Below, piece after piece: positions 1 through 64,000 of a stretch of DNA of 64,000 bases. The notes under the pieces were generated by a model. It saw only the letters and a program-made list of their open reading frames with translations. It was not told where the DNA came from and did not search any database. The translations under genes were made by a program, and so were the position numbers. The stretch is from Terriglobia bacterium (lineage in GTDB: Bacteria > Acidobacteriota > Terriglobia > Bryobacterales > Bryobacteraceae): contig JANXYJ010000076.1 of the NCBI GenBank assembly GCA_025350105.1, positions 1 through 64,000 of the forward strand, in the 5' to 3' direction. The number at the start of each line of letters is the position of its first letter. Positions within the stretch are counted from its first letter, which is position 1.

Positions 1-194
1 CGCCCGGCTTCATCGAAACCGACATGACCGCCGTACTCTCCGAAGAGCTGAAGACTGCCATGCTGGGGCAGATTCCGTTAAAGCGTCTGGGCAAACCGGA
101 AGACATCGCCGCTGCAGTGCGTTTCCTGGCCAGCGAAGAAGCGGGCTACATCACCGGAGCCGTTCTGAACGTGAACGGCGGGATGTATATGTAG
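1..194 (+). CDS. Short-chain dehydrogenase/reductase (FabG-like), 3' fragment
   Basis: Reading from base 3, this gives the last 63 residues of a classical SDR. The tail has PGFIETDM, the block after the catalytic YxxxK in FabG-type 3-oxoacyl-ACP reductases. It continues with [14 protein letters not shown] and the family-typical end [14 protein letters not shown]. The nucleotide-binding half and the catalytic Ser-Tyr-Lys lie outside the window, so the substrate cannot be stated; FabG is likeliest, but other SDRs share this tail. The stop codon (192-194) abuts the stop of the converging dioxygenase gene with no base between them. Confidence 0.85.
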
Positions 195-737
195 TTATTC
201 CACAAAAAACGGCGTTTCGTTCTCACCCCGCAAAATAACGTCGAATCGATAGACCCCATCGCCCTCCGGTTTCGCAAGCAACCGCGATCTTAACTCCGCA
301 GGTACGCACTCGAAAACCACGTCCGCACGCGCATCGAAGAAAATGTTTGTGACCAAAGGCCGCGTCAGCCCGATCCCCAGAATCGCAACATTGATGTGCG
401 GCGCGCGGTCTTCGTACGCGCCGGGAATGATCGTCGTGAAGCGATACACGCCGTCTGCATCCGTCCGCGCCCGTCCCCAACACCAAAAGCCTGGATCGCA
501 ATCTTGTTGACGGGGGTCTAGCGGGTGGCGAAAAATTCCGCTGGCATCGGCCTGCCAAATTTCGACGACCATGTTTCGCGCAGGCTTCCCGCCTAATTCA
601 AGCACGTGGCCCGTGAGGATAATGTGCTGGCCTTTTGCAGCTAAGCCATTGCGCTGCGACAAATCTTCGCTGCCATCCGAAAAGTCCACAGGAAAAAATG
701 GCCCGGTCGTGCAACCAGGGGAAACGATCTGTTTCAC
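195..737 (-). CDS. pcaG: Protocatechuate 3,4-dioxygenase alpha-like subunit
   Basis: 180 residues of the intradiol ring-cleavage dioxygenase family. In characterised enzymes the alpha subunit pairs with an iron-bearing beta subunit to open catechol-type rings between the hydroxyls. Visible blocks are the N-terminal TTGPFFP, the beta-sandwich segment MVVEIWQADASG, and PGAYEDRAPHINVAILG. In this last block the HxH iron motif of the beta subunit is replaced by HIN, as expected for the non-catalytic alpha partner. The start is GTG; its bases overlap the TGA of the upstream beta gene (GTGA), so the two are probably translationally coupled. The aromatic substrate is inferred from the family, because no other beta-ketoadipate genes are in the window. 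Confidence 0.82.
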   Translation of the reverse strand: MKQIVSPGCTTGPFFPVDFSDGSEDLSQRNGLAAKGQHIILTGHVLELGGKPARNMVVEIWQADASGIFRHPLDPRQQDCDPGFWCWGRARTDADGVYRFTTIIPGAYEDRAPHINVAILGIGLTRPLVTNIFFDARADVVFECVPAELRSRLLAKPEGDGVYRFDVILRGENETPFFVE

Positions 738-1456
738 GGCAACTCCGGCGTCTGGCGATGCCCGCGCAAAACGAAATCGCGTTGGTAACCGATGTAGCTC
801 AGGTCTCCCATCACGGTATCGGTGGGTTTGAAGATCAAACGGTCGCGCACATCTCTGCTAGGCACGCCATTCAGCAGCAGGTCTTTCTCATTCAAAACTT
901 CGCCGGGGAAAAAGATCTGCGTGATGAAGCGGTTCATCCAACTGGTGCCCAAAATCGAAAAATGAATATGCGGAGGCCGCCACCACCAACCCGAATACAG
1001 CACCGGATACGCGCCGGGCTTCACCGTGAACACTTCATAGCGCCCGTCTTCGTCCGTCACCAAACGCCCTTGGCCGGTGAAATTAGGATCCAGCGGCGCG
1101 CGATGATCATCCAACTCATGAATATATTTCCCCGATGCGTTGGCCTGCCAGATTTCCATCACTACGCTTGATACGGGCGCCCCGTCTTCGTCGGTCACAC
1201 GCCCGGTGACGTGAATCAGTTGCCCCAGCGCACGTGGCGAATCCGGCGCCAACCGGCACAAGTCCAGTTTGCCAACGTTCCACTTGGAAACCAGCTCCGT
1301 TGGCCCGGTGCGTTCGCTTAGCGTAAGCGGGCGCTCGATCAACGGCGCTGACGGAACACGCGTAGCGCTCGGCGTATACTTGTCGATCTGCCGTAGTGTT
1401 TGGGTCGCATCGTCATACGGCGCGTAGTCGATCTTCATAGTGGAATCATCCATCAT
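734..1456 (-). CDS. pcaH: Protocatechuate 3,4-dioxygenase beta-like subunit
   Basis: 240 residues when started at the ATG at 1456, which overlaps the stop of the upstream glycosyltransferase gene (ATGA). This is preferred over a longer reading running 144 bases into that gene. It is an intradiol dioxygenase with the iron-ligand region PGAYPVLYSG followed by WRPPHIHFSILG, where the Tyr and the two His of HIH match the Fe(III) ligands of the family. The upstream segment VVMEIWQANASGKY is also typical. With the alpha gene directly downstream it should form an alpha/beta heterodimer cleaving a protocatechuate-like catechol to a muconate. The cotranscription with mtnP and a glycosyltransferase is unusual. 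Confidence 0.85.
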   Translation of the reverse strand: MMDDSTMKIDYAPYDDATQTLRQIDKYTPSATRVPSAPLIERPLTLSERTGPTELVSKWNVGKLDLCRLAPDSPRALGQLIHVTGRVTDEDGAPVSSVVMEIWQANASGKYIHELDDHRAPLDPNFTGQGRLVTDEDGRYEVFTVKPGAYPVLYSGWWWRPPHIHFSILGTSWMNRFITQIFFPGEVLNEKDLLLNGVPSRDVRDRLIFKPTDTVMGDLSYIGYQRDFVLRGHRQTPELP

Positions 1457-2586
1457 AATCCCCTCGTGCTCACCGCGTTTTGTATTTGAACCATCAGGTC
1501 CGGCGCATCTCCATCGATCACTGTGCCCAGCGGCCGCCACCGCGCCGCCATCTTCGCATTGACAAAGCCGCGCGCAATGCTGATCACCGGCACTCCACAC
1601 GCCGACGCCACATGGCCGCCCGCCGAGTCGTAACCAACATAAAGCTTAGACTGGGTGATCAGCGACGCAAAGGAGGCGAATGAGCCAGCATGTGTTCGCA
1701 TGCCGCCGGCCAAGGCCCGCTGAACGCGCCCACGTTCCACGTCGTCGCCGCCCTCGTCTACCAAAACGGTCTCACCAGTTTTGGCCAGCATATCCAGCAG
1801 TGCCCGCTCAAAAGTCTCATCCAGACCCTTCGCCGCATTGCCGCCCACGCCCAGGCTGACGGTGATGTCCACCGGTTGTTCCCGCGAAACCCGAGGTGCG
1901 ATGTACGGCTTGGCGTCTGCTACTCCCATTACTTCGTGGGACCAACGTGCCGCTAATTCCGGAAGTCGCGCGTTTGCATCACCACCGAAAGTTCGCGATG
2001 GAAAAAACAAATCGTTCGCCGGTGGGCACAAGGAAATCATTCCTAATTGCGAGAAGCGAGAGTCGGGGTCAATCAGCAGCCCATCTTCAAGCCACAATTC
2101 GGCAGACGACCGCAGCCGCTCCGCCAGACTCCCGCCCCGCGCGTACGGCGCAGGGAAGTGCTGCACCCGCGAATCTGTTTCAAACAATTCGTAGGATTTG
2201 CGTGGACCCACAAAACAGATGTCGGCCTTCGGATAACGCTTCTTTGCCGCGTCCAGCAAGACGCTGGTGACGGCGACGTCCGCCCCCAAGGTCACTCGTG
2301 ACAGAACGTAAACCCGCTTGGCTTCGGTTGGCGCTACAGCCTTAAATGGACTTCGCAGCCGTGGCATTAGCTCCGGAGTCACGCGCGCGATCGCTTCCGC
2401 CATCAGCCCCTCATAGACTCCGCACAACTCCGCATCGAACGCATCGCTTAAACGCTCGACGACCACAGACAGAAAGGTGCGTCCGTCATCTTCGGCCAGT
2501 GCCCGGTCCAGCAATGCACTGGACCAGTTCCCGAATTTCAGGCATCGGTCCAGCAGTTCCGTGCTTGCGCTAGACGTATTTTCCAA
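1453..2586 (-). CDS. Glycosyltransferase family 9-like protein
   Basis: 377 residues resembling GT9 (heptosyltransferase-type, GT-B fold). The first Rossmann half has [21 protein letters not shown] and [13 protein letters not shown]. The C-terminal half has the nucleotide-sugar-binding segment [22 protein letters not shown], which matches the 'xDSGxxHxA' region of GT9. The donor and acceptor sugars cannot be told. The first start in frame is TTG at 2586, 17 bases inside mtnP, and is weak; a GTG about 40 residues in is possible, but the stop is secure. The gene lies between mtnP and pcaH, overlapping both, so it is part of one transcript. No other LPS-core genes are nearby. Confidence 0.6.
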
Positions 2587-3427
2587 GCAGCAGTTCCAGC
2601 TTCTTCTTGGTGATTTCCGGAATGGTTTTACGATCGGTAAGTATCGCGTGCGCCAGCGCGGATGAACACTTGCAGTCGCGGGTTTCAGGCATCGTGCGCA
2701 CCGCTTCGGTCACCAGCTTCGCGGCGTTGGCCGCGTTCTGCGTCAGGTTCGCAATGATGTCGTTCACCGTCACCGCGTCGTGATCCGGATGCCAGCAATC
2801 GTAGTCCGTCACCATGGCGATCGTCGTGTAGCAGAGCTCGGCTTCCCGCGCCAGTTTGGCTTCCTGTAAATTGGTCATCCCAATCACATCCATGCCCCAA
2901 CTCCGGTACAGATTCGATTCGGCGAGCGTAGAAAACGCCGGCCCTTCCATGCATAAATAGGTTCCGCCGAGCTTCGCGATTACGCCCACCGTTCGTCCCG
3001 CGCGATGCGCCAGATGTGCCAATTGCGAACAAATAGGATGCGCGAAACTGATGTGCGCCACCACGCCATCGCCGAAAAAAGTCGACACCCGTCCGCGTGT
3101 GCGATCAACAAACTGATCCGGAAGAACGAAGTCCAGCGGCTGATGCTCTTCTTTCAGCGATCCCACGGCGCTCAGCGAAAGAATGCGTTCCACGCCCAAA
3201 CGTTTCATGCCGTAAATGTTGGCACGAAAATTCAGCTCGCTGGGCGAAATGCGATGCCCCCGTCCGTGCCGCGCCAGAAACGCAACCTCTTTCCCAGCCA
3301 GACGTCCTACCACATACGCATCCGAAGGCGCCCCCCACGGCGTCTCCACCGTGCGTTCTTCCTGCGCTTCAAATCCGGGCATCGAATACAATCCGCTGCC
3401 GCCAATAATGCCAATTTTCGGGGTCAT
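2570..3427 (-). CDS. mtnP: S-methyl-5'-thioadenosine phosphorylase
   Basis: 285 residues, full length for the family. It phosphorolyses methylthioadenosine to adenine and 5-methylthioribose-1-phosphate in methionine salvage (cytoplasm). Diagnostic blocks are [10 protein letters not shown] at the N-terminus, [21 protein letters not shown] (phosphate and ribose binding), [15 protein letters not shown] and the purine-binding region [20 protein letters not shown] followed by TDYDCWH. The Asp after TDYD fits adenosine-type rather than guanosine-type specificity. The start is ATG. The gene overlaps the glycosyltransferase by 17 bases and follows the MeaB fusion after 61 bases. No other methionine-salvage gene is in view. 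Confidence 0.93.
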
Positions 3428-3488
3428 AAGACGAATGAAGGAACTTCTGAGTTTAGCAAATCGCGGCGCGAAAGCGGCACTTGAAAAG

Positions 3489-4625
3489 TTAGTTCTGAAT
3501 CAGTTCGAGCAGCACGCCGCCGGTGGATGCAGGATGCACAAATACATATAGATGTCCGCCCGCGCCCACGCGCGGGTCGTTCAAAACACGCGCACCACCT
3601 GCCTTCAGTGTTTCCACCGCCGCGTGCAGATCCGCCACCCGCAACGCCACGTGGTGAATGCCACCGCCCCGCTGCGAGATGAACTTTGCAATGGTTGAAT
3701 CCGCGCTGGCCGCTTCTAATAACTCAATGCGCGATTCGCCCACCGGCAACATTGCCACGTTTACGTTTTCCTGCTCTACGCTTTCGCGCCGCGAAACCTG
3801 CAATCCCAACTGCGCCTGATAGAACTTCAGCGCTTCGTCAATGGATTCGACGGCGATTCCCAGATGGTCGATGGTCGTCTCAGCCGCTGCCGGAATCGAA
3901 ACGTGCACCGGACACGCCCGCGCGGCGGCCAGCAGCTGCCCAATCCCATCTCCCGCGCTTGCAATTGTCAACACAATCGGACGTTCGTCCACCGCCGCGT
4001 GCAATTCCTGCTGCAGTTTTTCGGCGCCGGGCAGGTCCGCTTTGTTGATGGCGAACACATCCGCCACCTCCATCACGCCAGCCTTCATCGCCTGCACATC
4101 ATCGCCGGAGCCAGGCGCCAGCACCAGCACAGTCACTTGCGCCAGCCGGGCAATTTCCACCTCGGCTTGGCCAACGCCGGTGGTTTCGATGATCACAACA
4201 TCGCGCCCCGCCGCGTCGAACAGTGTGATCAAGCCCGCGGTTGCACGGCCCACTCCGCCCGCCACTCCGCGGGTTGCCATGGAGCGAATGAATACGCCAG
4301 TGTCGGCATGATGCTGCTGCATGCGCACGCGATCACCCAACACGGCGCCGCCGGTCACGGGGCTCGACGGATCCACCGCAATCACGGCTACCGTCTTCCC
4401 CTCATCACGCATTTGTTGAATGACCTTGTCGCACAGCGTGCTTTTACCAACGCCCGGGGGCCCCGTGATGCCCAGAATCCATGCATGGCCGGTATGCGCC
4501 GACAACGCCCGCAACAATTCCGCGTGGCCGCTTAAATGATTTTCCAGGATGGTTGCGGCACGCGCTAATGCACGCGCATCACCGGTCAGAACGCGCTCAG
4601 CAAGCTCAGTCATGCGGACGGGCAT
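3489..4625 (-). CDS. MeaB-type GTPase fused to methylmalonyl-CoA epimerase
   Basis: 378 residues carrying two enzymes in one chain. Residues about 1-240 are a MeaB/ArgK G3E-family GTPase: P-loop GPPGVGKST, the [22 protein letters not shown] block, the Walker-B-like ETTGVGQAE, and base recognition NKAD. MeaB chaperones B12-dependent methylmalonyl-CoA mutase. Residues about 248-378 are a VOC domain like methylmalonyl-CoA epimerase, with [18 protein letters not shown], the metal His of [11 protein letters not shown], and a terminal GVLLELIQ carrying the metal Glu. Stand-alone MeaB proteins usually have a C-terminal dimerisation arm, which the epimerase appears to replace. A second in-frame ATG at 4613 (MTELAERV) is an equally good start; either overlaps the acyl-CoA dehydrogenase stop. 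Mutase genes are not in the window. Confidence 0.9.
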
Positions 4626-5793
4626 TCTTCGCAGGATCGTTCTTCGGCTGATCGTTCTTTAAAATCTGCCGGGCAATCACCAGGCGTTGAATTTCGCTGG
4701 TTCCCTCGCCAATGGTGCACAGCTTCACGTCACGGTAAAACTTTTCCACCGGATAGTCTTTGATGAAGCCGTAACCGCCGTGAATCTGCAGCGCTTCGTT
4801 GGCCACCATCACCGCGGTCTCCGACGAATGCAGTTTCGCCATGGACGATTCCTTGTTGACGTTCTTGCCATTGTCTTTCATGGACGCCGCGCGTAAAGTG
4901 AGCAATCGCGCCGCGTCAATTTGGGTGGCCATATCCGCCAACTTGTGCTGAATCGCTTGAAATTCGGAGATGAACCGGCCAAATTGCTTGCGCTGTTGCG
5001 AATAGCCCAACGCAGCTTCGTAGGCCCCTTGTGCAATGCCCACCGCCAACGCCGCAATCGAAATACGCCCGCCATCCAGAATGCGCAACGCGTCCACAAA
5101 GCCTTCGCCTTGCTTGCCGCATAGCTGCGAAGCGGGCACGCGGCAATCGCTCAGAATCATCTCATTAGTGGGCGAACAGCGCATGCCCAATTTGTTTTCC
5201 TTCTTGCCGGGACGAAATCCCGGTGTGCCTTTTTCTACTAAGAAAGCCGAGATACCGTGCGATGACGCCGCGCGGTCCGTCACCGCCATCACCACGCAGA
5301 TATCCGCCACTTCGCCGTTGGTGGTAAAGGTTTTGCTTCCGTTCAAAACCCAATTGCCGTCCTCGAATACGGCCCGCGTGTGTGTTCCGCCGGCGTCAGA
5401 GCCCGATTCCGGCTCCGTCAACGCCCACGATCCAATCCATTCGCCACTGGCTAATTTTGGAATGTAGCGGTGCTTTTGCTCTTCGTTGCCAGCCAAATAA
5501 ATATGATTCGTGCACAGCGAAATGTGCGCTGCCGCGCTCAAGGCAATCGATGGATCCACTCGCGCCAGTTCTTCCATCGCAATCGAGTAGTCGACATAGC
5601 TGTAGCCCGTGCCGCCCAATTCTTCGGGAAACACCGCGCCCAGCATTCCCAGGTGCCCCAACTGGCGGAACACATCTTCGGGAAAATGTTGCGTCTCGTC
5701 CCACTCCATCACGTGGGGTTTGATTTCAGCTTCTGCGAACTCGCGGATGGCCTTGCGCAGCTGCTTTTGTTCTTCGCTGAATTCGAAGTTCAT
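4606..5793 (-). CDS. Acyl-CoA dehydrogenase
   Basis: 395 residues, standard length. It is a FAD-dependent flavoenzyme making the alpha-beta double bond of an acyl-CoA and passing electrons to ETF. N-terminal [17 protein letters not shown], the FAD-binding [22 protein letters not shown], and the C-terminal [20 protein letters not shown] then GEGTSEIQR are all family hallmarks; the Glu in GEGTSEIQ is at the catalytic-base region of short-chain members. Chain-length specificity cannot be assigned. Being immediately upstream of the MeaB-epimerase gene (overlapping it) suggests a short-chain or branched-chain acyl-CoA feeding propionyl-CoA, which is inference. The ATG start follows the oxidoreductase stop by 4 bases. 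Confidence 0.93.
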
Positions 5794-5797
5794 TCGG

Positions 5798-7039
5798 TTA
5801 GGTGATAATTTCGCGGTTCTGATCCCAATGCACGGTTCGTTTTTGGCGATAGCTTTCCGCTGCCATGATGCAAGCGATGGTCACGCGATAGCCCAAATCA
5901 AAATTGGCGTTGGTCTCGCTGCCGAAACGAATCGCGTCCAGGAAATTCTGCATGTGGGCTTCCGGCGCTTGCGACGCCCGCCCCAGAATTTCGCTGCCCT
6001 CCGGTCGCGTCATTTTTTGCGGAAAATAGCGCACCTGATTGTCGCGCGAAATGCTCCCCGCGCGGCCTAATAGATGCTCGCCCACTCCCAGTTGACTGTT
6101 GCCGAACCCCGCCGACCAACTCACCAGCAAACCCTCGGGCTGCACCCCGGTTGTTCGAACCCCAGTAGTTTGAATGAACGCTACGTCCATGGTGTCGGGC
6201 GTCTCTCGCCCGTCCGGCCAAACGAAAACCCCACCGTTCATGCTGGCTGATGCCGGAATTTGCAAATTTAAAGCCCGATACCAGAACGCCAACTGCTGGC
6301 TCATGTTCTCGCTGATGGCGCCGCTGGAATATTCCCAAAAGTAGCGCCAATGCACAAACCGTTGCGCATCGAAAGCTGCTTCCGGCGATTGTGGTGAAAA
6401 ATGCTTCCACGCTACACTGTTCGCATTCAGATCTGGAGTCAGCATCGCTGGCCTTGACCACTGCGGCTTGTTCACCGGCGTGTTGCGGAAGTGCCGCATG
6501 GCCAACGCACTCAAGTGGCCCACTTCATCCGGTTGCGCCAAAAATCGGGTTACATCGGACGCATGCCCGGAACTGCACGCCTGATGTCCTACCTGCACTG
6601 CGTGGCGTGTTTGTTGATAGGCGGCACGCATGCGCTTGGCGTCTCCCACTGTCAACGCCAAAGTCTTCTCTATATAGACGTGCTTGCCCGCCGCCAGCGC
6701 ATCGCAAAACTGCTGCGCGTGAAGATGCGGAGGCGTCGCAATCACCATCGCGTCTATATCCTTATCGTCCAGCAACTGGCGATAGTCCGAAACCAGTTTC
6801 GCCGCAGGCACAACGCCGCCGGCTCGTTCTAAACGTTTAGTGTAGATATCCGCGAACCCCGCCACTTCCGTGTTCGCGCAGGCACGAATTTGATTGCACA
6901 ATTCCAATCCGCGGTCGCCCGCGCCAATGATGCCAATGCGTACGCAGCCGCTAGCGCTGGCAGAGGGCACGGAAACCAATGTCCCGGCCAGCCCAGTGGC
7001 AACTGTTCCCAGAAATTTGCGGCGTGAATCCATCGGCAT
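5798..7039 (-). CDS. Gfo/Idh/MocA-family oxidoreductase with Tat signal
   Basis: 413 residues. The N-terminus [19 protein letters not shown] is a twin-arginine signal (SRRKFLG), so the protein is probably exported folded with its NAD(P) cofactor. Next come the Rossmann motif [10 protein letters not shown] and the family's [14 protein letters not shown], where the EK is the usual catalytic-lysine motif. Members act on sugars, inositols or other polyols, and Tat-exported forms are common in Acidobacteriota and Planctomycetota. Substrate unknown. AGGA about 9 bases upstream supports ATG at 7039; ATG at 7033 is an alternative. It is 43 bases after the exporter operon, with a weak inverted repeat between. 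Confidence 0.85.
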
Positions 7040-7047
7040 AAATCGTC

Positions 7048-7062
7048 CTACACCGAGTGTAG
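7048..7062. repeat. Short inverted repeat between exporter operon and oxidoreductase
   Basis: CTACAC and GTGTAG form a perfect 6-bp stem with a 3-base loop, in the 43-base gap between the ybhR-like stop and the oxidoreductase start. There is no following T-run on the minus strand, so a Rho-independent terminator is doubtful. A weak pause or protein site is possible. Confidence 0.35.
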
Positions 7063-7082
7063 CAAGGAAGCTGTTTTCAAGC

Positions 7083-8240
7083 TTATTCCAGCTGCTTGTG
7101 AAAGCGTTGAATACTCAACCCCAAAATAATGACGCCGAAAACCGCCAGCGCCGTAATCTGCGGCCACAGCGTATTCAACCCCGCGCCTTGCAGGAAGATG
7201 CCGCGCACAATTTCCATGAAATAACGTACCGGATTCAGATACGTCAGCCACTGCACCATCTGCGGCATGTTGCGGATGGGGAAGGAAAACCCGCTCAACA
7301 TAAAGAAAGGCTGAAAAAATAACGTGGTCGCCATCATGGCCTGTTGTTGCGTTCGCGAAATCGTGGAGATGAACAATCCCGCGCCCAGCGTGGTCAACAA
7401 AAATACAAACGCAGCAAACAGCAGCAGCCCAAAGCTGCCCGCAAAGGGCACATGAAAGAACAATAACGACGCGCCTACCACCAGCATCAAGTCCCAATAA
7501 CCCACCAGCACAAATGGCAGCGTCTTGCCCAGAATCAGCTCCAGCGGACGAATGGGAGTCACCATCAACTGCTCCATCGTGCCGATTTCCTTTTCGCGCA
7601 CAATCGCCATCGCCGTCAGCGATAGCGTCACCAAAGTGATGATATTCACCACCACGCCCGGTATAAAGTAGTTGCGGCTTTTCAAATCCGGGTTGTACCA
7701 TACGCGGGTGGCCGGCTTCAGTTGCGGCAGCGGCATGCTCACCGGTCCGCCGGAAGCCATCGTTCCGCCTACTGCGCGATTTCTTTGCGGGCCCTGGGTG
7801 GCTTCCTGCCCGAAGCGCGCCACCGTTTGCGTGGCGAAACCGGAAACGATAGAAGCTGTATTGGAGTTGGTTCCATCCAGCAGAATCTGCACATCGGTGT
7901 GGCGGCCGCGCTGCACGTCGCGCGCGAATCCCGGCAGCACGCGGATCACGCCATCCACTTTGCTTTGGTCCAGCAGCGCCTGCATTTGATGCTCATCGGA
8001 AGGCAGCGCAACAATCTTGAAATGTCCGCTTCCTTCAAACGCCTTGTACAAGGCCCGGCTGGCCGGTGACTGATCCTGGTCCATCCACGCAATGTTGGCG
8101 CTATCCACGTCCAGGTTCACCGCATAGCCAAAAATCAAAAGCTGCAGCAGCGGAGGAATCACCAGCATCGACCGCATCCGCGGATCGCGCAACGCTTGAA
8201 TGAATTCCTTCCGTATGATCGCCCGCAATCGTTGGCGCAT
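7083..8240 (-). CDS. ybhR: ABC-2 type permease (YbhR-like)
   Basis: 385 residues. It is an inner-membrane permease of the ABC-2 family with one N-terminal membrane segment, a large periplasmic domain (to about residue 175) and five C-terminal membrane segments. Family blocks are RKEFIQALRDPRMRSMLVIPP, RVWYNPDLKSRNYFIPG and EKEIGTMEQLMVTPIRPLE. It is expected to form the channel with the adjacent YbhS-like permease, powered by the two ATPases upstream. The start (ATG 8240) comes 3 bases after the ybhS stop. It is the last gene of the operon. Gene names rest on shared order and motifs with E. coli ybhGFSR; substrates here are unknown. Confidence 0.85.
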   Translation of the reverse strand: MRQRLRAIIRKEFIQALRDPRMRSMLVIPPLLQLLIFGYAVNLDVDSANIAWMDQDQSPASRALYKAFEGSGHFKIVALPSDEHQMQALLDQSKVDGVIRVLPGFARDVQRGRHTDVQILLDGTNSNTASIVSGFATQTVARFGQEATQGPQRNRAVGGTMASGGPVSMPLPQLKPATRVWYNPDLKSRNYFIPGVVVNIITLVTLSLTAMAIVREKEIGTMEQLMVTPIRPLELILGKTLPFVLVGYWDLMLVVGASLLFFHVPFAGSFGLLLFAAFVFLLTTLGAGLFISTISRTQQQAMMATTLFFQPFFMLSGFSFPIRNMPQMVQWLTYLNPVRYFMEIVRGIFLQGAGLNTLWPQITALAVFGVIILGLSIQRFHKQLE

Positions 8241-8243
8241 TTT

Positions 8244-9377
8244 TCAAGCTACTTTCTGGCGCAACTTCCGCGCCGTGAAAAAAAACATCAACGCACCGTA
8301 GCCCAATAGCAATAGAAAGTCCGGCCATAAAATATTCAGGCCGATTCCTTTTAAAAAAATACCTTTGGAAATATTGATGAAATACCGCGCCGGCACGAAT
8401 AGCGAAATCACTTGAATCACTCGCGGCATACTGTTGATGGAATAGATGAAGCCGGATAATAGAAATCCCGGCAAAAACGACGTCAGTGTACCCATTTGAT
8501 AGGCGATTAACTGGCTGCGAAACGCCGACGAGATCAGGATTCCTGTGCACAACGCCCCCAACAGAAACACGCAGCTGGAAACCATCAATAATGTCAGGCT
8601 GCCTTTAAATGGAACATCAAATAGAAAAACACCCACCAGGAGACAGATAATCATGTCGGTAATGCCCACGAGAAAATAGGCCGAAAGTTTCCCCAACGCC
8701 AATTCAGCCGGACGCACCGGCGTCGAGAGCAGCTGCTCCATGGTCCCGTTTTCCCATTCCCGCGCAATGGTTAACGAACTCAGGTTGGCGGTGATAATCA
8801 TCATGATCACCGCGATCAGGCCGGGAACGATGAAATTGCGTGAGACCATATCCGGGTTGTACCAGACCCGTACCTGCGTGCCCACTCCTCCTTGGGGAAC
8901 GTTACCGGCCCGCATGGTTTGCGCTGCCAAACGGATGCGTGCGCCGTAACCTTGTACCACCGCTTCCGCATAGCCTTGTGCGATCGATGCAGTGTTAGAA
9001 TCGCTTCCGTCCAACAGTAATTGCACCTGCGCCGTTTGTCCCGACTGGATATTGCGCGCATAGTCGTTCGGGATCACCACCGCCACCAGGGCCCGCCGCG
9101 CGTCCATGGCCTTTTCAATAGGCTTGTAACTCTGCACGGTTTCAATCACATTGAAATAGCGCGAGCCCTGGAAGATACGCACCAGATTCTGGCTCTGCGG
9201 TGTGCGATCCAGATCGAACACCATGGTCGGAATCTTGTCTACGTCCAGGCTCAATGCATAGCCGAAAATCAGCAGCATTGTCAGCGGAATCGCAACCGCC
9301 GATGCCAGACTGCGTGGATCCCGCACCACGTGCAGAATCTCCTTGCGTGCCACCGCTTTCAGACGACGGAAATTCAT
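8244..9377 (-). CDS. ybhS: ABC-2 type permease (YbhS-like)
   Basis: 377 residues, a paralogue of the next gene with the same architecture: N-terminal ARKEILHVVRDPRSLASAVAIP, a periplasmic domain containing LLLDGSDSNTASIAQGYAEA, then VRVWYNPDMVSRNFIVPG and EWENGTMEQLLSTPVRPAELALGK before the C-terminal membrane bundle. It should be the partner half of the export channel. ATG 9377 overlaps the TGA of the ATPase gene (ATGA), suggesting translational coupling and fixed stoichiometry. Confidence 0.87.
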   Translation of the reverse strand: MNFRRLKAVARKEILHVVRDPRSLASAVAIPLTMLLIFGYALSLDVDKIPTMVFDLDRTPQSQNLVRIFQGSRYFNVIETVQSYKPIEKAMDARRALVAVVIPNDYARNIQSGQTAQVQLLLDGSDSNTASIAQGYAEAVVQGYGARIRLAAQTMRAGNVPQGGVGTQVRVWYNPDMVSRNFIVPGLIAVIMMIITANLSSLTIAREWENGTMEQLLSTPVRPAELALGKLSAYFLVGITDMIICLLVGVFLFDVPFKGSLTLLMVSSCVFLLGALCTGILISSAFRSQLIAYQMGTLTSFLPGFLLSGFIYSINSMPRVIQVISLFVPARYFINISKGIFLKGIGLNILWPDFLLLLGYGALMFFFTARKLRQKVA

Positions 9378-10351
9378 GCGGCTTTCCCGTCTTTCTCTAC
9401 TTTGTCTTCTTTTTCTTCCTTCTCAATCAGGCTGACGAACACATCTTCCATGGATGGCGAGATGTGCTCCAGCGTGTGAATGTCGATCTCGCTGCGGCCT
9501 AATACCGAGCGAATTTGCTGTTCCGCCAGTTCGTCATCGGATACCGTCACATGCAGTCCGCCGCCGAATACAGCCACATCGGCAACGCCCGCGCATCCCT
9601 GCAGCAGGGCCAGGCTTTCCAGCAGATTTGACGTTTCCAGATTCAGCAGATGCCCGCTGCCCAAACTCTGTTTCAGTTCGGCCGGTGAACCGAGCGCAAT
9701 CACGCGTCCGCCATACATCAACGCAATACGATTGCAATACTCGGCCTCATCCATATAGTGGGTGGTGACGAATATCGTATGTCCCGAGCCGGAAAGCTGG
9801 TAAATCAATTCCCAGAAACTGCGCCGCGCAATCGGGTCCACGCCGCTGGTGGGTTCGTCCAAAAACAGAATAGGCGGTTCATGTAAAATCGCGCAGCCCA
9901 GCGCCAGCCTTTGTTTCCAGCCTCCCGATAGCAGCGCCGTCTTCATTTCCTGCTTCTCTTTCAGATCCGCCATCTCCAGCACAAATGCCAGCCGCGCCGG
10001 AAATGTTTCGGGCGGAACGCCATAAATCCCGCCGAAAAACTCAATGTTTTCGCGCACCGTCAAATCGTCGTACAGCGAAAACTTCTGCGACATGTAACCG
10101 ATGCTGCGTTTAATGCTTTCCGGCTCCGTCTTCACGTCGAATCCGCCCACCATCGCCCTGCCGGAGGTCGGCGGCAGCAGCCCGCATAGAATGCGAATTG
10201 TGGTGGATTTCCCCGCGCCATTGGGCCCCAGAAAGCCGAAGATCTCGCCGCGCTTCACCTCTAGCGACACCCGGTCCACCGCCACAAAATCGCCAAAGCG
10301 TTTGACCAGATTATCCAACTGAACGGCGGGCGTGTTTTCGTTAGGCAGCAC
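9374..10351 (-). CDS. ABC exporter ATPase, equivalent of the C-terminal half of YbhF
   Basis: 325 residues, one nucleotide-binding domain plus a C-terminal regulatory tail. It has Walker A GPNGAGKST, the signature LSGGWKQR (Trp replaces Gln, as I recall for the second half of E. coli YbhF), Walker B ILFLDEPTSGVDP and the H-loop VTTHYMDEAEYCNR. The tail ends in HTLEHISPSMEDVFVSLI and a Glu/Lys-rich run. In E. coli YbhF both ATPase halves are one polypeptide; here they are two overlapping genes. The start is GTG at 10351, 11 bases inside the upstream ATPase gene. Confidence 0.88.
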   Translation of the reverse strand: MLPNENTPAVQLDNLVKRFGDFVAVDRVSLEVKRGEIFGFLGPNGAGKSTTIRILCGLLPPTSGRAMVGGFDVKTEPESIKRSIGYMSQKFSLYDDLTVRENIEFFGGIYGVPPETFPARLAFVLEMADLKEKQEMKTALLSGGWKQRLALGCAILHEPPILFLDEPTSGVDPIARRSFWELIYQLSGSGHTIFVTTHYMDEAEYCNRIALMYGGRVIALGSPAELKQSLGSGHLLNLETSNLLESLALLQGCAGVADVAVFGGGLHVTVSDDELAEQQIRSVLGRSEIDIHTLEHISPSMEDVFVSLIEKEEKEDKVEKDGKAA

Positions 10352-11333
10352 GCGAAGTCTCCCGCTTGTGCAACTCTTCCTTACGGACCAGCGCGATAAA
10401 CACGTCTTCTAAAGACGGTTGAATCTGGCGATATTCAAACGGAACCAATCGCGCCAAACTCTCGGGCGAAGTCACTGCCGGATTCAAAAACAAATGCATA
10501 TCCGCGCCCGTCGGCTGCACGGTTAACACGCCCGCCTGCTGCTCCAGCGTCTTGCGCAGTGCATGCGCATCGCCGTGGGCCGTTATCCGATAGCAGGCTT
10601 CCGCAAGGCCCCGCTTCAAGCCCTCCGGCGTGTCCATTTGAATCATCCGGCCTTGATTCATGAAGCCCACACGATTGGCGCGCTCGGCTTCGTCTAAATA
10701 CGCGGTGGTCACGAAAACCGTCAAGCCCTCGCGAACCAAGTTGTAGAGAATGGCCCAAAAATCCCGCCGCGAAACTGGATCCACTCCATTGGTCGGTTCG
10801 TCCAAAAATAGAACCCGGGGCTTGTGTAACAGCGTGCACATCAACGCCAGTTTCTGTTTCATCCCGCCCGAAAGTTTCCCCGCTGGACGATTTTGAAACG
10901 GATCCATGCGGGTCATCTGCAGCAGCCGCGCGCTCAATTCTTTGCGTTCGGCGCCAATGATTCCGAACAGATCAGCGTAAAACGCCATATTCTCGGCAAC
11001 CGTCAGATCGGTATACAGCCCGAAGCGCTGCGCCATGTACCCGATCTGATCCTTCACCGCGTCGATTTCTTTGCTGACGTCATGCCCCCCCACCACCGCG
11101 CGGCCCTCGGTCGGGTTCATCAATCCCGTCAGCAGCCGCATCGTGGTCGTCTTGCCCGCGCCATCGGGACCCACCAACGCAAAAATCTCGCCCTCGCTAA
11201 TTGTCAAATTCAACCGGTCCACCGCCACCAGTTCGCCGCCCGCCCGTTCGCCGCCCGCCCGTTCGCCGCTTGGATTGACGAACTTCCGCGTCAGGTTTTC
11301 CGCGACAATCACCGCCGGGCGATGGGCCGTCAC
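10341..11333 (-). CDS. ABC exporter ATPase, equivalent of the N-terminal half of YbhF
   Basis: 330 residues. Its Walker A reads GPDGAGKTT (Asp for the usual Asn), a feature I recall in the first half of E. coli YbhF. The signature is LSGGMKQK, Walker B VLFLDEPTNGVDP, and the H-loop VTTAYLDEAERANR has Ala-Tyr where His is normal, so this site may be catalytically weakened. An in-frame tandem repeat gives ERAGGERAGGE near residues 19-29 (15-bp units around 11237-11270). The start is GTG, overlapping the adaptor TGA (GTGA). The C-terminus ends PSLEDVFIALVRKEE. It probably pairs with the next ATPase as an asymmetric dimer. Confidence 0.87.
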   Translation of the reverse strand: MTAHRPAVIVAENLTRKFVNPSGERAGGERAGGELVAVDRLNLTISEGEIFALVGPDGAGKTTTMRLLTGLMNPTEGRAVVGGHDVSKEIDAVKDQIGYMAQRFGLYTDLTVAENMAFYADLFGIIGAERKELSARLLQMTRMDPFQNRPAGKLSGGMKQKLALMCTLLHKPRVLFLDEPTNGVDPVSRRDFWAILYNLVREGLTVFVTTAYLDEAERANRVGFMNQGRMIQMDTPEGLKRGLAEACYRITAHGDAHALRKTLEQQAGVLTVQPTGADMHLFLNPAVTSPESLARLVPFEYRQIQPSLEDVFIALVRKEELHKRETSRAA

Positions 11334-12499
11334 AACGGAATCTCCGCATCCACCGGCATATTGTTCTTCAACTCGTGGTGAAGATTGTCCACTTCCACCT
11401 TGATGCGGTACACCAGCTTCACGCGCTCTTCTTTGGTCTGAATCTGCTTAGGCGTGAACTCGGCCTCAGCGGCGATAAACGTCACCGTCCCCTCGTAACT
11501 TTTTTCTTTATAGGAATCCGTGCTCAGCTTCACCTTGGTCCCCAGCTTCACTTTTCCCAAGTCGCTTTCGGCCACATACGCCCGCAGCCATGGATGATCC
11601 TGATCCCCAATCGTCACTACCGTTGTCCCTGCCGCCAACACCTCGCCCGCCTCCGCCGATTTCACCAACACAACGCCATCAATCGGCGCCACAATCACGG
11701 TATCGTTCAATTGCGCCGCGGATATTCCCGCTTGCGCCCGCGCCCGCTCAATTTCGGACCGGCGCGCCACCAGTTCCTGCTGCTTTCTCTGCAACTCGAT
11801 CCGATTGGCCTCGGCCGTTTTCACCGCGGCTCTGGCGTTGGCTAATTGCGCCCGCCCCGCCGCCTTCTCTTCCTGCCGCGGACCCTCTTTCACCAACGCC
11901 GACCTCTGCTGCGCCTGATTCACTGCTGCGCCCGCCGCCTCGAACCTGGACCGCGCCTGATCAAACTGCGACGTCGAAATGTCCTTGTTCTTGTACAGCG
12001 TTTGCGCGCGATCCCAATCCGCCCGCGTCAAATTCATCTGCGCCGTGGCCTCCGCCACCGCCGCCTCAGCCTGTTGAATTTCCTGCGGTCTGCTGCCAGC
12101 CATCAACTCATCCAAATGCGCCTGCGCCTGATCCACCACTGCCTGCCGCGCCGCGATGTCGCTTTCGATGGTGGCCTGCTGATACTCAATGGAGGTTTTC
12201 AGCTGCTCGTAGGAACTCTGCGCGCCGCCAATAATCGCCACGTCGCGCGAACGCTGTTGTTCCAGTTGTACCGGGTCCAGCCGCGCAATCACTTGGCCTT
12301 TTTTGACCAGGTCGCCTTCTTTTACGTTCAAGTCCGTCATCCGGCCCGCGATCTTGAACGACAGATCCACCAACGTAAGTTCCAGATTTCCTGAAACCTG
12401 AATGCTCTTGCGTGGCGGCGCGAAAGTTCCGTTCTGCCACAAATAATAGCCAACGCCCGCTGCAATCAGCAAAATTAAGATAGGAAGACGCTTTTTCAT
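11330..12499 (-). CDS. ybhG: HlyD/EmrA-family periplasmic adaptor (YbhG-like)
   Basis: 389 residues. It has one N-terminal membrane anchor (LPILILLIAAGVGYYLW), the lipoyl half-motif VKEGDLVKKGQVIARLDP, a long Ala/Gln/Glu-rich coiled coil (about residues 90-250), then the second lipoyl half and beta-barrel region VIVAPIDGVVLVKSAEAGEVL. Adaptors of this kind bridge the inner-membrane ABC transporter to an outer-membrane TolC channel; the TolC-type gene is directly upstream, with an ATGA overlap. The neighbouring DevB/YbhG-type gene order supports the assignment. Confidence 0.88.
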   Translation of the reverse strand: MKKRLPILILLIAAGVGYYLWQNGTFAPPRKSIQVSGNLELTLVDLSFKIAGRMTDLNVKEGDLVKKGQVIARLDPVQLEQQRSRDVAIIGGAQSSYEQLKTSIEYQQATIESDIAARQAVVDQAQAHLDELMAGSRPQEIQQAEAAVAEATAQMNLTRADWDRAQTLYKNKDISTSQFDQARSRFEAAGAAVNQAQQRSALVKEGPRQEEKAAGRAQLANARAAVKTAEANRIELQRKQQELVARRSEIERARAQAGISAAQLNDTVIVAPIDGVVLVKSAEAGEVLAAGTTVVTIGDQDHPWLRAYVAESDLGKVKLGTKVKLSTDSYKEKSYEGTVTFIAAEAEFTPKQIQTKEERVKLVYRIKVEVDNLHHELKNNMPVDAEIPL

Positions 12500-13836
12500 T
12501 GGTTGATATAGTCTCCGATGGTTCCCGTGGAGGTGGCCAAATCCAGCCGCGCCACGTTGTAGTCATACAGCGCCACCACTTGGTTATCCCGTGCGCGTTG
12601 CAAGCGGGTTTGCGCATCGGTCACTTCCAGTGACGTTGCCACCCCCGCCTCGTAACGGCGCCGCGCCTGCGCCAATTCGTTCTCTGCCAATTGCAGGCCG
12701 TCGCGCGACGCATCCACTTCGCCCTTGGCCGAGTTGAAATTTTCCAGCGCCATACGCACCTGTAATTCCACTTGCTGTTGCAGGTCCCGCAGACGGATTT
12801 GCTCCTGCTTGATCTGCGAAAAACTCTCCTCACGCCGCGCCTGCCTGCGGAATCCGTCAAACAGGGGAATCTTCAGCGCCACGCCCATCGTATAAGTCGC
12901 GCGAGCGCCAATCACGTCCGGCCCAATCGCCCCATAGTCGGCTTGCGTGCCAATGGTCGGCAGCCGTTCGCTTTTCACCGCGTCGTAGTTGAAGTGCGCC
13001 ACTTGCTCGCGCTGTTGCTGTGTTTTCAGCTCCGGCCTCAACCTGCGCGCTTGGGCCAACAACGCGTCGGCGCCAGCTACTTCGGCGCCCTTCTCATCCA
13101 ACTTACTGGTGAACTCTACGGGAGAATCCAGCGCCAATCCCATCGCTTTCAGCAGGATCAACACGGCTCGCGCGCGGTCGTTTTCGGCGCGGATCAATCG
13201 TTGACGGTCATTCGCTAACTGCACATCCGCCCGCGTCACTTCAATGCCCGTGCCAGTGCCTGCGTTCTGTTGGCGGTTCGACAAGTCGAGCAAGGCTTGC
13301 GATAGATCCACGTTTGCCTTCGCCGTATCCCTCACCGCGTCCGCCCGCAAGCACGCCAGATAGTCATGCGCCACTTCGTCGCTAATTTGCGTCTTGGTGG
13401 AATCCAGATCCAATTTGACGGCGGTCAGTGACGCCTTCGAGGCCTTCAACTTCTGACGGTCGCTGATATTCAGTACAGATTGTTGCGCCGTGGCCCTGGT
13501 GTCCAACACGCTGAATGGCCCGGAAATGGAAGGGATCGAGAATCCCGGAATCGGTATCGAAAAACTAAACCCGAACGCCTTCAAATTGGTGGTCTGCCTG
13601 CGATCTTGTACCGATGCATCCAGGTTCGGCAAAAAAGCCGCGCGCGCTTCGACAACCTTCTCTTGCGCTTGCTCAATACTTTCCTGCGCCAGCGCAATCC
13701 GCGTGTTGCCGTCCGGCGCAATGGCAATCTCCACAGCCCGTTTCAGACTCAGCGGCAAAGGTGTGCGCGTTTGCCCGAAGGCTCCCGCCGCGCACAGCAG
13801 CAGATACCAAATCCAACGTTTCTTAAGACTTCGCAT
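12496..13836 (-). CDS. TolC-family outer-membrane efflux channel
   Basis: 446 residues. A signal peptide (WIWYLLLCAAGAFGQ) is followed by two OEP repeats dominated by long alpha-helical stretches: ALAQESIEQAQEKVVEARAA in the first and QLAENELAQARRRYEAGVAT in the second. ATSLEVTDAQTRLQRARDN near the C-terminus is the repeat-end motif of TolC-like proteins. It should form the trimeric exit duct for the export system encoded downstream. E. coli ybhGFSR lacks its own channel gene, so this operon is self-contained. The start ATG directly follows the TGA of the regulator. Confidence 0.9.
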   Translation of the reverse strand: MRSLKKRWIWYLLLCAAGAFGQTRTPLPLSLKRAVEIAIAPDGNTRIALAQESIEQAQEKVVEARAAFLPNLDASVQDRRQTTNLKAFGFSFSIPIPGFSIPSISGPFSVLDTRATAQQSVLNISDRQKLKASKASLTAVKLDLDSTKTQISDEVAHDYLACLRADAVRDTAKANVDLSQALLDLSNRQQNAGTGTGIEVTRADVQLANDRQRLIRAENDRARAVLILLKAMGLALDSPVEFTSKLDEKGAEVAGADALLAQARRLRPELKTQQQREQVAHFNYDAVKSERLPTIGTQADYGAIGPDVIGARATYTMGVALKIPLFDGFRRQARREESFSQIKQEQIRLRDLQQQVELQVRMALENFNSAKGEVDASRDGLQLAENELAQARRRYEAGVATSLEVTDAQTRLQRARDNQVVALYDYNVARLDLATSTGTIGDYINQ

Positions 13837-14589
13837 TCACTTTTTCTCCCTGCGGCGTGAGGCTGCGCGGTTCCTTGGCTTCGCTGCCGCCTTGCGCGTC
13901 CTGTTCCTTGCTGCGACGGCACCGCCATTAGGCGCACGCAATCCCGCCGACAGAAATTCGGTCAGGCGCCAAATCAAGGCAACCCGGTCTAATGGCTGTC
14001 CCGGGGTCCCCATCATCCGCGGCAGCGCGGCCGATAGCGCCAGGACGTGCGACATCGATCCCGCCATGAACTGCAGCCGCCACAGACACTCTTTTCGGGG
14101 TAGCGCCGGTCTCGCCCGCCCGATGGCTTCGGCGAAACCTTCCGCAACTTCCTGCATGTGGCGTTTATAGACCCGTTCAAAAAACTGATCCGGGTTGCTC
14201 AATACCCGCCCAAGCAGAGGCACTGCCGGCAGAATTTCCATCTTTAGCAGCGGAGACAGATACGCCTCCACAATCTGTTCGACACTCGCCCCCGGCCCGG
14301 CCGTCCGCAGCATCTCCATGCGCTGCTGATTCACCGGCCGGATCCGCCGTTCAATCACCGCATCGATCAGGCTGTCTTTGCTTTGAAAGTGATAATTCAC
14401 TGCCGCCAGATTCACCTGCGCCTCGGTGGTGATGTCCCGCAGGGAAGTGGCATCGAAGCCTTTTTGGCCAAACAATTTCTCCGCCGCATCCAGAATTCTG
14501 GTTTTGGTCACCGCCACGGAGCCGCCGGCCAGCGTGCCCGCTGGAGATGCGGACGAGAGGGACGGCGGAAGGGAGACCAGGGCATTCAT
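13837..14589 (-). CDS. cecR: TetR-family repressor, CecR-like, first gene of the exporter operon
   Basis: 250 residues from ATG 14589. Residues about 28-80 form the TetR DNA-binding domain: TKTRILDAAEKLFGQKGFDATSLRDIT and the recognition helix region VNLAAVNYHFQSKDSLI. The C-terminal ligand domain resembles the DUF1956 type of E. coli CecR (YbiH), which controls ybhGFSR. The C-terminus is Lys/Arg/Ala-rich. No Shine-Dalgarno precedes ATG 14589, and a consensus -10 box ends 13 bases upstream, so the message would be nearly leaderless. A GTG at about residue 25 (VAVTKTR) is an alternative start. A longer reading to 14877 crosses the divergent gene and is rejected. Autorepression through the palindrome at 14590-14610 is inferred. 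Confidence 0.87.
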   Translation of the reverse strand: MNALVSLPPSLSSASPAGTLAGGSVAVTKTRILDAAEKLFGQKGFDATSLRDITTEAQVNLAAVNYHFQSKDSLIDAVIERRIRPVNQQRMEMLRTAGPGASVEQIVEAYLSPLLKMEILPAVPLLGRVLSNPDQFFERVYKRHMQEVAEGFAEAIGRARPALPRKECLWRLQFMAGSMSHVLALSAALPRMMGTPGQPLDRVALIWRLTEFLSAGLRAPNGGAVAARNRTRKAAAKPRNRAASRRREKK

Positions 14590-14610
14590 ACGTATGTTTG
14601 AATCATACGT
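14590..14610. promoter_or_regulatory. Palindromic operator candidate for the CecR-like repressor
   Basis: ACGTATG and CATACGT are perfect 7-bp inverted arms separated by 7 bases. The site touches the repressor start codon on one side and covers the -10 box of its promoter, the classic arrangement for TetR autorepression. Binding by this protein is inferred, not shown. Confidence 0.7.
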
Positions 14611-14630
14611 GTGAGCGATTCGCAAGTCAA
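14602..14630 (-). promoter_or_regulatory. Sigma70-type promoter of the exporter operon
   Basis: On the minus strand TTGACT (14630-14625) and TATGAT (14607-14602) are separated by exactly 17 bases. The -10 box lies inside the palindrome 14590-14610. Transcription should begin about 14595, leaving only about six bases before ATG 14589. Confidence 0.7.
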
Positions 14631-14646
14631 GCGAAAATCGTTCTTG

Positions 14647-14676
14647 TTGCAATCCCCAGAGCGCGTCCTGTAGAAT
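14647..14676 (+). promoter_or_regulatory. Sigma70-like promoter of the FAD monooxygenase gene
   Basis: TTGCAA (14647-14652), an 18-base spacer, and TAGAAT (14671-14676) stand just before ATG 14684. Only seven bases separate the -10 box from the start codon and no ribosome-binding site is present, so a leaderless transcript is predicted. Confidence 0.5.
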
Positions 14677-14683
14677 CGCCCCC

Positions 14684-16246
14684 ATGGCAGACCTCGAAGT
14701 CCCCGTCCTCATCGTCGGCGGTAGCCTTGTCGGCATGTCCGCCGCCATGCTCTTGGCGCACCACGGAATCCGCGCACTCACCGTCGAACACCATCGCGGC
14801 ACCGCTATCCATCCGCGCGCCGCCCTGATCAGCCAGCGCACCATGGAAGTACTCCGCACGGTGGGACTGGAAGGCATTGTTCGCGAACAGTCGGAAACCC
14901 AGTTTCTTCAGGATGGCGCCATCATGGCAGTGGAGACGCTTGCGGGTAAAGAACTCGCCTGGTTCATCGCCAACATGAACGAAGGCATCCGCGACGTCAG
15001 CCCCACCATCCGCCTCTTCATCACCCAAAAATTATTGGAACCACTGATGCAGCGGCGTGCCTTGAAGCTAGGTGCCGATCTCCGCTTCGCCACGGAAATG
15101 GTTTCCTTTGAACAGGACGCCACCGGCGTCCGCGCCGTAATCCGGCACCGCGATACCGGCGAAACCCAGAACATCCGCGCCCGTTACATGATTGCCGCCG
15201 ACGGCGCGCGCAGTGGCATCCGCGAAAAACTGGACATCGCCATGCAGGGCACCGGCATCTTCTCCAAAAGCATCACCATCTATTTCCGTGCCCCGGTGGG
15301 TCCCCTTCTGCGCGATCGCAACCTCAGCGTCATCTACGTGTACAACCCCAGCGTGCGCGGCTTCTTTCGCATCGAAAAGCCTTATAATACGGGCTTCTTG
15401 GTGGCCAACACCACCGGCGATATGGCGCATCCCAACAGCGATCTGTGGGATCTCGATCACCAGCAATGTGAGCAACTGGTCCGCGCCGGGCTGGGCGACG
15501 ACAGCGTTCCGATCGTCGTCGACGACGTCATGAAATGGCATGGCCGCGCCGACACGGCCGAACGCTATCAGGTGAATCGTATCTTTCTCGCCGGCGATGC
15601 CGCGCACTGTTTGCCCCCCTATGGAGGGTTTAACGGAAACTGCGGTGTCCAGGACGCTCACAACATCGCTTGGAAATTGGCCGCTGTGCTGAAGGGCCAC
15701 GCTGGCGCTGGCTTGGTCGACACTTACGCCGTTGAACGTCACCCCGTAGGAGCCTTCACCGCCCAACAAGCTTACTTGCGTTACGTTCTGCGCGAAGCGA
15801 AATACCTGACCACCGAAGGCCTGCCCGCGATGGAAAATGATTTAAACGTGGAGCTTGGTTATCGTTATCACTCCTCCGCTGTCATCGCTGAACCCGATGA
15901 CGATGGCAGGCCGCACGAACATCCGCGCGACGCCAAAGGCAAACCCGGCTCCCGAGCTCCGCATCTTTGGCTGGAGCCCAACCGCTCTACACTCGATCTG
16001 TTCGGTGCAAAGTTTGCGTTGCTTGGTGGCCCCGATGCCGGTGACTGGCTTACAGCAACGGATGCTCTTGATGTGGACGCGCACAAAATCACAAACGCCG
16101 ATTTCTGTGATGCCTACGGCATCACCCCGCAGGGCGCCGTCCTGGTTCGTCCCGATGGCTTCGTCGCATGGCGGGCCAAATCATCAGAGGCCAACGCCCA
16201 CGCCGCTTTGGCGAATGCGCTCGATCACGTGCTACACCGCGCCTAA
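14684..16246 (+). CDS. FAD-dependent aromatic monooxygenase (PheA/TfdB type)
   Basis: 520 residues. It is a class A flavoprotein hydroxylase: the N-terminal dinucleotide motif VLIVGGSLVGMSAAMLLA, the DG motif AADGARSGIREKL, and the GD motif FLAGDAAHCLPPYGGFNGN followed by GVQDAHNIAWKLA. The C-terminal 90 residues form the thioredoxin-like lobe seen in phenol and polyketide hydroxylases, ending QGAVLVRPDGFVAWRA. Such enzymes insert one oxygen into phenolic or polyketide rings using NAD(P)H. The substrate is unknown. It is divergent from the CecR-like repressor, with 94 bases between starts, so the operator could affect both. A cupin gene follows. Confidence 0.88.
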   Translation: MADLEVPVLIVGGSLVGMSAAMLLAHHGIRALTVEHHRGTAIHPRAALISQRTMEVLRTVGLEGIVREQSETQFLQDGAIMAVETLAGKELAWFIANMNEGIRDVSPTIRLFITQKLLEPLMQRRALKLGADLRFATEMVSFEQDATGVRAVIRHRDTGETQNIRARYMIAADGARSGIREKLDIAMQGTGIFSKSITIYFRAPVGPLLRDRNLSVIYVYNPSVRGFFRIEKPYNTGFLVANTTGDMAHPNSDLWDLDHQQCEQLVRAGLGDDSVPIVVDDVMKWHGRADTAERYQVNRIFLAGDAAHCLPPYGGFNGNCGVQDAHNIAWKLAAVLKGHAGAGLVDTYAVERHPVGAFTAQQAYLRYVLREAKYLTTEGLPAMENDLNVELGYRYHSSAVIAEPDDDGRPHEHPRDAKGKPGSRAPHLWLEPNRSTLDLFGAKFALLGGPDAGDWLTATDALDVDAHKITNADFCDAYGITPQGAVLVRPDGFVAWRAKSSEANAHAALANALDHVLHRA

Positions 16247-16277
16247 GCCATTCCAAGACGCGCGATCATAAAGTATC

Positions 16278-16595
16278 GTGCAAACACTCAAGCTGGTCAC
16301 GGAAATTCAAAGCGGCGTTCAAGAGGACAAGCAAGTGAAACTGTTGTTCTCCGGCCCGCGCCGAAAGCTCTTGCAGATTACCCTTCGCAATCACGCAGTG
16401 CTGGCCGCACACCAGGCGGCCGAGCCCATCACCATTCACTGCATTGCCGGTTCCGGAACCTTGGAGTCCCCTGTGCCGGGCGAGCAGTTGGCCTTGCTAC
16501 CCGGGGTGCTGATTACCATAGAGCCGAACGTTGATCACGAAATCCAAGCCACGCCCGCCGTCTCTATTCTTCTCACTAAATTCGGCCTTGACTGA
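16278..16595 (+). CDS. Small cupin-domain protein
   Basis: 105 residues from GTG 16278. One small beta-barrel pattern is visible: LLFSGPRRKLLQITLRNHAVL, then HQAAEPITIHCIAGSGTLE, LLPGVLITIEPNVDHEIQA and a closing VSILLTKF. Two of the usual cupin histidines are recognisable (HQAAEP and DHEI). Small cupins often bind metal, and this one resembles the stress-related or quercetinase-like single-domain type, but no activity is assigned. It follows the monooxygenase by 31 bases and may be cotranscribed. No clear ribosome-binding site precedes GTG. Confidence 0.6.
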   Translation: MQTLKLVTEIQSGVQEDKQVKLLFSGPRRKLLQITLRNHAVLAAHQAAEPITIHCIAGSGTLESPVPGEQLALLPGVLITIEPNVDHEIQATPAVSILLTKFGLD

Positions 16596-16610
16596 GCATC
16601 ATCAATAGCC

Positions 16611-16662
16611 TCGATGCCGCAAGGCATCGTCTATACTCGATGCCGCAAGGCATCGTCTATAG
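16611..16662. repeat. Tandem 26-bp repeat, each copy a perfect hairpin
   Basis: Two adjacent 26-base units (16611-16636 and 16637-16662) differ only in the last base. Each contains GATGCC-GCAA-GGCATC, a 6-bp stem closed by a GCAA (GNRA-type) tetraloop, at 16613-16628 and 16639-16654. They lie between the cupin stop and the MFS start. No U-run follows, so simple termination is unlikely. TATAGT at 16658-16663, formed by the end of the second copy, could be a -10 box for the MFS gene. Confidence 0.8.
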
Positions 16663-16672
16663 TGGATAGAGT

Positions 16673-17989
16673 TTGCCTGCTACCGATCCCGCAACCAACC
16701 AACTCGCTCTGCGCACACGCCGCAAAATTACCCGGCGTTTGATCCCATTCCTGTTCATTCTTTACATCGTTTCCTATCTGGATCGCGTCAACCTCGGCTA
16801 CGCGGCACTGGAGATGACCCGCGAACTCGGCTTCTCCAATTCCGCTTTCGGTATCGGTGCCGGCATCTTTTTCATCGGCTATTTTCTGATCGAGATCCCC
16901 GCCACCGTTCTGGTCGAAGTCTGGAGCGCCCGCAAATGGATCGCCCGCATCATGATCACCTGGGGCCTGCTCGCCTCTGCCACCGGCTTTATTCAAACCG
17001 CGCATCAACTCTATTGGGTCCGCTTTTTTCTTGGGCTCGCTGAAGCCGGTTTCTTTCCGGGCATGATCGTCTACCTCACGCACTGGTACCGGCGTGAAGA
17101 TCGCGCGCGTGCAGTGGCGTTATTCATGACGGCCATTCCCATTTCCCAATTGATCGGCGCGCCGGTTTCCGGTTTACTGATGCGCGTGCACTGGTTCGGT
17201 CTGTCCGGTTGGCGTTGGTTGCTGATGTTGGAGGGCGCTCCTGCGCTCGTGCTGGGCGTCGTCACGTTTTACTACCTGACCGATTGGCCCAAAGACGCTA
17301 CCTGGCTGAATGAAGACGAACGCAATTGGATCACCAACGAATTGGAAGCCGAAAAGCGTGCCACCAAGGCCGTGCGCCCCCTCACCATCTGGCAAGCCAT
17401 GCGTCAAGGCGACGTCATCAAACTCACCCTGGCTGCGTTTTGCGGACTCACTGCAGTCTACGGTTTTGGCTTCTGGTTGCCCAAGATCGTCCAGAAGTTT
17501 TCCGGACTCAATACCCTCCAGGTCACTCTGCTCGCCGGGCTTCCTTACTTGGCGGCGTTTCCGGCCATGGTGTGGAACGGCTGGCATTCCGATCGCACCG
17601 GTGAGCGACGCTGGCACACAGCCATCCCGTTGGCTGCGGCTGGATTGTTGCTGATTCTGGGACAACATATTGGTGCCAATTTGTTTGTGGCGATTTTGGT
17701 GCTCTCATTGGCCGCCATGACGGTGCACAGCTACATTCCCGTGTTCTGGCAGCTGCCCACCAGCTTCTTAACCGAAGCTGCCGCTGCGGCCTGCATCGGC
17801 ATGATCAATTCTTTCGGCAACCTGGGCGGGTTCGCGGGGCCTTACGTCGTCGGCTATTTGACCGACCACACGGGCAGCTACTCCGCCGGCATCGCCTATC
17901 TCGGCAGCATGTCCTTCTTAGGAGCGCTGCTGATCTTATGGGTGAAGTCCGGTGCCGATAATCTGAAAACGGCCCGAAACACTTCGTAG
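16673..17989 (+). CDS. MFS transporter, anion:cation symporter type
   Basis: 438 residues, 12 predicted membrane segments. N-terminal LIPFLFILYIVSYLDRVNLGYAALEM is the signature of the ACS family (phthalate, tartrate, galactarate and similar organic anions), followed by FIGYFLIEIPATVLVE and the cytoplasmic loop GLAEAGFFPGMIVYLTHWY. A central loop of about 40 residues has DWPKDATWLNEDERNWI, also typical of ACS members. The substrate is probably a carboxylate. The start is TTG at 16673 without a ribosome-binding site, a few bases after a TATAGT box, so a near-leaderless message is possible. Confidence 0.88.
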   Translation: MPATDPATNQLALRTRRKITRRLIPFLFILYIVSYLDRVNLGYAALEMTRELGFSNSAFGIGAGIFFIGYFLIEIPATVLVEVWSARKWIARIMITWGLLASATGFIQTAHQLYWVRFFLGLAEAGFFPGMIVYLTHWYRREDRARAVALFMTAIPISQLIGAPVSGLLMRVHWFGLSGWRWLLMLEGAPALVLGVVTFYYLTDWPKDATWLNEDERNWITNELEAEKRATKAVRPLTIWQAMRQGDVIKLTLAAFCGLTAVYGFGFWLPKIVQKFSGLNTLQVTLLAGLPYLAAFPAMVWNGWHSDRTGERRWHTAIPLAAAGLLLILGQHIGANLFVAILVLSLAAMTVHSYIPVFWQLPTSFLTEAAAAACIGMINSFGNLGGFAGPYVVGYLTDHTGSYSAGIAYLGSMSFLGALLILWVKSGADNLKTARNTS

Positions 17990-18031
17990 TAAAATTGTTG
18001 TTTCTGCAAAACCGAAAGGGAGAACTACCAG

Positions 18032-18160
18032 ATGCGCTACCTGAAAACACTCATGGCCACTGCCGCATTGTTGGCATCGGTCACCACACTCAACGCGCAG
18101 GACGACAAAGGCGGCAAGAAAAAGGGCGGCTTCCAACTGCCTCCCATGATCCATAAATAG
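18032..18160 (+). CDS. Small secreted Lys/Gly-rich peptide, 42 residues
   Basis: ATG 18032 follows a good ribosome-binding site (AAAGGGAG at 18015-18022, about 9 bases upstream). The translation is MRYLKTLMATAALLASVTTL, a signal peptide with probable cleavage after LNA, then a mature tail of about 20 residues containing DDKGGKKKGG and ending LPPMIHK. The charged tail and the clean signal support a real gene. No function is known to me; short exported Lys/Gly peptides of this kind do occur in front of other genes. It lies 42 bases after the MFS gene. Confidence 0.55.
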   Translation: MRYLKTLMATAALLASVTTLNAQDDKGGKKKGGFQLPPMIHK

Positions 18161-18258
18161 TTGCGGTTGCTCGGCGGCCTATTCAATACTATTTGATTGG
18201 GGCGTAGGGCAGGGCATCTACAACCTTTGTCGCAATTGAATTGTCCTTTAAAGTATAT

Positions 18259-19290
18259 ATGCAATACAAGAAGCTGGGAAATACCGGTATCACCGTATCG
18301 CGATTGTGTTTAGGCTGCATGAGCTACGGCGGCGGCGATCTTCCGCCCTGGACCCAAGGCACCAAGGGCTGGCACGTCGATAAAGAAGCTTCGCGCGAAC
18401 ACTTCAAGATTGCGCTCGACGCGGGCATTAACTTCTTCGATACCGCCGATGTCTACTCCGTCGGTTTAAGCGAAGAGATCGCGGGCCAGCATTTGCGCGA
18501 TATGGCCTCGCGCGATGACATTGTGTTGGCAACCAAGGTCCACGGCATCATGGGCCCTGGTCATAATCAAAGAGGATTAAGCCGCAAACACATCATCGAA
18601 GGCTGCGAAAATTCGCTGCGCCGCCTGGGCATGGACTACATCGATCTATATCAGATCCATCGCTGGGATTCCACGACTCCCATTGAAGAAACCCTGGATG
18701 CGCTCGATTCATTGGTGCGCGCAGGCAAAGTGCGTTACCTGGGGGCCAGTAGTATGGCCGCCTGGCAATTTTCCAAAGCGTTGTATGTGGCCAATGAACA
18801 CGGCTGGCAGCGCTTCGTTAGCATGCAGAATCACTACAACCTGATTTATCGCGAAGAAGAACGGGAAATGATTCCCCTGTGCATCGATCAGGGAGTTGGT
18901 CTGATTCCCTGGGGCCCCATGGCCCGCGGTTTTCTCAGCCGAAAAACCGCGCGTGACGGCAGTTCCACGGTGCGCTCCACCGTGGATACGTTTGCCAAAG
19001 ACATGTACTATGCCGCTGACGATTTTGTGGTGAACGATGTGGTGTTACAGGTGGCCCAGCAGCGCGGCGTTTCGCCCGCGCAAGTCGCCGTCGCATGGGT
19101 GCTGCAGGCGCCCGGCATCACCGCGCCGATCATTGGAACTACCAACGCCGCTCAGCTAAAAGATTTGCTGGGTTCAGTGGATCTCAAGCTGACGGCGGAA
19201 GAAATCGCGGCGCTGGAAAAGCCATACCGTCCGCATCGCGTTTTGGGGTACGTGCCAGCCACGCCAAAGGCGATGTTGGGACGCAGTTAG
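18259..19290 (+). CDS. Aldo/keto reductase
   Basis: 343 residues from ATG 18259; a TTG 18 bases upstream is possible. It is an NADPH-dependent TIM-barrel oxidoreductase. Visible are YKKLGNTGITVSRLCLG, the catalytic Asp-Tyr pair in NFFDTADVYS, the catalytic Lys in LATKVHG, the His in LYQIHRWD, and the C-terminal cofactor-binding PIIGTTNAAQLKDLLGS. It belongs to the AKR group with YghZ/YajO-like members. Substrate not assignable. It is a single gene followed by about 490 bases without a gene. Confidence 0.92.
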   Translation: MQYKKLGNTGITVSRLCLGCMSYGGGDLPPWTQGTKGWHVDKEASREHFKIALDAGINFFDTADVYSVGLSEEIAGQHLRDMASRDDIVLATKVHGIMGPGHNQRGLSRKHIIEGCENSLRRLGMDYIDLYQIHRWDSTTPIEETLDALDSLVRAGKVRYLGASSMAAWQFSKALYVANEHGWQRFVSMQNHYNLIYREEEREMIPLCIDQGVGLIPWGPMARGFLSRKTARDGSSTVRSTVDTFAKDMYYAADDFVVNDVVLQVAQQRGVSPAQVAVAWVLQAPGITAPIIGTTNAAQLKDLLGSVDLKLTAEEIAALEKPYRPHRVLGYVPATPKAMLGRS

Positions 19291-19784
19291 TCTGCAGGCT
19301 GGCTCTGTGCGTGTGGTCTAAGCGCATTTCCCACTGGTTAGGTTGGTGGCGGTCAGTATCGTTAATTATTTCAGCATCGTTTAATTATTTAAACATCATC
19401 TATTTCAGCATCGTTTCTGTTAAGGGCGCCCCGATCCCAAAGATTACGCCGTCAGGCCGGCGGCTATTCGTCTCCCGCATAGCGAGGGACCAGATATCGT
19501 TCTGGCGGACGCCCATCACTCGCAGGCCCTCGAAGCTTGTTCCGGAATTGCTCCTTTTGGCCGATCCAAGCCCTCTGACAGGAGAGCGCTCAGACTCCTT
19601 GTTTACAATCTAAAGGCAGGTTTGAAAAGCACGGCTTCACAGCTGTCCCAAGTCGCTGAAGCAGCACGGAATCGGGTTTCCGGCCACCGCCAAGTGGCAC
19701 TGGACGCCTACAAAGCCACACCTGCGATAATAGAATTTACCTGTCTGCCCCAGGCTCCTGTCTGCCGATGTGGGCCCCTCTGAT
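19291..19784. other. 494-base intergenic stretch without a recognisable gene
   Basis: No reading frame here shows a family motif. Imperfect AT-rich repeats occur near 19360-19415 (two copies of ATTTCAGCATCGTTT). A GATAATAGAAT segment at 19726-19736 is a plausible -10 region for the RND operon. It might hold a decayed gene, but nothing could be supported. Confidence 0.6.
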
Positions 19785-22700
19785 ATGTGGATCGTTCAAC
19801 TCGCCCTTCGCAGACCCTACACGTTCGTCGTTATGGCGCTGGCCATCCTTTTGGCTGGCGGTGTGGCCATCACGCGGATGCCCGCTGATATTTTTCCGGA
19901 TATTGATATCCCCATTGTGAGCGTGGTCTGGCAGTTCAATGGTCTGACGCCGGAACAGATGGCCGACATCATTGGTACCCGTTCGGAACGCGGCATGACG
20001 ACTACCGTCAACGACATCGAGCACATGGAGTCGCAGACCACCCAGGGCATTTCGGTGATCCGGCTGTATTTCCATGAAGGCGCCAAGATTGAGTCGGCGG
20101 TGGCGCAAATCGCGGCGCAGACTACCCAACAGGTAGGCTTTATGCCGGAGGGTGCCCGCGCGCCGAACGTGGTCCGCTATAACGCGGCCAGTGTGCCGAT
20201 TTTGCAATTGGGGCTTTCGAGCGACACTTTGAGCGAGCAGGAAGTTTACGACGTTGGCAACAACTTCATGCGGACCCAATTGGCCACGATACAAGGTGCG
20301 GCGATTCCTCCCCCGTTCGGCGGCAAATCGCGGCAAGTGATGGTGGACTTGAATCCGCAGGCGCTCTATTCCCGGGGCCTTTCCCCCGCGGATGTTTCGG
20401 CGGCGCTTTCCAGCCAAAATGTCATCATGCCGTCGGGCACCGCGAAAATTGGCGGGCGTGAATATCGCGTGGAAATGAACAACAGTCCGGACGTGATTGA
20501 AGCCTTCAACCGCCTGCCGCTGCGGACGGTAAACGGCAGCACGGTTTTCGTACGCGATGTCGCGCAAGTGCACGACGGCTACTCCGTGCAAGGCAACGTG
20601 GTGCGGCATGATGCCAAACGCGGTGCGCTATTGACGGTGCTAAAGAACGGCAAGGAATCTACCATCGATATTGTCGAGCGCGTAAAGGACGTCCTGCCGC
20701 GCATTCAAGCCACTTTGCCGCCGGGGCTGAACGTGGCGCAGTTGTTCGATCAATCGGTATTCGTTCGCGCGGCGGTATCGGGCGTCGTGCGCGAGGCCGT
20801 GGCGGCGGCGCTGCTTACGGGCGTGATGATCATGCTGTTTTTGGGCAGCTGGCGCAGCACGCTGATCGTCTGCCTGTCTATTCCCTTATCGATTCTGGCC
20901 TCGCTCTCCATCCTGTATGCCATGGGGCAGACCATCAACATCATGACGCTGGGCGGCATGGCGCTGGCCGTGGGAATCCTGGTGGACGATGCCACGGTGA
21001 CCATCGAGAACATCCATCGCAATATCGGCATGGGCAAGGCCCTGGTGCCTGCCATTCTGGATGGCGCCAAACAAATTGCCGTTCCCGCGTTTGTATCCAC
21101 CTTGTGCATCTGTATTGTGTTTGTGCCGGTGGTGTTCCTTACCGGGACAGCGCGCTTTTTGTTTACTCCGCTGGCGCTGGCGGTGGTGCTGGCCATGGCT
21201 GTGTCGTATCTGCTCTCCCGCACGCTGGTGCCGACACTGATTCATTTCCTGATGCCGGCCGAGATGCGCTTCCATCAGGTCCCCATTGATGGTCCCGGTG
21301 GCGAAGCGGAAATGGACGATGCGGGCTTCCTGTGGCGGGTGCATCATCTGTTTCAAAAGGCCTTTCAGAAGATGCAGGATGTGTATTGTGACATTTTGGA
21401 TTCCGCGTTGCATCATCGCGGACTGGTGGTACTGGGGTTCGCGCTGCTGTCCCTCTCCTCGGTGGCGTTGTATTCGCGGATTGGCGCGGATTTTTTCCCG
21501 CTGGTGGATGCCGGGCAGATTCGCCTGCACGTGCGCGCTCCGTCCGGGACCAGGATTGAGGAAACCGAGGCCCGGATTGGCCAAGTGGAGCAGGCTATCC
21601 GCGCCATGATCCCCCGGAGCGAAATCGCCGCGGTGCTGGATAATATCGGGCTGCCTTCGGTTGCGTTCAATCTGGCTTGGGGAGACAGCGCCACCATTGG
21701 CTCTTCGGACGGAGAGATTCTGGTTTCGCTGCAGCCAGAGCACCACTCCACCTGGGATTACGTGCGCCGCCTGCGCCGCCAATTGCCGAAACAATTTGCC
21801 GACATGTCGTTTTTCTTTCAGCCGGCAGACATCGTCAGCCAGATTCTGAATTTCGGTTTGCCGTCGCCCATCGACGTGCAGATTGCCGGGCCGCAGCGCA
21901 ACGTCGACAAGAATTTTCAAATTGCCCAGCAGATGGCCGCCCACATGGCCACTATTCCCGGCGCGGTGGACGTGCATGTGCATCAAGTGCGCGATCTTCC
22001 CATGATGCGCCTGGATGTGGACCGCGAACGCGCTGGCGGAATGGGCTACACGCAACGCGATGTGGCCAGCAGTCTTTTGATTTCGCTGAGCGGCACCGCG
22101 CAAGTGGGTGCCAATTACTGGGTGAATCCCGCCAACGGCGTGACTTATAACGTAGTGACGCAAACCCCTTCCACCCAGATGGATTCGCCCGAAGAACTCT
22201 TGAATACGCCGGTACATTCCGGCAGTGGATCGACGCAAACGGTGGGCAATGTGGCGCAGCTAACGCGCGGCTTAACTTCCGCCGTGGTCAGCCACTATAA
22301 CGTGCAGCCGGTGTTTGACGTCTACGCGGGCATTCAGGATCGGGACCTGGGCGGCGTCTCGGAAGACGTAGACCGCGTGGTTGCCGAATACCGCAAGAAA
22401 CTGCCGGTGGGCAGCGTGATTGACGTGCGCGGGCAAACCTCCACCATGCGGAGTTCCTTCACCGGCATGGCGTACGGTCTGGTGTTCGCCATCGTGCTGG
22501 TGTATTTCGTGATGGTCGTCAATTTTCAGTCCTGGCTGGACCCACTGATCATTTTAATGGCGGTGCCGGGCGCGCTGAGCGGCATTTTGCTGATTCTGTT
22601 TTTCACTCACACCACGGTAAGTGTTCCCGCTTTGATGGGGGCCATCATGAGCATTGGGGTGGGAACGGCGAACAGTATTTTGTTGGTGACGTTTGCCAAC

Positions 22701-23003
22701 GACGTCCGCCGTGAACAGGGCGGGAACGCACTGCAAGCGGCCTTCGAGGCTGGACGGACCCGCTTGCGCCCGGTGGTGATGACCGCCGTCGCTATGCTGG
22801 CCGGTATGATCCCCATGGCGATGGGCCTGGGCGAAGGCGGCGAACAAAATGCGCCGTTGGGCAAAGCGGTGATTGGCGGTTTGCTGTTCGCCACCATCGC
22901 CACGCTGTTTGTGGTGCCGGTGGTGTACAGTCTCCTGCGCAAAAAGGCGCCCCGGAATTTCGATGAACCAGTCAGCCACCCAATCGAAATGGAATTGGTC
23001 TGA
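19785..23003 (+). CDS. RND efflux pump inner-membrane transporter
   Basis: 1072 residues from ATG 19785 (MWIVQLALRRP); a GTG five codons earlier is possible. It is an AcrB/HAE-family RND protein: the first transmembrane helix PYTFVVMALAILLAGG, RMPADIFPDIDIPIVSVVW, two large periplasmic loops, and the proton-relay helix GILVDDATVTIENIHRN with the paired Asp in transmembrane 4. The second half repeats the fold, with GTANSILLVTFANDVRRE. It takes substrates from the periplasm and works with the adaptor encoded 78 bases downstream. The transporter precedes the adaptor, the reverse of E. coli acrAB. No outer-membrane channel is encoded beside it. Hydrophobic drug-like compounds are likely but not certain. 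Confidence 0.92.
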   Translation: MWIVQLALRRPYTFVVMALAILLAGGVAITRMPADIFPDIDIPIVSVVWQFNGLTPEQMADIIGTRSERGMTTTVNDIEHMESQTTQGISVIRLYFHEGAKIESAVAQIAAQTTQQVGFMPEGARAPNVVRYNAASVPILQLGLSSDTLSEQEVYDVGNNFMRTQLATIQGAAIPPPFGGKSRQVMVDLNPQALYSRGLSPADVSAALSSQNVIMPSGTAKIGGREYRVEMNNSPDVIEAFNRLPLRTVNGSTVFVRDVAQVHDGYSVQGNVVRHDAKRGALLTVLKNGKESTIDIVERVKDVLPRIQATLPPGLNVAQLFDQSVFVRAAVSGVVREAVAAALLTGVMIMLFLGSWRSTLIVCLSIPLSILASLSILYAMGQTINIMTLGGMALAVGILVDDATVTIENIHRNIGMGKALVPAILDGAKQIAVPAFVSTLCICIVFVPVVFLTGTARFLFTPLALAVVLAMAVSYLLSRTLVPTLIHFLMPAEMRFHQVPIDGPGGEAEMDDAGFLWRVHHLFQKAFQKMQDVYCDILDSALHHRGLVVLGFALLSLSSVALYSRIGADFFPLVDAGQIRLHVRAPSGTRIEETEARIGQVEQAIRAMIPRSEIAAVLDNIGLPSVAFNLAWGDSATIGSSDGEILVSLQPEHHSTWDYVRRLRRQLPKQFADMSFFFQPADIVSQILNFGLPSPIDVQIAGPQRNVDKNFQIAQQMAAHMATIPGAVDVHVHQVRDLPMMRLDVDRERAGGMGYTQRDVASSLLISLSGTAQVGANYWVNPANGVTYNVVTQTPSTQMDSPEELLNTPVHSGSGSTQTVGNVAQLTRGLTSAVVSHYNVQPVFDVYAGIQDRDLGGVSEDVDRVVAEYRKKLPVGSVIDVRGQTSTMRSSFTGMAYGLVFAIVLVYFVMVVNFQSWLDPLIILMAVPGALSGILLILFFTHTTVSVPALMGAIMSIGVGTANSILLVTFANDVRREQGGNALQAAFEAGRTRLRPVVMTAVAMLAGMIPMAMGLGEGGEQNAPLGKAVIGGLLFATIATLFVVPVVYSLLRKKAPRNFDEPVSHPIEMELV

Positions 23004-23026
23004 CGCAAGTTTTTAACGCGAAGTTT

Positions 23027-23054
23027 TTGACGCTGTGTATTTGACGCTGTGTAT
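23027..23054. repeat. Tandem 14-bp duplication
   Basis: TTGACGCTGTGTAT occurs twice without a break, between the RND stop and the adaptor start. A further 12-bp duplication (TCACGTAACTCA, 23085-23108) begins just after the adaptor start codon and encodes a repeated SRNS. Confidence 0.85.
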
Positions 23055-23081
23055 TTAACGTAAGGAAGCCCAGGAACATCT

Positions 23082-24428
23082 GTGTCACGTAACTCATCAC
23101 GTAACTCATTAGCGGAAGCCGCAACGGAAGGCTACACCAAGCCCCACAAGAAATCGCATTTCGGTTTTTTGGCGCTGGTCATTTTACTGGCGCTGGCGCT
23201 GGCCGGGGGAATTGCCTATGAATTGTCGGCTCGCAGGATGGAGCAAAAAACGCTGGCCGCGGCCGTCGCCGATACCGTTACCAGTGGGCCGCCGGTGGTT
23301 TTGGTTGGCCATGCGAAACTGGCGCCCGGCGATTCCACTGTCGAAATTCCAGGGCAAACCGCGGCCTTCATGGAAACGCCCTTGTTTGCGCGGGTGGACG
23401 GATACGTGAAACAGCGCAACGCGGAAATCGGCCAGCGCGTTCGCAAGGGCGAAGTGCTGATGGAGCTGGAAACGCCGGATCTGGATCAGCAAATTGAACA
23501 GGCCCGGGCAACTCTCGCGCAATCGAAAGCCGCCCTGGCACAATTGCAAGCCACTGTCCATGCCCTTGCCAGCACCATGAAGCTAACCCAGTTGACCGCC
23601 AGCCGGACCAAGGCATTGGCGGATCAAGGTGTGCTGGCCAGGCAGGACGCCGACGATAAAACCGCCGCCGCGGATTCAGCAGAAGCCAATCTGCATGCCG
23701 CCGAAGAAAATGCCCACGCGCAGGAAAGCGTGATTTCGGCCAACGAATCTGGTATCCGCCGACTGCTGGAACAGAAGAAGTACGCCAAGCTGGAGGCGCC
23801 GTTTGATGGCGTGATTACGGCGCGCAACGCGCAAGGTTCTGATATCGGGACACTGATCACCTCCGGCAGCGGCACAAGTGCGCGCGAGATCGTGCGGGTG
23901 TCACAGATTTCCACGCTGCGCGTTTACGTCAACGTTCCGCAAAGCTACGCGGCCCTGATGCGGCCTGGGCAACTGGCCAATCTGGAAGTGGATGAATTTC
24001 CCGGCCGCCTGTTTCCGGCAAAAGTGCAATCCACCACCAACGCGCTGGACCCGGTGGCGCGGACCCTGCAGACCATGCTGATGGTGGGCAACGCCGGGGA
24101 AGTTCTTTTGCCGGGCATGTTCGTGAAAGTGCGCTTTCAGCTGCCACAACGGGTGAACGCGCTGCGGGTTCCCTCCGATGCGCTGGTGATTCGTTCGGAC
24201 GGCACCACACTGGCGCTGGTGGGCGACGATCAGAGAGTTCGCATTGTCCCAGTGGTGCTGGGAAGGGACTATGGCAAGGAAGTGGAGGTCCTGTCCGGCA
24301 TAACCGCCCTGGACCGGATTGTACTGAATCCCAGTGAGGCCGTGCGCGATGGCGTTGCGGTGAAGGCCGCGCCGGTTCCAAGCCCGGTTCCAGTGAAAGA
24401 GCTGCCGCCAACTCAGCGCAACAAATAA
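23082..24428 (+). CDS. RND periplasmic adaptor (membrane fusion protein)
   Basis: 448 residues from GTG 23082. It has a short cytoplasmic N-terminus, one anchor helix (FGFLALVILLALALAGGIAYEL), then lipoyl half NAEIGQRVRKGEVLMELETPD, a helical hairpin (QIEQARATLAQSKAALAQL), the returning lipoyl strand KLEAPFDGVITARNAQGSDI, and beta-barrel and membrane-proximal domains ending VLNPSEAVRDGVAVK. This is the AcrA/MdtA architecture. It should dock on the upstream RND protein. The first codons are a 12-bp tandem duplication, so the exact start is soft. Confidence 0.9.
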   Translation: MSRNSSRNSLAEAATEGYTKPHKKSHFGFLALVILLALALAGGIAYELSARRMEQKTLAAAVADTVTSGPPVVLVGHAKLAPGDSTVEIPGQTAAFMETPLFARVDGYVKQRNAEIGQRVRKGEVLMELETPDLDQQIEQARATLAQSKAALAQLQATVHALASTMKLTQLTASRTKALADQGVLARQDADDKTAAADSAEANLHAAEENAHAQESVISANESGIRRLLEQKKYAKLEAPFDGVITARNAQGSDIGTLITSGSGTSAREIVRVSQISTLRVYVNVPQSYAALMRPGQLANLEVDEFPGRLFPAKVQSTTNALDPVARTLQTMLMVGNAGEVLLPGMFVKVRFQLPQRVNALRVPSDALVIRSDGTTLALVGDDQRVRIVPVVLGRDYGKEVEVLSGITALDRIVLNPSEAVRDGVAVKAAPVPSPVPVKELPPTQRNK

Positions 24429-24726
24429 TAGAAGTTGCGGGGCGCTGCTGACCGCGAGCAAACGCTGCTTACCCCAGGCTGCTCACCCCAGGCTGCTCAC
24501 CCAAAGGATCGCCAACAAACGCGTCGGTTATTCCCGCTACCAGAATTCCCTTTAACACCGCCTACCAGACTACGGGCATCTCCGGTAAATCACTGTAAAA
24601 CAGCTGCTTGCGCGTTTCTCTGGGGTGTTCCCTGGGCCTTGACAGGTTCAAGGTTCAGCAACCGGCTTCGATAAGTCTGTTGGGCATGGGAAACCGGCCT
24701 ATGAAATCACCCCATAAAGGAATTGT
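24429..24726. other. 298-base intergenic stretch with a 14-bp tandem repeat
   Basis: No gene was recognised. ACCCCAGGCTGCTC is repeated exactly at 24471-24484 and 24485-24498, preceded by a diverged copy. No clear terminator for the RND operon was found. Confidence 0.6.
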
Positions 24727-25086
24727 ATGAATCTCGCTGGTATGAAAATTCTCGCAATCCTGGCCGCCTTGGCGGGCCTGTCCTGCGGAGCACTGAAGGC
24801 GGAAGTGCGGATTGCGTCCGATGATGCGCTGAAAGCCGCTGTGAAGAAGACCGCTCCGGACTATCCGCCCATCGCAAAGCAGATGCACATTGGCGGCAAG
24901 GTCAGCGTGGAAGTGACCATTGACGCCGAAGGTAATGTGGAAGACGCAAGGATTCTCTCCGGCAACGCGCTTTTGACGCCGAATGTGTTGAACGCCGTGA
25001 AGAAGTGGAAGTTCACTCCCTTTACCGGGCCGGGCGGCGAAGCCACCAAGGCGGTTGCCACCATCGATATTGATTTCAAGCTCTGA
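24727..25086 (+). CDS. Minimal periplasmic TonB C-terminal domain protein
   Basis: 119 residues. AAGGA lies 8-12 bases before ATG 24727; an internal ATG at residue 6 is possible. A signal peptide (ILAILAALAGLSCGALKA) is followed directly by a TonB-C domain: APDYPPIAKQMHIGGKVSVEV and NVLNAVKKWKFTPF, the hallmarks of the TonB fold. The usual proline-rich spanning region and the N-terminal anchor that contacts ExbB/ExbD are missing, so it probably is not an energising TonB. Stand-alone periplasmic TonB-C proteins are frequent in Acidobacteriota. Role unknown. Confidence 0.85.
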   Translation: MNLAGMKILAILAALAGLSCGALKAEVRIASDDALKAAVKKTAPDYPPIAKQMHIGGKVSVEVTIDAEGNVEDARILSGNALLTPNVLNAVKKWKFTPFTGPGGEATKAVATIDIDFKL

Positions 25087-25107
25087 TGTTGATTTCAAGC
25101 TCTGATC
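25070..25107. repeat. Tandem 19-bp duplication at the TonB-C stop
   Basis: Two 19-base copies, TTGATTTCAAGCTCTGATG and the same with final C, lie back to back. The first copy contains the end of the TonB-C reading frame and its TGA, so the second copies the last residues (DFKL) outside the gene. Confidence 0.85.
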
Positions 25108-25146
25108 TTTGCCGAAAACGAAGTACGACGATTGCAGGAGACTAAA

Positions 25147-26580
25147 ATGTTTAAGACAACCACCATCGGGGCGAAACTGACGCTCAGCTTCGCGGCCATG
25201 TTGACCTTGGTGCTGATCTTGGGTGCCGCATCGTTGAAGATCAATCTGGACCTGGGAAATCAGCTGGATAACGCGGTGAAGGTGACCGCCAAGAAGCAAA
25301 TGCTGGCCGGGCAGATTCTGGCGTCAGCGGCGGACATGACCTCGCTTGAGCGCGGCGTCTCCACCAGCACCATATTGCAGCAGAACGACAAGGCTACAGC
25401 CTTTCAGCGGCAGTATGGCGAAGCGGAACAGAAAGTCCGGCAATATCTTCGCGAGTTCGCCGGGTTTGAAAACTCCGCCGAAACGCAGGCCCAGCTAAAG
25501 GCGCTGAGCGAGGAAGAAGAGGCGCTGCAAAAAACCCACGAAGGCTTTGAGCGTCAATTGGCGGCCCAGCAAATGGACCAGGCGCTGAAGACCTTCGACG
25601 ACGCGCTGCTCCCGCACCTGGGCAAAATGAGCGATTTGACTCGTGAATTAGTAGCCCAGCAAACCGCGCAACTGGCGTTGACCGCGCAAATCGCCTCCAG
25701 CAAACAGGCCACCAGTCGCTGGATCACTCTGTCGTTGCTGGGGTTAAGCCTGGGTGTGGGCATGTTCGTGATTTTCGTGGTGCGCAGAGTCAGCAGCGAT
25801 CTGCGGAGCTATACCCAGCAATTGGCCTCCTCTGCCCACGGGGTATCGGAGGCAGCAGTGCAGATCAGCTCTGCCAGCCGGTCGCTGGCTGAAGGCGCGT
25901 CACGGCAGGCGGGGTCGCTCGAGGAAACCTCGGCGTCGTCTCAACAGTTGAAGGCCACCACGCAAAGCAATGCACAGAATTCGCAGGAGGCTACCAAGCT
26001 GATGGCGCGCACCGACGTTCAGGTGACCGACGCCAATCGCACTCTGGGAGAGATGGTGGTCAGCATGCATGCCATCGGCCAGGCCAGCGAAAAGATCGCG
26101 CGCATCATCAAAATCATTGACGAAATTGCCTTCCAAACCAATATTTTGGCGTTGAATGCGGCTGTGGAAGCAGCGCGGGCCGGTGAATCCGGCATGGGTT
26201 TCGCGGTAGTGGCCGACGAAGTCCGCAACCTGGCCGGGCGCTGCGGGCAAGCCGCCGGCGATACCGCCAATTTGATTGAGGAATCCATCAACACCACCCG
26301 CCAGGGCAAAGCGAAGCTGGATCACATGTCGGTTGCCATTCGCGGCATCACCGAAAGCACCGTGGAAGTGAAGCGCCTGGTGGATCAGGTGAGCGCGTCC
26401 AGCGGCGAGCAGGCCCGCGGCATCGAACACATCGCCGAAGCACTGTCGGAAGTGGAACGGATTACGCAACAAGCGGCGGCCAGCGCGCAGGAGAGCGCCA
26501 GCGCAAGTGCCAACATGTCAGAGCAATCGGAAGCGATGGATGCAGTGACCAGGGAACTGGTGGCCATGGTGGGCGAGTAG
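25147..26580 (+). CDS. Methyl-accepting chemotaxis protein 1
   Basis: 477 residues from ATG 25147, chosen because AGGAG lies about 9 bases upstream; a TTG at 25132 would place that site inside the gene. Two membrane segments (about residues 9-29 and 190-212) flank a periplasmic four-helix domain of about 160 residues. The cytoplasmic part has methylation helix [12 protein letters not shown] and the signalling tip [20 protein letters not shown] followed by [13 protein letters not shown], the contact site for CheA/CheW. No clear HAMP motif was seen beyond a short linker. There is no C-terminal CheR-docking pentapeptide (it ends AMVGE). It is the first of two tandem receptors. Confidence 0.92.
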
Positions 26581-26614
26581 CTTGTTTCCTGTAGTTTCTG
26601 AAAGGTTCGATGGA

Positions 26615-28456
26615 ATGAAACAAGTTATGAAACAAAGACTTACTATCGGAAAGAAGATTACTGCGCTGGTGGCCTGCCTGATTGCTGTGGCAATGCTGCA
26701 GGGCGGCCTGGCGCTTTTGAATCTGCGTGCCTTGGATGCCAACATCCTTGGCCTTACCGACGGTGCGATGCCGGGGCTACAAAACATGGCCGCCGTCAGC
26801 GGGGATCTAGCCTCCTTTCGCGGCGATATCTTTGAGCACATGCTCGCCGCAACGGAAAAGGATTCCGCCGAGGTGGAAACGCGGCAGCAGAAGACCCGCC
26901 AGAAGTTGGCGAAGGACATGGATCTCTACGAAAAATACATCAGTCAAGCGGAGGATCGCGAACATTTCAAGGACCTGCGCGAGAAACAAGCCGCGTTTTT
27001 CAATGCCTGGGAGAACGGGTTGCGGCCCATCAGCCGAAAACACAAGGCGCTGCGATCCTTTCAGGTATATGGCGAACAAGTGCGCCCCCGCTTTAATCAG
27101 CAGATGGCCACCGTGAATGTGATGCGCGAATGGAACTCGGAATCCGGATTGAGGATCGGCAAGGCGGCCACCAGTAGCAGTGCCTCGGCGCAGTTCTGGA
27201 CCAAGCTGATTCTGCTGGGGATGGTGCTGGCCGGGGCGGGTTTCTCGTGGTTTATCGTCCGCGGCCTCAACCGCGACCTGGGCGGCATCGTGAACGAACT
27301 CACCCAGGGTGGCGATCAAGTGGCCTCCGCCGCCGGGCAAATTGCTGGTTCCAGCCAGGCGCTTTCGCGGGGCGCCACCGAACAAGCTGCGTCCCTTGAA
27401 GAAATATCGGCATCGATCGAAGAAATGGCCGCGATGACCAGCCGCAACGCGGAAAACAGCAGTCAGGCCATGGCGATGATGCTGGAAACGGCGGCGCAAG
27501 TGGAGCGCTCCAATCGGGCTTTGCAGGACATGATGGCCTCGATGAGCGCCATTAAGGAATCGAGCGAACGTGTCGGCAAAATCAACAAGACGATTGACGA
27601 GATTGCCTTTCAAACCAATATTCTGGCGCTGAACGCAGCCGTGGAGGCCGCGCGGGCCGGCAGCGCGGGCATGGGTTTTGCGGTGGTGGCGGGTGAGGTG
27701 CGCAATCTGGCGCAGCGCTCCGCGGTGGCCGCCAAGGATACGGCGGTATTGATTGAACACGCCGTGGCCAGTTCCGGCGAAGGCGCGGAACAACTGGAAC
27801 ACGTCGCCGAAGCCATTCGCGCGATTACCGAGGGCGCGGTGAAGGTTAAGAATCTGGTGGACGAAGTGAACGAAGCCAGCCGCCAACAAGCGCAGGGCAT
27901 AGACCAGGTGGCCCAGGCCATCACTCAAATCAACACCGTAACCCAAACCAACGCGGCCAGCGCAGAGGAGAGCGCGGCGGCCTCGCAACTGTTGACCGCC
28001 CAATCGCAGGAGATGCGCCGGCTGATGTCCTCGTTAAGAGAAATGGTGGAGGGCACGCAAAGCGAAGCCGAAATGCCAGCGACGCGACAGAAAGTGGCCG
28101 GAAACAAGCCGGTGAACGCGGCCGTCTCTTCATCTTCATCCTCATATTCATTTTCAACTTCACGCCCGCATGCAGCTCCATCTCCGGCTTCGGCTTTTCG
28201 TCCGTCTTCGGCGGTAGTGCGAAAAGCGCCGGCCGCGGGTTTTAAGACGGCATCGTCATCGACAGCAGGCAGCGCAACACCAGCCCGGGTAACACCAGCC
28301 CGCCCAACACCAGCTCGCCCAGTTGCCGGGATGAATGCTGGCCTGGGTACCGGACCTGCGCCCGGGCGGCCTACTATGCTTACCGCGGCCGTGCTCACAA
28401 GCGAAGATGAATTTCCCATGGAATCGGATCCAGAGGGCGGTTTTCACAGTTTTTAA
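26615..28456 (+). CDS. Methyl-accepting chemotaxis protein 2 with long disordered tail
   Basis: 613 residues from ATG 26615 (AAGG about 10 bases upstream). It has the same architecture as its upstream neighbour: membrane helix ALVACLIAVAMLQGGLALL, a periplasmic 4HB-type domain, a second membrane helix LILLGMVLAGAGFSWFIV, methylation region SLEEISASIEEMAAMT, and tip [20 protein letters not shown]. After the coiled coil (about residue 485) comes a low-complexity Ser/Ala/Pro tail with tandem TPARVTPARPTPARP. The extreme C-terminus is GFHSF, matching the x-aromatic-x-x-aromatic consensus of CheR/CheB docking pentapeptides such as NWETF. It probably arose by tandem duplication. Confidence 0.92.
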   Translation: MKQVMKQRLTIGKKITALVACLIAVAMLQGGLALLNLRALDANILGLTDGAMPGLQNMAAVSGDLASFRGDIFEHMLAATEKDSAEVETRQQKTRQKLAKDMDLYEKYISQAEDREHFKDLREKQAAFFNAWENGLRPISRKHKALRSFQVYGEQVRPRFNQQMATVNVMREWNSESGLRIGKAATSSSASAQFWTKLILLGMVLAGAGFSWFIVRGLNRDLGGIVNELTQGGDQVASAAGQIAGSSQALSRGATEQAASLEEISASIEEMAAMTSRNAENSSQAMAMMLETAAQVERSNRALQDMMASMSAIKESSERVGKINKTIDEIAFQTNILALNAAVEAARAGSAGMGFAVVAGEVRNLAQRSAVAAKDTAVLIEHAVASSGEGAEQLEHVAEAIRAITEGAVKVKNLVDEVNEASRQQAQGIDQVAQAITQINTVTQTNAASAEESAAASQLLTAQSQEMRRLMSSLREMVEGTQSEAEMPATRQKVAGNKPVNAAVSSSSSSYSFSTSRPHAAPSPASAFRPSSAVVRKAPAAGFKTASSSTAGSATPARVTPARPTPARPVAGMNAGLGTGPAPGRPTMLTAAVLTSEDEFPMESDPEGGFHSF

Positions 28457-28510
28457 GCCCTCGGTGCCAGCGCGAGAGAGTTTTGAGTCCAGCCCATTTC
28501 CAGGAATCGC

Positions 28511-28538
28511 CTATCACCTATCACCTATCACCTATCAC
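28511..28538. repeat. Four perfect copies of a 7-bp repeat upstream of cheW
   Basis: CTATCAC is repeated four times without error, ending 27 bases before the CheW start codon and about 55 bases after the receptor stop. Heptamer tracts like this can change length by slippage. It lies in the cheW leader, not in a coding frame. Confidence 0.9.
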
Positions 28539-28565
28539 ATGTCAGCGGTCAACGGAGAAACGATT

Positions 28566-29114
28566 ATGTCTATTGTTGCCAGTCACTCCCATCCCAGTCA
28601 CTCCCCTCATGGGGATGCAAGCCCCTCCGGCGCCACTTTGCCCGCCGACCCCAGAGCTGGAAAATATTTGACCTTCCAGTTGAACAAGGAGGAATTCGGT
28701 ATTCCCGTCTTGCAGGTACGCGAGATCATGGGCCTGCAGGATATCACGGCGGTGCCCAATACGCCGGACCATGTGAAGGGCGTGATCAATCTGCGGGGCC
28801 GCGTGATTCCGGTGCTGTGCTTGCGCTCACGCTTCGGGATGGCGGCGGCCGAACACACCGGCCGCACCTGCATCATCGTGGTGAAAGTGCGCGGCGAAGG
28901 AGGAGATGTGCCGCTGGGCGTCATCGTCGATGAAGTCTCCGAGGTGGTCAACATCGGGGCTGTGGACATCGAAAATACTCCGGACTTCGGCGTTGGCGTG
29001 CCCTCGCCGTATCTCTCGGGAATGGCCAAGGTAAAAGATCGCGTAAAAATTCTGCTCGATATCGATCAGTTGCTGGGGCATACGGCCAGCCAGGAAATTT
29101 CCGCGCTGCTGTAA
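28566..29114 (+). CDS. cheW: Chemotaxis coupling protein CheW
   Basis: 182 residues from ATG 28566, with GGAGAAACGATT as ribosome-binding site; longer readings start inside the previous gene. After a His/Ser/Pro-rich leader of about 30 residues, the CheW SH3-like double barrel starts at KYLTFQLNKEEFGIPVLQVREI. It includes TAVPNTPDHVKGVINLRGRVIPV and ends VKDRVKILLDIDQLL, all canonical. It links the receptor tips to CheA. The leader contains a repeated SHSHPSHSPH. Confidence 0.95.
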   Translation: MSIVASHSHPSHSPHGDASPSGATLPADPRAGKYLTFQLNKEEFGIPVLQVREIMGLQDITAVPNTPDHVKGVINLRGRVIPVLCLRSRFGMAAAEHTGRTCIIVVKVRGEGGDVPLGVIVDEVSEVVNIGAVDIENTPDFGVGVPSPYLSGMAKVKDRVKILLDIDQLLGHTASQEISALL

Positions 29115-29184
29115 ACCTGCTGGCCAATCTCAGACACTTAAGAACCCGAAAGCAAGCCCAAGCCCAAGTGAAAGCAAAGCCCCT

Positions 29185-31347
29185 ATGAGCTCTCAGCACA
29201 ATCGTTCCTTCCGCGCGGAAATTGATGGCTTGGCCACCCGTGCACTGATCGCTTCCTCCGACGCCGATTCGGTGGCCCGGCTTCTGGCCGGTTTGAGTGA
29301 AATTTCCCGGCAGGCCGCGGAGGAGGGATTCGCGGCCATTCCGCCGGCCGTCGCGAAGCTGCAGCAGGAGATGGGCAAGCAGGGGAACCTGAATCCGCTG
29401 CTCTCCGGGATCGGGCAGTTACAAAAACTGTTGGATGACTCCGCCGGCGCCACCGCGGAACCAGCCCCGTCCACCGGCTGTTCGATTGCCGCCGACCCCG
29501 AACTTTTAGGTGAGTTTTTTGTCGAAGCGCGGGATCATTTGATCTCCATCGAGGCGCAGTTGCTGATCATCGAACGCGAACCCTCGCAGATCGACGCGTT
29601 GCACACCGTCTTCCGCAGCTTTCACACCATCAAAGGGCTGGCGGGTTTTCTGGAACTTGACGCCATCCGCAACGTAGCGCACGAAGTGGAAGCCCTGCTC
29701 GATCTGGCGCGCAACGAAAAGCTGGTGATCACTCCGCCGGTGATCGATGTGATTCTGGAAGGCGCGGACTATCTGAAGACGGACATAGCGCGGGTGGAGC
29801 GCGAATTAAAAGGGGTTGCCGCGTCGTCTTCCCTGGACTATCGCAACCTGCTGGGACGGATTCAAACGCAGATGGCGGGCGCGGAGCCGGCGCTGCTACC
29901 CGACCGGCCAAACCATGCAGCGGCCGCAATGACGCCGGAAGCAGCGAGGCCGCCAGCCGAACCCGATCAGACAAAACCACAGAGTGGTGCCACCCCGCCA
30001 GCGGACCCCGCGACGCTGTCTTTTACGCAAACCCTGCCGCAGACCCTGACGCAGCCCGAACCTGGCCCGGATGAAGCTGCCGCAGAACCGCCCAAAGCCT
30101 TTGCCGCCGGCAATCATACGGCTACCAGCAACACCAACACCGCCAGCAGCAATATCGCCAGCAGCAACATCGCCAATGCCGAGGGGCGGGTGGTGAAGGT
30201 GGACATCGGGAAATTGGATTTCCTTATGGATATCGTCGGCGAACTGGTGATTGCGCAGTCGATGGTGACGCATGACCGCAGCGTCGATGCCGCGGCCAAT
30301 CCTAAGCTGCTGCGTAATCTGGCGCAACTTACCCGCATCACCGGCGAAGTCCAGAAGACCGCCATGGGCATGCGCATGGTGCCGGTGGGGCAACTGTTTA
30401 AGCGTTCGGTCCGCCTGGTGCGCGACCTGATGCGCAAGTCCGGCAAGGACGCCGAACTGGTGTTAACCGGTGAGGAAACTGAAGTGGATCGCAACATTGT
30501 TGAGGAACTGGCCGATCCGCTGATGCACATGATCCGCAACGCATCCGATCATGCCATCGAGCCACCCGAGGAACGAATCAAAGCGGGGAAGAACCCCAAA
30601 GGTAAGATTCAGCTAAAGGCCTATCATCAGGCTGGTTCCATCCTAATTGACGTGGCCGATGACGGCCGTGGGCTGGACCGGGAAAAGATTTTGAAGAAAG
30701 CCCGCGAACGCGGACTGATCACCGACGGCAGTCAGTTGCCGGATAAGGACGTCTTCAATTTGATTTTTGAGCCGGGTTTTTCCACCGCCGAGAAAGTGAC
30801 CGATATTTCCGGCCGCGGCGTCGGCATGGATGTGGTCCACAAACAGATCCAGCGGATGCGCGGCCGCGTGGATATTGAATCGAAGCTGGGGCAGGGAACC
30901 ACTTTCCATCTGAAGCTGCCTTTGACCCTGGCTATTATTGACGGCCTGGTGGTGGGCGTGGGCGGCGAACGCTACATTGCGCCGATTTATGCGGTACGCG
31001 AAATGTTCAGGCCGGCGGCCGAATCCATCTTTACCGTGGAAGGCCAGGCGGAAATGGTGCTGGTCCGCGGCGGTCTGCTGCCGGTGGTGCGCTTATACCA
31101 GCGCTTCGGTGTCACCCCGAAAAGCGAAGACATCACCCAAAGCCTTCTGGTGGTGGTGGAAAGCGAGGCCCGCTGCTTCTGCCTGGTGGTGGACGAACTG
31201 ATCGATACCCAGGAAGTGGTGATCAAGAACCTGGGTGAGACTTTCCGCCAGGTTGGCGGCATTGCGGGCGGAACCATTTTGGGCGACGGCCGCGTGGGAT
31301 TGATTCTGGATATCGACGGGCTTTTCACGGGGAAAGCGGATGCCTGA
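29185..31347 (+). CDS. cheA: Chemotaxis histidine kinase CheA
   Basis: 720 residues. Residues about 1-100 are a helical N-terminal extension resembling a degenerate HPt. Residues about 105-215 are the true P1 domain, with phosphoacceptor His147 in FRSFHTIKGLAGF. A Pro/Ala/Thr/Asn-rich linker (about 235-330) follows, and no P2 CheY-binding domain was recognised. P3 dimerisation starts near VVKVDIGKLDFLMDIVGELVIA. The P4 ATPase has the N box HMIRNASDHAIEPPEER, G1 VADDGRGLD and G2 GRGVGMDVV. P5 is a CheW-like domain ending GRVGLILDIDGLF. The TGA overlaps the ATG of cheR by 8 bases. Confidence 0.95.
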   Translation: MSSQHNRSFRAEIDGLATRALIASSDADSVARLLAGLSEISRQAAEEGFAAIPPAVAKLQQEMGKQGNLNPLLSGIGQLQKLLDDSAGATAEPAPSTGCSIAADPELLGEFFVEARDHLISIEAQLLIIEREPSQIDALHTVFRSFHTIKGLAGFLELDAIRNVAHEVEALLDLARNEKLVITPPVIDVILEGADYLKTDIARVERELKGVAASSSLDYRNLLGRIQTQMAGAEPALLPDRPNHAAAAMTPEAARPPAEPDQTKPQSGATPPADPATLSFTQTLPQTLTQPEPGPDEAAAEPPKAFAAGNHTATSNTNTASSNIASSNIANAEGRVVKVDIGKLDFLMDIVGELVIAQSMVTHDRSVDAAANPKLLRNLAQLTRITGEVQKTAMGMRMVPVGQLFKRSVRLVRDLMRKSGKDAELVLTGEETEVDRNIVEELADPLMHMIRNASDHAIEPPEERIKAGKNPKGKIQLKAYHQAGSILIDVADDGRGLDREKILKKARERGLITDGSQLPDKDVFNLIFEPGFSTAEKVTDISGRGVGMDVVHKQIQRMRGRVDIESKLGQGTTFHLKLPLTLAIIDGLVVGVGGERYIAPIYAVREMFRPAAESIFTVEGQAEMVLVRGGLLPVVRLYQRFGVTPKSEDITQSLLVVVESEARCFCLVVDELIDTQEVVIKNLGETFRQVGGIAGGTILGDGRVGLILDIDGLFTGKADA

Positions 31348-32185
31348 GACCGCCGCGCTTTACATCGATAAAACGGGTTCGGGGCGTATTCGACCGCAAA
31401 CGTTCGATCGCATCCGTCACATGCTGTATGAGAAGGCGGGCATCGACTTGCGGCCTGGAAAGGAGGAACTGGTCAGTTCGCGGTTAGCCAAGAAACTGCG
31501 GGAAACCGGCGCGGCCAGTTACGAACAATACCTGGACGCGGTGGCGGCGGACCGGACCGGCGAATCGTTGACGGCGCTGATTGACGTGCTCACCACCAAT
31601 TTCACGTCTTTTCTGCGCGAGCCGGCGCACTTTGTGTTCCTGCGTGAAACCGTCTTTCCCCAACTGGCCGACCGCGATTCCCTCCAGTTCTGGTGCGCCG
31701 CGGCCGCCACCGGCGAAGAACCGTATTCGTTGATTTTCAGTATGCTTGAAGGTTTAGGCACACTCAAACGCTGCCGCCTGCTGGCCACCGATATTTCTAC
31801 TAAGGCATTGGCCACCGCCCGCAAAGGCATTTACGCTGAAGACCGCCTGACGGGGATTCCCCGCGAATGGCTGCCGCGCTATTTCCTGCGCGGCGACGGG
31901 CGCTTCCGCGGGCAATACCAAGTGAAGCGCGAGATTTCCGCTCTGGTTGATTTTGTCCAGCTGAATTTGATCGAAAACTTTCAACACAAACAAAAGTTCC
32001 CGGTGATTTTCTGCCGTAACGTCATGATCTATTTTGATCGCCCAACCCAGGAACGCGTGGTGAAGCGCATGCAGCAGTTTCTCGAACCGGGCGGCTATCT
32101 GATGGTTGGGCACGCGGAGAGTTTGAACGGCATGGAGCACGATTTGAAATTTGTGGAGCCAGCCGTTTACCAGTTGCCGGAATAA
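31340..32185 (+). CDS. cheR: Chemotaxis methyltransferase CheR
   Basis: 281 residues, full length. It methylates glutamates on the receptors using SAM. The N-terminal helical domain is followed by NFTSFLREPAHFVFLRE, the SAM-binding FWCAAAATGEEPYSLIF, ILATDIS-type LLATDISTKALATARKG, the CRNVMIYF motif, and the terminal GGYLMVGHAESLNG. The beta-subdomain region is present, so docking on the C-terminal pentapeptide of the second receptor is possible. Confidence 0.94.
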   Translation: MPETAALYIDKTGSGRIRPQTFDRIRHMLYEKAGIDLRPGKEELVSSRLAKKLRETGAASYEQYLDAVAADRTGESLTALIDVLTTNFTSFLREPAHFVFLRETVFPQLADRDSLQFWCAAAATGEEPYSLIFSMLEGLGTLKRCRLLATDISTKALATARKGIYAEDRLTGIPREWLPRYFLRGDGRFRGQYQVKREISALVDFVQLNLIENFQHKQKFPVIFCRNVMIYFDRPTQERVVKRMQQFLEPGGYLMVGHAESLNGMEHDLKFVEPAVYQLPE

Positions 32186-32240
32186 GACCAGCTTGCCCCC
32201 GCGTGGTAGGCCGGGTAAGTGGAAACTAAGACCCCATAAA

Positions 32241-32822
32241 ATGGAAACCATTACCGTAGGAATTGCCGATTGCCGCCTCAGCAACCAGCCCACCGACGTC
32301 CTGGTCACCCATGCCTTGGGTTCCTGTATCGGGGTAGCCGTGTACGACCCGGTGGCCCAAGTGGCCGGGCTGCTGCACTTCATGTTGCCCGAGTCCTCGC
32401 TCGATCCGGAAAAGGGGAAAACCAAGCCATATACCTACGCCGATACCGGAATTCCCAGACTCTTTCGCGCTGCTTATTGTTTGGGTGCCGATAAGAAGCG
32501 CATGACCGTCTGGCTGATTGGTGGTGCGCAGGTGCTGAACCCGGCCGGTATTTTTAACATCGGCAAAAGGAACCACATGGCGTGCCGCAAGATCTTGTGG
32601 GCCGCCGGGATGATGATTCACGCTGAAGAAGTGGGTGGCACGCTTTCGCGCACGGTGCGCCTGGAGGTTGGCAGCGGAAGACTCACTTGGAACAATGGCG
32701 GCGGCGCGCTGCAGGAAATGCCGGGAAAGAAGCGAATGGCTATGATGCAAGCAATCGATTCCGCCGTGAATCCCAAACCCAACGCTAAAACAGGAGGCTT
32801 GCTGTGTCCCTTCGTGTCTTAG
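32241..32822 (+). CDS. cheD: Chemoreceptor glutamine deamidase CheD
   Basis: 193 residues from ATG 32241. CheD converts receptor glutamines to glutamates and in some species interacts with CheC. The catalytic Cys is in THALGSCIGVAVYDP, the His in GLLHFMLPES, then YADTGIPRLFRAAY, LIGGAQVL, FNIGKRNHMACRKIL and the terminal GGTLSRTVRLEVGSGRL. The family pattern is complete. The ribosome-binding site of the next gene (AGGAGG) lies inside this one, and the two genes overlap by 19 bases. Confidence 0.94.
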   Translation: METITVGIADCRLSNQPTDVLVTHALGSCIGVAVYDPVAQVAGLLHFMLPESSLDPEKGKTKPYTYADTGIPRLFRAAYCLGADKKRMTVWLIGGAQVLNPAGIFNIGKRNHMACRKILWAAGMMIHAEEVGGTLSRTVRLEVGSGRLTWNNGGGALQEMPGKKRMAMMQAIDSAVNPKPNAKTGGLLCPFVS

Positions 32823-33223
32823 CCGTGGATGATTCCCCCTCCATGCGGTCATTTATCCGGCGTGTGCTGGAGCTGTCGGGATTAGAGATTTCCGAATACC
32901 TGGAGGCTGGCGACGGCTTGGCGGCGCTGGAAATATTGCAGCGCGAATGGGTGGATGTGATTCTCACGGATATCAACATGCCGCGCATGAATGGCGAGGT
33001 ATTTATGCAGCGGCTGGCGGAGTCCGGTCTGACAGAGTCGATTCCTGTGGTGGTCATTTCCACCGACGGCACCGCCTTGCGCCGCCAACACTTAGATTCC
33101 TTGGGGGCCCGCGGCTATTTGGTGAAGCCCTTTTTGCCGGAGGCGCTGCGCTCGGAAATTGAACGCGTGCTGGGCCTGGTTGCTGCGCCCGCCGAAGAGC
33201 CAGGAGACGAAAATGCTTTCTGA
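32804..33223 (+). CDS. cheY: CheY-like response regulator
   Basis: 139 residues from GTG 32804, preceded by a strong AGGAGG. It is a single receiver domain: acidic pair Asp9-Asp10 in VLAVDDSPSMR, phosphoacceptor Asp56 in ILTDINMPRMNG, Ser/Thr in VVVISTDGT and Lys108 in YLVKPF. There is no output domain, so it is the likely diffusible signal of this chemosensory set, phosphorylated by CheA. The target (flagellar or pilus motor, or something else) is not encoded here. Confidence 0.92.
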   Translation: MSLRVLAVDDSPSMRSFIRRVLELSGLEISEYLEAGDGLAALEILQREWVDVILTDINMPRMNGEVFMQRLAESGLTESIPVVVISTDGTALRRQHLDSLGARGYLVKPFLPEALRSEIERVLGLVAAPAEEPGDENAF

Positions 33224-33764
33224 AGACCCAAAACTGGACAACGCTCTTTCGGCAGCCGTCACCAGCGGAATGATCCCGGTCGATATGGTCCGCGATGCCC
33301 TTGGCACGTCCGCCCAAAATGTTCTGGAAACCATGTATTTCACCGTGCTGGAGGAGGAAGCGGGCGCTGGGGTACCGCTTACAGGCGGGCCCAATATGCG
33401 CGCTCAACTGGAGTTTTCAGGAGAGTGGAACGGGAGCTTTTTCGTCGAAACCTCGTTCGACGCCGCGCGCGAGGTGGCCGCCAATTTCACCGGAATGCTC
33501 AACGCCGAAGCAATCGGTGATCAAACCGCCGGAGAAGTGCTCGGCGAAATGGCCAACATGGTCTGCGGATCGATCCTCAGCTTCTTGGGCCGACAGAAGC
33601 GCTTCGACCTCAGTTCCCCGAAAATTACTGGTCCGGATTTACCAGCCGACCCGGCCCAGCCAGGACTACCAGTCCCGTCAGGCGTTCAAGTCCAGCGTAC
33701 CTTTATTCTAGCCGGCGGAAGTGCCATTCGGTTTGCCATTGCCAGCGCCGCGTTCCTCCCCTAA
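33213..33764 (+). CDS. CheX/CheC-like CheY-P phosphatase
   Basis: 183 residues from ATG 33213, overlapping the cheY stop by 11 bases. The ExxN catalytic pattern of CheX/CheC/FliY phosphatases is visible in GEVLGEMANMVCGSIL. It follows a domain start with TMYFTVLEEE and a five-strand region GEWNGSFFVETSFDAAREVAANF. It has one ExxN motif, as in CheX, rather than two as in CheC. Being next to cheY suggests it shuts off CheY-P. I name it only as CheX-like because the ends diverge. Confidence 0.8.
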   Translation: MLSEDPKLDNALSAAVTSGMIPVDMVRDALGTSAQNVLETMYFTVLEEEAGAGVPLTGGPNMRAQLEFSGEWNGSFFVETSFDAAREVAANFTGMLNAEAIGDQTAGEVLGEMANMVCGSILSFLGRQKRFDLSSPKITGPDLPADPAQPGLPVPSGVQVQRTFILAGGSAIRFAIASAAFLP

Positions 33765-33893
33765 GTAAGCGGCGTCGCCAGCGGACGGAAAACCAGCAGA
33801 AGACTTACAAGACAGGGAACGGACAAAACGGAAAACGGACAGCAGGAGGAGGAGCCTGGGGCTTTCCCCGCTGCCCGCCAGGTCAAATTTATC

Positions 33894-34967
33894 GTGCCAA
33901 ATAAGAAAATACGCGTCCTGGTTGTCGACGACTCTGCTCTGGTTCGCCGTCTGCTCAGCGAATCGATTGCGAAGGAGCCGGACCTCGAAGTGGTGGGCGC
34001 TGCACCCGACCCGTTTGTCGCCCGCGACCTCATCCTCAGCCTCAAGCCCGACGTCCTTACCCTGGACATCGAAATGCCGCGCATGGACGGCCTTACATTC
34101 CTCACCCGGCTGATGCACTATCGGCCGATGCCGGTGATCATGATCAGTTCGGTGGGGCAAGCCTCCAGCACGGTGGCCATGGAAGGGCTGCGCCGCGGCG
34201 CGGTGGAAGTGCTGGCCAAACCCTCTGGTCCTTATTCAGTTGGCGAAGTGGGCCAGGTATTGGCGCAAAAAATTCGTGCCGCCCACGCCGCTCGTGTGCG
34301 CACACCGGGCCCGCCCGCGCTGGTGTCCCGCATCCAGCCAGTGGTCCGAATTCCGGCGGATCATCTTTCTTCCAGCCTGTTGGCAGTGGGAGCCTCCACC
34401 GGAGGCACCCAGGCCATTGAAGAAATGTTGCTGGGGATGCCGGCCCAATGTCCGGCCACGGTGGTGGCACAACACATTCCCGCGGGTTTTTCCGCATCTT
34501 TCGCGCATCGGCTAAACTCGCTGTGTCCGTTTGAAGTGAAGGAAGCCGTGGACGGCGATATTGTGGCCCAGGGCCGCGTGCTCATCGCTCCCGGCAACTT
34601 TCATATGATGGTGCAGAAGCGCGACGGCATTTTCATAGCCGTGGTCCGCGATGGCCCGCGCGTGCACTATCAAAAACCCGCCGTGGACGTGCTTTTCGGT
34701 TCCGTCGCCAGTTTGCAATTGGCCCACTGCGTTGGTGTGCTGCTCACCGGAATGGGTGCCGATGGCGCGCAGGGCTTGCTGCAAATGCGCCAGGCCGGGG
34801 CCACCACAATCGCACAGGATGAAGAATCCTGCGTCGTCTTTGGCATGCCCAAGGCTGCCATCGAGCTTGGCGCTGCCCAGCACGTGCACCCGCTCTCGCG
34901 CATTGCTCACGAAATCGTCACCGCCCTGCAAACTCCTCGCTCACCTAAATTCGCCGGCGTCGCTTAG
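33894..34967 (+). CDS. cheB: Chemotaxis methylesterase/deamidase CheB
   Basis: 357 residues from GTG 33894. Receiver domain with Asp58 in VLTLDIEMPRMDGLTFL, a linker, then the methylesterase domain with the catalytic triad in VGASTGGTQA (Ser), AQHIPAGFSASFAHRL (His) and GMGADGAQGL (Asp). It removes methyl groups placed by CheR. A 129-base gap with purine-rich sequence separates it from the CheX-like gene. It closes the chemosensory cluster. Confidence 0.95.
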   Translation: MPNKKIRVLVVDDSALVRRLLSESIAKEPDLEVVGAAPDPFVARDLILSLKPDVLTLDIEMPRMDGLTFLTRLMHYRPMPVIMISSVGQASSTVAMEGLRRGAVEVLAKPSGPYSVGEVGQVLAQKIRAAHAARVRTPGPPALVSRIQPVVRIPADHLSSSLLAVGASTGGTQAIEEMLLGMPAQCPATVVAQHIPAGFSASFAHRLNSLCPFEVKEAVDGDIVAQGRVLIAPGNFHMMVQKRDGIFIAVVRDGPRVHYQKPAVDVLFGSVASLQLAHCVGVLLTGMGADGAQGLLQMRQAGATTIAQDEESCVVFGMPKAAIELGAAQHVHPLSRIAHEIVTALQTPRSPKFAGVA

Positions 34968-35048
34968 AGTAATTTCGCCAGCAAAAACCTGCGGGCCACT
35001 GGCACGCTCGTGTAAACTTCTCTAGATACGTCATGAGGAGGAGACTGC

Positions 35049-36353
35049 ATGCGCAAGGCTCTATTGCTGGGAATCGCCGCTTGTGGCATCGCGATGCTGA
35101 GTGGCATCGTCATGCTGGTGCAATGGGACCAGCCCACCGTCCACGGCCAAACCAAACCTGGCGCGGGTTTTGCCGCGGTGCCCGGCACAAAAGGTGGCTG
35201 GGACCTCTCCGGCCCCTACGACGCAGTTCGTGATTGGCCCAAGCCCATGTCGCAACTTCCCGGTCACGAAAAGTGGGGTTGGGGTGCGGTGGAAGGCGTA
35301 TTTGCCGAAAGTCCGAATCGCATCTTCATCGTCCAGCGCGGCGAGTTGCCCGCCCTTACCCGCCCGGCCGGCAAACCCGTTCCGCAGTTCGGCCCCAGCC
35401 TCTCTTTCCCAGTGGGACAAGTTCCCTTTCGCAACGCTTCCCAAGGCCCGGTGGCGGCGCTGCCCGGCGGCGGCGGGCCCGGTTCACTTCCTGAAGACGC
35501 CGACAAAAATTGGGGCGGCACCAAAGGCGTGGACGCCCGCTGGGAACACAACATCGTCGTGCTGGATGCGCAAGGAAACATAACCGAGCAGTGGACCCAA
35601 TGGGACAGCATGATCAAGCGCGCCCACGCCGTCTACGTCAATCCCTACGATCCCGAAAAGCACGTCTGGGTGGTGGATGATTACAGCCACGCCGTGTTTC
35701 AGTTTTCGAATGACGGTAAACGCCTGACGCAAACCCTGGGAACCGTAGGCCAGAGTGGCGCCGACGGCACGCACTTCAACCGGCCGACTTTTCTCGCCTG
35801 GCTGCCCGATAGCACTCTGTTTGTGGCCGACGGCTATAACGGCACTCGCGTGGCTAAGTTCGACAAAAACGGAAAATTTCTTTTGGATTGGGGCATGAAA
35901 GGCAATCCGCCTGGCGACACCCGCCCTGGCTATATGAACGTGGTCCACGGTATTGCGGCGGATCCGGTGACCCATCGCGTTTACGTCAGTGACCGCGGCA
36001 ATCGCCGCATGCAAGTGTTCGACGAAAACGGTAAATTTGTCGACCAGTGGCCCTTCAACACTCCATCCTCGGTCAACTTTCTTTACATAGCGGCCGACCG
36101 CGGCCTGTGGGTCTTCGATGACACTACATCCAAAATCGTCAAGTACGATCTGGAAGGCCATCTGCTCTATTCGTGGGGAACGTTGGGAGATTTTCCGGGC
36201 GGACTCTTCAATATCCACGGAGCAAGCGTCGACCAGGAAGGCAATCTCTACGTCGCCGAAGTGGCCAACGGCCGCGTCCAAAAGTTCCGCCCCCGCGCCG
36301 GCGCCAATCCCGAGTTCCTTGTCGGCAAGCCGGTCTACCCTACGTGGAAATAA
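35049..36353 (+). CDS. Secreted NHL-repeat beta-propeller protein
   Basis: 434 residues. ATG 35049 has a strong GAGGAG ribosome-binding site. The N-terminus (KALLLGIAACGIAMLSGIVML) is a signal or anchor helix. The rest is at least five NHL blades, for example FNRPTFLAWLPDSTLFVADG, HGIAADPVTHRVYVSDRGNRR and NIHGASVDQEGNLYVAEVANG. The architecture resembles the peptidylglycine alpha-amidating lyase group often annotated in Acidobacteriota, but catalytic residues cannot be confirmed by eye. Probably a secreted binding or lyase protein. Confidence 0.8.
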   Translation: MRKALLLGIAACGIAMLSGIVMLVQWDQPTVHGQTKPGAGFAAVPGTKGGWDLSGPYDAVRDWPKPMSQLPGHEKWGWGAVEGVFAESPNRIFIVQRGELPALTRPAGKPVPQFGPSLSFPVGQVPFRNASQGPVAALPGGGGPGSLPEDADKNWGGTKGVDARWEHNIVVLDAQGNITEQWTQWDSMIKRAHAVYVNPYDPEKHVWVVDDYSHAVFQFSNDGKRLTQTLGTVGQSGADGTHFNRPTFLAWLPDSTLFVADGYNGTRVAKFDKNGKFLLDWGMKGNPPGDTRPGYMNVVHGIAADPVTHRVYVSDRGNRRMQVFDENGKFVDQWPFNTPSSVNFLYIAADRGLWVFDDTTSKIVKYDLEGHLLYSWGTLGDFPGGLFNIHGASVDQEGNLYVAEVANGRVQKFRPRAGANPEFLVGKPVYPTWK

Positions 36354-36394
36354 TGTCCGGAAATAGTGCCTGGAAATAGTTCACGCAAACCTTC

Positions 36395-38203
36395 ATGAGT
36401 CCTTCTTCTTCTCGTCCTGCCGCCTCTGCCAGAAAGAAGGGTCCACCCGGCGGGCCTCTTTTCGCGCTGCTGAAACCTTACCGCGCCCTGGTCTTCGCGC
36501 TGGTGCTGATGACCATCTTCGGCAACGCCCTGAATTTGGTCGTGCCCAAGCTTATCTCGCGGGCCATCGACGCCTACACCCATAACACCCTGGTTCTTGA
36601 GCGCGTCATGCTCCAATTCCTGCTGGTGGCCGCGCTCGTGTTCGCGCTCACCTACGCGCAAAGCATGCTGCAAACCTATGCCTCGGAACGCGTCGCCCGC
36701 GATCTGCGTACGCGCCTCGCCGCGAAGATATCGCTGCAATCCTACGCTTATGTCGAAGGCATCACGCCCGCGAAATTGCTCACCAACCTCACCTCGGATG
36801 TCGACGCCGTAAAGCTGTTCGTCTCCCAGGCCATCGCCACCATGATCGCCTCCGTCTTTTTGATTCTCGGCGCCGGCATTATGCTCTTGACGATTAATTG
36901 GAGACTTGGTTTAAGTATTCTGGGCGTGGTCCCTTTCATTGGCATCACCTTCCAAGTGGTATTGAAGAAGGTCCGCCCGCAATTTCAAAAGGCCCAGGAA
37001 GCGGTCGACTGGCTCAATCGGGTGATCACCGAAAGTATACTGGGTTCGGCTTTAATTCGCTTATTAAATACCCAGCAGGCTGAATATGTTAAATTTCTAG
37101 CGGCCAATACCGAAGCCAAGGATATCGGACTGCGCATACTCCGCCTATTCGCGGGTATGATCCCCATCATCACTTTTGCCACAAATTTGGCCACCGTGAT
37201 CATTCTCTTACTGGGAGGACACTTCGTCATCGCCGGCAGCATGAGCCTGGGCGATTTCACCGCATTCAATTCGTATCTATTTATTCTGATTTTTCCCATT
37301 ATCCTGATCGGTTTTATGAGCAATGTCATCGCCCAGGCCACCGCTTCTTATATGCGTCTGGGGGCGGTGCTGAATGCGCCGGATCCGCAGAACGCGGGCG
37401 GCCTGGTCCGCCAACTTCACGGCGATATCACGCTGCGGAACGTATCGCTTTCCTTTGGTGACAAACCCGTCCTGCGCGATGTATCATTCACCGCCGAGGC
37501 TGGCAGCCGCACCGCCATCATCGGCCCCACCGCCGCCGGCAAAACGCAGTTGCTGTATTTGCTGATCGGCCTGCTGCCGCCAACCTCGGGCACCATCACC
37601 TACGACGATCAACCTCTCGACGCCTACGACAAGGAGTCGCTGCACCAGCAAGTCGGCCTGGTGTTTCAGGACAGCGTCATCTTCAATCTGACACTGCGGG
37701 AAAACGTGGCTTTCAGCACAGCCGCTCAGCAGGAGGCCGCCCAGGCCGTTACACAGAATGCCGCGCGGGCTGTTACTAACGTGGACAAGGCTATTGCGAC
37801 CGCCGAGCTGGGCGATTTCATCGCGGCCTTGCCCCAGGGCGCGGAAACCATGATTGCCGAGCGCGGCACCAGCCTTTCCGGGGGCCAAAAGCAGCGGGTC
37901 ATGCTGGCCCGTGCGCTCGCGCTCAATCCCAAAGTACTGTTGCTCGACGATTTCACCGCCCGCGTCGACGCCACCACCGAACACAAAATCCTTGCCAACG
38001 TTCACGAAAATTATCCTGGCATCACGCTTGTCTCCGTCACCCAGAAAATCGCCTCGGTGATGGACTACGACCAGATCATTCTATTGATGGAGGGAGAAGT
38101 GCTGGCCTCCGGAACCCATTCGCAGTTGATGGAGGCATCGCCCGAATATGTCCAGCTCTTTGATTCACAACGCAGCACCAGCCATCTCGAAGTCGCCTCC
38201 TAG
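36395..38203 (+). CDS. ABC exporter half with degenerate ATP site (TM287-like)
   Basis: 602 residues: six membrane helices then a nucleotide-binding domain. Walker A is GPTAAGKT and the signature is canonical (LSGGQKQR). Walker B reads VLLLDDFTARVD, with Asp where the catalytic Glu should be, and the switch loop SVTQKIASV has Gln for His. This is the pattern of the degenerate half of heterodimeric type IV exporters such as TM287/288. The next gene, overlapping by 56 bases, supplies the complementary half. Substrate unknown (lipids or drugs in homologues). Confidence 0.9.
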   Translation: MSPSSSRPAASARKKGPPGGPLFALLKPYRALVFALVLMTIFGNALNLVVPKLISRAIDAYTHNTLVLERVMLQFLLVAALVFALTYAQSMLQTYASERVARDLRTRLAAKISLQSYAYVEGITPAKLLTNLTSDVDAVKLFVSQAIATMIASVFLILGAGIMLLTINWRLGLSILGVVPFIGITFQVVLKKVRPQFQKAQEAVDWLNRVITESILGSALIRLLNTQQAEYVKFLAANTEAKDIGLRILRLFAGMIPIITFATNLATVIILLLGGHFVIAGSMSLGDFTAFNSYLFILIFPIILIGFMSNVIAQATASYMRLGAVLNAPDPQNAGGLVRQLHGDITLRNVSLSFGDKPVLRDVSFTAEAGSRTAIIGPTAAGKTQLLYLLIGLLPPTSGTITYDDQPLDAYDKESLHQQVGLVFQDSVIFNLTLRENVAFSTAAQQEAAQAVTQNAARAVTNVDKAIATAELGDFIAALPQGAETMIAERGTSLSGGQKQRVMLARALALNPKVLLLDDFTARVDATTEHKILANVHENYPGITLVSVTQKIASVMDYDQIILLMEGEVLASGTHSQLMEASPEYVQLFDSQRSTSHLEVAS

Positions 38204-39956
38204 CGGCGACTATCGTCTCGCCGGAAACACGCAAGTCTCCGCGTCGCTACGCGCTGGCATTCAGCGTTTAACACCTTTGTTTGCGGACGAACGCCGCGAT
38301 GTGATCATCGCCGTCACGGCGGTCACCGTCAGCTCCGTGGCGGCGCTGGTGGCGCCGGTTCTCATCGCCCGCGCCATCGATCTTTATATTCGTGCCAAAG
38401 ACTCGCCCGGTCTGTGGCGCGCAGCCGGTTTCGTGTTGGGTTTCTATGCCATCGGCGTGATTGCAAGCTATATTCAAATTCGCACCATGGGCAGCGTCGG
38501 CCGAAAAGTTTTATTTCACGTGCGCAACGAACTATTCCTTAAACTCCAGGAACTGCCCCTCGCGTTTTTTAATCAGAATAAAACCGGCGATCTGATTTCA
38601 CGTTTAAATAACGACACCGACAAGCTAAATCAATTTGTCTCCCAGGCTCTGATGCAATTTGTTGGCAGTACGTTTTTGATGGCCGGCGCAGCCATCTTCT
38701 TATGCACTCTGAATCTGCGCCTGGGGACCGCCGCCCTGCTGCCGGCTGTCGGTGTATTGCTATTCACCCGCGCCACCGCTGGCTTCATCAAAAGACGAAA
38801 CGCAGACAGTCTGCAGACTCTTGGCGCTATGAGCTCGGAAGTTCAGGAGAGCCTGAACAATTTTAAAGTCATTGTCGCCTTCAACCGCATCGACTATTTC
38901 CGCAAGAAATTCGCCAGTGCGAATGAGCTAAATTTTGCCGCGTCGGTCAAATCAGGCGTCGCCAACGGTGTATTCATGCCGCTTTACGGTTTCTCCGCGC
39001 ACCTGGCCCAGCTTGCAGTCGTGGCCTATGGTTTTCATCTGGTGGCCGTAGGCCAAGCCACCCTCGGACTGCTGGTTGGCTTTCTTTTGTACGTGAATAA
39101 CTTCTACGGCCCTCTTCGCCAATTGGCCACCGTGTGGTCGTCGTTCCAGTTGGCGCTGGCCGCTATGGACCGTATCTCCGCCGTCATGAACCTGCAATCC
39201 AACATGCCGGTAGTGGCGAACCCAGGTACACAGGCCGAATCCCTTCTCTCCTTCCGCAACGTGCATTTTCACTATCCCGAAGGCACCGAAGTCTTGCGCG
39301 ACCTCAGCTTCGAACTCGAAAAAGGCAAAGCCTACGCGCTGGTGGGCCCCACCGGCGGCGGCAAAACCACAACTGCTCTATTGATGGCCCGGCTGTACGA
39401 TCCCAGCGGCGGAACTGTCCTCCTGCACGGCCGCGACATTCGTTCCTACACTCCCGAAGAGCGCGTGCAAAAAATTGGTTTCATCTTGCAGGACCCGTTC
39501 CTGCTCAGCGGCAGCGTAAAAGACAACCTGCTCTACGGCAACGACCAGTACAAAAACTACACCACCGATCAACTCAGCCAGGCGCTAAAGGACGCCAATC
39601 TGGAAAAACTTTTGGCGCGCTTTTCTGAAGGGTTGGATACCCAAGTCTCCACCAGCGGTAACAGCATCAGTCTGGGGCAAAAACAGTTGATCGCCTTCAT
39701 GCGCGCCGTTTTGCGTCAACCGGAGGTGCTGATCCTGGACGAAGCCACCGCCAACATCGACACCGTAACCGAAGAACTGCTGGAAGAGATCCTCCGCAAA
39801 CTTCCTGCGTCCACCACGAAGGTGATCATCGCGCACCGCCTGAATACCATCGATAACGTGGATCAGATTTTCTTCGTCAACTCTGGGGCGGTCACCCTCG
39901 CGGGGTCCATGGAACAGGCCGTGGACATGCTGCTGCACCACAAACGCGAAAGCTAG
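38148..39956 (+). CDS. ABC exporter half with catalytic ATP site (TM288-like)
   Basis: 602 residues: six membrane helices (NTQVSASLRAGIQRLTPLF starts the first cytoplasmic segment) and a nucleotide-binding domain with Walker A GPTGGGKTT, Walker B VLILDEATANID (catalytic Glu present) and the switch His in IIAHRLNT. The signature is altered to ISLGQKQL. An intact Walker B and His here with a degenerate signature, opposite a partner with the reverse, gives one good and one poor ATP site. The ATG start is 56 bases inside the preceding gene. Confidence 0.9.
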   Translation: MSSSLIHNAAPAISKSPPSGDYRLAGNTQVSASLRAGIQRLTPLFADERRDVIIAVTAVTVSSVAALVAPVLIARAIDLYIRAKDSPGLWRAAGFVLGFYAIGVIASYIQIRTMGSVGRKVLFHVRNELFLKLQELPLAFFNQNKTGDLISRLNNDTDKLNQFVSQALMQFVGSTFLMAGAAIFLCTLNLRLGTAALLPAVGVLLFTRATAGFIKRRNADSLQTLGAMSSEVQESLNNFKVIVAFNRIDYFRKKFASANELNFAASVKSGVANGVFMPLYGFSAHLAQLAVVAYGFHLVAVGQATLGLLVGFLLYVNNFYGPLRQLATVWSSFQLALAAMDRISAVMNLQSNMPVVANPGTQAESLLSFRNVHFHYPEGTEVLRDLSFELEKGKAYALVGPTGGGKTTTALLMARLYDPSGGTVLLHGRDIRSYTPEERVQKIGFILQDPFLLSGSVKDNLLYGNDQYKNYTTDQLSQALKDANLEKLLARFSEGLDTQVSTSGNSISLGQKQLIAFMRAVLRQPEVLILDEATANIDTVTEELLEEILRKLPASTTKVIIAHRLNTIDNVDQIFFVNSGAVTLAGSMEQAVDMLLHHKRES

Positions 39957-39992
39957 CGTAACATCGTTAGTGGACGATTCTAAGGAGTAAAC

Positions 39993-41009
39993 ATGCGATC
40001 ACTGATTTTCACCGGAATAGCCGCGGCGCTGTTCGCCTTTTCTAGCGCGCCCACTTTTGCCGCCGAAATTGCCGCCGCGCCCAATGGCGTCAAGCTCACC
40101 AAGTACATCATCGGCGTCGCGGATCTTGACAAGAGCTACGCTTTTTACCACGCGCTGGGAATCGAGTTGGCGGGCAATAAGAAGGACCTCGGCAAACCCG
40201 CGCCCCTCGCCGACATGATTCGCAATCTGGTGGACGTGCCAACCGGAACGAAATTTCGCAATGCAATGCTCACCATCCCTGGCGCCGATTTCGCTCTGGA
40301 GATGACCGAGTTCAGCGATATCACGCTCCACGCCGGCCGTCCGCGCATGACGGATCCCGGCGCGTCGCTGCTCATCCTCATCGTTCGCGACGCCGGTGCC
40401 GCGCTCGCCGCCGCCAAAAAAGCTGGCGCCGAAGTGGTGACACTCGGTGGTGCGCCCCTTGGGGTCGGCGCCAACAACGCCAACAAAGCCGTATTTGTGA
40501 AAGACCCCGATAGCTTCTACGTCGAACTGTTGCAGCCGGCAACGTTGCCTGTCACTACCGCGCCCGCCGGGTCCAATATCATCGGCGCCCGTTTCGCAAC
40601 CGTGGTTGCGGATGCCGAAAAGGCCGCGCAGTTTTATCGCGACAAATTTGGCTTGGAAGCGAAAGTAGACGACTGGATCACCAGCGGTAATATGTTGAAG
40701 GTAGTTGGCATGGCTGATGGTCAACGGCGCAATGCTACGGTCTCCGTGCCCGGATCCTCGCTCACATGGTCGTTCTTTGAATTTAAGACGAGCGGAAGCA
40801 CGTCCTACAAACTGCGCATTCCCGATCCGGGCGCGCCGGCCATCGGCTTCCAAGTGCGTGACCTAACCGCGGCAGCCACAACCATGAAAACCAATGGCGG
40901 CTCGGTGATCACCGTCGGCTCTGGTCTGAAAACTCCCGACGGTGGCAGCGTTGCTTTCACTCGTGATCCCAATGGCGTTTTGGTGGAAATCGCCCAAACC
41001 GGCAAATAA
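39993..41009 (+). CDS. Secreted double VOC (glyoxalase-fold) protein
   Basis: 338 residues. The start is supported by AAGGAG about 8 bases before ATG. A signal peptide (TGIAAALFAFSSAPTFA) precedes two VOC domains (about residues 30-180 and 195-335). The first opens KYIIGVADLDKSYAFYHALG and closes DSFYVELLQP; the second opens ARFATVVADAEKAAQFYRDKF and closes DPNGVLVEIAQ. VOC proteins bind metal and act as dioxygenases, isomerases or resistance proteins; here secretion is unusual and the substrate unknown. A paralogue of the same layout is at 48066-49058. It is followed 8 bases later by a SnoaL-like gene. Confidence 0.85.
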   Translation: MRSLIFTGIAAALFAFSSAPTFAAEIAAAPNGVKLTKYIIGVADLDKSYAFYHALGIELAGNKKDLGKPAPLADMIRNLVDVPTGTKFRNAMLTIPGADFALEMTEFSDITLHAGRPRMTDPGASLLILIVRDAGAALAAAKKAGAEVVTLGGAPLGVGANNANKAVFVKDPDSFYVELLQPATLPVTTAPAGSNIIGARFATVVADAEKAAQFYRDKFGLEAKVDDWITSGNMLKVVGMADGQRRNATVSVPGSSLTWSFFEFKTSGSTSYKLRIPDPGAPAIGFQVRDLTAAATTMKTNGGSVITVGSGLKTPDGGSVAFTRDPNGVLVEIAQTGK

Positions 41010-41017
41010 CCAGCACT

Positions 41018-41941
41018 ATGCTTAAATCATTTCTCCTGGTGATTGTGCTGATGTTCAGCTTGTGCGCGGCCAGCATCAACCCTCCCACGCATGCGCCGCA
41101 GAACCTGCCCATGACGGCGCAGGAAAAGAAAAACCTGCAATTCGTCTTGCATTGGATGCGCGAAGTGATCGAAGCCGGCCACTTGGAACTGGCCGCAAAA
41201 TACCAGGCCGAAAACTATATCCAACACAATCCCAGCTTGAATACCGGCCGCGATGGGTTTGTCGAATTCTTCAAGAAAGTCAGCCAGCCCGTCAACCCTA
41301 TTCCTAGCAAGCTGAAAAATCCGCCCGTGGTCGCCGGGGCCAAAGGCGATTACGTCTGGCTCATCTTCGAAGAAGAAAAGCCCCTGTCGCACGACTCCGC
41401 GAAGACCTACATCGATACCAACCTGGAAGTCCTGCGTATAGAAAATGGCAAAATTCAGGAACATTGGGATAGCCACATGAAGGCCAAAGGCTCCGGCACA
41501 GTCGTCACCGGCGTTTCTCCCAGACCCGCCATACAATGGAACACCGGCAAATTATCGAAAGAAGAAGAGCAAACCTTGGCGCTGGCAAAATCTGAGCTCA
41601 AAGACATGCTCCAGTACGCGCACTTGGAAATCGCCGAGAAAACCATGGACCCCGGCTACATTCAGCACAACGCTAATTTCCCCCAAGGGCGCGACGGCTT
41701 CCTGAAGATCATGCGCTCCCGCCCCGGCCGCCGTCCCGAAGATGCCAAACCCATCAAGGACGAATGGATCGATCCGCCCGTCCTGCTGCTGGTCAACGGT
41801 CCCTACTGCCTTGCGATGATGGACCGCACCGAAAAGGACCCCGACGATCCTTCCAAAACCTACCACTGGAATCATTTCAACGTCATCCGCGTGGAAAAGG
41901 GCTTGATCAAGGAGCATTGGGACGACTTCATCGTAAATTAG
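41018..41941 (+). CDS. Secreted double SnoaL-like protein
   Basis: 307 residues with a signal peptide (LKSFLLVIVLMFSLCAAS). Two NTF2-fold SnoaL-like repeats follow: AAKYQAENYIQHNPSLNTGRD in the first and AEKTMDPGYIQHNANFPQGRD in the second, each ending in IKEHWDD or IQEHWDS. The family (COG4922-like) is predicted to catalyse aldol-type or polyketide cyclase chemistry, but most members are uncharacterised. Internal duplication is evident. It lies 8 bases after the VOC gene and 3 bases before the next gene, so a three-gene operon is likely. Confidence 0.82.
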   Translation: MLKSFLLVIVLMFSLCAASINPPTHAPQNLPMTAQEKKNLQFVLHWMREVIEAGHLELAAKYQAENYIQHNPSLNTGRDGFVEFFKKVSQPVNPIPSKLKNPPVVAGAKGDYVWLIFEEEKPLSHDSAKTYIDTNLEVLRIENGKIQEHWDSHMKAKGSGTVVTGVSPRPAIQWNTGKLSKEEEQTLALAKSELKDMLQYAHLEIAEKTMDPGYIQHNANFPQGRDGFLKIMRSRPGRRPEDAKPIKDEWIDPPVLLLVNGPYCLAMMDRTEKDPDDPSKTYHWNHFNVIRVEKGLIKEHWDDFIVN

Positions 41942-41944
41942 GCC

Positions 41945-42850
41945 ATGCGATTTACTCTTCCTTTCGTTGTGCTCGCTATCGCCGCCCTCCCCGTGTCGGG
42001 GCAACTCAACGGCGTCATCGACATTCACGTCCATTCGCTTCCCGATAGCGAACCGTGGACCATGGACGGCATTCAGGTTGCAAAACTCGCCAAGTCCATG
42101 GGCATGCGCGGCCTGGTCCTGAAAAGTCACTGGGAGCCCACCGCCATGCTCGCCTACCTGGCGCGCAAAGAAGTTCCCGGCCTGGAAGTCTTCGGCGGCA
42201 TTTGCCTCAGCCGGGTCGTTGGTGGCATCAACCCCGCCGCTGTGGAGGAAATGGTGAAAGTCACCGGCGGTTGGGGACGCGTGGTCTGGATGCCCACTTC
42301 CGACGCCGAAAATGTCCGGCGCAATACCAAATCGGATCTGCCCTTCACCCGCGTTTCCGAAAACGGCAAGCTTCTTCCGGCCGTGACGGAGGTTCTCGCG
42401 ATCATCGCTAAAAACAGACTGGTGCTGGCAACCGGTCATTCCTCGCCCGAGGAAGATTTGCTGCTGGTGAAAGAAGGCCAGCGCCTGGGCGTGGAACACA
42501 TGGTTGTCACCCATGCCATGAGCGATTCGGTGAAAATGAACCTGGCCCGAATGCAGGAGGCCGCCAAGACCGGTGCGTTTATCGAACTCGTCTACGTGCA
42601 CTCGCTCACCAAGGAGTCCATCAATCGCAAAGCGCAATTCAGCATGGCCGACGTTGCCAACACCATTCGCCAAGTGGGCCCGGAACACGTAATTCTTTCG
42701 ACGGACATGGGCCAAGTAGGCTTTCCGCCGCCGCCCGAAGGAATCGCCGCCTACATTGAGGAACTTCGTGCGCAAGGTCTTTCGCAACATGATTTGGACC
42801 ACATGGCCAAAGAAAATCCCGCACGCCTGCTGGGTTTGCCGTCGGAGTAG
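41945..42850 (+). CDS. Secreted metal-dependent hydrolase-like protein (DUF6282 type)
   Basis: 301 residues with a signal peptide (RFTLPFVVLAIAALPVSG). The first strand carries IDIHVHSLPDSE, the HxH metal site of amidohydrolase TIM barrels. Other metal-ligand candidates are the His of LVLKSHWEP, the His of LATGHSSPEED, and the Asp of VILSTDMGQ. DUF6282 is my best match; its reaction is unknown. It completes the secreted VOC-SnoaL-hydrolase operon. Confidence 0.75.
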   Translation: MRFTLPFVVLAIAALPVSGQLNGVIDIHVHSLPDSEPWTMDGIQVAKLAKSMGMRGLVLKSHWEPTAMLAYLARKEVPGLEVFGGICLSRVVGGINPAAVEEMVKVTGGWGRVVWMPTSDAENVRRNTKSDLPFTRVSENGKLLPAVTEVLAIIAKNRLVLATGHSSPEEDLLLVKEGQRLGVEHMVVTHAMSDSVKMNLARMQEAAKTGAFIELVYVHSLTKESINRKAQFSMADVANTIRQVGPEHVILSTDMGQVGFPPPPEGIAAYIEELRAQGLSQHDLDHMAKENPARLLGLPSE

Positions 42851-42864
42851 CGCGCCCCAATGTC

Positions 42865-42889
42865 AAGACCCAATCGTCCATAGGGTCTT
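42865..42889. repeat. Inverted repeat upstream of the TonB receptor promoter
   Basis: AAGACCC and GGGTCTT (7 bp each) are separated by 11 bases, between the hydrolase stop and the -35 box at 42898. There is no T-run, so this could be a weak terminator or an upstream regulatory site for the receptor. Confidence 0.4.
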
Positions 42890-42897
42890 ACCCCCGC

Positions 42898-42926
42898 TTG
42901 ACTATCAATTTGTCATCCTGTATAGT
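42898..42926 (+). promoter_or_regulatory. Sigma70-type promoter of the TonB-dependent receptor gene
   Basis: TTGACT (42898-42903), a 17-base spacer and TATAGT (42921-42926) form a near-consensus promoter. Transcription should begin about 42933, giving a leader of about 60 bases with GAGGA before ATG 42992. Confidence 0.7.
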
Positions 42927-42991
42927 TCCGTAACAGCCCTGTGTTAAACGGGGCGCGCTGGGGTAATTCCAAAAGGGGCACGAGGAAAACT

Positions 42992-45900
42992 ATGAAATCA
43001 AGGCTCGCCTGGTTCGCAGGCCTACTAAGTTTGGCATTCAGTCTGACATTTTTAGCGACTTTAGCAACGGTCGGCGCTGTCCGCATCAACGCGCAAGGGG
43101 CTACCGCCGCGGTTAGCGGAACGGTTCTCGATACATCCGGCGCAGCCATTCCCGCTGCTGCCATTGAAATCCGCAACACCGGCACAGGCGTAAAACGGGA
43201 GACCACCAGTGATGGCCAAGGCCGTTACTCCATCCCGGATTTGCCCATTGGCGATTACCAGATTCAGGGCGCCAAAATGGGCTTTCAGACCGTAGTGCAA
43301 AAGGGCATCACGCTCGACGTGGGCCGTGCGCCTGTGATCGACTTACGCTTGCCTGTGGGCCAAGCCGAACAAACCGTGAACGTGGAAAGTACGGTTTCGC
43401 AGGTGGAAACCACAACCTCTGCCGTGTCATCGCTGGTCAACCAGACTCAGATGCGCGAACTCCCGTTGAATGGGCGCAACTTCGAACAATTGGTACTGCT
43501 TGCTCCCGGTGCAGTGGCTTACACCGCGGGCCCGGTCAGCGCACTCATTGGCCGCAACGCCACATTCTCGGTTGCAGGTGCCCGCCCGGAAGGCGCGGCG
43601 ATTTTGTTGGACGGCGAAAATCTACAAAACTGGTGGCAGCGCGGCTCTGGCGCCGGAGTGACGGCGACATCGCTAGGTATTGAAGCCATTGCAGAGTTCC
43701 AAACCCTCACCAACACCTATGGAGCGGAGTTCGGTGGCAACGGCGCGGTGATCAACGCGGCAACCAAGTCCGGAACCAATTCAGTGCACGGCTCGGTCTA
43801 CGATTTCCTGCGCAACAACAAATTGGACGCGCGCAACTTCTTCGAAAGCTTCGTGGCGCCGGGCGACACCACGGCGCATGCCGCCCCCTTCCGCAAGAAT
43901 CAGTTTGGCGGCAGTGTCGGTGGTCCCATAAAAAAAGACAAGCTCTTCTTCTTTGGAAACTATGAAGGGATTCGCCAGTTGCAGGGCGTGACCAGCAAGA
44001 ATTTCGTGCCCACGGCCGCTGGCCGTGCGGCCGCAACCGCGACGATGGCCCCGGTGGTTGCACTCTATCCCTTCCCGACGGTCGATCTGGGAAACGGCAC
44101 GGGCTACTTGTTCCAAACCGCCAATCAGACCGCGCAGGAAGACTATTTTCTGGGCCGAGTGGACTATGTGATGTCCGACAAAGACTCTATTTTTTTCCGC
44201 TATCTGTCGGATCGCGGTTACTTGACCAACCCAGGCGTAAACGCCCTTCCGCTTTGGCCCACCTACGACAACAGCAAGAATCAGTTTGTCACTCTGCAAG
44301 ACCGGCACATTTTCTCATCCACCCTGGTCAACGCGTTCAGCACTTCGTTTTCGCAGCCAACCACCGGTGAAATTCAGCCGCCCACGGCCGCAACTTCCGT
44401 GTTGCAGATATTCCCCGGGCAGAACCGCCAGGACACCGCCATTGGCGTACCGGGCCTGACTTCACTGGGAGCCGGCATCGTTTCCAATTTCCAATACACC
44501 CAAAACAAATTCACGCAGAGCGACGATTTGATTTGGACCAAAGGCAGCCACACCATTAAGATTGGCGCCAAACTCCGCAATCAGCGGCTGAATTACCTGA
44601 CCACGAATCAGTACAACGGCAACTGGAATTTCAGTAGTCTCGCGCTTTTCCTGGCCGGTACCGCGGCCAGCGTCACCTACGTTCCGCCCGGGGGAGCCAA
44701 CGGCCGGCGACATTGGAGCGATACCGCGCTTGCCCCGTATATTCAAGACGACTGGAAAGTGTCCCGGCGTCTGACCCTGAACTTTGGTATCCGCTACGAA
44801 TGGCAATCGAATCCAACCGAGGCGCGCAATCTGGCGCACAACATTATCAATCCCCCGTTTGGAACTTTTGACGCGGTGCCGCACGCGTTCGTGACCAATC
44901 CGAACACCAAGAATTGGGACCCGCGTGTCGGCTTCGCCTACGACGTCTTCGGAGATCACAAGACTTCCCTGCGCGGTGGCTTCTCCATCAATCACGATCC
45001 GTATCAAACCTACGTGTACAATTCAGCCTACGGAATCTCCGCGCCCTACGTCCTGCTCACGGCGGGAATTACGACGTTCCCCACCGGTATCACCACCGCT
45101 GCGGGAGGATTGGTGAGCACGACCAATGGCACCGACTACAACATCCGGACCACGCCTTACCAGATTCAGTGGAATATGAATATTCAACGTGAATTGACCA
45201 AAGGCGGCGTCCTCACCGTGGGCTACATTGGTTCGCGTGGCGTACACCTGCTGGCGTTCCACGATTTCAATCCTCCCACGGCCACCAAGGATGCGAACGG
45301 AGTCTATCACTTTGGGCACCCCGTTGTAACCAACGGTGTGACAACCACCGTGGTCAATGCGCGTATCAATCCCGCGCTCTCGACGATTGACGAACTCGAT
45401 CCCCTTAGTTCGTCGAAGTTTCATGGTTTGCAAACCAGTTTCAACCAGCGGTTTGGCAACAGCTTCCAGGGCAGTGTGTCTTACATGTTCTCCAAGTGCA
45501 CCGATCAAGGCTACACCTACGCTGGTTTGGGTGGCAACGCTGGATCGTCAGCGCTTACCAATCCGTACGACTTCAGCATCGACCAGGGGTTGTGCGTTAC
45601 CAATATCAAACATAATCTGGTGGTGAACGCGCTCTACCGCCTGCCGTTCCACGGCAACCGTTTGAAAGATGGCTGGCAGATTACTGGTATCGAGACCTAC
45701 CGCACCGGTCTTCCTTACACCATCACGACTGGATTTGATCAGACGCTGATCAGCAACTCGTTTGATCAAACCCGCCCCAACGTGGTGGCCGGTTGCGACA
45801 TCACCGCCAACCAAAGTGTGACGCATTGGTTCAACCCGGCGTGCTTCAGCTTGCAGGACAAAGGCACTATCGGCAACGCGGGCCGGTCGATCGGCACTTC

Positions 45901-46129
45901 GCCCGGTTACGTTTCGACGGACTTCTCGCTGACCAAAGACACCAAAGTGAACGAGCGCCTCAGCGTGCAGTTCCGCGCTGAGCTCTTCAATCTTTTCAAT
46001 CACACTAATCTGGGCTTGCCCACAGCAGGTGCTTTCACGGCCTCTGGTGTTGCTGGCAACGCCGGGACCATCACCACCATCATCGGCAACTCACGCCAGA
46101 TTCAATTTGGATTGAAGCTGCTGTTCTAA
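42992..46129 (+). CDS. TonB-dependent receptor, Oar-like, with carboxypeptidase-regulatory domain
   Basis: 1045 residues from ATG 42992 (GAGGAAAAC upstream; a longer reading has no support). A signal peptide (LAWFAGLLSLAFSLTFLATL) precedes a carboxypeptidase-regulatory-like Ig domain (AAVSGTVLDTSGAAIPAAAI). The plug follows (MRELPLNGRNFEQLVLLAPG, GAVINAATKSGTNSVHGSVYD), then a long beta-barrel ending RQIQFGLKLLF, with a C-terminal Phe as in outer-membrane proteins. This large type dominates Acidobacteriota genomes; ligands are mostly unknown, polysaccharides or peptides suspected. It has its own promoter and a strong terminator. Confidence 0.93.
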   Translation: MKSRLAWFAGLLSLAFSLTFLATLATVGAVRINAQGATAAVSGTVLDTSGAAIPAAAIEIRNTGTGVKRETTSDGQGRYSIPDLPIGDYQIQGAKMGFQTVVQKGITLDVGRAPVIDLRLPVGQAEQTVNVESTVSQVETTTSAVSSLVNQTQMRELPLNGRNFEQLVLLAPGAVAYTAGPVSALIGRNATFSVAGARPEGAAILLDGENLQNWWQRGSGAGVTATSLGIEAIAEFQTLTNTYGAEFGGNGAVINAATKSGTNSVHGSVYDFLRNNKLDARNFFESFVAPGDTTAHAAPFRKNQFGGSVGGPIKKDKLFFFGNYEGIRQLQGVTSKNFVPTAAGRAAATATMAPVVALYPFPTVDLGNGTGYLFQTANQTAQEDYFLGRVDYVMSDKDSIFFRYLSDRGYLTNPGVNALPLWPTYDNSKNQFVTLQDRHIFSSTLVNAFSTSFSQPTTGEIQPPTAATSVLQIFPGQNRQDTAIGVPGLTSLGAGIVSNFQYTQNKFTQSDDLIWTKGSHTIKIGAKLRNQRLNYLTTNQYNGNWNFSSLALFLAGTAASVTYVPPGGANGRRHWSDTALAPYIQDDWKVSRRLTLNFGIRYEWQSNPTEARNLAHNIINPPFGTFDAVPHAFVTNPNTKNWDPRVGFAYDVFGDHKTSLRGGFSINHDPYQTYVYNSAYGISAPYVLLTAGITTFPTGITTAAGGLVSTTNGTDYNIRTTPYQIQWNMNIQRELTKGGVLTVGYIGSRGVHLLAFHDFNPPTATKDANGVYHFGHPVVTNGVTTTVVNARINPALSTIDELDPLSSSKFHGLQTSFNQRFGNSFQGSVSYMFSKCTDQGYTYAGLGGNAGSSALTNPYDFSIDQGLCVTNIKHNLVVNALYRLPFHGNRLKDGWQITGIETYRTGLPYTITTGFDQTLISNSFDQTRPNVVAGCDITANQSVTHWFNPACFSLQDKGTIGNAGRSIGTSPGYVSTDFSLTKDTKVNERLSVQFRAELFNLFNHTNLGLPTAGAFTASGVAGNAGTITTIIGNSRQIQFGLKLLF

Positions 46130-46147
46130 CTCTGTATAATTAGTCCG

Positions 46148-46194
46148 GCCCGCCGCCCCTGTTCTCCAGAATCAGTCGGGCGGCGGGCTTTTTT
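46148..46194 (+). terminator. Rho-independent terminator of the TonB receptor gene
   Basis: GCCCGCCGCCC and GGGCGGCGGGC form a perfect 11-bp stem with a 19-base loop, followed at once by TTTTTT. It lies about 20 bases after the receptor stop codon. Confidence 0.95.
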
Positions 46195-46230
46195 GTTTAG
46201 GCGAACGTGAGGAAGATTTTGGGAAAAAGC

Positions 46231-47016
46231 ATGCGGCATCGTTTTGTTTTCGGATTCTTGATTCTAGCGTTAGCAGATCTTGCCTGGTCACAGGCTGCTT
46301 ATCGCGCTCCTCGCGCTCCAGACGGTCATGCCAATCTCAGCGGCATCTGGCAAGCCATCGGCACCGCCAATTCCGATTTGCAGGATCACTCCACCTACGG
46401 CGGGCCGTATTTCCAAATGGGTGCGCTGGGCGCGGTGCCCTCGGGCCGTGGTGTGGTGGAAGGCGGAGATATTCCATACAAGCCGGAAGCCTTGACCAGG
46501 AAGAAAGAAAACTTTACGAATCGTTGGAAACTTGATCCCGAAGTGAAGTGCTATATGCCCGGCATCCCGCGCGCTACTTACATGCCGTTTCCATTTCAGA
46601 TTGTGCAGTCGGGTCCGGTCATCTTGATGGCCTACGAATACGCCAGCACCAATCGTGTGATCAACATGGGCAAGCCGATGCCCGCTGCGGTGGACACCTG
46701 GATGGGCACCGCCAACGGCCATTGGGAAGGTGACACGCTGGTGGTAGACAACACCGGTTTCAACGACCTCAGCTGGTTCGATCGTGCCGGCGATTTTCAC
46801 AGCGACGCGCTGCATGTGGTGGAGCGCTTCACACCCATTGACGCGACCCACCTGAACTACGAAGCGACCATCGAGGATGCGCAGACCTTCATGCGGCCCT
46901 GGAAGATCAGCTTGCCGCTCTATCGTTTGTTGGATAAGAACGCGCAATTGGCCGAGTTCAAATGTGTAGAATTCAGCGAGGAACTGCTGTATGGAGATTT
47001 GCGCAAAAAGAAATAG
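46231..47016 (+). CDS. Secreted protein of an uncharacterised 'GHWEG' family, copy 1
   Basis: 261 residues from ATG 46231; a GTG at 46207 is an alternative that would spoil the signal peptide. The signal is RHRFVFGFLILALADLAWS. The mature part opens GHANLSGIWQA. Conserved landmarks shared with the next gene and, in the first half, with the gene at 63558 are CYMPGIPRATYMPFPFQIVQ and the core NGHWEGDTLVVDNTGFND followed by HVVERFTPID. I do not know a function for this family, which is widespread in Acidobacteriota and Proteobacteria as exported proteins. It lies just after the receptor terminator and overlaps the next gene by 26 bases. Confidence 0.75.
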   Translation: MRHRFVFGFLILALADLAWSQAAYRAPRAPDGHANLSGIWQAIGTANSDLQDHSTYGGPYFQMGALGAVPSGRGVVEGGDIPYKPEALTRKKENFTNRWKLDPEVKCYMPGIPRATYMPFPFQIVQSGPVILMAYEYASTNRVINMGKPMPAAVDTWMGTANGHWEGDTLVVDNTGFNDLSWFDRAGDFHSDALHVVERFTPIDATHLNYEATIEDAQTFMRPWKISLPLYRLLDKNAQLAEFKCVEFSEELLYGDLRKKK

Positions 47017-48052
47017 CCTGCTGGTGCTGCTGACGGCTTGGCTGGCCGCCGTCGCCGTTGCGCAAGTTCCCAAAAAGAACTGGACGCCGCCCAAAACGTC
47101 CTGGGGCGATCCTGATTTTTACGGAACCTGGACCAGCGACGACATGCGCGAAGTCCCCTTCGAACGCCCCGCGCAATTCGGCACGCGGCGTTTTTTGAAT
47201 GACCAGGAACTCGCCGCCCGCGCGAAAGAAGTTGACGACACCATCAGCGGCGTAGTCGAAAAAGGTATCCGCCCCAATGCTGGATATTGGGCCCGTCAAC
47301 AAGGCGTGAACGCCGCCGCCGCTCCGCCCAACTGGCAGGAGTTCAGCCGCCGCGCTTCCAATCAAACTTCGTTGGTTGTCGATCCGCCTGACGGTCGCGT
47401 TCCCGCATTGACGCCCGAAGCCCAGGCCCTTCGCACGTCCATAAATGTATTGCGCAATCGCCGTCCCGAAACCTGGACCGTCCGCAGCATGTACGATCGC
47501 TGCATCACCCGCGGCGTCGCCGGCTCGGCGTTTCCGGTGATCTACGGCAACGGAACGCAATTCATCCAAATACCGGGCCTGGTAGCGATTCGTTACGAGA
47601 TGATCCACGAAACGCGGCTGATCCCGATTGATCTTCCGAGTGCCCCTCGTCCCCACGCCCCTGCCGGCTACCGCACCAACATGGGTGACGCCCACGGCCA
47701 TTGGGAAGGCAACACGCTGGTCGTCGAAACCACCAACTTCCTCGGAGGACGCAACGGTGTCGGCGGCAACGGCAACGGAGCCGCCCCTTACAGCGACGAA
47801 CTCAAACTGGTCGAACGCTTCACTTGTGTTGGTCCCAAAAACATTCAGTACGAAATGCGTGTGACCGATCCCAAAACCTACACCGCCCCCTGGACCGTCG
47901 CGTTTTCGCTCACCCAGGAAGATGGCTACCAGATTTTCGAATATGCCTGCCACGAAGGCAACTACGCCATGCACAATCTCCTAAGCGCCGCCCGCGCCGA
48001 AGACCATGCGGACGAGGCAAAAGAAAAAGCAAAAGCAAAAGCCGGGAAATAG
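46991..48052 (+). CDS. Secreted protein of the uncharacterised 'GHWEG' family, copy 2
   Basis: 353 residues. The signal peptide is NSLLVLLTAWLAAVAVAQ. Landmarks are DPDFYGTWTSDDM near the start (compare NLSGIWQA), CITRGVAGSAFPVIYGNGTQ, the core HGHWEGNTLVVETTNFLGG, and ELKLVERFTCVGPKNIQYEM. The C-terminus has an acidic/Lys-rich tail (DEAKEKAKAKAG) after YACHEGNYAMHNLLSAAR. It is longer than copy 1 by an insert before the Cys motif. The start overlaps copy 1, suggesting cotranslation and joint action. Function unknown. Confidence 0.75.
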   Translation: MEICAKRNSLLVLLTAWLAAVAVAQVPKKNWTPPKTSWGDPDFYGTWTSDDMREVPFERPAQFGTRRFLNDQELAARAKEVDDTISGVVEKGIRPNAGYWARQQGVNAAAAPPNWQEFSRRASNQTSLVVDPPDGRVPALTPEAQALRTSINVLRNRRPETWTVRSMYDRCITRGVAGSAFPVIYGNGTQFIQIPGLVAIRYEMIHETRLIPIDLPSAPRPHAPAGYRTNMGDAHGHWEGNTLVVETTNFLGGRNGVGGNGNGAAPYSDELKLVERFTCVGPKNIQYEMRVTDPKTYTAPWTVAFSLTQEDGYQIFEYACHEGNYAMHNLLSAARAEDHADEAKEKAKAKAGK

Positions 48053-48065
48053 TTGCCCGCTTCGG

Positions 48066-49058
48066 CTACTTCTTCGCCGCCTCGTGCCGCTCGAACAATT
48101 CCAGATTCACTCCATTTGGGTCCACCACGAAAATATTCCGCGTGTCCGCCGAGAACTGAACCACTTCTCCCTTGGCCGACAGCACTTCTGTTCCCAACGC
48201 TCGCAGCCGCTTCAGCATTCCGTCCAAATCGTTCACGCGCAAAACCAAAGCCGGCGCACCCGGATCGAAAACGCGCAAGTGAAACTTGGTCCGCGGCATG
48301 CCCTTAAATTCGTAAAACTCCACACGCGAACTGGTGCCCGGAATATTTCCCGCCATCCGCCGTGCTTGCATACCCTCGGGCCCTGCCACTACATCCGTAA
48401 CTGCGCTATTGGCGGCGAACTCCATCTTGCTCGCCAAATCAAAGCCCAACATTTCGTGATAGAACTTCTGGGTCTCCGCCAAATCCCCAACCGTCAATCC
48501 CATGATCACGCTGTGCACGTTCCCCGCCGGCGCATCCGGCGCGGCCGGCGACTGAATCACTTCCACAATGTAGCCATCCGGATCGCGCAGCATCAGCGAA
48601 CGCATATCCGCTCCTACTTTCACCGGAGCCCCCGATTTCGTGATGATCGGCGCGCCGGATTTCTTGATAAGGTCGAATATTGGATCGATATCGCGCACCA
48701 TCAAATGCAAACTGGCCGCTCCCGGATCGGTGGGCATGGGTTGCCCAGCTTTGCGATCGGCGGCCGAAAACTGCGTTAGCTCCAGGACATATTTCTGTCC
48801 CGGCATTTTCATGGTGGCCAGACGCAACGTAACGCCCGGCGAATTCACCAGCAACGGCACGCCAGGATTGGGGAACGCCGCTGGAGGCCGGCTGAATTCC
48901 AAACCGATCACGTCCTTATAGAACGCTACGGTTTTATCCAGATCCGTCACAGCGTGCACGTAATTCAGAATTCCGATCACGGCTGGTTTATCCGCGGGAG
49001 CCTGCCCAAAAACAGCGCAGTCTAACGCCAGCATCGCCCAAAACATTCGTTTAATCAT
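48066..49058 (-). CDS. Secreted double VOC protein, paralogue of the one at 39993
   Basis: 330 residues. A signal peptide (MFWAMLALDCAVFGQ) is followed by two VOC units. The first opens GILNYVHAVTDLDKTVAFYKD and closes DPDGYIVEVIQS; the second opens IMGLTVGDLAETQKFYHEML and closes NIFVVDPNGVNLELFER. The layout is the same as the 39993 protein. It is 20 bases downstream of the ankyrin gene on the same strand, so it probably ends the DUF1592-DUF1552-ankyrin transcript. Convergent with GHWEG copy 2. Confidence 0.83.
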   Translation of the reverse strand: MIKRMFWAMLALDCAVFGQAPADKPAVIGILNYVHAVTDLDKTVAFYKDVIGLEFSRPPAAFPNPGVPLLVNSPGVTLRLATMKMPGQKYVLELTQFSAADRKAGQPMPTDPGAASLHLMVRDIDPIFDLIKKSGAPIITKSGAPVKVGADMRSLMLRDPDGYIVEVIQSPAAPDAPAGNVHSVIMGLTVGDLAETQKFYHEMLGFDLASKMEFAANSAVTDVVAGPEGMQARRMAGNIPGTSSRVEFYEFKGMPRTKFHLRVFDPGAPALVLRVNDLDGMLKRLRALGTEVLSAKGEVVQFSADTRNIFVVDPNGVNLELFERHEAAKK

Positions 49059-49078
49059 ATGTTTGTCTTATTCTTCGC

Positions 49079-50584
49079 CTATTTCTCATGCTTTGCCGCA
49101 GTTTGGTTACTCATCAGCCTTCGCAACAACGCCACCGTACTCTCTCTTACCATCGGAGCCGCTCCCGCCCGTCCGCGTCCGCCCTTGCCCATTGCCATAT
49201 CCATCGGTGTTCGCCCCTGCTTGTCTTTCGCGTTCAAGTCAGCGCCGCGTTCGGCCAGCAGTTGAACCACCGGATCCATCGATAGTGCAGCGAAGTGCAG
49301 CGCGGTTTGCCCGTCGGCATTGGTCGCGTTCACTTCGGCGTGATGGTCCAGCAAAAACTTCACCGCGTCCAGCATGGCCGCGTCGTTCGCATATTCATTT
49401 GCGAACGCGGAGAGCCCCCGCCCGTATCCCGCGGCCAACATCAATGCGGTAATGCCGCTCTGTTGCTGCACGGCGATGTCGGCGCCATGCTGCGACAAAA
49501 CTCGCATCGCTGCTGTATCGCCGTTGCGGGCTGCGCGCATCAGTGGTGTTGCGCCTTCGCCCAAAATGCCTTCGCCCGGCGTATGTGCGCGAAATAGCGT
49601 TGGCGATTTGAGCGGCGCATCGACGCTTGCTCCATGAGCCAGCAAAACGCTGATCAAATCCACAGCACTGTGCTGATCGCCGGACTTCCTTCCCGGGCGC
49701 CCGAACACTTCTCCCAGACTGCTCATATCCACGGCCGCGTACAGCGCGGCCATCCCGGTGGTATCGCCGAGGTTCGGGTTCGCGCCTTTTTCCACCAGAA
49801 TCGCCGCCGTATCGTAGTGACCGTTGATGATGGCCAACACCAGCGCCGTGGTGCCATCCGGATCGGTTAGATTCAGATCAGCGCGCGCTTCCACCAATGC
49901 ACGCACGGCATTCAATGAACCTTGCCGCGCCGCGAACATCAACGCGGTCCAACTTCCGTGGGGCAGAACCGTGATCACGCCCTCCAGGCCGAACCGGTCC
50001 TTAGAATACGGGAGCGGCGCAGATCGCGCATTCACCGCCGCGCCATATTCCACCATTAATCTAACGGCCTGCGGATGATTCTCCGCAGCCGCCCACATCA
50101 GGGCCGTTTCGCCGTAAGTCTCTTCGCGCGCGTTCACGCCAACTCCGCCAGCCAAAAGCTTTTGCAGCACAGCCGGATTGCCTGATCGCGCCGCCGTCAT
50201 CACCAACGTTTGCCCGCCGGCCATCGTTGTGTTGGCATCGGCGCCCGCTTTTAACAGCGCGTCGACCATCACCGCGTTTCCGTTGGTTGCCGCCAAAGAG
50301 AGCGGCGTCACTCCATATCGATTGGCCGCTTTGGCGTTTGCGCCGGCGCTTAACAGCAATTGCACCAATGCCAGACTATCCGCACGCGCCGCCCAGTGCA
50401 GCGGCGAAGTCCCGTCGGGTTCCAGCGCGTTCACATCCACGTGTTTCTGCAGCAGCGTTTTTACCGATGCCACATCGCCCGTCTTCACCGCATCGCTCAA
50501 AGCATTGGCGAAAATCAGCCCCGATGCCAGCGTAAGTAGGATGCAACAACGCTTAGAACAGTTCACCCAGCGCCCCCGTTCCAT
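49079..50584 (-). CDS. Exported ankyrin-repeat protein
   Basis: 501 residues from ATG 50584, which gives a signal peptide (CCILLTLASGLIFANA); a longer reading to 50698 would be hidden in the upstream gene. About ten to eleven ankyrin repeats follow, for example DGTSPLHWAARADSLALVQL, YGVTPLSLAATNGNAVMVDA, GSWTALMFAARQGSLNAVRA, GATPLMRAARNGDTAAMRVL and DGQTALHFAALSMD. Two inserts interrupt the array. Ankyrin arrays bind proteins; here the partner is likely periplasmic. The start overlaps the end of the DUF1552 gene by 32 bases, a strong sign of coexpression. Confidence 0.87.
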   Translation of the reverse strand: MERGRWVNCSKRCCILLTLASGLIFANALSDAVKTGDVASVKTLLQKHVDVNALEPDGTSPLHWAARADSLALVQLLLSAGANAKAANRYGVTPLSLAATNGNAVMVDALLKAGADANTTMAGGQTLVMTAARSGNPAVLQKLLAGGVGVNAREETYGETALMWAAAENHPQAVRLMVEYGAAVNARSAPLPYSKDRFGLEGVITVLPHGSWTALMFAARQGSLNAVRALVEARADLNLTDPDGTTALVLAIINGHYDTAAILVEKGANPNLGDTTGMAALYAAVDMSSLGEVFGRPGRKSGDQHSAVDLISVLLAHGASVDAPLKSPTLFRAHTPGEGILGEGATPLMRAARNGDTAAMRVLSQHGADIAVQQQSGITALMLAAGYGRGLSAFANEYANDAAMLDAVKFLLDHHAEVNATNADGQTALHFAALSMDPVVQLLAERGADLNAKDKQGRTPMDMAMGKGGRGRAGAAPMVRESTVALLRRLMSNQTAAKHEK

Positions 50585-51884
50585 CGCCGAAATGTTCGAT
50601 TTGGGTTCCAAACTTCGCCGCCACCGTGCTCCACAGATTCCCGACTGGTGTGCGCGTTGCCACCTCCACATGGCGGTGCCCCTGGCCCACACCGCCACCC
50701 GCCATCACAATCGGCAGCGGATCGCTGGCGTGTTGATTGGAGTCGCCCATGCCCGCTCCATAGAACAACAACGAATGATCCAGTAGCGTGCCGTCGCCAT
50801 CCTCGGTAGCCTTCAGCTTAGCCAGAAACCTTGCATACAGGCGCACATAATGCGTGTTGATCACCACGCATTTGGCTATCTTGTCCGGATTATTCAAATG
50901 GTGTGAAGTCGTGTGATGTTGTTCCGTAATGCCAATCTGCGGGTAAGTGCGCTGGCTGATTTCCCGCGACATCATAAATGTGAATACGCGCGTGACATCG
51001 GCTTGAAATGCCGCCGCCAGAACGTCGAACATCAGGCCCACATGGTCGTCGAACGAATCCGGTACACCAACTGGCGTATCCATCTTGTTCGACTCACCTT
51101 TTTGTTGATGCGCCTCCGCCTGTTGAATCCGCCGTTCGATCTCGCGAAGGTTGTCGAGGTAATCACTTAGCCGTTGTTGATCGCGTGTCCCCAAACTGGC
51201 TTGCAAACTTTTCGCTTCGTTGGCCACAGAATCCAGAATGCTGCGCTTCTTGCGCGCCGCTGCCAGCCGCACACTGGCTGGCCCAGCCTCACCGAACACA
51301 CGTTCAAACGCGATGCGCGGATTGGTCTCCATCGGCAGTGGTGTGGCCGGCGAGCTCCAGGAAATCGTATTCATATACGCGCAACTGAAGCCAGGTGAAC
51401 AGGCACCAACATAACCGGTGAAGTCTTCGGTGGCCAACTCGATAGAGGGCAGTGGCGTATCTTGTCCAATGCGCTTCGCCACAATCTGATCGATGGTGGT
51501 ATTCGCCATCACGTCTTCCGCTTCGGTTCGCTTGGGCCACACACCCGTGAGAAAACCCGCACAACTCACCGCATGATCGCCCACCTGGCTGCCTGGATGC
51601 GAGCGCGTTAGATTCGTCACCACCACCAGCGAGTCTTTGAAGGGCTCCAGCGGCTTCAGGATCGGCGTGAACGCAAAGCCTTCGCCGACCGTAGTCGGCG
51701 TGAGTTGTTGCATGATGGCGCCGTTCGGAAAATACGTCACGCCAAAGCGCATTCTCGGCGCCGCCGCTGCTTTCGCCAACGGAGTCAACGCTGGAATCAT
51801 CGCATCCAGAAACGGCAGGGCAATCGCCGCCCCAGCGCCGCGCAACAACATCCGCCGGTTTACATTTGCCTTAGTGATGAACAT
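50553..51884 (-). CDS. DUF1552 family protein with Tat-like signal
   Basis: 443 residues. The N-terminus has RRMLLRGAGAAIALPFLDAM, a twin-arginine signal. The family body includes FGVTYFPNGAIMQQ and TPILKPLEPFKDSLVVVTNL, HPGSQVGDHAVSCAGFLTGV, and LLFYGAGMGDSNQHASDPLPIVMAGGG-like segments around the LLFYGAGMGDSNQH motif. DUF1552 proteins are almost always encoded next to DUF1592 cytochrome-like proteins in Planctomycetota and Acidobacteriota, and resemble the sulfatase/DUF1501 superfamily. No activity is established. It overlaps both neighbours. Confidence 0.87.
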   Translation of the reverse strand: MFITKANVNRRMLLRGAGAAIALPFLDAMIPALTPLAKAAAAPRMRFGVTYFPNGAIMQQLTPTTVGEGFAFTPILKPLEPFKDSLVVVTNLTRSHPGSQVGDHAVSCAGFLTGVWPKRTEAEDVMANTTIDQIVAKRIGQDTPLPSIELATEDFTGYVGACSPGFSCAYMNTISWSSPATPLPMETNPRIAFERVFGEAGPASVRLAAARKKRSILDSVANEAKSLQASLGTRDQQRLSDYLDNLREIERRIQQAEAHQQKGESNKMDTPVGVPDSFDDHVGLMFDVLAAAFQADVTRVFTFMMSREISQRTYPQIGITEQHHTTSHHLNNPDKIAKCVVINTHYVRLYARFLAKLKATEDGDGTLLDHSLLFYGAGMGDSNQHASDPLPIVMAGGGVGQGHRHVEVATRTPVGNLWSTVAAKFGTQIEHFGDGTGALGELF

Positions 51885-54318
51885 CTATTACTCCAGAATC
51901 GATTGTGCGCCGGTCTTGCGCGATGTTTCCTTGTGGCCCGGGCATACGCATTTGAAATGGCACGCTGCGCGTAATCCCCATTATGATTGCCGAAAAACGA
52001 TAGTGTGTGCCTGCCGAATCGCGCAGAATCCGTCGCACCACCGGCATGTCGGACGCCATCAATCCGCGCCCCAGGGCGTAGGTCAATAATTTTTCCGTCA
52101 ACGTTCCCGCGAACACTTCCGGCTGCTTCGTCAAGGCATCCCGCAGTGCCGCTACGCCGTCCACCCTGGTTCCGTCGGCCAGCGTGCCGGACGCGTCAAT
52201 TTCGCCGCCCTCTTCTCGCGAACGCCATGAACCAACCGGATCGAAATTCTCCAGCGCAAACCCAATCGGGTCCATCACTCTATGACACACCGCACACGCC
52301 GGATTGGCGCGATGCTCCTCCATCTGCGCCCGCAGTGTTTTCGGCGCGTCGCCCTCCGCTTTTTCCTTCAACGGCGGAACATCGGGCGGCGGCGGAGGCA
52401 CCGGCGTCCCCAGAATATTTTCCAGAATCCACTTGCCGCGCAGCACCGGCGAAGTTCGTTCCGCGTGGGACGTGGTGGCCAGAATACTGCCTTGCCCCAA
52501 CAGACCTTTACGTTGGTTGTTCGCAATTGCCACACGCCGGAACTGGCTGCCGTAAATATTAGGCACGCCGTAATGCCGCGCCAGCCGTTCATTCAGAAAC
52601 GTGTAGTCCGCCGTCAGCAGATCCATCACGCTGCGGTCTTCCTTCACAATGCTCTGAAACAGAAGTTCCGTTTCGCGTTTGAACGCCTGCCGCAGGTTAT
52701 CGTCGAAATCGGGATACAAATCCGAGTTTGGCAAAATGTTCCGTACGTTGCGCAGATGCAGCCATTGCCCGGCGAAGTTTTGCGTCAGGGCTTCCGCTTT
52801 AGGATCGGCTAACATTCGTTTTACCTGGCGATCCAACACGGTTGGAGTTTGCAGCGATCCTTGTGCGGCCAGTCTCAACAGCTCATCGTCGGGAATACTG
52901 CTCCACAAAAAGAACGACAACCGCGACGCCAGTTCGATATCGCGAATGCGATGCGGTGCGTTTTGAACGGGATCTTGCTCGATCCGAAAAACAAATTTGG
53001 GGCTCGCCAAAATTCGTTGTAGTGCCGTCGTGATGCCTGCTTCAAAACCGCCGTCGCGCCGGCCTGCTTCGTAAAACCCGGTCAAGATTTGCAGATCACT
53101 TTCACTTACCGGTTTCCGATAGGCTCGCCGCGCCAGGGTCGAAGTGATTTGCCGCGCGCAAGCTGGTTCAGCGCTTGTGTTCGCGGGACGGCATACGAAA
53201 ATCTTATGCCGGCTTTCCGTGGTGCCCGCGCCCGTCGTGTTGTATGGCCCGGTAATGGTCAGTGTTTGCAGATGGGGCAGTCCGCCCCAATCAAAGTTGT
53301 CGACCGAGCTGCGCTGGTAGGGTTGCAGTCGTTCGGGAGCTAAAATTTCCGGGCCTTCCAGAAACGCCGCCGTCATTTCATGGCGGCCGGCTTTCACGGG
53401 AATTCGAAAACGCAACCGGGCATCCACTTCTTCGCTGGTTTCGGTGGGTCTTGTGAAGAGCGATGCCAAATCTTCCGCGCCACCAAATGCCGCCAGCCGG
53501 ACGCGCTGGCCATCCAGTGTAAATTCCATCTGATGTTTTGCGCCCAGGCCTCGCACGATATTCAAATTCGTTCGCAATAGTTTTCCGGAAAACTCATATT
53601 CGCCGTCAGCGGGAAAGTTATATTCCACCCGTGTTCCGCCCACGGTACCGAACGGCAATCCATCGATATGTTGGTTTTGCGAAAGGTCCTGGCGAACTCG
53701 AAAGGTTTCGCCCACTGGACGTGTATGTGAATCGCCGACAGCCAACGCTCCAATTCTTAGCGCGGCTGACAGATAGTGTTCTTGCAACGCAGGCGAAACG
53801 CCTAGCGCGTCGGAAATATTGTCGAACCCATAGGCCTCATCGTCGGGTGGCAGCAGGGCGGAGCTATCAATATTCAAAGACAACAAATCGCGGATTGCAT
53901 TGGCATATTCGGTACGATTCAAGCGATGCAGCGAAGGGCGTCCGGGGTTCGGATTCGCCGCTGCGGCTTGATCCAGTTGCGTCTCTAGAGACTCGACAAA
54001 TTTGCTTTGTGCGATCGAATCCGGGTGAGGCAACCCTTGCGGCGGCATCATGTGTCCGCGCATTTTGCGAATCACTTTTTCCCAAATCTCCGGGCTCTCG
54101 GCTGCCTTCGATGGATCCAATTGTTCCAAGGTCAGGCCCGCCACTTTCAACTTGTTGTTGTGGCAGGTAATGCAATATTGCTTCACCAGTTGACTTGCGG
54201 ATTCAGGCGGCTGAGCCGTTTGCGCGGCCAATCTTTTGGTTGGTTCACACAACAGCAGAAGACTGCACGAAATCGCTACCACGAGGCTCTGTTTCAAAGG
54301 AATGTGCACAATAAACAA
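51871..54318 (-). CDS. Cytochrome-like multidomain protein (DUF1587/1595/1592/1588/1585)
   Basis: 815 residues; the first in-frame start is TTG at 54318, with GTG 54309 also possible. A signal peptide (LVVAISCSLLLLCEP) is followed by a c-type heme motif CITCH (Cys49, Cys52, His53). Then come DUF1587 (HRLNRTEYANAIRDLLSLNID), DUF1595 (ARRAYRKPVSESDLQILTGF), DUF1592 (RLSFFLWSSIPDDELLRLAA), DUF1588 (GSILATTSHAERTSPVLRGK), with CAVCH a possible second heme site near VCHRVMDPIGFALENFD, and DUF1585 at the end. This is the Planctomycete-type cytochrome fusion. The reaction is unknown. A TAGAAT box stands 9 bases before the TTG start. Confidence 0.88.
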   Translation of the reverse strand: MFIVHIPLKQSLVVAISCSLLLLCEPTKRLAAQTAQPPESASQLVKQYCITCHNNKLKVAGLTLEQLDPSKAAESPEIWEKVIRKMRGHMMPPQGLPHPDSIAQSKFVESLETQLDQAAAANPNPGRPSLHRLNRTEYANAIRDLLSLNIDSSALLPPDDEAYGFDNISDALGVSPALQEHYLSAALRIGALAVGDSHTRPVGETFRVRQDLSQNQHIDGLPFGTVGGTRVEYNFPADGEYEFSGKLLRTNLNIVRGLGAKHQMEFTLDGQRVRLAAFGGAEDLASLFTRPTETSEEVDARLRFRIPVKAGRHEMTAAFLEGPEILAPERLQPYQRSSVDNFDWGGLPHLQTLTITGPYNTTGAGTTESRHKIFVCRPANTSAEPACARQITSTLARRAYRKPVSESDLQILTGFYEAGRRDGGFEAGITTALQRILASPKFVFRIEQDPVQNAPHRIRDIELASRLSFFLWSSIPDDELLRLAAQGSLQTPTVLDRQVKRMLADPKAEALTQNFAGQWLHLRNVRNILPNSDLYPDFDDNLRQAFKRETELLFQSIVKEDRSVMDLLTADYTFLNERLARHYGVPNIYGSQFRRVAIANNQRKGLLGQGSILATTSHAERTSPVLRGKWILENILGTPVPPPPPDVPPLKEKAEGDAPKTLRAQMEEHRANPACAVCHRVMDPIGFALENFDPVGSWRSREEGGEIDASGTLADGTRVDGVAALRDALTKQPEVFAGTLTEKLLTYALGRGLMASDMPVVRRILRDSAGTHYRFSAIIMGITRSVPFQMRMPGPQGNIAQDRRTIDSGVIDVHH

Positions 54319-54327
54319 CTTCGTCGT

Positions 54328-54333
54328 ATTCTA
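54328..54333 (-). promoter_or_regulatory. Possible -10 box of the DUF1592 gene
   Basis: TAGAAT on the minus strand, 9 bases before TTG 54318. No convincing -35 is seen 17 bases away, and there is no ribosome-binding site, so a near-leaderless start is suspected only. Confidence 0.3.
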
Positions 54334-54463
54334 TCGCACAGTGTTCTCGGACGACAGCGGGTACTGGCTCTGCCTGTTATTTGGTGGGCCCTGGACGGAG
54401 CTTGGTGACGACGAATCCACTTATGATCTTGAGAAGTAAGCCGCGCATGGCAGGCTTCATCTT

Positions 54464-54473
54464 ACACATGTGT
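54464..54473. promoter_or_regulatory. Perfect 10-bp palindrome upstream of the aldolase gene
   Basis: ACACATGTGT lies immediately before a weak TTGGCA(54475)/TAGAAT(54500) promoter pair with a 19-base spacer. It could be an operator or an accident of sequence. Confidence 0.3.
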
Positions 54474-54540
54474 GTTGGCACGCGTGTTGGGGGATCTGGT
54501 AGAATTTCAAACGCGTGATGAAGAGGGCAGGAGAAATTGC

Positions 54541-55596
54541 ATGAAACGTTTTTTAGGCAATGTGTTTTTTTGGAGCGCTGTGGGTACGAGCGTTTTTGGA
54601 CAACAGGCAGTTCCGCAGCCCAAACCCAATGCGGACCCGTATGCAAATAACGCGGATCCGGGGAAGTTGGCGTTTCCGTTGGCGGCTCCCGCTGGCAAGG
54701 ATAGTGGGGCGATGAAGAAAGCCCTACCTGGTGCGGCGAATACGGGAGTGATTGATCCGAAAAACTGGAAATACGGGCCGAATTACAACGTGCCGGGGGG
54801 ATCGAAAATTTGGAATCCGGTGAAGCTGAAGATGATGCAAGGCGGAAAGGTGAGCGGCGGTACGCTGTTCAGTTCCACCGATCCTCTGACGTATTGCGCA
54901 ATGGCGAACGCTGGCTACGATTTTATTTGGACGGAGATGCAACACGATGCGCGGGATTGGGATCAAGTGGCTCGCATGTGGCGGACTTGTCCTCATGCCA
55001 AAGCTGTTCCCGGTGTGCGGGTTGCGTATGCGGACGAGCGAGAAATCCAACACGCGACAGACGCCGGTGCCTTGGTGATTGTGGTGCCGACCATCGATAC
55101 TGTGGAGGAAGCGATTGCGGCCCGCGATTGGACTTTCTTTCCGCCGTTGGGGAAGCGGAGTTTGGGCGGCGGGCAGGCCTTCGATGCCGATATGTGGGGG
55201 ACGGTGCCGGGCGGATATCGCAATACCGCAAACGACAATCTGGTGTTGATTCTGATGATTGAAACTTTGGAAGGGATCAAGAACGCGTATGAAATCGCCA
55301 AGGTTCCGGGAGTGACGGCGATTTTTGCAGCGAGCGGCGATCTGGGAAATTTTTCCGGTTATGCCCAAAAGAGTCCGGATTATGAGCGGTTGATTAATGT
55401 TGTGCATGATGCGGCGATTGAATCCGGCAAGCGGTTGTGCGGGCCGCTGATGTGGCGCGATCGTCCGGATTTCACTTGTTTCCAAGCGGGCAGCGAAACG
55501 GCGGCGATTGCAAAGGGAGTGACGGCGGAATTGGGACCGATGGCAAATACGCAGGCCAAGGTTGAGGTGGGTCCATTGGCGGAACCGGCAAAATAG
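54541..55596 (+). CDS. Exported HpcH/HpaI-family aldolase
   Basis: 351 residues from ATG 54541 with AGGAG about 8 bases upstream. The N-terminus KRFLGNVFFWSAVGTSVFGQ is a signal peptide, followed by an Asn/Pro/Ala-rich linker of about 60 residues. The TIM barrel has GYDFIWTEMQHDARDWDQV, ADEREIQHATDAGALVIVVPT, and metal-binding MIETLEGIKNAYEIAKVPGV then IFAASGDLGNFSG. Such class II pyruvate aldolases normally work in the cytoplasm. Third codon positions favour G/T more than in neighbouring genes, hinting at a different origin. Substrate unknown. Confidence 0.85.
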   Translation: MKRFLGNVFFWSAVGTSVFGQQAVPQPKPNADPYANNADPGKLAFPLAAPAGKDSGAMKKALPGAANTGVIDPKNWKYGPNYNVPGGSKIWNPVKLKMMQGGKVSGGTLFSSTDPLTYCAMANAGYDFIWTEMQHDARDWDQVARMWRTCPHAKAVPGVRVAYADEREIQHATDAGALVIVVPTIDTVEEAIAARDWTFFPPLGKRSLGGGQAFDADMWGTVPGGYRNTANDNLVLILMIETLEGIKNAYEIAKVPGVTAIFAASGDLGNFSGYAQKSPDYERLINVVHDAAIESGKRLCGPLMWRDRPDFTCFQAGSETAAIAKGVTAELGPMANTQAKVEVGPLAEPAK

Positions 55597-55642
55597 ATAT
55601 TTCAGACAACCCTATCGGTTTAGAGATGCTCGGCGTTCGGCG

Positions 55643-55680
55643 AAAAACCGGGAGCAGTTGTCAGTTGCTTCCGGTTTTTT
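55643..55680 (+). terminator. Rho-independent terminator after the aldolase gene
   Basis: AAAAACCGGGA and TCCGGTTTTTT pair around a loop containing GCAGTTGTCAGTTGC (itself a small inner pairing), ending in a T-run. It is 47 bases past the stop codon. Confidence 0.8.
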
Positions 55681-55725
55681 GTCTTCGTGCTGCACGACGG
55701 TTTGTTCGATGATCAGGTCTAAGCC

Positions 55726-55743
55726 CACCGCCTCCAGGCGGTG
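55726..55743. repeat. REP-like perfect inverted repeat
   Basis: CACCGCCT-CC-AGGCGGTG is an 8-bp perfect stem with a 2-base centre, 24 bases upstream of the solute-binding protein gene's start. It has the look of a dispersed extragenic palindrome; copies elsewhere would need a genome search. There is no T-run. Confidence 0.65.
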
Positions 55744-55767
55744 AGCCTCTAAGAATGGAGTACGGCA

Positions 55768-56598
55768 ATGATGCGGCCCAAGGCAATGATGTTGACCAAA
55801 ATGATACTCACCAAAGCACGGCTAATGCCGCTGCTTAGCCTTCTGTGCGCCCTTGCGTACACCCTCCCGGCCGCCGATCTGGCCCCCACTGGCACCCTTC
55901 GCGCCTCGTTCCTGGGCCTGAATCCCGTGCAGGGCAAAGTTGATCCGGTGACTCACGAGGTAAGCGGACCGGTCGCCGACTTAGTAAAGGAATTGGCCCG
56001 GCGCCTGCAGGTTTCTTACAAGATTCTACCGGAGCCCGATGCTCGGCACGTGATCGACGACCTGAAATCCGGCGCCGCCGACATCGGCTTTCTGGCGAAC
56101 GACCCGGCACGCGCTGCCGAGGTGGACTTCACGGAGCCCTACGCCCTGATGTTTAACGCCTTCATCGTACCGATCGATTCTAAGATCCAGAAAACCGCCG
56201 ACGCGGATCAGGCAGGCATGATTGTTGGGGCCGTCCGCGGGCAGACCCAGGAATTGTTTCTCAGCAGCCACCTGAAGCAAGCCCGCGTGAAAGTCTTCGA
56301 CACCATGCCTCCGCAAACCGAGCTGGAAAAAGTCTTTGCCAATCACGATGTCGATGCGTTCGGCGTCAACCGCCAACGCGCCGAAGAAGCGGCTGCAACG
56401 AAAAGTCTTCGAGCTCTGGAGGACGACTTTCTGGCCGTCGAGCAGTCCTTAATCGTGGTGAAGGACCCCGCAGCGCCCAATAAAATCGCGGATCTGAATC
56501 TTTTCCTGCAAGACATTCGCTCCAACGGATTTGTTAAGGCGTCACTTGAACGTGCCAAAATTTCCGGAGTGGCCGTGGCTCCGGTAGCCAAACATTAA
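55768..56598 (+). CDS. Periplasmic solute-binding protein, family 3-like
   Basis: 276 residues. A signal peptide (RLMPLLSLLCALAYTLPAADL) leads into a bilobed SBP_bac_3 fold: GTLRASFLGLNPVQGKVDP, SGPVADLVKELARRLQVSYK, SGAADIGFLANDPARAAEVDF then TEPYALMFNAFIVP, and hinge strand AGMIVGAVRGQTQELFL. The ligand is amino-acid-like or an organic acid in known members. No ABC permease or ATPase is nearby; instead the stop overlaps the start of a TonB receptor by one base (TAATG), so it may pass a ligand inward from that receptor, or act as a sensor. Several ATGs near the start make the exact start soft. Confidence 0.85.
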   Translation: MMRPKAMMLTKMILTKARLMPLLSLLCALAYTLPAADLAPTGTLRASFLGLNPVQGKVDPVTHEVSGPVADLVKELARRLQVSYKILPEPDARHVIDDLKSGAADIGFLANDPARAAEVDFTEPYALMFNAFIVPIDSKIQKTADADQAGMIVGAVRGQTQELFLSSHLKQARVKVFDTMPPQTELEKVFANHDVDAFGVNRQRAEEAAATKSLRALEDDFLAVEQSLIVVKDPAAPNKIADLNLFLQDIRSNGFVKASLERAKISGVAVAPVAKH

Positions 56599-59500
56599 TG
56601 TCTTCGAGCAAACTCGCCCTCCTGCTTCTGGCGTTCCAGCCCTTATTTGCGCAAGAACTTGGATCACTGTCGGGAACCGTACCTGGGGTGACGGGCGAAC
56701 CGGAGTCGGCCGCCTCAGTCGTTGTCGGCACTGACACGCAAAACGTCAGCGCCCAAAACTCCCGTTACACGTTGGTTACCGATTCCCATGGCGGTTTTGC
56801 GATTACCGTCCCAGTTGGCCTCTATCACGTGCTGATTACCGGCCCACTCTACGGCACGCGCACGGCCACGGTTAGGGTCCGCGCAAACGCAAATACCGCT
56901 ATCATGTTCTCGCCCACCGAGATCACCCAATTCGCCGCCGGGCAGAGCCAACTGCCGGCGAACGGCAGAACTCTTATCGACGTCTTACGCGAGCAGGCAT
57001 CAGTCAGCGGCGCAACTGGCACGAATCTATATAGCGCGGGACTCCGGAGCCAAGAGAACCACTTCATGTTAGACGGCCTTGACATTGACGAACCCTGGAC
57101 CCGCCAGCCCATGTTGATGCCGTCGTCGGAAACGGCCCAATCTGCAAATCTTGTTCAGGGCTTTGTCCCTGCCGAATTCGGACACGCCGCCGGAGGTGCC
57201 ATCCTCCTGCAAACCAAGGCCGGTTCGTCCATATTTCACGGCAGCGTGTTTGAGGATTTCCGCAACTCCGCTCTCGCTTCACGCAATTATTTTGATGGAG
57301 ACGGCAAGGCGCCTTCCACGGGCAATCGTTTCGGCGCAACTTTTTCAGGACCGGTTCAAAAATACGATTGGTTCTTCTTTACCTCGGCCGAGGGTAACCG
57401 CTCGAAACAGGGCCTGACTGTGATCTCCACTGTCCCTACCTCTGCCCAAAAAGCTGGCACTTTTGGCAAAACGGCACTCTATGACCCGCTTACCATCGCC
57501 TCCATCGGCGAAAATATTTTTGCCCGCCAGCCGTTTACTGGCAATCAGATTTTGCTCGCCCGCATTCCTTCCGCCGTGCAGAAGCTGCTGGTGTTTTATC
57601 CCGAACCGAATTTGCCCGGCGCCGCCAATAATTTCCGCTCGCAGCCGCCGTCGATCTTGAACAGTGGCCGCTTCGACCTTCGTTCCGATAAGCGCCTTTC
57701 GCAAACGAACTCGCTGTTCGCGCGCCTCGCCTATCACGCTATGGGAGCCCAATCACCTGGATCGCTTACCAACCAAAATGGCAATGACCCTTTCCAGGGC
57801 GCGAGCAACGCCACCACCAACACAAAAGCCTGGGCCGGCGTGATTGTCGACAGGCATGAATTCAAGCCGACCCTTTTTAACCAACTTCGCATAGGGGCTG
57901 CTGATTTCGACTTCAATTCCGAGCCGTTGGCCACCCTGCCTACCATCGATATCACCGGCTACGCTTCTCTCGGCTCCATCACATCTGCTCCCTCCCGCGT
58001 GCGAACGGCAAACTACCAGGTCGAAGATCACATTACCTGGGTACGCCGCAGTCATGCCTGGCGTTTCGGTTTTCAGGCGATGGAGCGCCGTGCCCAAGGA
58101 ACGGCGTCCGACGTCACCTCGCGCGGGCGATATCTTTTCACGCCAGACTACACCAGTTTCCCCGGGCCCAATGTTCTCAACGGAGCCACCGGTGATGCCT
58201 TCGCTTCTTTTCTTCTCGGCTTCCCCGAAGAAGTGCAGCGCGACGTACAATTCGCCGCATATCACTTGGGTGAGTGGGAGTGGTCCGGTTTCGCTCAGGA
58301 TCAGTTTCGTTGGAAGCGCCTTACCGTGCAAGCAGGCCTGCGCTACTCTCTTCTCCCTCCTGTCACCGAAGTGGACCACCATTTGGTCAATTTCAATTTC
58401 TCGAACGCAAGTCCTGCCTTGAATCAATTTGCCGGACAAGGCGGTGTCAACAACTTTGCGGGACTGGACCTGAACCGCCGCGCCTTCGCGCCTCGCATCG
58501 GTTTCGCATTTCTGATCAAAGACGCTACTGTCCTGCGTGGAGGCTTCAGCAAAAACTTTGACACTGGTACTTTCTTGACCATGGGACGCTTGGCACGCAA
58601 TGCGCCGTATGCTTCGCAGTTGGACATCGTCAACGGAACTTTTCAGCTCGGCGCAAATATGAGTGCGGGTTTACTTCCGCCGGTTGCCACATCTCTCGTG
58701 ACGACCGCCGCCCTCAACGCCTCCGGCCAAGCGGTCAACGCAATTGAGCCCCAAAAGTTTACGCCCTACGCCGACCAGTGGGATCTTTTTCTACAGCATC
58801 GCCTGCGCAACCTCATGTTGGAAATCGGGGGCGTCGGGTCCATGGGCATTCATCTCTACGCAGCCTGGGACGCCAATCAACCCTTTCCGGCACCCACTCC
58901 CTACGCCACGCCGCGCTATCCCTTTGGTCACTATCACGGCCGCGTGAAGTATCTTAATCTCGGCGGAGGATCCACCTATTATGGAGGCCAGCTCAAGTTG
59001 TCAGGCGAGGTTGTGAACGGTCTGGCGGTTCAGTTCAGCTACGCTTTGGCCAAGTCTTTGGATGACGCCACCCAGCCCGGCACCATTTCCCCCAGCCGCC
59101 CCGCCGGTCCGCAATTCATTTATAACGCCCGTGGCAATCGCTCGCCGTCTACCTACGACGTGACGCACCGCACCGTTGTTTCCGCGAACTATCGAATTCC
59201 GCGATCTGAGCGAATGAAGACACTCATCGCAAACTGGAACGTTAGCGCGCTCATCACCCTTCAATCGGGTTTTCCGTTTACACCAGAGCTCGCCACCAAC
59301 AGTCTGAACGACGGCGGCTTTCAATTACCCAATCGGTTAGGGCAGGGAAGCATCGCAAGCCCTTCGCCTGCGCAGTGGTTCGATAGCGGCTTGACGGGAG
59401 CGTTCCGCGTCCCCGCGCTGTATCAATATGGCAACTCAGGCTTTGGGATTTTGCGCGGACCCGGCCTCGCCACGGCGGACGCATCGTTGGCCCGAGCCTT

Positions 59501-59672
59501 CCGTTTTTCCGAAAAGATCCATCTTGACGCCCGCATCGAAGCCGACAATCTGCTCAATCGAGCCAATTTTGCGCTACCCAATCGGATTCTGGGCACCGCG
59601 GCGTCCGGCACCATCAACCACACCGCCACCCCAGGGCGTCGTTTGCAGTTGTCGTTGCTCTTAAACTTTTGA
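56598..59672 (+). CDS. TonB-dependent receptor, Oar-like, coupled to a solute-binding protein
   Basis: 1024 residues. The ATG shares a base with the TAA of the upstream gene, giving translational coupling. A signal (KLALLLLAFQPLFAQ), then a carboxypeptidase-regulatory-like domain (LGSLSGTVPGVTGEPESAAS), a plug (NGRTLIDVLREQASVSGATG, GGAILLQTKAGSSIFHGSVF) and a long barrel ending RRLQLSLLLNF with a C-terminal Phe. It is a distant paralogue of the receptor at 42992. The two converging genes are 11 bases apart at its end. Confidence 0.92.
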   Translation: MSSSKLALLLLAFQPLFAQELGSLSGTVPGVTGEPESAASVVVGTDTQNVSAQNSRYTLVTDSHGGFAITVPVGLYHVLITGPLYGTRTATVRVRANANTAIMFSPTEITQFAAGQSQLPANGRTLIDVLREQASVSGATGTNLYSAGLRSQENHFMLDGLDIDEPWTRQPMLMPSSETAQSANLVQGFVPAEFGHAAGGAILLQTKAGSSIFHGSVFEDFRNSALASRNYFDGDGKAPSTGNRFGATFSGPVQKYDWFFFTSAEGNRSKQGLTVISTVPTSAQKAGTFGKTALYDPLTIASIGENIFARQPFTGNQILLARIPSAVQKLLVFYPEPNLPGAANNFRSQPPSILNSGRFDLRSDKRLSQTNSLFARLAYHAMGAQSPGSLTNQNGNDPFQGASNATTNTKAWAGVIVDRHEFKPTLFNQLRIGAADFDFNSEPLATLPTIDITGYASLGSITSAPSRVRTANYQVEDHITWVRRSHAWRFGFQAMERRAQGTASDVTSRGRYLFTPDYTSFPGPNVLNGATGDAFASFLLGFPEEVQRDVQFAAYHLGEWEWSGFAQDQFRWKRLTVQAGLRYSLLPPVTEVDHHLVNFNFSNASPALNQFAGQGGVNNFAGLDLNRRAFAPRIGFAFLIKDATVLRGGFSKNFDTGTFLTMGRLARNAPYASQLDIVNGTFQLGANMSAGLLPPVATSLVTTAALNASGQAVNAIEPQKFTPYADQWDLFLQHRLRNLMLEIGGVGSMGIHLYAAWDANQPFPAPTPYATPRYPFGHYHGRVKYLNLGGGSTYYGGQLKLSGEVVNGLAVQFSYALAKSLDDATQPGTISPSRPAGPQFIYNARGNRSPSTYDVTHRTVVSANYRIPRSERMKTLIANWNVSALITLQSGFPFTPELATNSLNDGGFQLPNRLGQGSIASPSPAQWFDSGLTGAFRVPALYQYGNSGFGILRGPGLATADASLARAFRFSEKIHLDARIEADNLLNRANFALPNRILGTAASGTINHTATPGRRLQLSLLLNF

Positions 59673-59683
59673 TGCCGCTTCTT

Positions 59684-61072
59684 CTAAAATCGCGATAGCT
59701 TGTTCAGCCCATTAAAGGCTGCCGCTTTGTAGCATTCGGCTAGCGTTGGGTAGTTGAAGACGTTGTCGACGAAATACTCAATGGTCCCCTTCAGTACCAT
59801 CACGGCCTGGGCGATGTGGATGAGTTCGCTGGCGCCTTCGCCGATGATGTGGACGCCGAGGATCTCTTTGGTCTCGCGGTGGAAGATGATTTTCAACCGC
59901 CCCGTGGTATCGCCGCGAATCTGGCCACGGGCGATTTCGCGATAGTAGGCGACGCCTACTTCGTAGGGGACGTCGTCCCCGGTCAGTTGCTCTTCGGTCT
60001 TGCCGATGAACGAAATCTCCGGAATCGTATAGATGCCGTAGGGATAGGTATCGGGATTGGATTGCGCCGGTTTTCCATAAGCAAAGCAAGCGGCCAGGCG
60101 GCCCTGTTCCATGGACACCGAAGCCAGGCTGGGGAAGCCAATCACGTCGCCCACAGCAAAAATGTGCGGTTGCTTGGTGCGGTATTCGGCGTCTACCTGA
60201 ATACGGCCGCGGCCGTCGGCTTCAACGCCCGCTTTGTCCAGGCCAAGGTCGTCCACGTTGCCTTGACGGCCCACGGCGTAAAGCAGGCAATCGCCTGAGA
60301 GCTTTTTCTTGCTGTCAAGGTGAGCGACAACTCCGTTGCCCTCCACTGCTTCCACGCTGGCTACTTCTTCATTCAGGCGCAAGGTGACGCGCTTGTCGCG
60401 GAGGTGATAGGAGAGTGCTTCGACGATTTCGGCATCGGCGAATTCCAGCAGCCGTGGGCGCTTTTCGATGAGAATTACGCGCACGCCTAGGGTAGCAAAC
60501 ATGCAGGCGTACTCCACGCCGATGACGCCACCGCCGACGACGATAAGAGTTTTCGGGATCTCTGGCATCTGCATCACCTGGTCGCTATTGATGATGGTGC
60601 GGCCGTTAATCGGCACTTTTGCCGAACACGCCGGCTTGGTGCCGACGGCAATGATCACGTGCTCAGCTTTATAGTCGGCGTGGCCGCGGGAATTCGTCAC
60701 CTGGATGGTATGGGGATCAAGGAACGCGGCCCCGCCGAAAAGAACTTCAATGCCGTTGCGCCGCAATTGGGCCACGGTGACTTCAATCTCCGTCCGGATG
60801 ACATGCTGTACGCGGAAGGCAAGATCTTCCATGGAGATCTTTTCCTTTACGCGGTAGTTAACACCGTAAATATTTTGATAGTTGTAGCCGGAAAAGTGCA
60901 GCACGGCTTCGCGCATGGTTTTGCTGGGAATGGTGCCGGTATTGATGCACACCCCGCCCACAACCTCCAGCTTTTCCACCAGCGCCACCCGTTTGCCGGA
61001 CTTGGCCGCCTGAATGGCCGCGCGCTGACCTGCGGGCCCGGATCCAATCACCATTAAGTCGAAACTCTGCAT
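59684..61072 (-). CDS. sthA: Soluble pyridine nucleotide transhydrogenase
   Basis: 462 residues. It is a flavoprotein disulfide reductase-fold enzyme: FAD motif MVIGSGPAGQRAAIQAAKSG, NAD(P) motif LIVVGGGVIGVEYACMFATLG, and GDVIGFPSLASVSMEQGR near the C-terminus. The redox site is GGVCINTGTIPSKTMREA, where only one Cys of the usual CxxxxC is present and GTIPSKT follows, the mark of SthA rather than dihydrolipoamide dehydrogenase or glutathione reductase. It balances NADPH and NADH in the cytoplasm. It is a single gene, convergent with the receptor. Confidence 0.9.
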   Translation of the reverse strand: MQSFDLMVIGSGPAGQRAAIQAAKSGKRVALVEKLEVVGGVCINTGTIPSKTMREAVLHFSGYNYQNIYGVNYRVKEKISMEDLAFRVQHVIRTEIEVTVAQLRRNGIEVLFGGAAFLDPHTIQVTNSRGHADYKAEHVIIAVGTKPACSAKVPINGRTIINSDQVMQMPEIPKTLIVVGGGVIGVEYACMFATLGVRVILIEKRPRLLEFADAEIVEALSYHLRDKRVTLRLNEEVASVEAVEGNGVVAHLDSKKKLSGDCLLYAVGRQGNVDDLGLDKAGVEADGRGRIQVDAEYRTKQPHIFAVGDVIGFPSLASVSMEQGRLAACFAYGKPAQSNPDTYPYGIYTIPEISFIGKTEEQLTGDDVPYEVGVAYYREIARGQIRGDTTGRLKIIFHRETKEILGVHIIGEGASELIHIAQAVMVLKGTIEYFVDNVFNYPTLAECYKAAAFNGLNKLSRF

Positions 61073-61530
61073 GTTTTCGGTCTGCCTCGTGCGTCTCGTT
61101 TCTTGTCTGTGTGCTGCGGGCCGATGGGATCAGGCGCTGGTTATTGATCGCGCGCTGGTTGTTCTATCGCGTGGAAAGCGAGTGCTCCACAAGCTTGGGC
61201 GCTACGCGGCTGCCGGACTACATCTCTAGTATATAGGGTGAATATGACGAATTCGTTCCTGCGCCTAGCGCTCCGCCATGCTTCTTGTGGCGAATTCGCC
61301 TTGTGGGGCTGGTCCGGCTGGCCGCTGCGCATACCTGACTCATCGCCGCAACCAGATGGTTCAGGACTCAGAGATTACGCCGGGGCCTTGGGAGTGTCTT
61401 GCAGATTAGAACATTCGCGCGGCTGGGTGTGGGCAAAAGGAACGCGCCGTCACTCAAAAGGGACGGCGCGCGCATTGCATTGGAAAAACGATCAATCGCC
61501 TGGAGGTTTCTCACTATTTCTAGTTGAGCT
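61073..61530. other. 458-base intergenic stretch without a recognisable gene
   Basis: No reading frame with a family motif was found. It contains a terminator-like hairpin at 61434-61470, a short imperfect repeat (GCGCTGGTT near 61134 and 61152), and the likely promoter region of sthA. Confidence 0.6.
61434..61470 (-). terminator. Probable terminator of the cytochrome gene
   Basis: CGCGCCGTC and GACGGCGCG form a perfect 9-bp stem with a 10-base loop; on the minus strand it is followed by TTCCTTTT. It lies about 60 bases after the cytochrome stop codon. Confidence 0.6.
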
Positions 61531-62685
61531 TCATTGCTTATTGAACTTCGCCGCGTCGATCGGCACATTCGTCTTGACGTCGGTAAGTTGAAACGAATCC
61601 TTACCGTCCAGCCACGAGAACGTGTATTTGAAAGGAAACTTGATTCCGCCCACGTCGCGATAGTCGGAATAATCCGTTTGCGTGGGCACGCGGCCCACCG
61701 GGGACTTACCATAGCGGACCATCCGCACCAGCAGCCCGGAGGGCTTTTCGAAGTACATCGTAGCCAGCAGGCCGTTGGATCCGGTGCCCTGGACCACATC
61801 AACGTCGTTGCCGTTAATGCTATCGGGATTGCCTGCCCGCAAATTGGTCAGCACTTGCTTGATCTGCGCCGGAAAGGCCAGTTGCGCTTCCAGCCGTTGC
61901 CCATCTAACTCGCTGCCCACAACGTCATATTGTCCCAACAGACCGCGCGGCGATTTAATCCAGCCCGCGGTGCCGTTGTAGGAGCGGATGTTTTCGCCAC
62001 GTTCCGGGTGGTCTTTAAATACAATCTGAACCGAGCGCCGGTCGGGCGACTGGGCCAGGATTTGGAACACGCCGCCGCCGCCCAATCCTTCGTAGCCTGC
62101 GCTGGTGCCCGTGGCGATGAAACTCTTCAGGCCAGCCAGTTTCTCCGCCCCGCCGAGCGCCTGAATATACTTGTCTAAAATTTGCGTGGCGGAAGCTCCG
62201 GAGGTGACAGGCGCGACAATATCGTCTCTTTCATCATTCGGCGTGCCGTAGAGTGCATCCAGCGCAATTGTCGTGGAGGGGCGAAGGCGGCCGTGATGGC
62301 AGGTGAAGCAGGTGACCATTTGTGCTCCGCCAAAATTAGTGCGGTTAATGTTGGCCACCATTTCCACCATTCGGCGCGTGGTTCGCTTCCGGGGAGTATC
62401 AATCACCCAATCCACACTGTCTGAGCCAGCGCCCGGGTGGCAGTCTGCGCAATCCAGCCCCAAATCCGCCGAGATCGCGCCCATGGCTCCCAGGAAATCG
62501 TCAACCACCAATCCCTTCAGCGTGCTGGTGGTGACGTTCTTGAACGCTTCGCTGGCAATCTTGGCCTTAGCCGCCGATGCTTGCGCGGCCTGCGCAGCGG
62601 CCCGCTGGACCAGGACTGTGCCCGTCGCTCCGGCGAGAAAAAGTACGATTCCCGAAACTACCAACGATCTGGACCGCAACGTCAT
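61531..62685 (-). CDS. Two-heme cytochrome c related to reaction-centre cytochrome subunit
   Basis: 384 residues; GGGAGG stands 8 bases before ATG 62685. The signal peptide is SLVVSGIVLFLAGATGTVLV. Residues about 45-140 carry two c-heme sites, CADCH (Cys79-Cys82-His83) and CFTCHH (Cys126-Cys129-His130), with the intervening MVEMVANINRTNFGG resembling the CytC_RC fold of photosynthetic reaction centre cytochromes. The C-terminal 220 residues are a different domain, mostly beta (ILDKYIQALGGAEKLAGLKS, YSDYRDVGGIKFPFKYTFSW), similar to outer-membrane lipoprotein sorting (LolA/B-like) folds. No photosynthesis genes are visible. Its role is presumably periplasmic electron transfer. Confidence 0.83.
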   Translation of the reverse strand: MTLRSRSLVVSGIVLFLAGATGTVLVQRAAAQAAQASAAKAKIASEAFKNVTTSTLKGLVVDDFLGAMGAISADLGLDCADCHPGAGSDSVDWVIDTPRKRTTRRMVEMVANINRTNFGGAQMVTCFTCHHGRLRPSTTIALDALYGTPNDERDDIVAPVTSGASATQILDKYIQALGGAEKLAGLKSFIATGTSAGYEGLGGGGVFQILAQSPDRRSVQIVFKDHPERGENIRSYNGTAGWIKSPRGLLGQYDVVGSELDGQRLEAQLAFPAQIKQVLTNLRAGNPDSINGNDVDVVQGTGSNGLLATMYFEKPSGLLVRMVRYGKSPVGRVPTQTDYSDYRDVGGIKFPFKYTFSWLDGKDSFQLTDVKTNVPIDAAKFNKQ

Positions 62686-62873
62686 GGGTGTAGCCTCCCG
62701 TAAGAACTTCTTGTCAAAAAACCGCTCGAATCGTATATCCTACAATCTTTCGCAGAGCGGCGCCAGTCCAAAATTCCCCCTTGTCCGAAAGATAGCTTTC
62801 ATGCCCCCTGGGTTTCGGCGCGCGCGTTCCGCTCGCTGCGCGCGGTTCTGCTGAGTAGAACTGCTAGCGCAGC

Positions 62874-62902
62874 TTGACCGGCGCGCGAAATGGCGATACA
62901 GT
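62874..62902 (+). promoter_or_regulatory. Sigma70-type promoter of the DUF6152 gene
   Basis: TTGACC (62874-62879), a 17-base spacer and TACAGT (62897-62902) precede a leader of about 70 bases. The rest of 62686-62980 shows no gene. Confidence 0.55.
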
Positions 62903-62980
62903 AACGTTGGCTGGAGGTAAGCCCGCGCTAAAGCAGGACGGATTCCAGGCCGCAGGAAACTCTTTGGGAGAACTTTATTT

Positions 62981-63388
62981 ATGCGAAAACACTCGATTCT
63001 TTTGATTGCCGGTCTATTCGGCTTGTCCCTGGGCCAGGCGTTTGCTCATCACTCTTTTGCCGCGGAATACGATTCCAATAAGCCCGTTACATTGAAGGGC
63101 ACCGTCACCAAGATGGAGTGGATGAATCCCCACGCCCGCTTCTATATCGATGTGAAGGATGAATCGGGCACTGTGACCAATTGGGAGCTGGAACTGGGCA
63201 GCCCCAACGGCTTGATGCGCCGCGGTTGGACCCGCAGTTCCCTGAAGCCGGGTGATGCCGTGTTGATTGAAGGCTATGCCGCCAAAGACGGCGCCAAGCT
63301 GGCCAACGCCCGGAATGTCACGCTGGCCGACGGCCGTAAGGTGTTCGCCGGTTCCGACGAAACTCCAGGCGCCAAGGAAGCAAAGTAA
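62981..63388 (+). CDS. Small secreted protein, DUF6152 family
   Basis: 135 residues. A signal peptide (HSILLIAGLFGLSLGQAFA) is cut just before HHSFAAEYD, the invariant start of this family, which is probably metal-binding through the His pair. The rest is an OB-like small barrel: VTLKGTVTKMEWMNPHARFY and WELELGSPNGLMRRGWTRSS, LKPGDAVLIEGYAAKDG. Function unknown. In many genomes the gene stands beside exported proteins like the next one. Confidence 0.82.
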   Translation: MRKHSILLIAGLFGLSLGQAFAHHSFAAEYDSNKPVTLKGTVTKMEWMNPHARFYIDVKDESGTVTNWELELGSPNGLMRRGWTRSSLKPGDAVLIEGYAAKDGAKLANARNVTLADGRKVFAGSDETPGAKEAK

Positions 63389-63557
63389 CGAACGAGCGCT
63401 GCGGCTCTCGGGTAAGCTTGCGATGCGGCCGGCACTCCGTCGGCCCACGCTTTACGTGTGTCTTGTCACATTTCCCAGCACGCTTGGCCGGCTAACCATG
63501 GCTCTGACAGTGGTTTAGAAATAGATCTTCAGGAGCTTGATTTTCAGGAGATGGATA

Positions 63558-64000
63558 GTGAAGAAGAATAGCTTCCCCTTGTGGCTTGCCGCCGCGCTGG
63601 CAAGCGCAACATTGGTTCTGGCGCAGGCTCCGGTGAACGCGCCTGAAGCGGATACGCCAAAGGCCGCGAAAAAGGCCGATGCCAAACCAGCACCGCGCTT
63701 GGCCGATGGCAAGGTCGATTTCGGCGGAAAAGGTGTATGGGCTCCGATCTGGGTGCTCGATTGGGCCGACCAGAAATGGGTAGACAAGAAAGTGGATGTA
63801 CCTTTTACCGCCTGGGGCCTGGAGAAGTTTAAAGAGCGGCGCGCGAATAACTCAAAGGACGACCCGGAAGGTTACTGCCTCCCGCCCGGGGTGCCGCGCT
63901 ACACCGGTACGCCATATCCTTTCCAAATCATCCAATTGCCGGATCGCGTGGTGATCCTTTATGAAGGCGCTTCGCACATGTACCGTGTCATCTTCATGGA
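63558..64000 (+). CDS. Secreted protein of the 'GHWEG' family, copy 3 (cut by window end)
   Basis: 147 residues visible. GTG 63558 has CAGGAG 7 bases upstream; a nearer ATG at 63551 is out of frame and stops at once. The signal peptide is FPLWLAAALASATLVLAQ, followed by an Ala/Lys/Pro linker. CLPPGVPRYTGTPYPFQIIQ aligns with the Cys motif of the 46231 protein, and the following VVILYEGASHMYRVIFMD matches its AYEYASTNRVINMG segment. The 'GHWEG' core would lie just past the window. It is 169 bases after the DUF6152 gene, possibly cotranscribed. Confidence 0.75.
   Translation, partial: MKKNSFPLWLAAALASATLVLAQAPVNAPEADTPKAAKKADAKPAPRLADGKVDFGGKGVWAPIWVLDWADQKWVDKKVDVPFTAWGLEKFKERRANNSKDDPEGYCLPPGVPRYTGTPYPFQIIQLPDRVVILYEGASHMYRVIFM

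Follow-up and report, generated by a model that had tools for sequence, protein, structure and literature searches.

A very large, unnamed family of apparently exported bacterial proteins, predicted to form calycin-like barrels and, in one branch, often encoded as pairs with DUF6152

Introduction

Proteins of the calycin superfamily are closed antiparallel beta-barrels of 8 to 10 strands that carry the signature GxW on the first strand. Some calycin-type folds are catalytic, including those of allene oxide cyclase, phenolic acid decarboxylase, and nitrobindin, and in Vibrio the VtrA/VtrC barrel is heterodimeric, with two partial proteins building one barrel. Here, we describe a bacterial family, designated the GHWEG family, whose members are predicted to form barrels of this general kind. 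Three members are encoded in the window, by which we mean the whole 64,000-nucleotide stretch of Terriglobia bacterium DNA that was analyzed. The family is very large, unnamed, and, from the appearance of its N-termini, exported, with more than 100 copies in some genomes.

Family members in the window

The initial annotation of the window described 2 overlapping genes for an uncharacterized exported family, P0001 and P0002, and a third copy near a DUF6152 gene. The open reading frames of the pair, with their coordinates and their 26-base overlap (46991–47016), were found as described (Table 1). The 2 sequence blocks that had been read as common to the pair, GHWEG(D/N)TLVV(D/E)xTxF and ERFT...YE, are both spanned by a local alignment with 52 identical positions, while the alignment of P0001 with the window-cut third gene has 30 identities in about 68 columns and contains the motif C-xxPG-xPR...PFQI(V/I)Q by which the third copy had been recognized. 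In a search of the whole genome with P0001 as a single query, P0002 scored E 8.9e-15 with 35% identity and the third gene E 6.3e-35 with 44%, and since P0001 alone yields these values, the similarity of the 3 proteins is homology rather than chance. The values from an iterated profile, 1.3e-56 and 1.2e-25 for P0002 and the third gene, come from a profile that already included these sequences. The signal peptides proposed for all 3 agree with signal-peptide-like N-termini judged by eye.

Table 1. Positions of the window's features considered in the text
Feature	Position	Strand	Remarks
CarboxypepD_reg/OMP_b-brl_4 outer-membrane receptor, upstream neighbor of P0001	42941..46129	+	Terminator between receptor and pair
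Intrinsic-terminator-like hairpin, then U run, between receptor and P0001	46147..46189	+	−32.2 kcal/mol, z −4.75 (folding)
P0001, GHWEG family type A, 261 aa	46231..47016	+	Signal-peptide-like N-terminus; calycin-like barrel predicted
P0002, GHWEG family type B, 353 aa	46991..48052	+	26-base overlap with P0001
CytoC_RC-type cytochrome, two CxxCH, beside DUF6152 gene	61531-62685	-	Pfam
P0004, DUF6152 protein, upstream of third GHWEG-family gene	62981..63388	+	Signal-peptide-like N-terminus; predicted OB fold
GHWEG-family third gene	63558..64000	+	Cut by window end; whole on contig, open frame 276 aa

A terminator had also been placed between the upstream receptor and the pair, and folding does detect a strong hairpin there; a terminator scan did not return it, as its rule takes loops of 3 to 8 bases only. 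A promoter-like TTGAAG-17-TATAAT lies at 46112–46140, inside the 3' end of the receptor gene and just 5' of the terminator, and is no more than shuffled sequences give. The next gene after P0002, on the opposite strand, encodes a VOC protein; the idea that VOC might be a conserved neighbor finds no echo among the 25 commonest flanking families listed elsewhere. Past the window, the same contig holds 2 more family members (C55:72700-73461 and 74801-75535).

Size, spread, and age of the family

The supposition of one real family holds. The family is uncharacterized: at E 0.01, Pfam-A matched 0 of 80 members and NCBIfam 0 of 52. PHROGs gave no match to the 3 window members, and a PDB sequence-profile search with profile A1 returned nothing at E 5. 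Two phage coat proteins at E 1.6 in the PDB search with profile A3 were regarded as chance, with no credible relative among the results, and a YAcAr match of P0002 (Pfam E 0.086, under the cut-off) was likewise taken as chance. Whole-text literature searches on DUF6152, DUF6644, and the family's motif strings found no paper, and in the portions of the literature accessible to broader searches, no paper was recognized as dealing with the GHWEG family. Annotated sphingomonad plasmid genes that lie under family matches are labelled "hypothetical protein."

The repetition first noticed within the window extends through the 4.7-Mb genome it comes from, which has at least 126 matches at E 0.001 to a 52-row family profile (150 of 174 candidates were scored; a few genes are split in 2 matches, and the counts on the 126 use them unmerged). 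With P0001 as a single query there are 86 matches at E 0.01 or better, and in 64 stretches of this genome (the window and 63 others) the domain is present in 105 ORFs of distinct sequence, among which the third copy figures twice, as cut and as whole. The closest paralog of P0001 in its own genome is only 64% identical, which indicates that the expansion is old and that the copies have diversified.

In a draw of 297 genomes from the phylum, at least 38 have a match; no more than 9 candidates were scored in any one genome. Fourteen further genomes, picked for known hits rather than at random, have 4 to 137 matches. Eight are of the same phylum (87, 48, 129, 113, 97, 66, 44, and 28 matches, the first 2 from the same genus), and the others are Pseudohongiella (15), a gammaproteobacterium (4), a gemmatimonadete (5), a Rhodospirillaceae metagenome-assembled genome (MAG) (75), the Proteobacteria MAG UBA1148 (137 in 2.6 Mb), and a Luteitalea MAG (60). 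Three of these 14 counts are lower bounds, 150 of 213, 169, and 160 candidates having been scored, and the names are those of the records, many of them metagenome-assembled and possibly mislabelled. Record titles of P0001 relatives name Acidobacteriota, gammaproteobacteria, gemmatimonadetes, and an alphaproteobacterial MAG. The family has 48 to 137 matches in 9 of the 14 further genomes and is invisible to the curated annotation libraries tested.

Paired type A and type B genes

P0001-like loci were taken as the best 80 of 582 confirmed candidates, from named genomes and with the pattern GHWEG[DN]TL; their genes were called by a simple longest-ORF procedure, and many of the genomes are MAGs. 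Seventy-three of these loci have more than 1.5 kb of sequence downstream (the 7 of 80 with 1.5 kb or less were excluded), and at 56 of the 73 a second family member follows the P0001-like gene on the same strand within 700 bp. The chain ends with a DUF6152 gene at 43/73 loci, both a second member and DUF6152 are present at 38/73, and DUF6152 occurs within 5 kb on either strand at 54/73. Conversely, a second member is lacking directly downstream of 17 of the 73 P0001-like genes, and for 30 of the 73 no DUF6152 gene closes the chain.

The identity of the followers is informative. On a tree of 220 tips, the 80 P0001-like genes and P0001 fall within one 87-tip clade (support 0.996), a grouping that is partly by construction, its members having been picked for similarity, whereas the followers were picked by position only. 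Fifty-eight followers were found and 54 passed the tree's length and score filter; all 54 lie inside the separate 114-tip clade of P0002 (support 1.0) and none in the P0001 clade, and 5 of the 6 best relatives of P0002 are such followers. Because all the followers placed on the tree group with P0002, the window pair is a recognizable copy of an old two-gene unit, with P0001 (type A) and P0002 (type B) as representatives of 2 old subfamilies that are often co-encoded. The window pair has no DUF6152 gene behind it, and the same is true of 18 of the 56 pairs elsewhere. Pairing is a trait of the P0001/P0002 branch rather than of the whole family, since in the window's own genome a same-strand neighbor from the family lies within 500 bp for only 37 of the 126 member matches, and for 43 of the 126 there is no member, DUF6152, or metallo-beta-lactamase-fold (MBL) gene within 700 bp.

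DUF6152, MBL-fold proteins, and other neighbors

DUF6152 had been put forward as a candidate conserved neighbor, and the window's own genome bears this out. Of its 34 DUF6152 copies, 26 have a member within 500 bp, and for 25 of these 26 the nearest member is on the same strand. The expectation is 4.0%, the share of the genome that is this close to a member; it supposes uniform placement and takes no account of gene clustering. MBL-fold (Lactamase_B) genes are within this distance in 24 of 65 cases. In these linkage counts second ORF pieces were merged or dropped and matches below the Pfam cut-off were dropped, which kept 34 of 34 rows for DUF6152, 65 of 67 for Lactamase_B, 52 of 69 for OMP_b-brl_4, 9 of 10 for DUF6644, and 32 places from 54 rows for PQQ dehydrogenase.

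On a tree of 100 domains from this genome, the MBL label needs 8 changes vs 23.3 when shuffled (minimum 18), and the DUF6152 label needs 15 vs 25.9 (minimum 19). In one clade with a support of 1.0, 24 of 30 tips adjoin or are fused to an MBL gene; this divergent clade of the family goes with MBL-fold proteins instead of DUF6152. Natural fusions involve both partners. There is one DUF6152-member fusion (n = 1), a single ORF with one signal-peptide-like start (L070:5445-6620), and there are 7 member-MBL ORFs; among the 5 tested on Pfam, Lactamase_B was above the cut-off in 2, below it in 1, and absent in 2. Cassettes of the order member-MBL-member, or fusions, of the divergent clade occur at L077:5024-6823, L074:4920-6740, L064:3448-4386, and other loci.

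The DUF6152 gene in the window matches PF19649 at E 2.7e-33 (114.4 bits, with a cut-off of 27). Three histidines, H23, H24, and H51, are invariant in an alignment of 71 copies from the 80 loci, the third of them in an NPH motif. The HH pair is found in all 82 DUF6152 ORFs of the 80 loci, mostly as AHHA or AHHS, and stands directly after the hydrophobic segment in 12 sequences examined. We infer that cleavage of the window's protein after AFA would leave HH as the mature N-terminus. Its model (pLDDT 85.7) is OB-fold-like, with a best Foldseek E of 1.4e-3 and a best Z of 9.2 to PriB, and on this predicted fold the invariant histidines are a possible metal site.

Other flanking genes are diverse and name no substrate. 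PQQ dehydrogenase genes (2/32 within 500 bp of a member) and DUF6644 genes (0/9) are not above expectation in the window's own genome, but PQQ genes and DUF6644 pairs do occur at some loci elsewhere. Among the 25 commonest families listed for each side of members elsewhere, so that all figures are lower bounds, PQQ and Cytochrome_CBB3 are each found for at least 4 of 75 nearest upstream proteins and CytoC_RC for at least 3 of 74 nearest downstream proteins (one of 75, of 1786 aa, having been excluded). CytoC_RC-like genes are also near members at loci L030, L041, and L068 of the window's own genome (identified by Pfam for the window's gene and that of L041). Pairs of small DUF6644 membrane proteins adjoin the cassette in several bacteria, at L121:8445-9562 (by Pfam), L126:8597-9839 (by clustering), and L165:9014-9989 (by record annotation). 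One cluster of large proteins recurs near members (L040:4253-6628, L060:713-3133, L066:5802-8207, and L082), and the L060 protein, the sole one scanned, combines DUF1592/1588/1585/1587/1595 domains with one of the cytochrome c type. Neighbor cluster 1, whose positions lie opposite members, was taken as an antisense-ORF artifact and left unused.

Predicted fold and conserved residues

The AlphaFold2 model of P0001, built from 80 aligned sequences (pLDDT 91.8, pTM 0.86), has 9 strands of 3 or more residues. All 50 matches listed in a Foldseek search of the PDB are of the fatty-acid-/retinoid-binding type (FABP/CRBP), the best at E 8.7e-4 being the single match listed under E 0.001, and a viral structure library gave no match under E 0.001. 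In a second structure comparison with the PDB, the 50 matches listed are FABP/CRBP-type, NanoLuc, and secretory abundant heat-soluble (SAHS) protein chains, the best with a Z of 8.9 over 120 residues aligned at 3.4 Å, covering most of the target barrel; according to the tool, Z values of 7 to 8 are common for models without a clear match, and 8.9 is little higher. The match of the predicted fold to FABP/calycin barrels is modest, and weak in absolute terms, but consistent.

The GxW feature is present in P0001, with G38 and W40 on the predicted first strand (38–42) and conservation in 2 alignments of 0.98–1.00 and 0.92–0.97, respectively. C107 and C245 co-occur in 50/52 and 79/80 alignment rows, which suggests a disulfide between these near-invariant cysteines. 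Near-invariant residues on predicted strands or turns are R142, S161, W165, E198, and D216. No histidine is near-invariant in the family alignments (H164 is at 52–69%), and heme binding by the barrels was rated low because of this.

Proposed function and alternatives

The best explanation that we can offer, to which we give roughly an even chance of being right, is that these proteins are exported calycin-type barrels that bind hydrophobic ligands and, in this branch, do so as A/B pairs in concert with DUF6152. It starts from what the analysis shows, namely the family itself, its copy number, the A/B pairing of P0001-like genes, the partners, and the fusions, joined to a fold that is predicted only, and to these it adds export, the disulfide, ligand binding, and physical contact of A, B, and DUF6152 by inference. 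Each member would be an exported FABP-like beta-barrel with a partly helical insert after the first strand, braced by the C107–C245 disulfide (P0001 numbering) and holding a small hydrophobic molecule. Type A and type B barrels would act as a pair with the exported OB-fold DUF6152, the divergent clade would work with an MBL-fold hydrolase instead, and each paralog could be tuned to a different small molecule. As no DUF6152 gene is directly behind the window pair, this pair may depend on a copy located elsewhere, one of the genome's 34 (e.g., that at 62981), or act alone.

A more elaborate form of this proposal is a periplasmic machine in which A and B barrels present a hydrophobic substrate to a DUF6152 metal centre. 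The HH at the mature N-terminus of DUF6152 and the third invariant histidine would form this centre, possibly with copper and histidine-brace-like, on the OB fold; soil and aquatic bacteria would hold tens to more than 100 versions that differ in the organic compound to which they are tuned, and a parallel clade would feed MBL-fold hydrolases. We consider this full scheme decidedly unlikely. If the barrels do bind ligands, as in the simpler proposal, the family would amount to a large uncharacterized repertoire with which Acidobacteriota and some proteobacteria recognize small molecules, and the A-B-DUF6152 cassette, which recurs, is a concrete three-gene unit for expression and testing.

The barrels could instead be enzymes themselves, their many copies being diversified periplasmic enzymes. 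The 5 near-invariant residues on predicted strands and turns are perhaps more than a pure binder needs, the expansion has proceeded without recent duplication, and the redox neighbors at some loci (PQQ, Cytochrome_CBB3, and CytoC_RC) would suit such a role. However, NanoLuc luciferase is the sole enzyme among the PDB matches listed, Pfam, NCBIfam, and the PDB profiles provide no sequence link to any family, and the fusions with MBL domains and with DUF6152 suggest an accessory role, all of which makes a catalytic role for the barrels themselves unlikely.

The initial annotation favored periplasmic handling of a compound imported via the adjacent TonB-type receptor. A receptor does adjoin the pair in the window; a Croceibacterium plasmid has a receptor and a member as immediate neighbors, and on a Sphingobium plasmid about 3 kb lies between the two. 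Of the 52 OMP_b-brl_4 places in the window's own genome, however, 3 have a member within 500 bp, 6 within 1 kb, and 11 within 3 kb, compared with genome shares of 4.0%, 5.9%, and 12.5%; consistent linkage was not found among these 52 places, and the counts are close to uniform expectation, with no clear enrichment. Few receptors figure among the nearest neighbors listed elsewhere (OMP_b-brl_4 and TonB_dep_Rec_b-barrel for at least 2 each of 75 upstream proteins, Plug for at least 2 of 74 downstream), and 11 ORFs similar to the window's receptor occur, as far as 10 kb off, at 9 of 80 loci. With a strong terminator dividing receptor and pair as well, their adjacency in the window looks incidental, and we regard this import-handling role as very unlikely. 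What endures of that earlier picture is a single repeated, uncharacterized family, exported by inspection and linked to DUF6152; its tie to TonB-receptor import is not supported.

A role in protecting the envelope or in desiccation tolerance, as in the tardigrade SAHS proteins with their FABP-like fold, is most improbable: the fold matches include SAHS chains 5xn9 and 5z4g (each at Z 8.2), and many Acidobacteriota MAGs that carry the family have record titles suggestive of soil, but strict sequence invariants, A/B pairing, and domain fusions point to a specific biochemical role, and the titles of other records, including one of the North Sea K189A clade, are not of soil.

Comparison with known systems

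Returning to the proposal of ligand-binding barrels, the closest counterparts are the FABP/CRBP proteins and the wider calycins, which have in common with the GHWEG family a predicted beta structure that aligns with most of the FABP barrel and a GxW on the first strand. Unlike FABP/CRBP proteins, GHWEG-family members are bacterial, have a signal-peptide-like N-terminus, an insertion of about 80 residues after the first strand, and a conserved Cys pair, are often encoded by A/B-paired genes, and have no detectable sequence similarity to them. DUF6152 (PF19649), a frequent neighbor and in one case a fusion partner, is like the family exported by inspection, but it differs in predicted fold (OB-like) and is not homologous. 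In the bile-salt receptor VtrA/VtrC of Vibrio, the periplasmic parts of 2 bacterial proteins make up a calycin-like ligand-binding barrel. P0001 and P0002, by contrast, each appear from prediction to contain a complete barrel domain, and in neither was a membrane or DNA-binding domain recognized.
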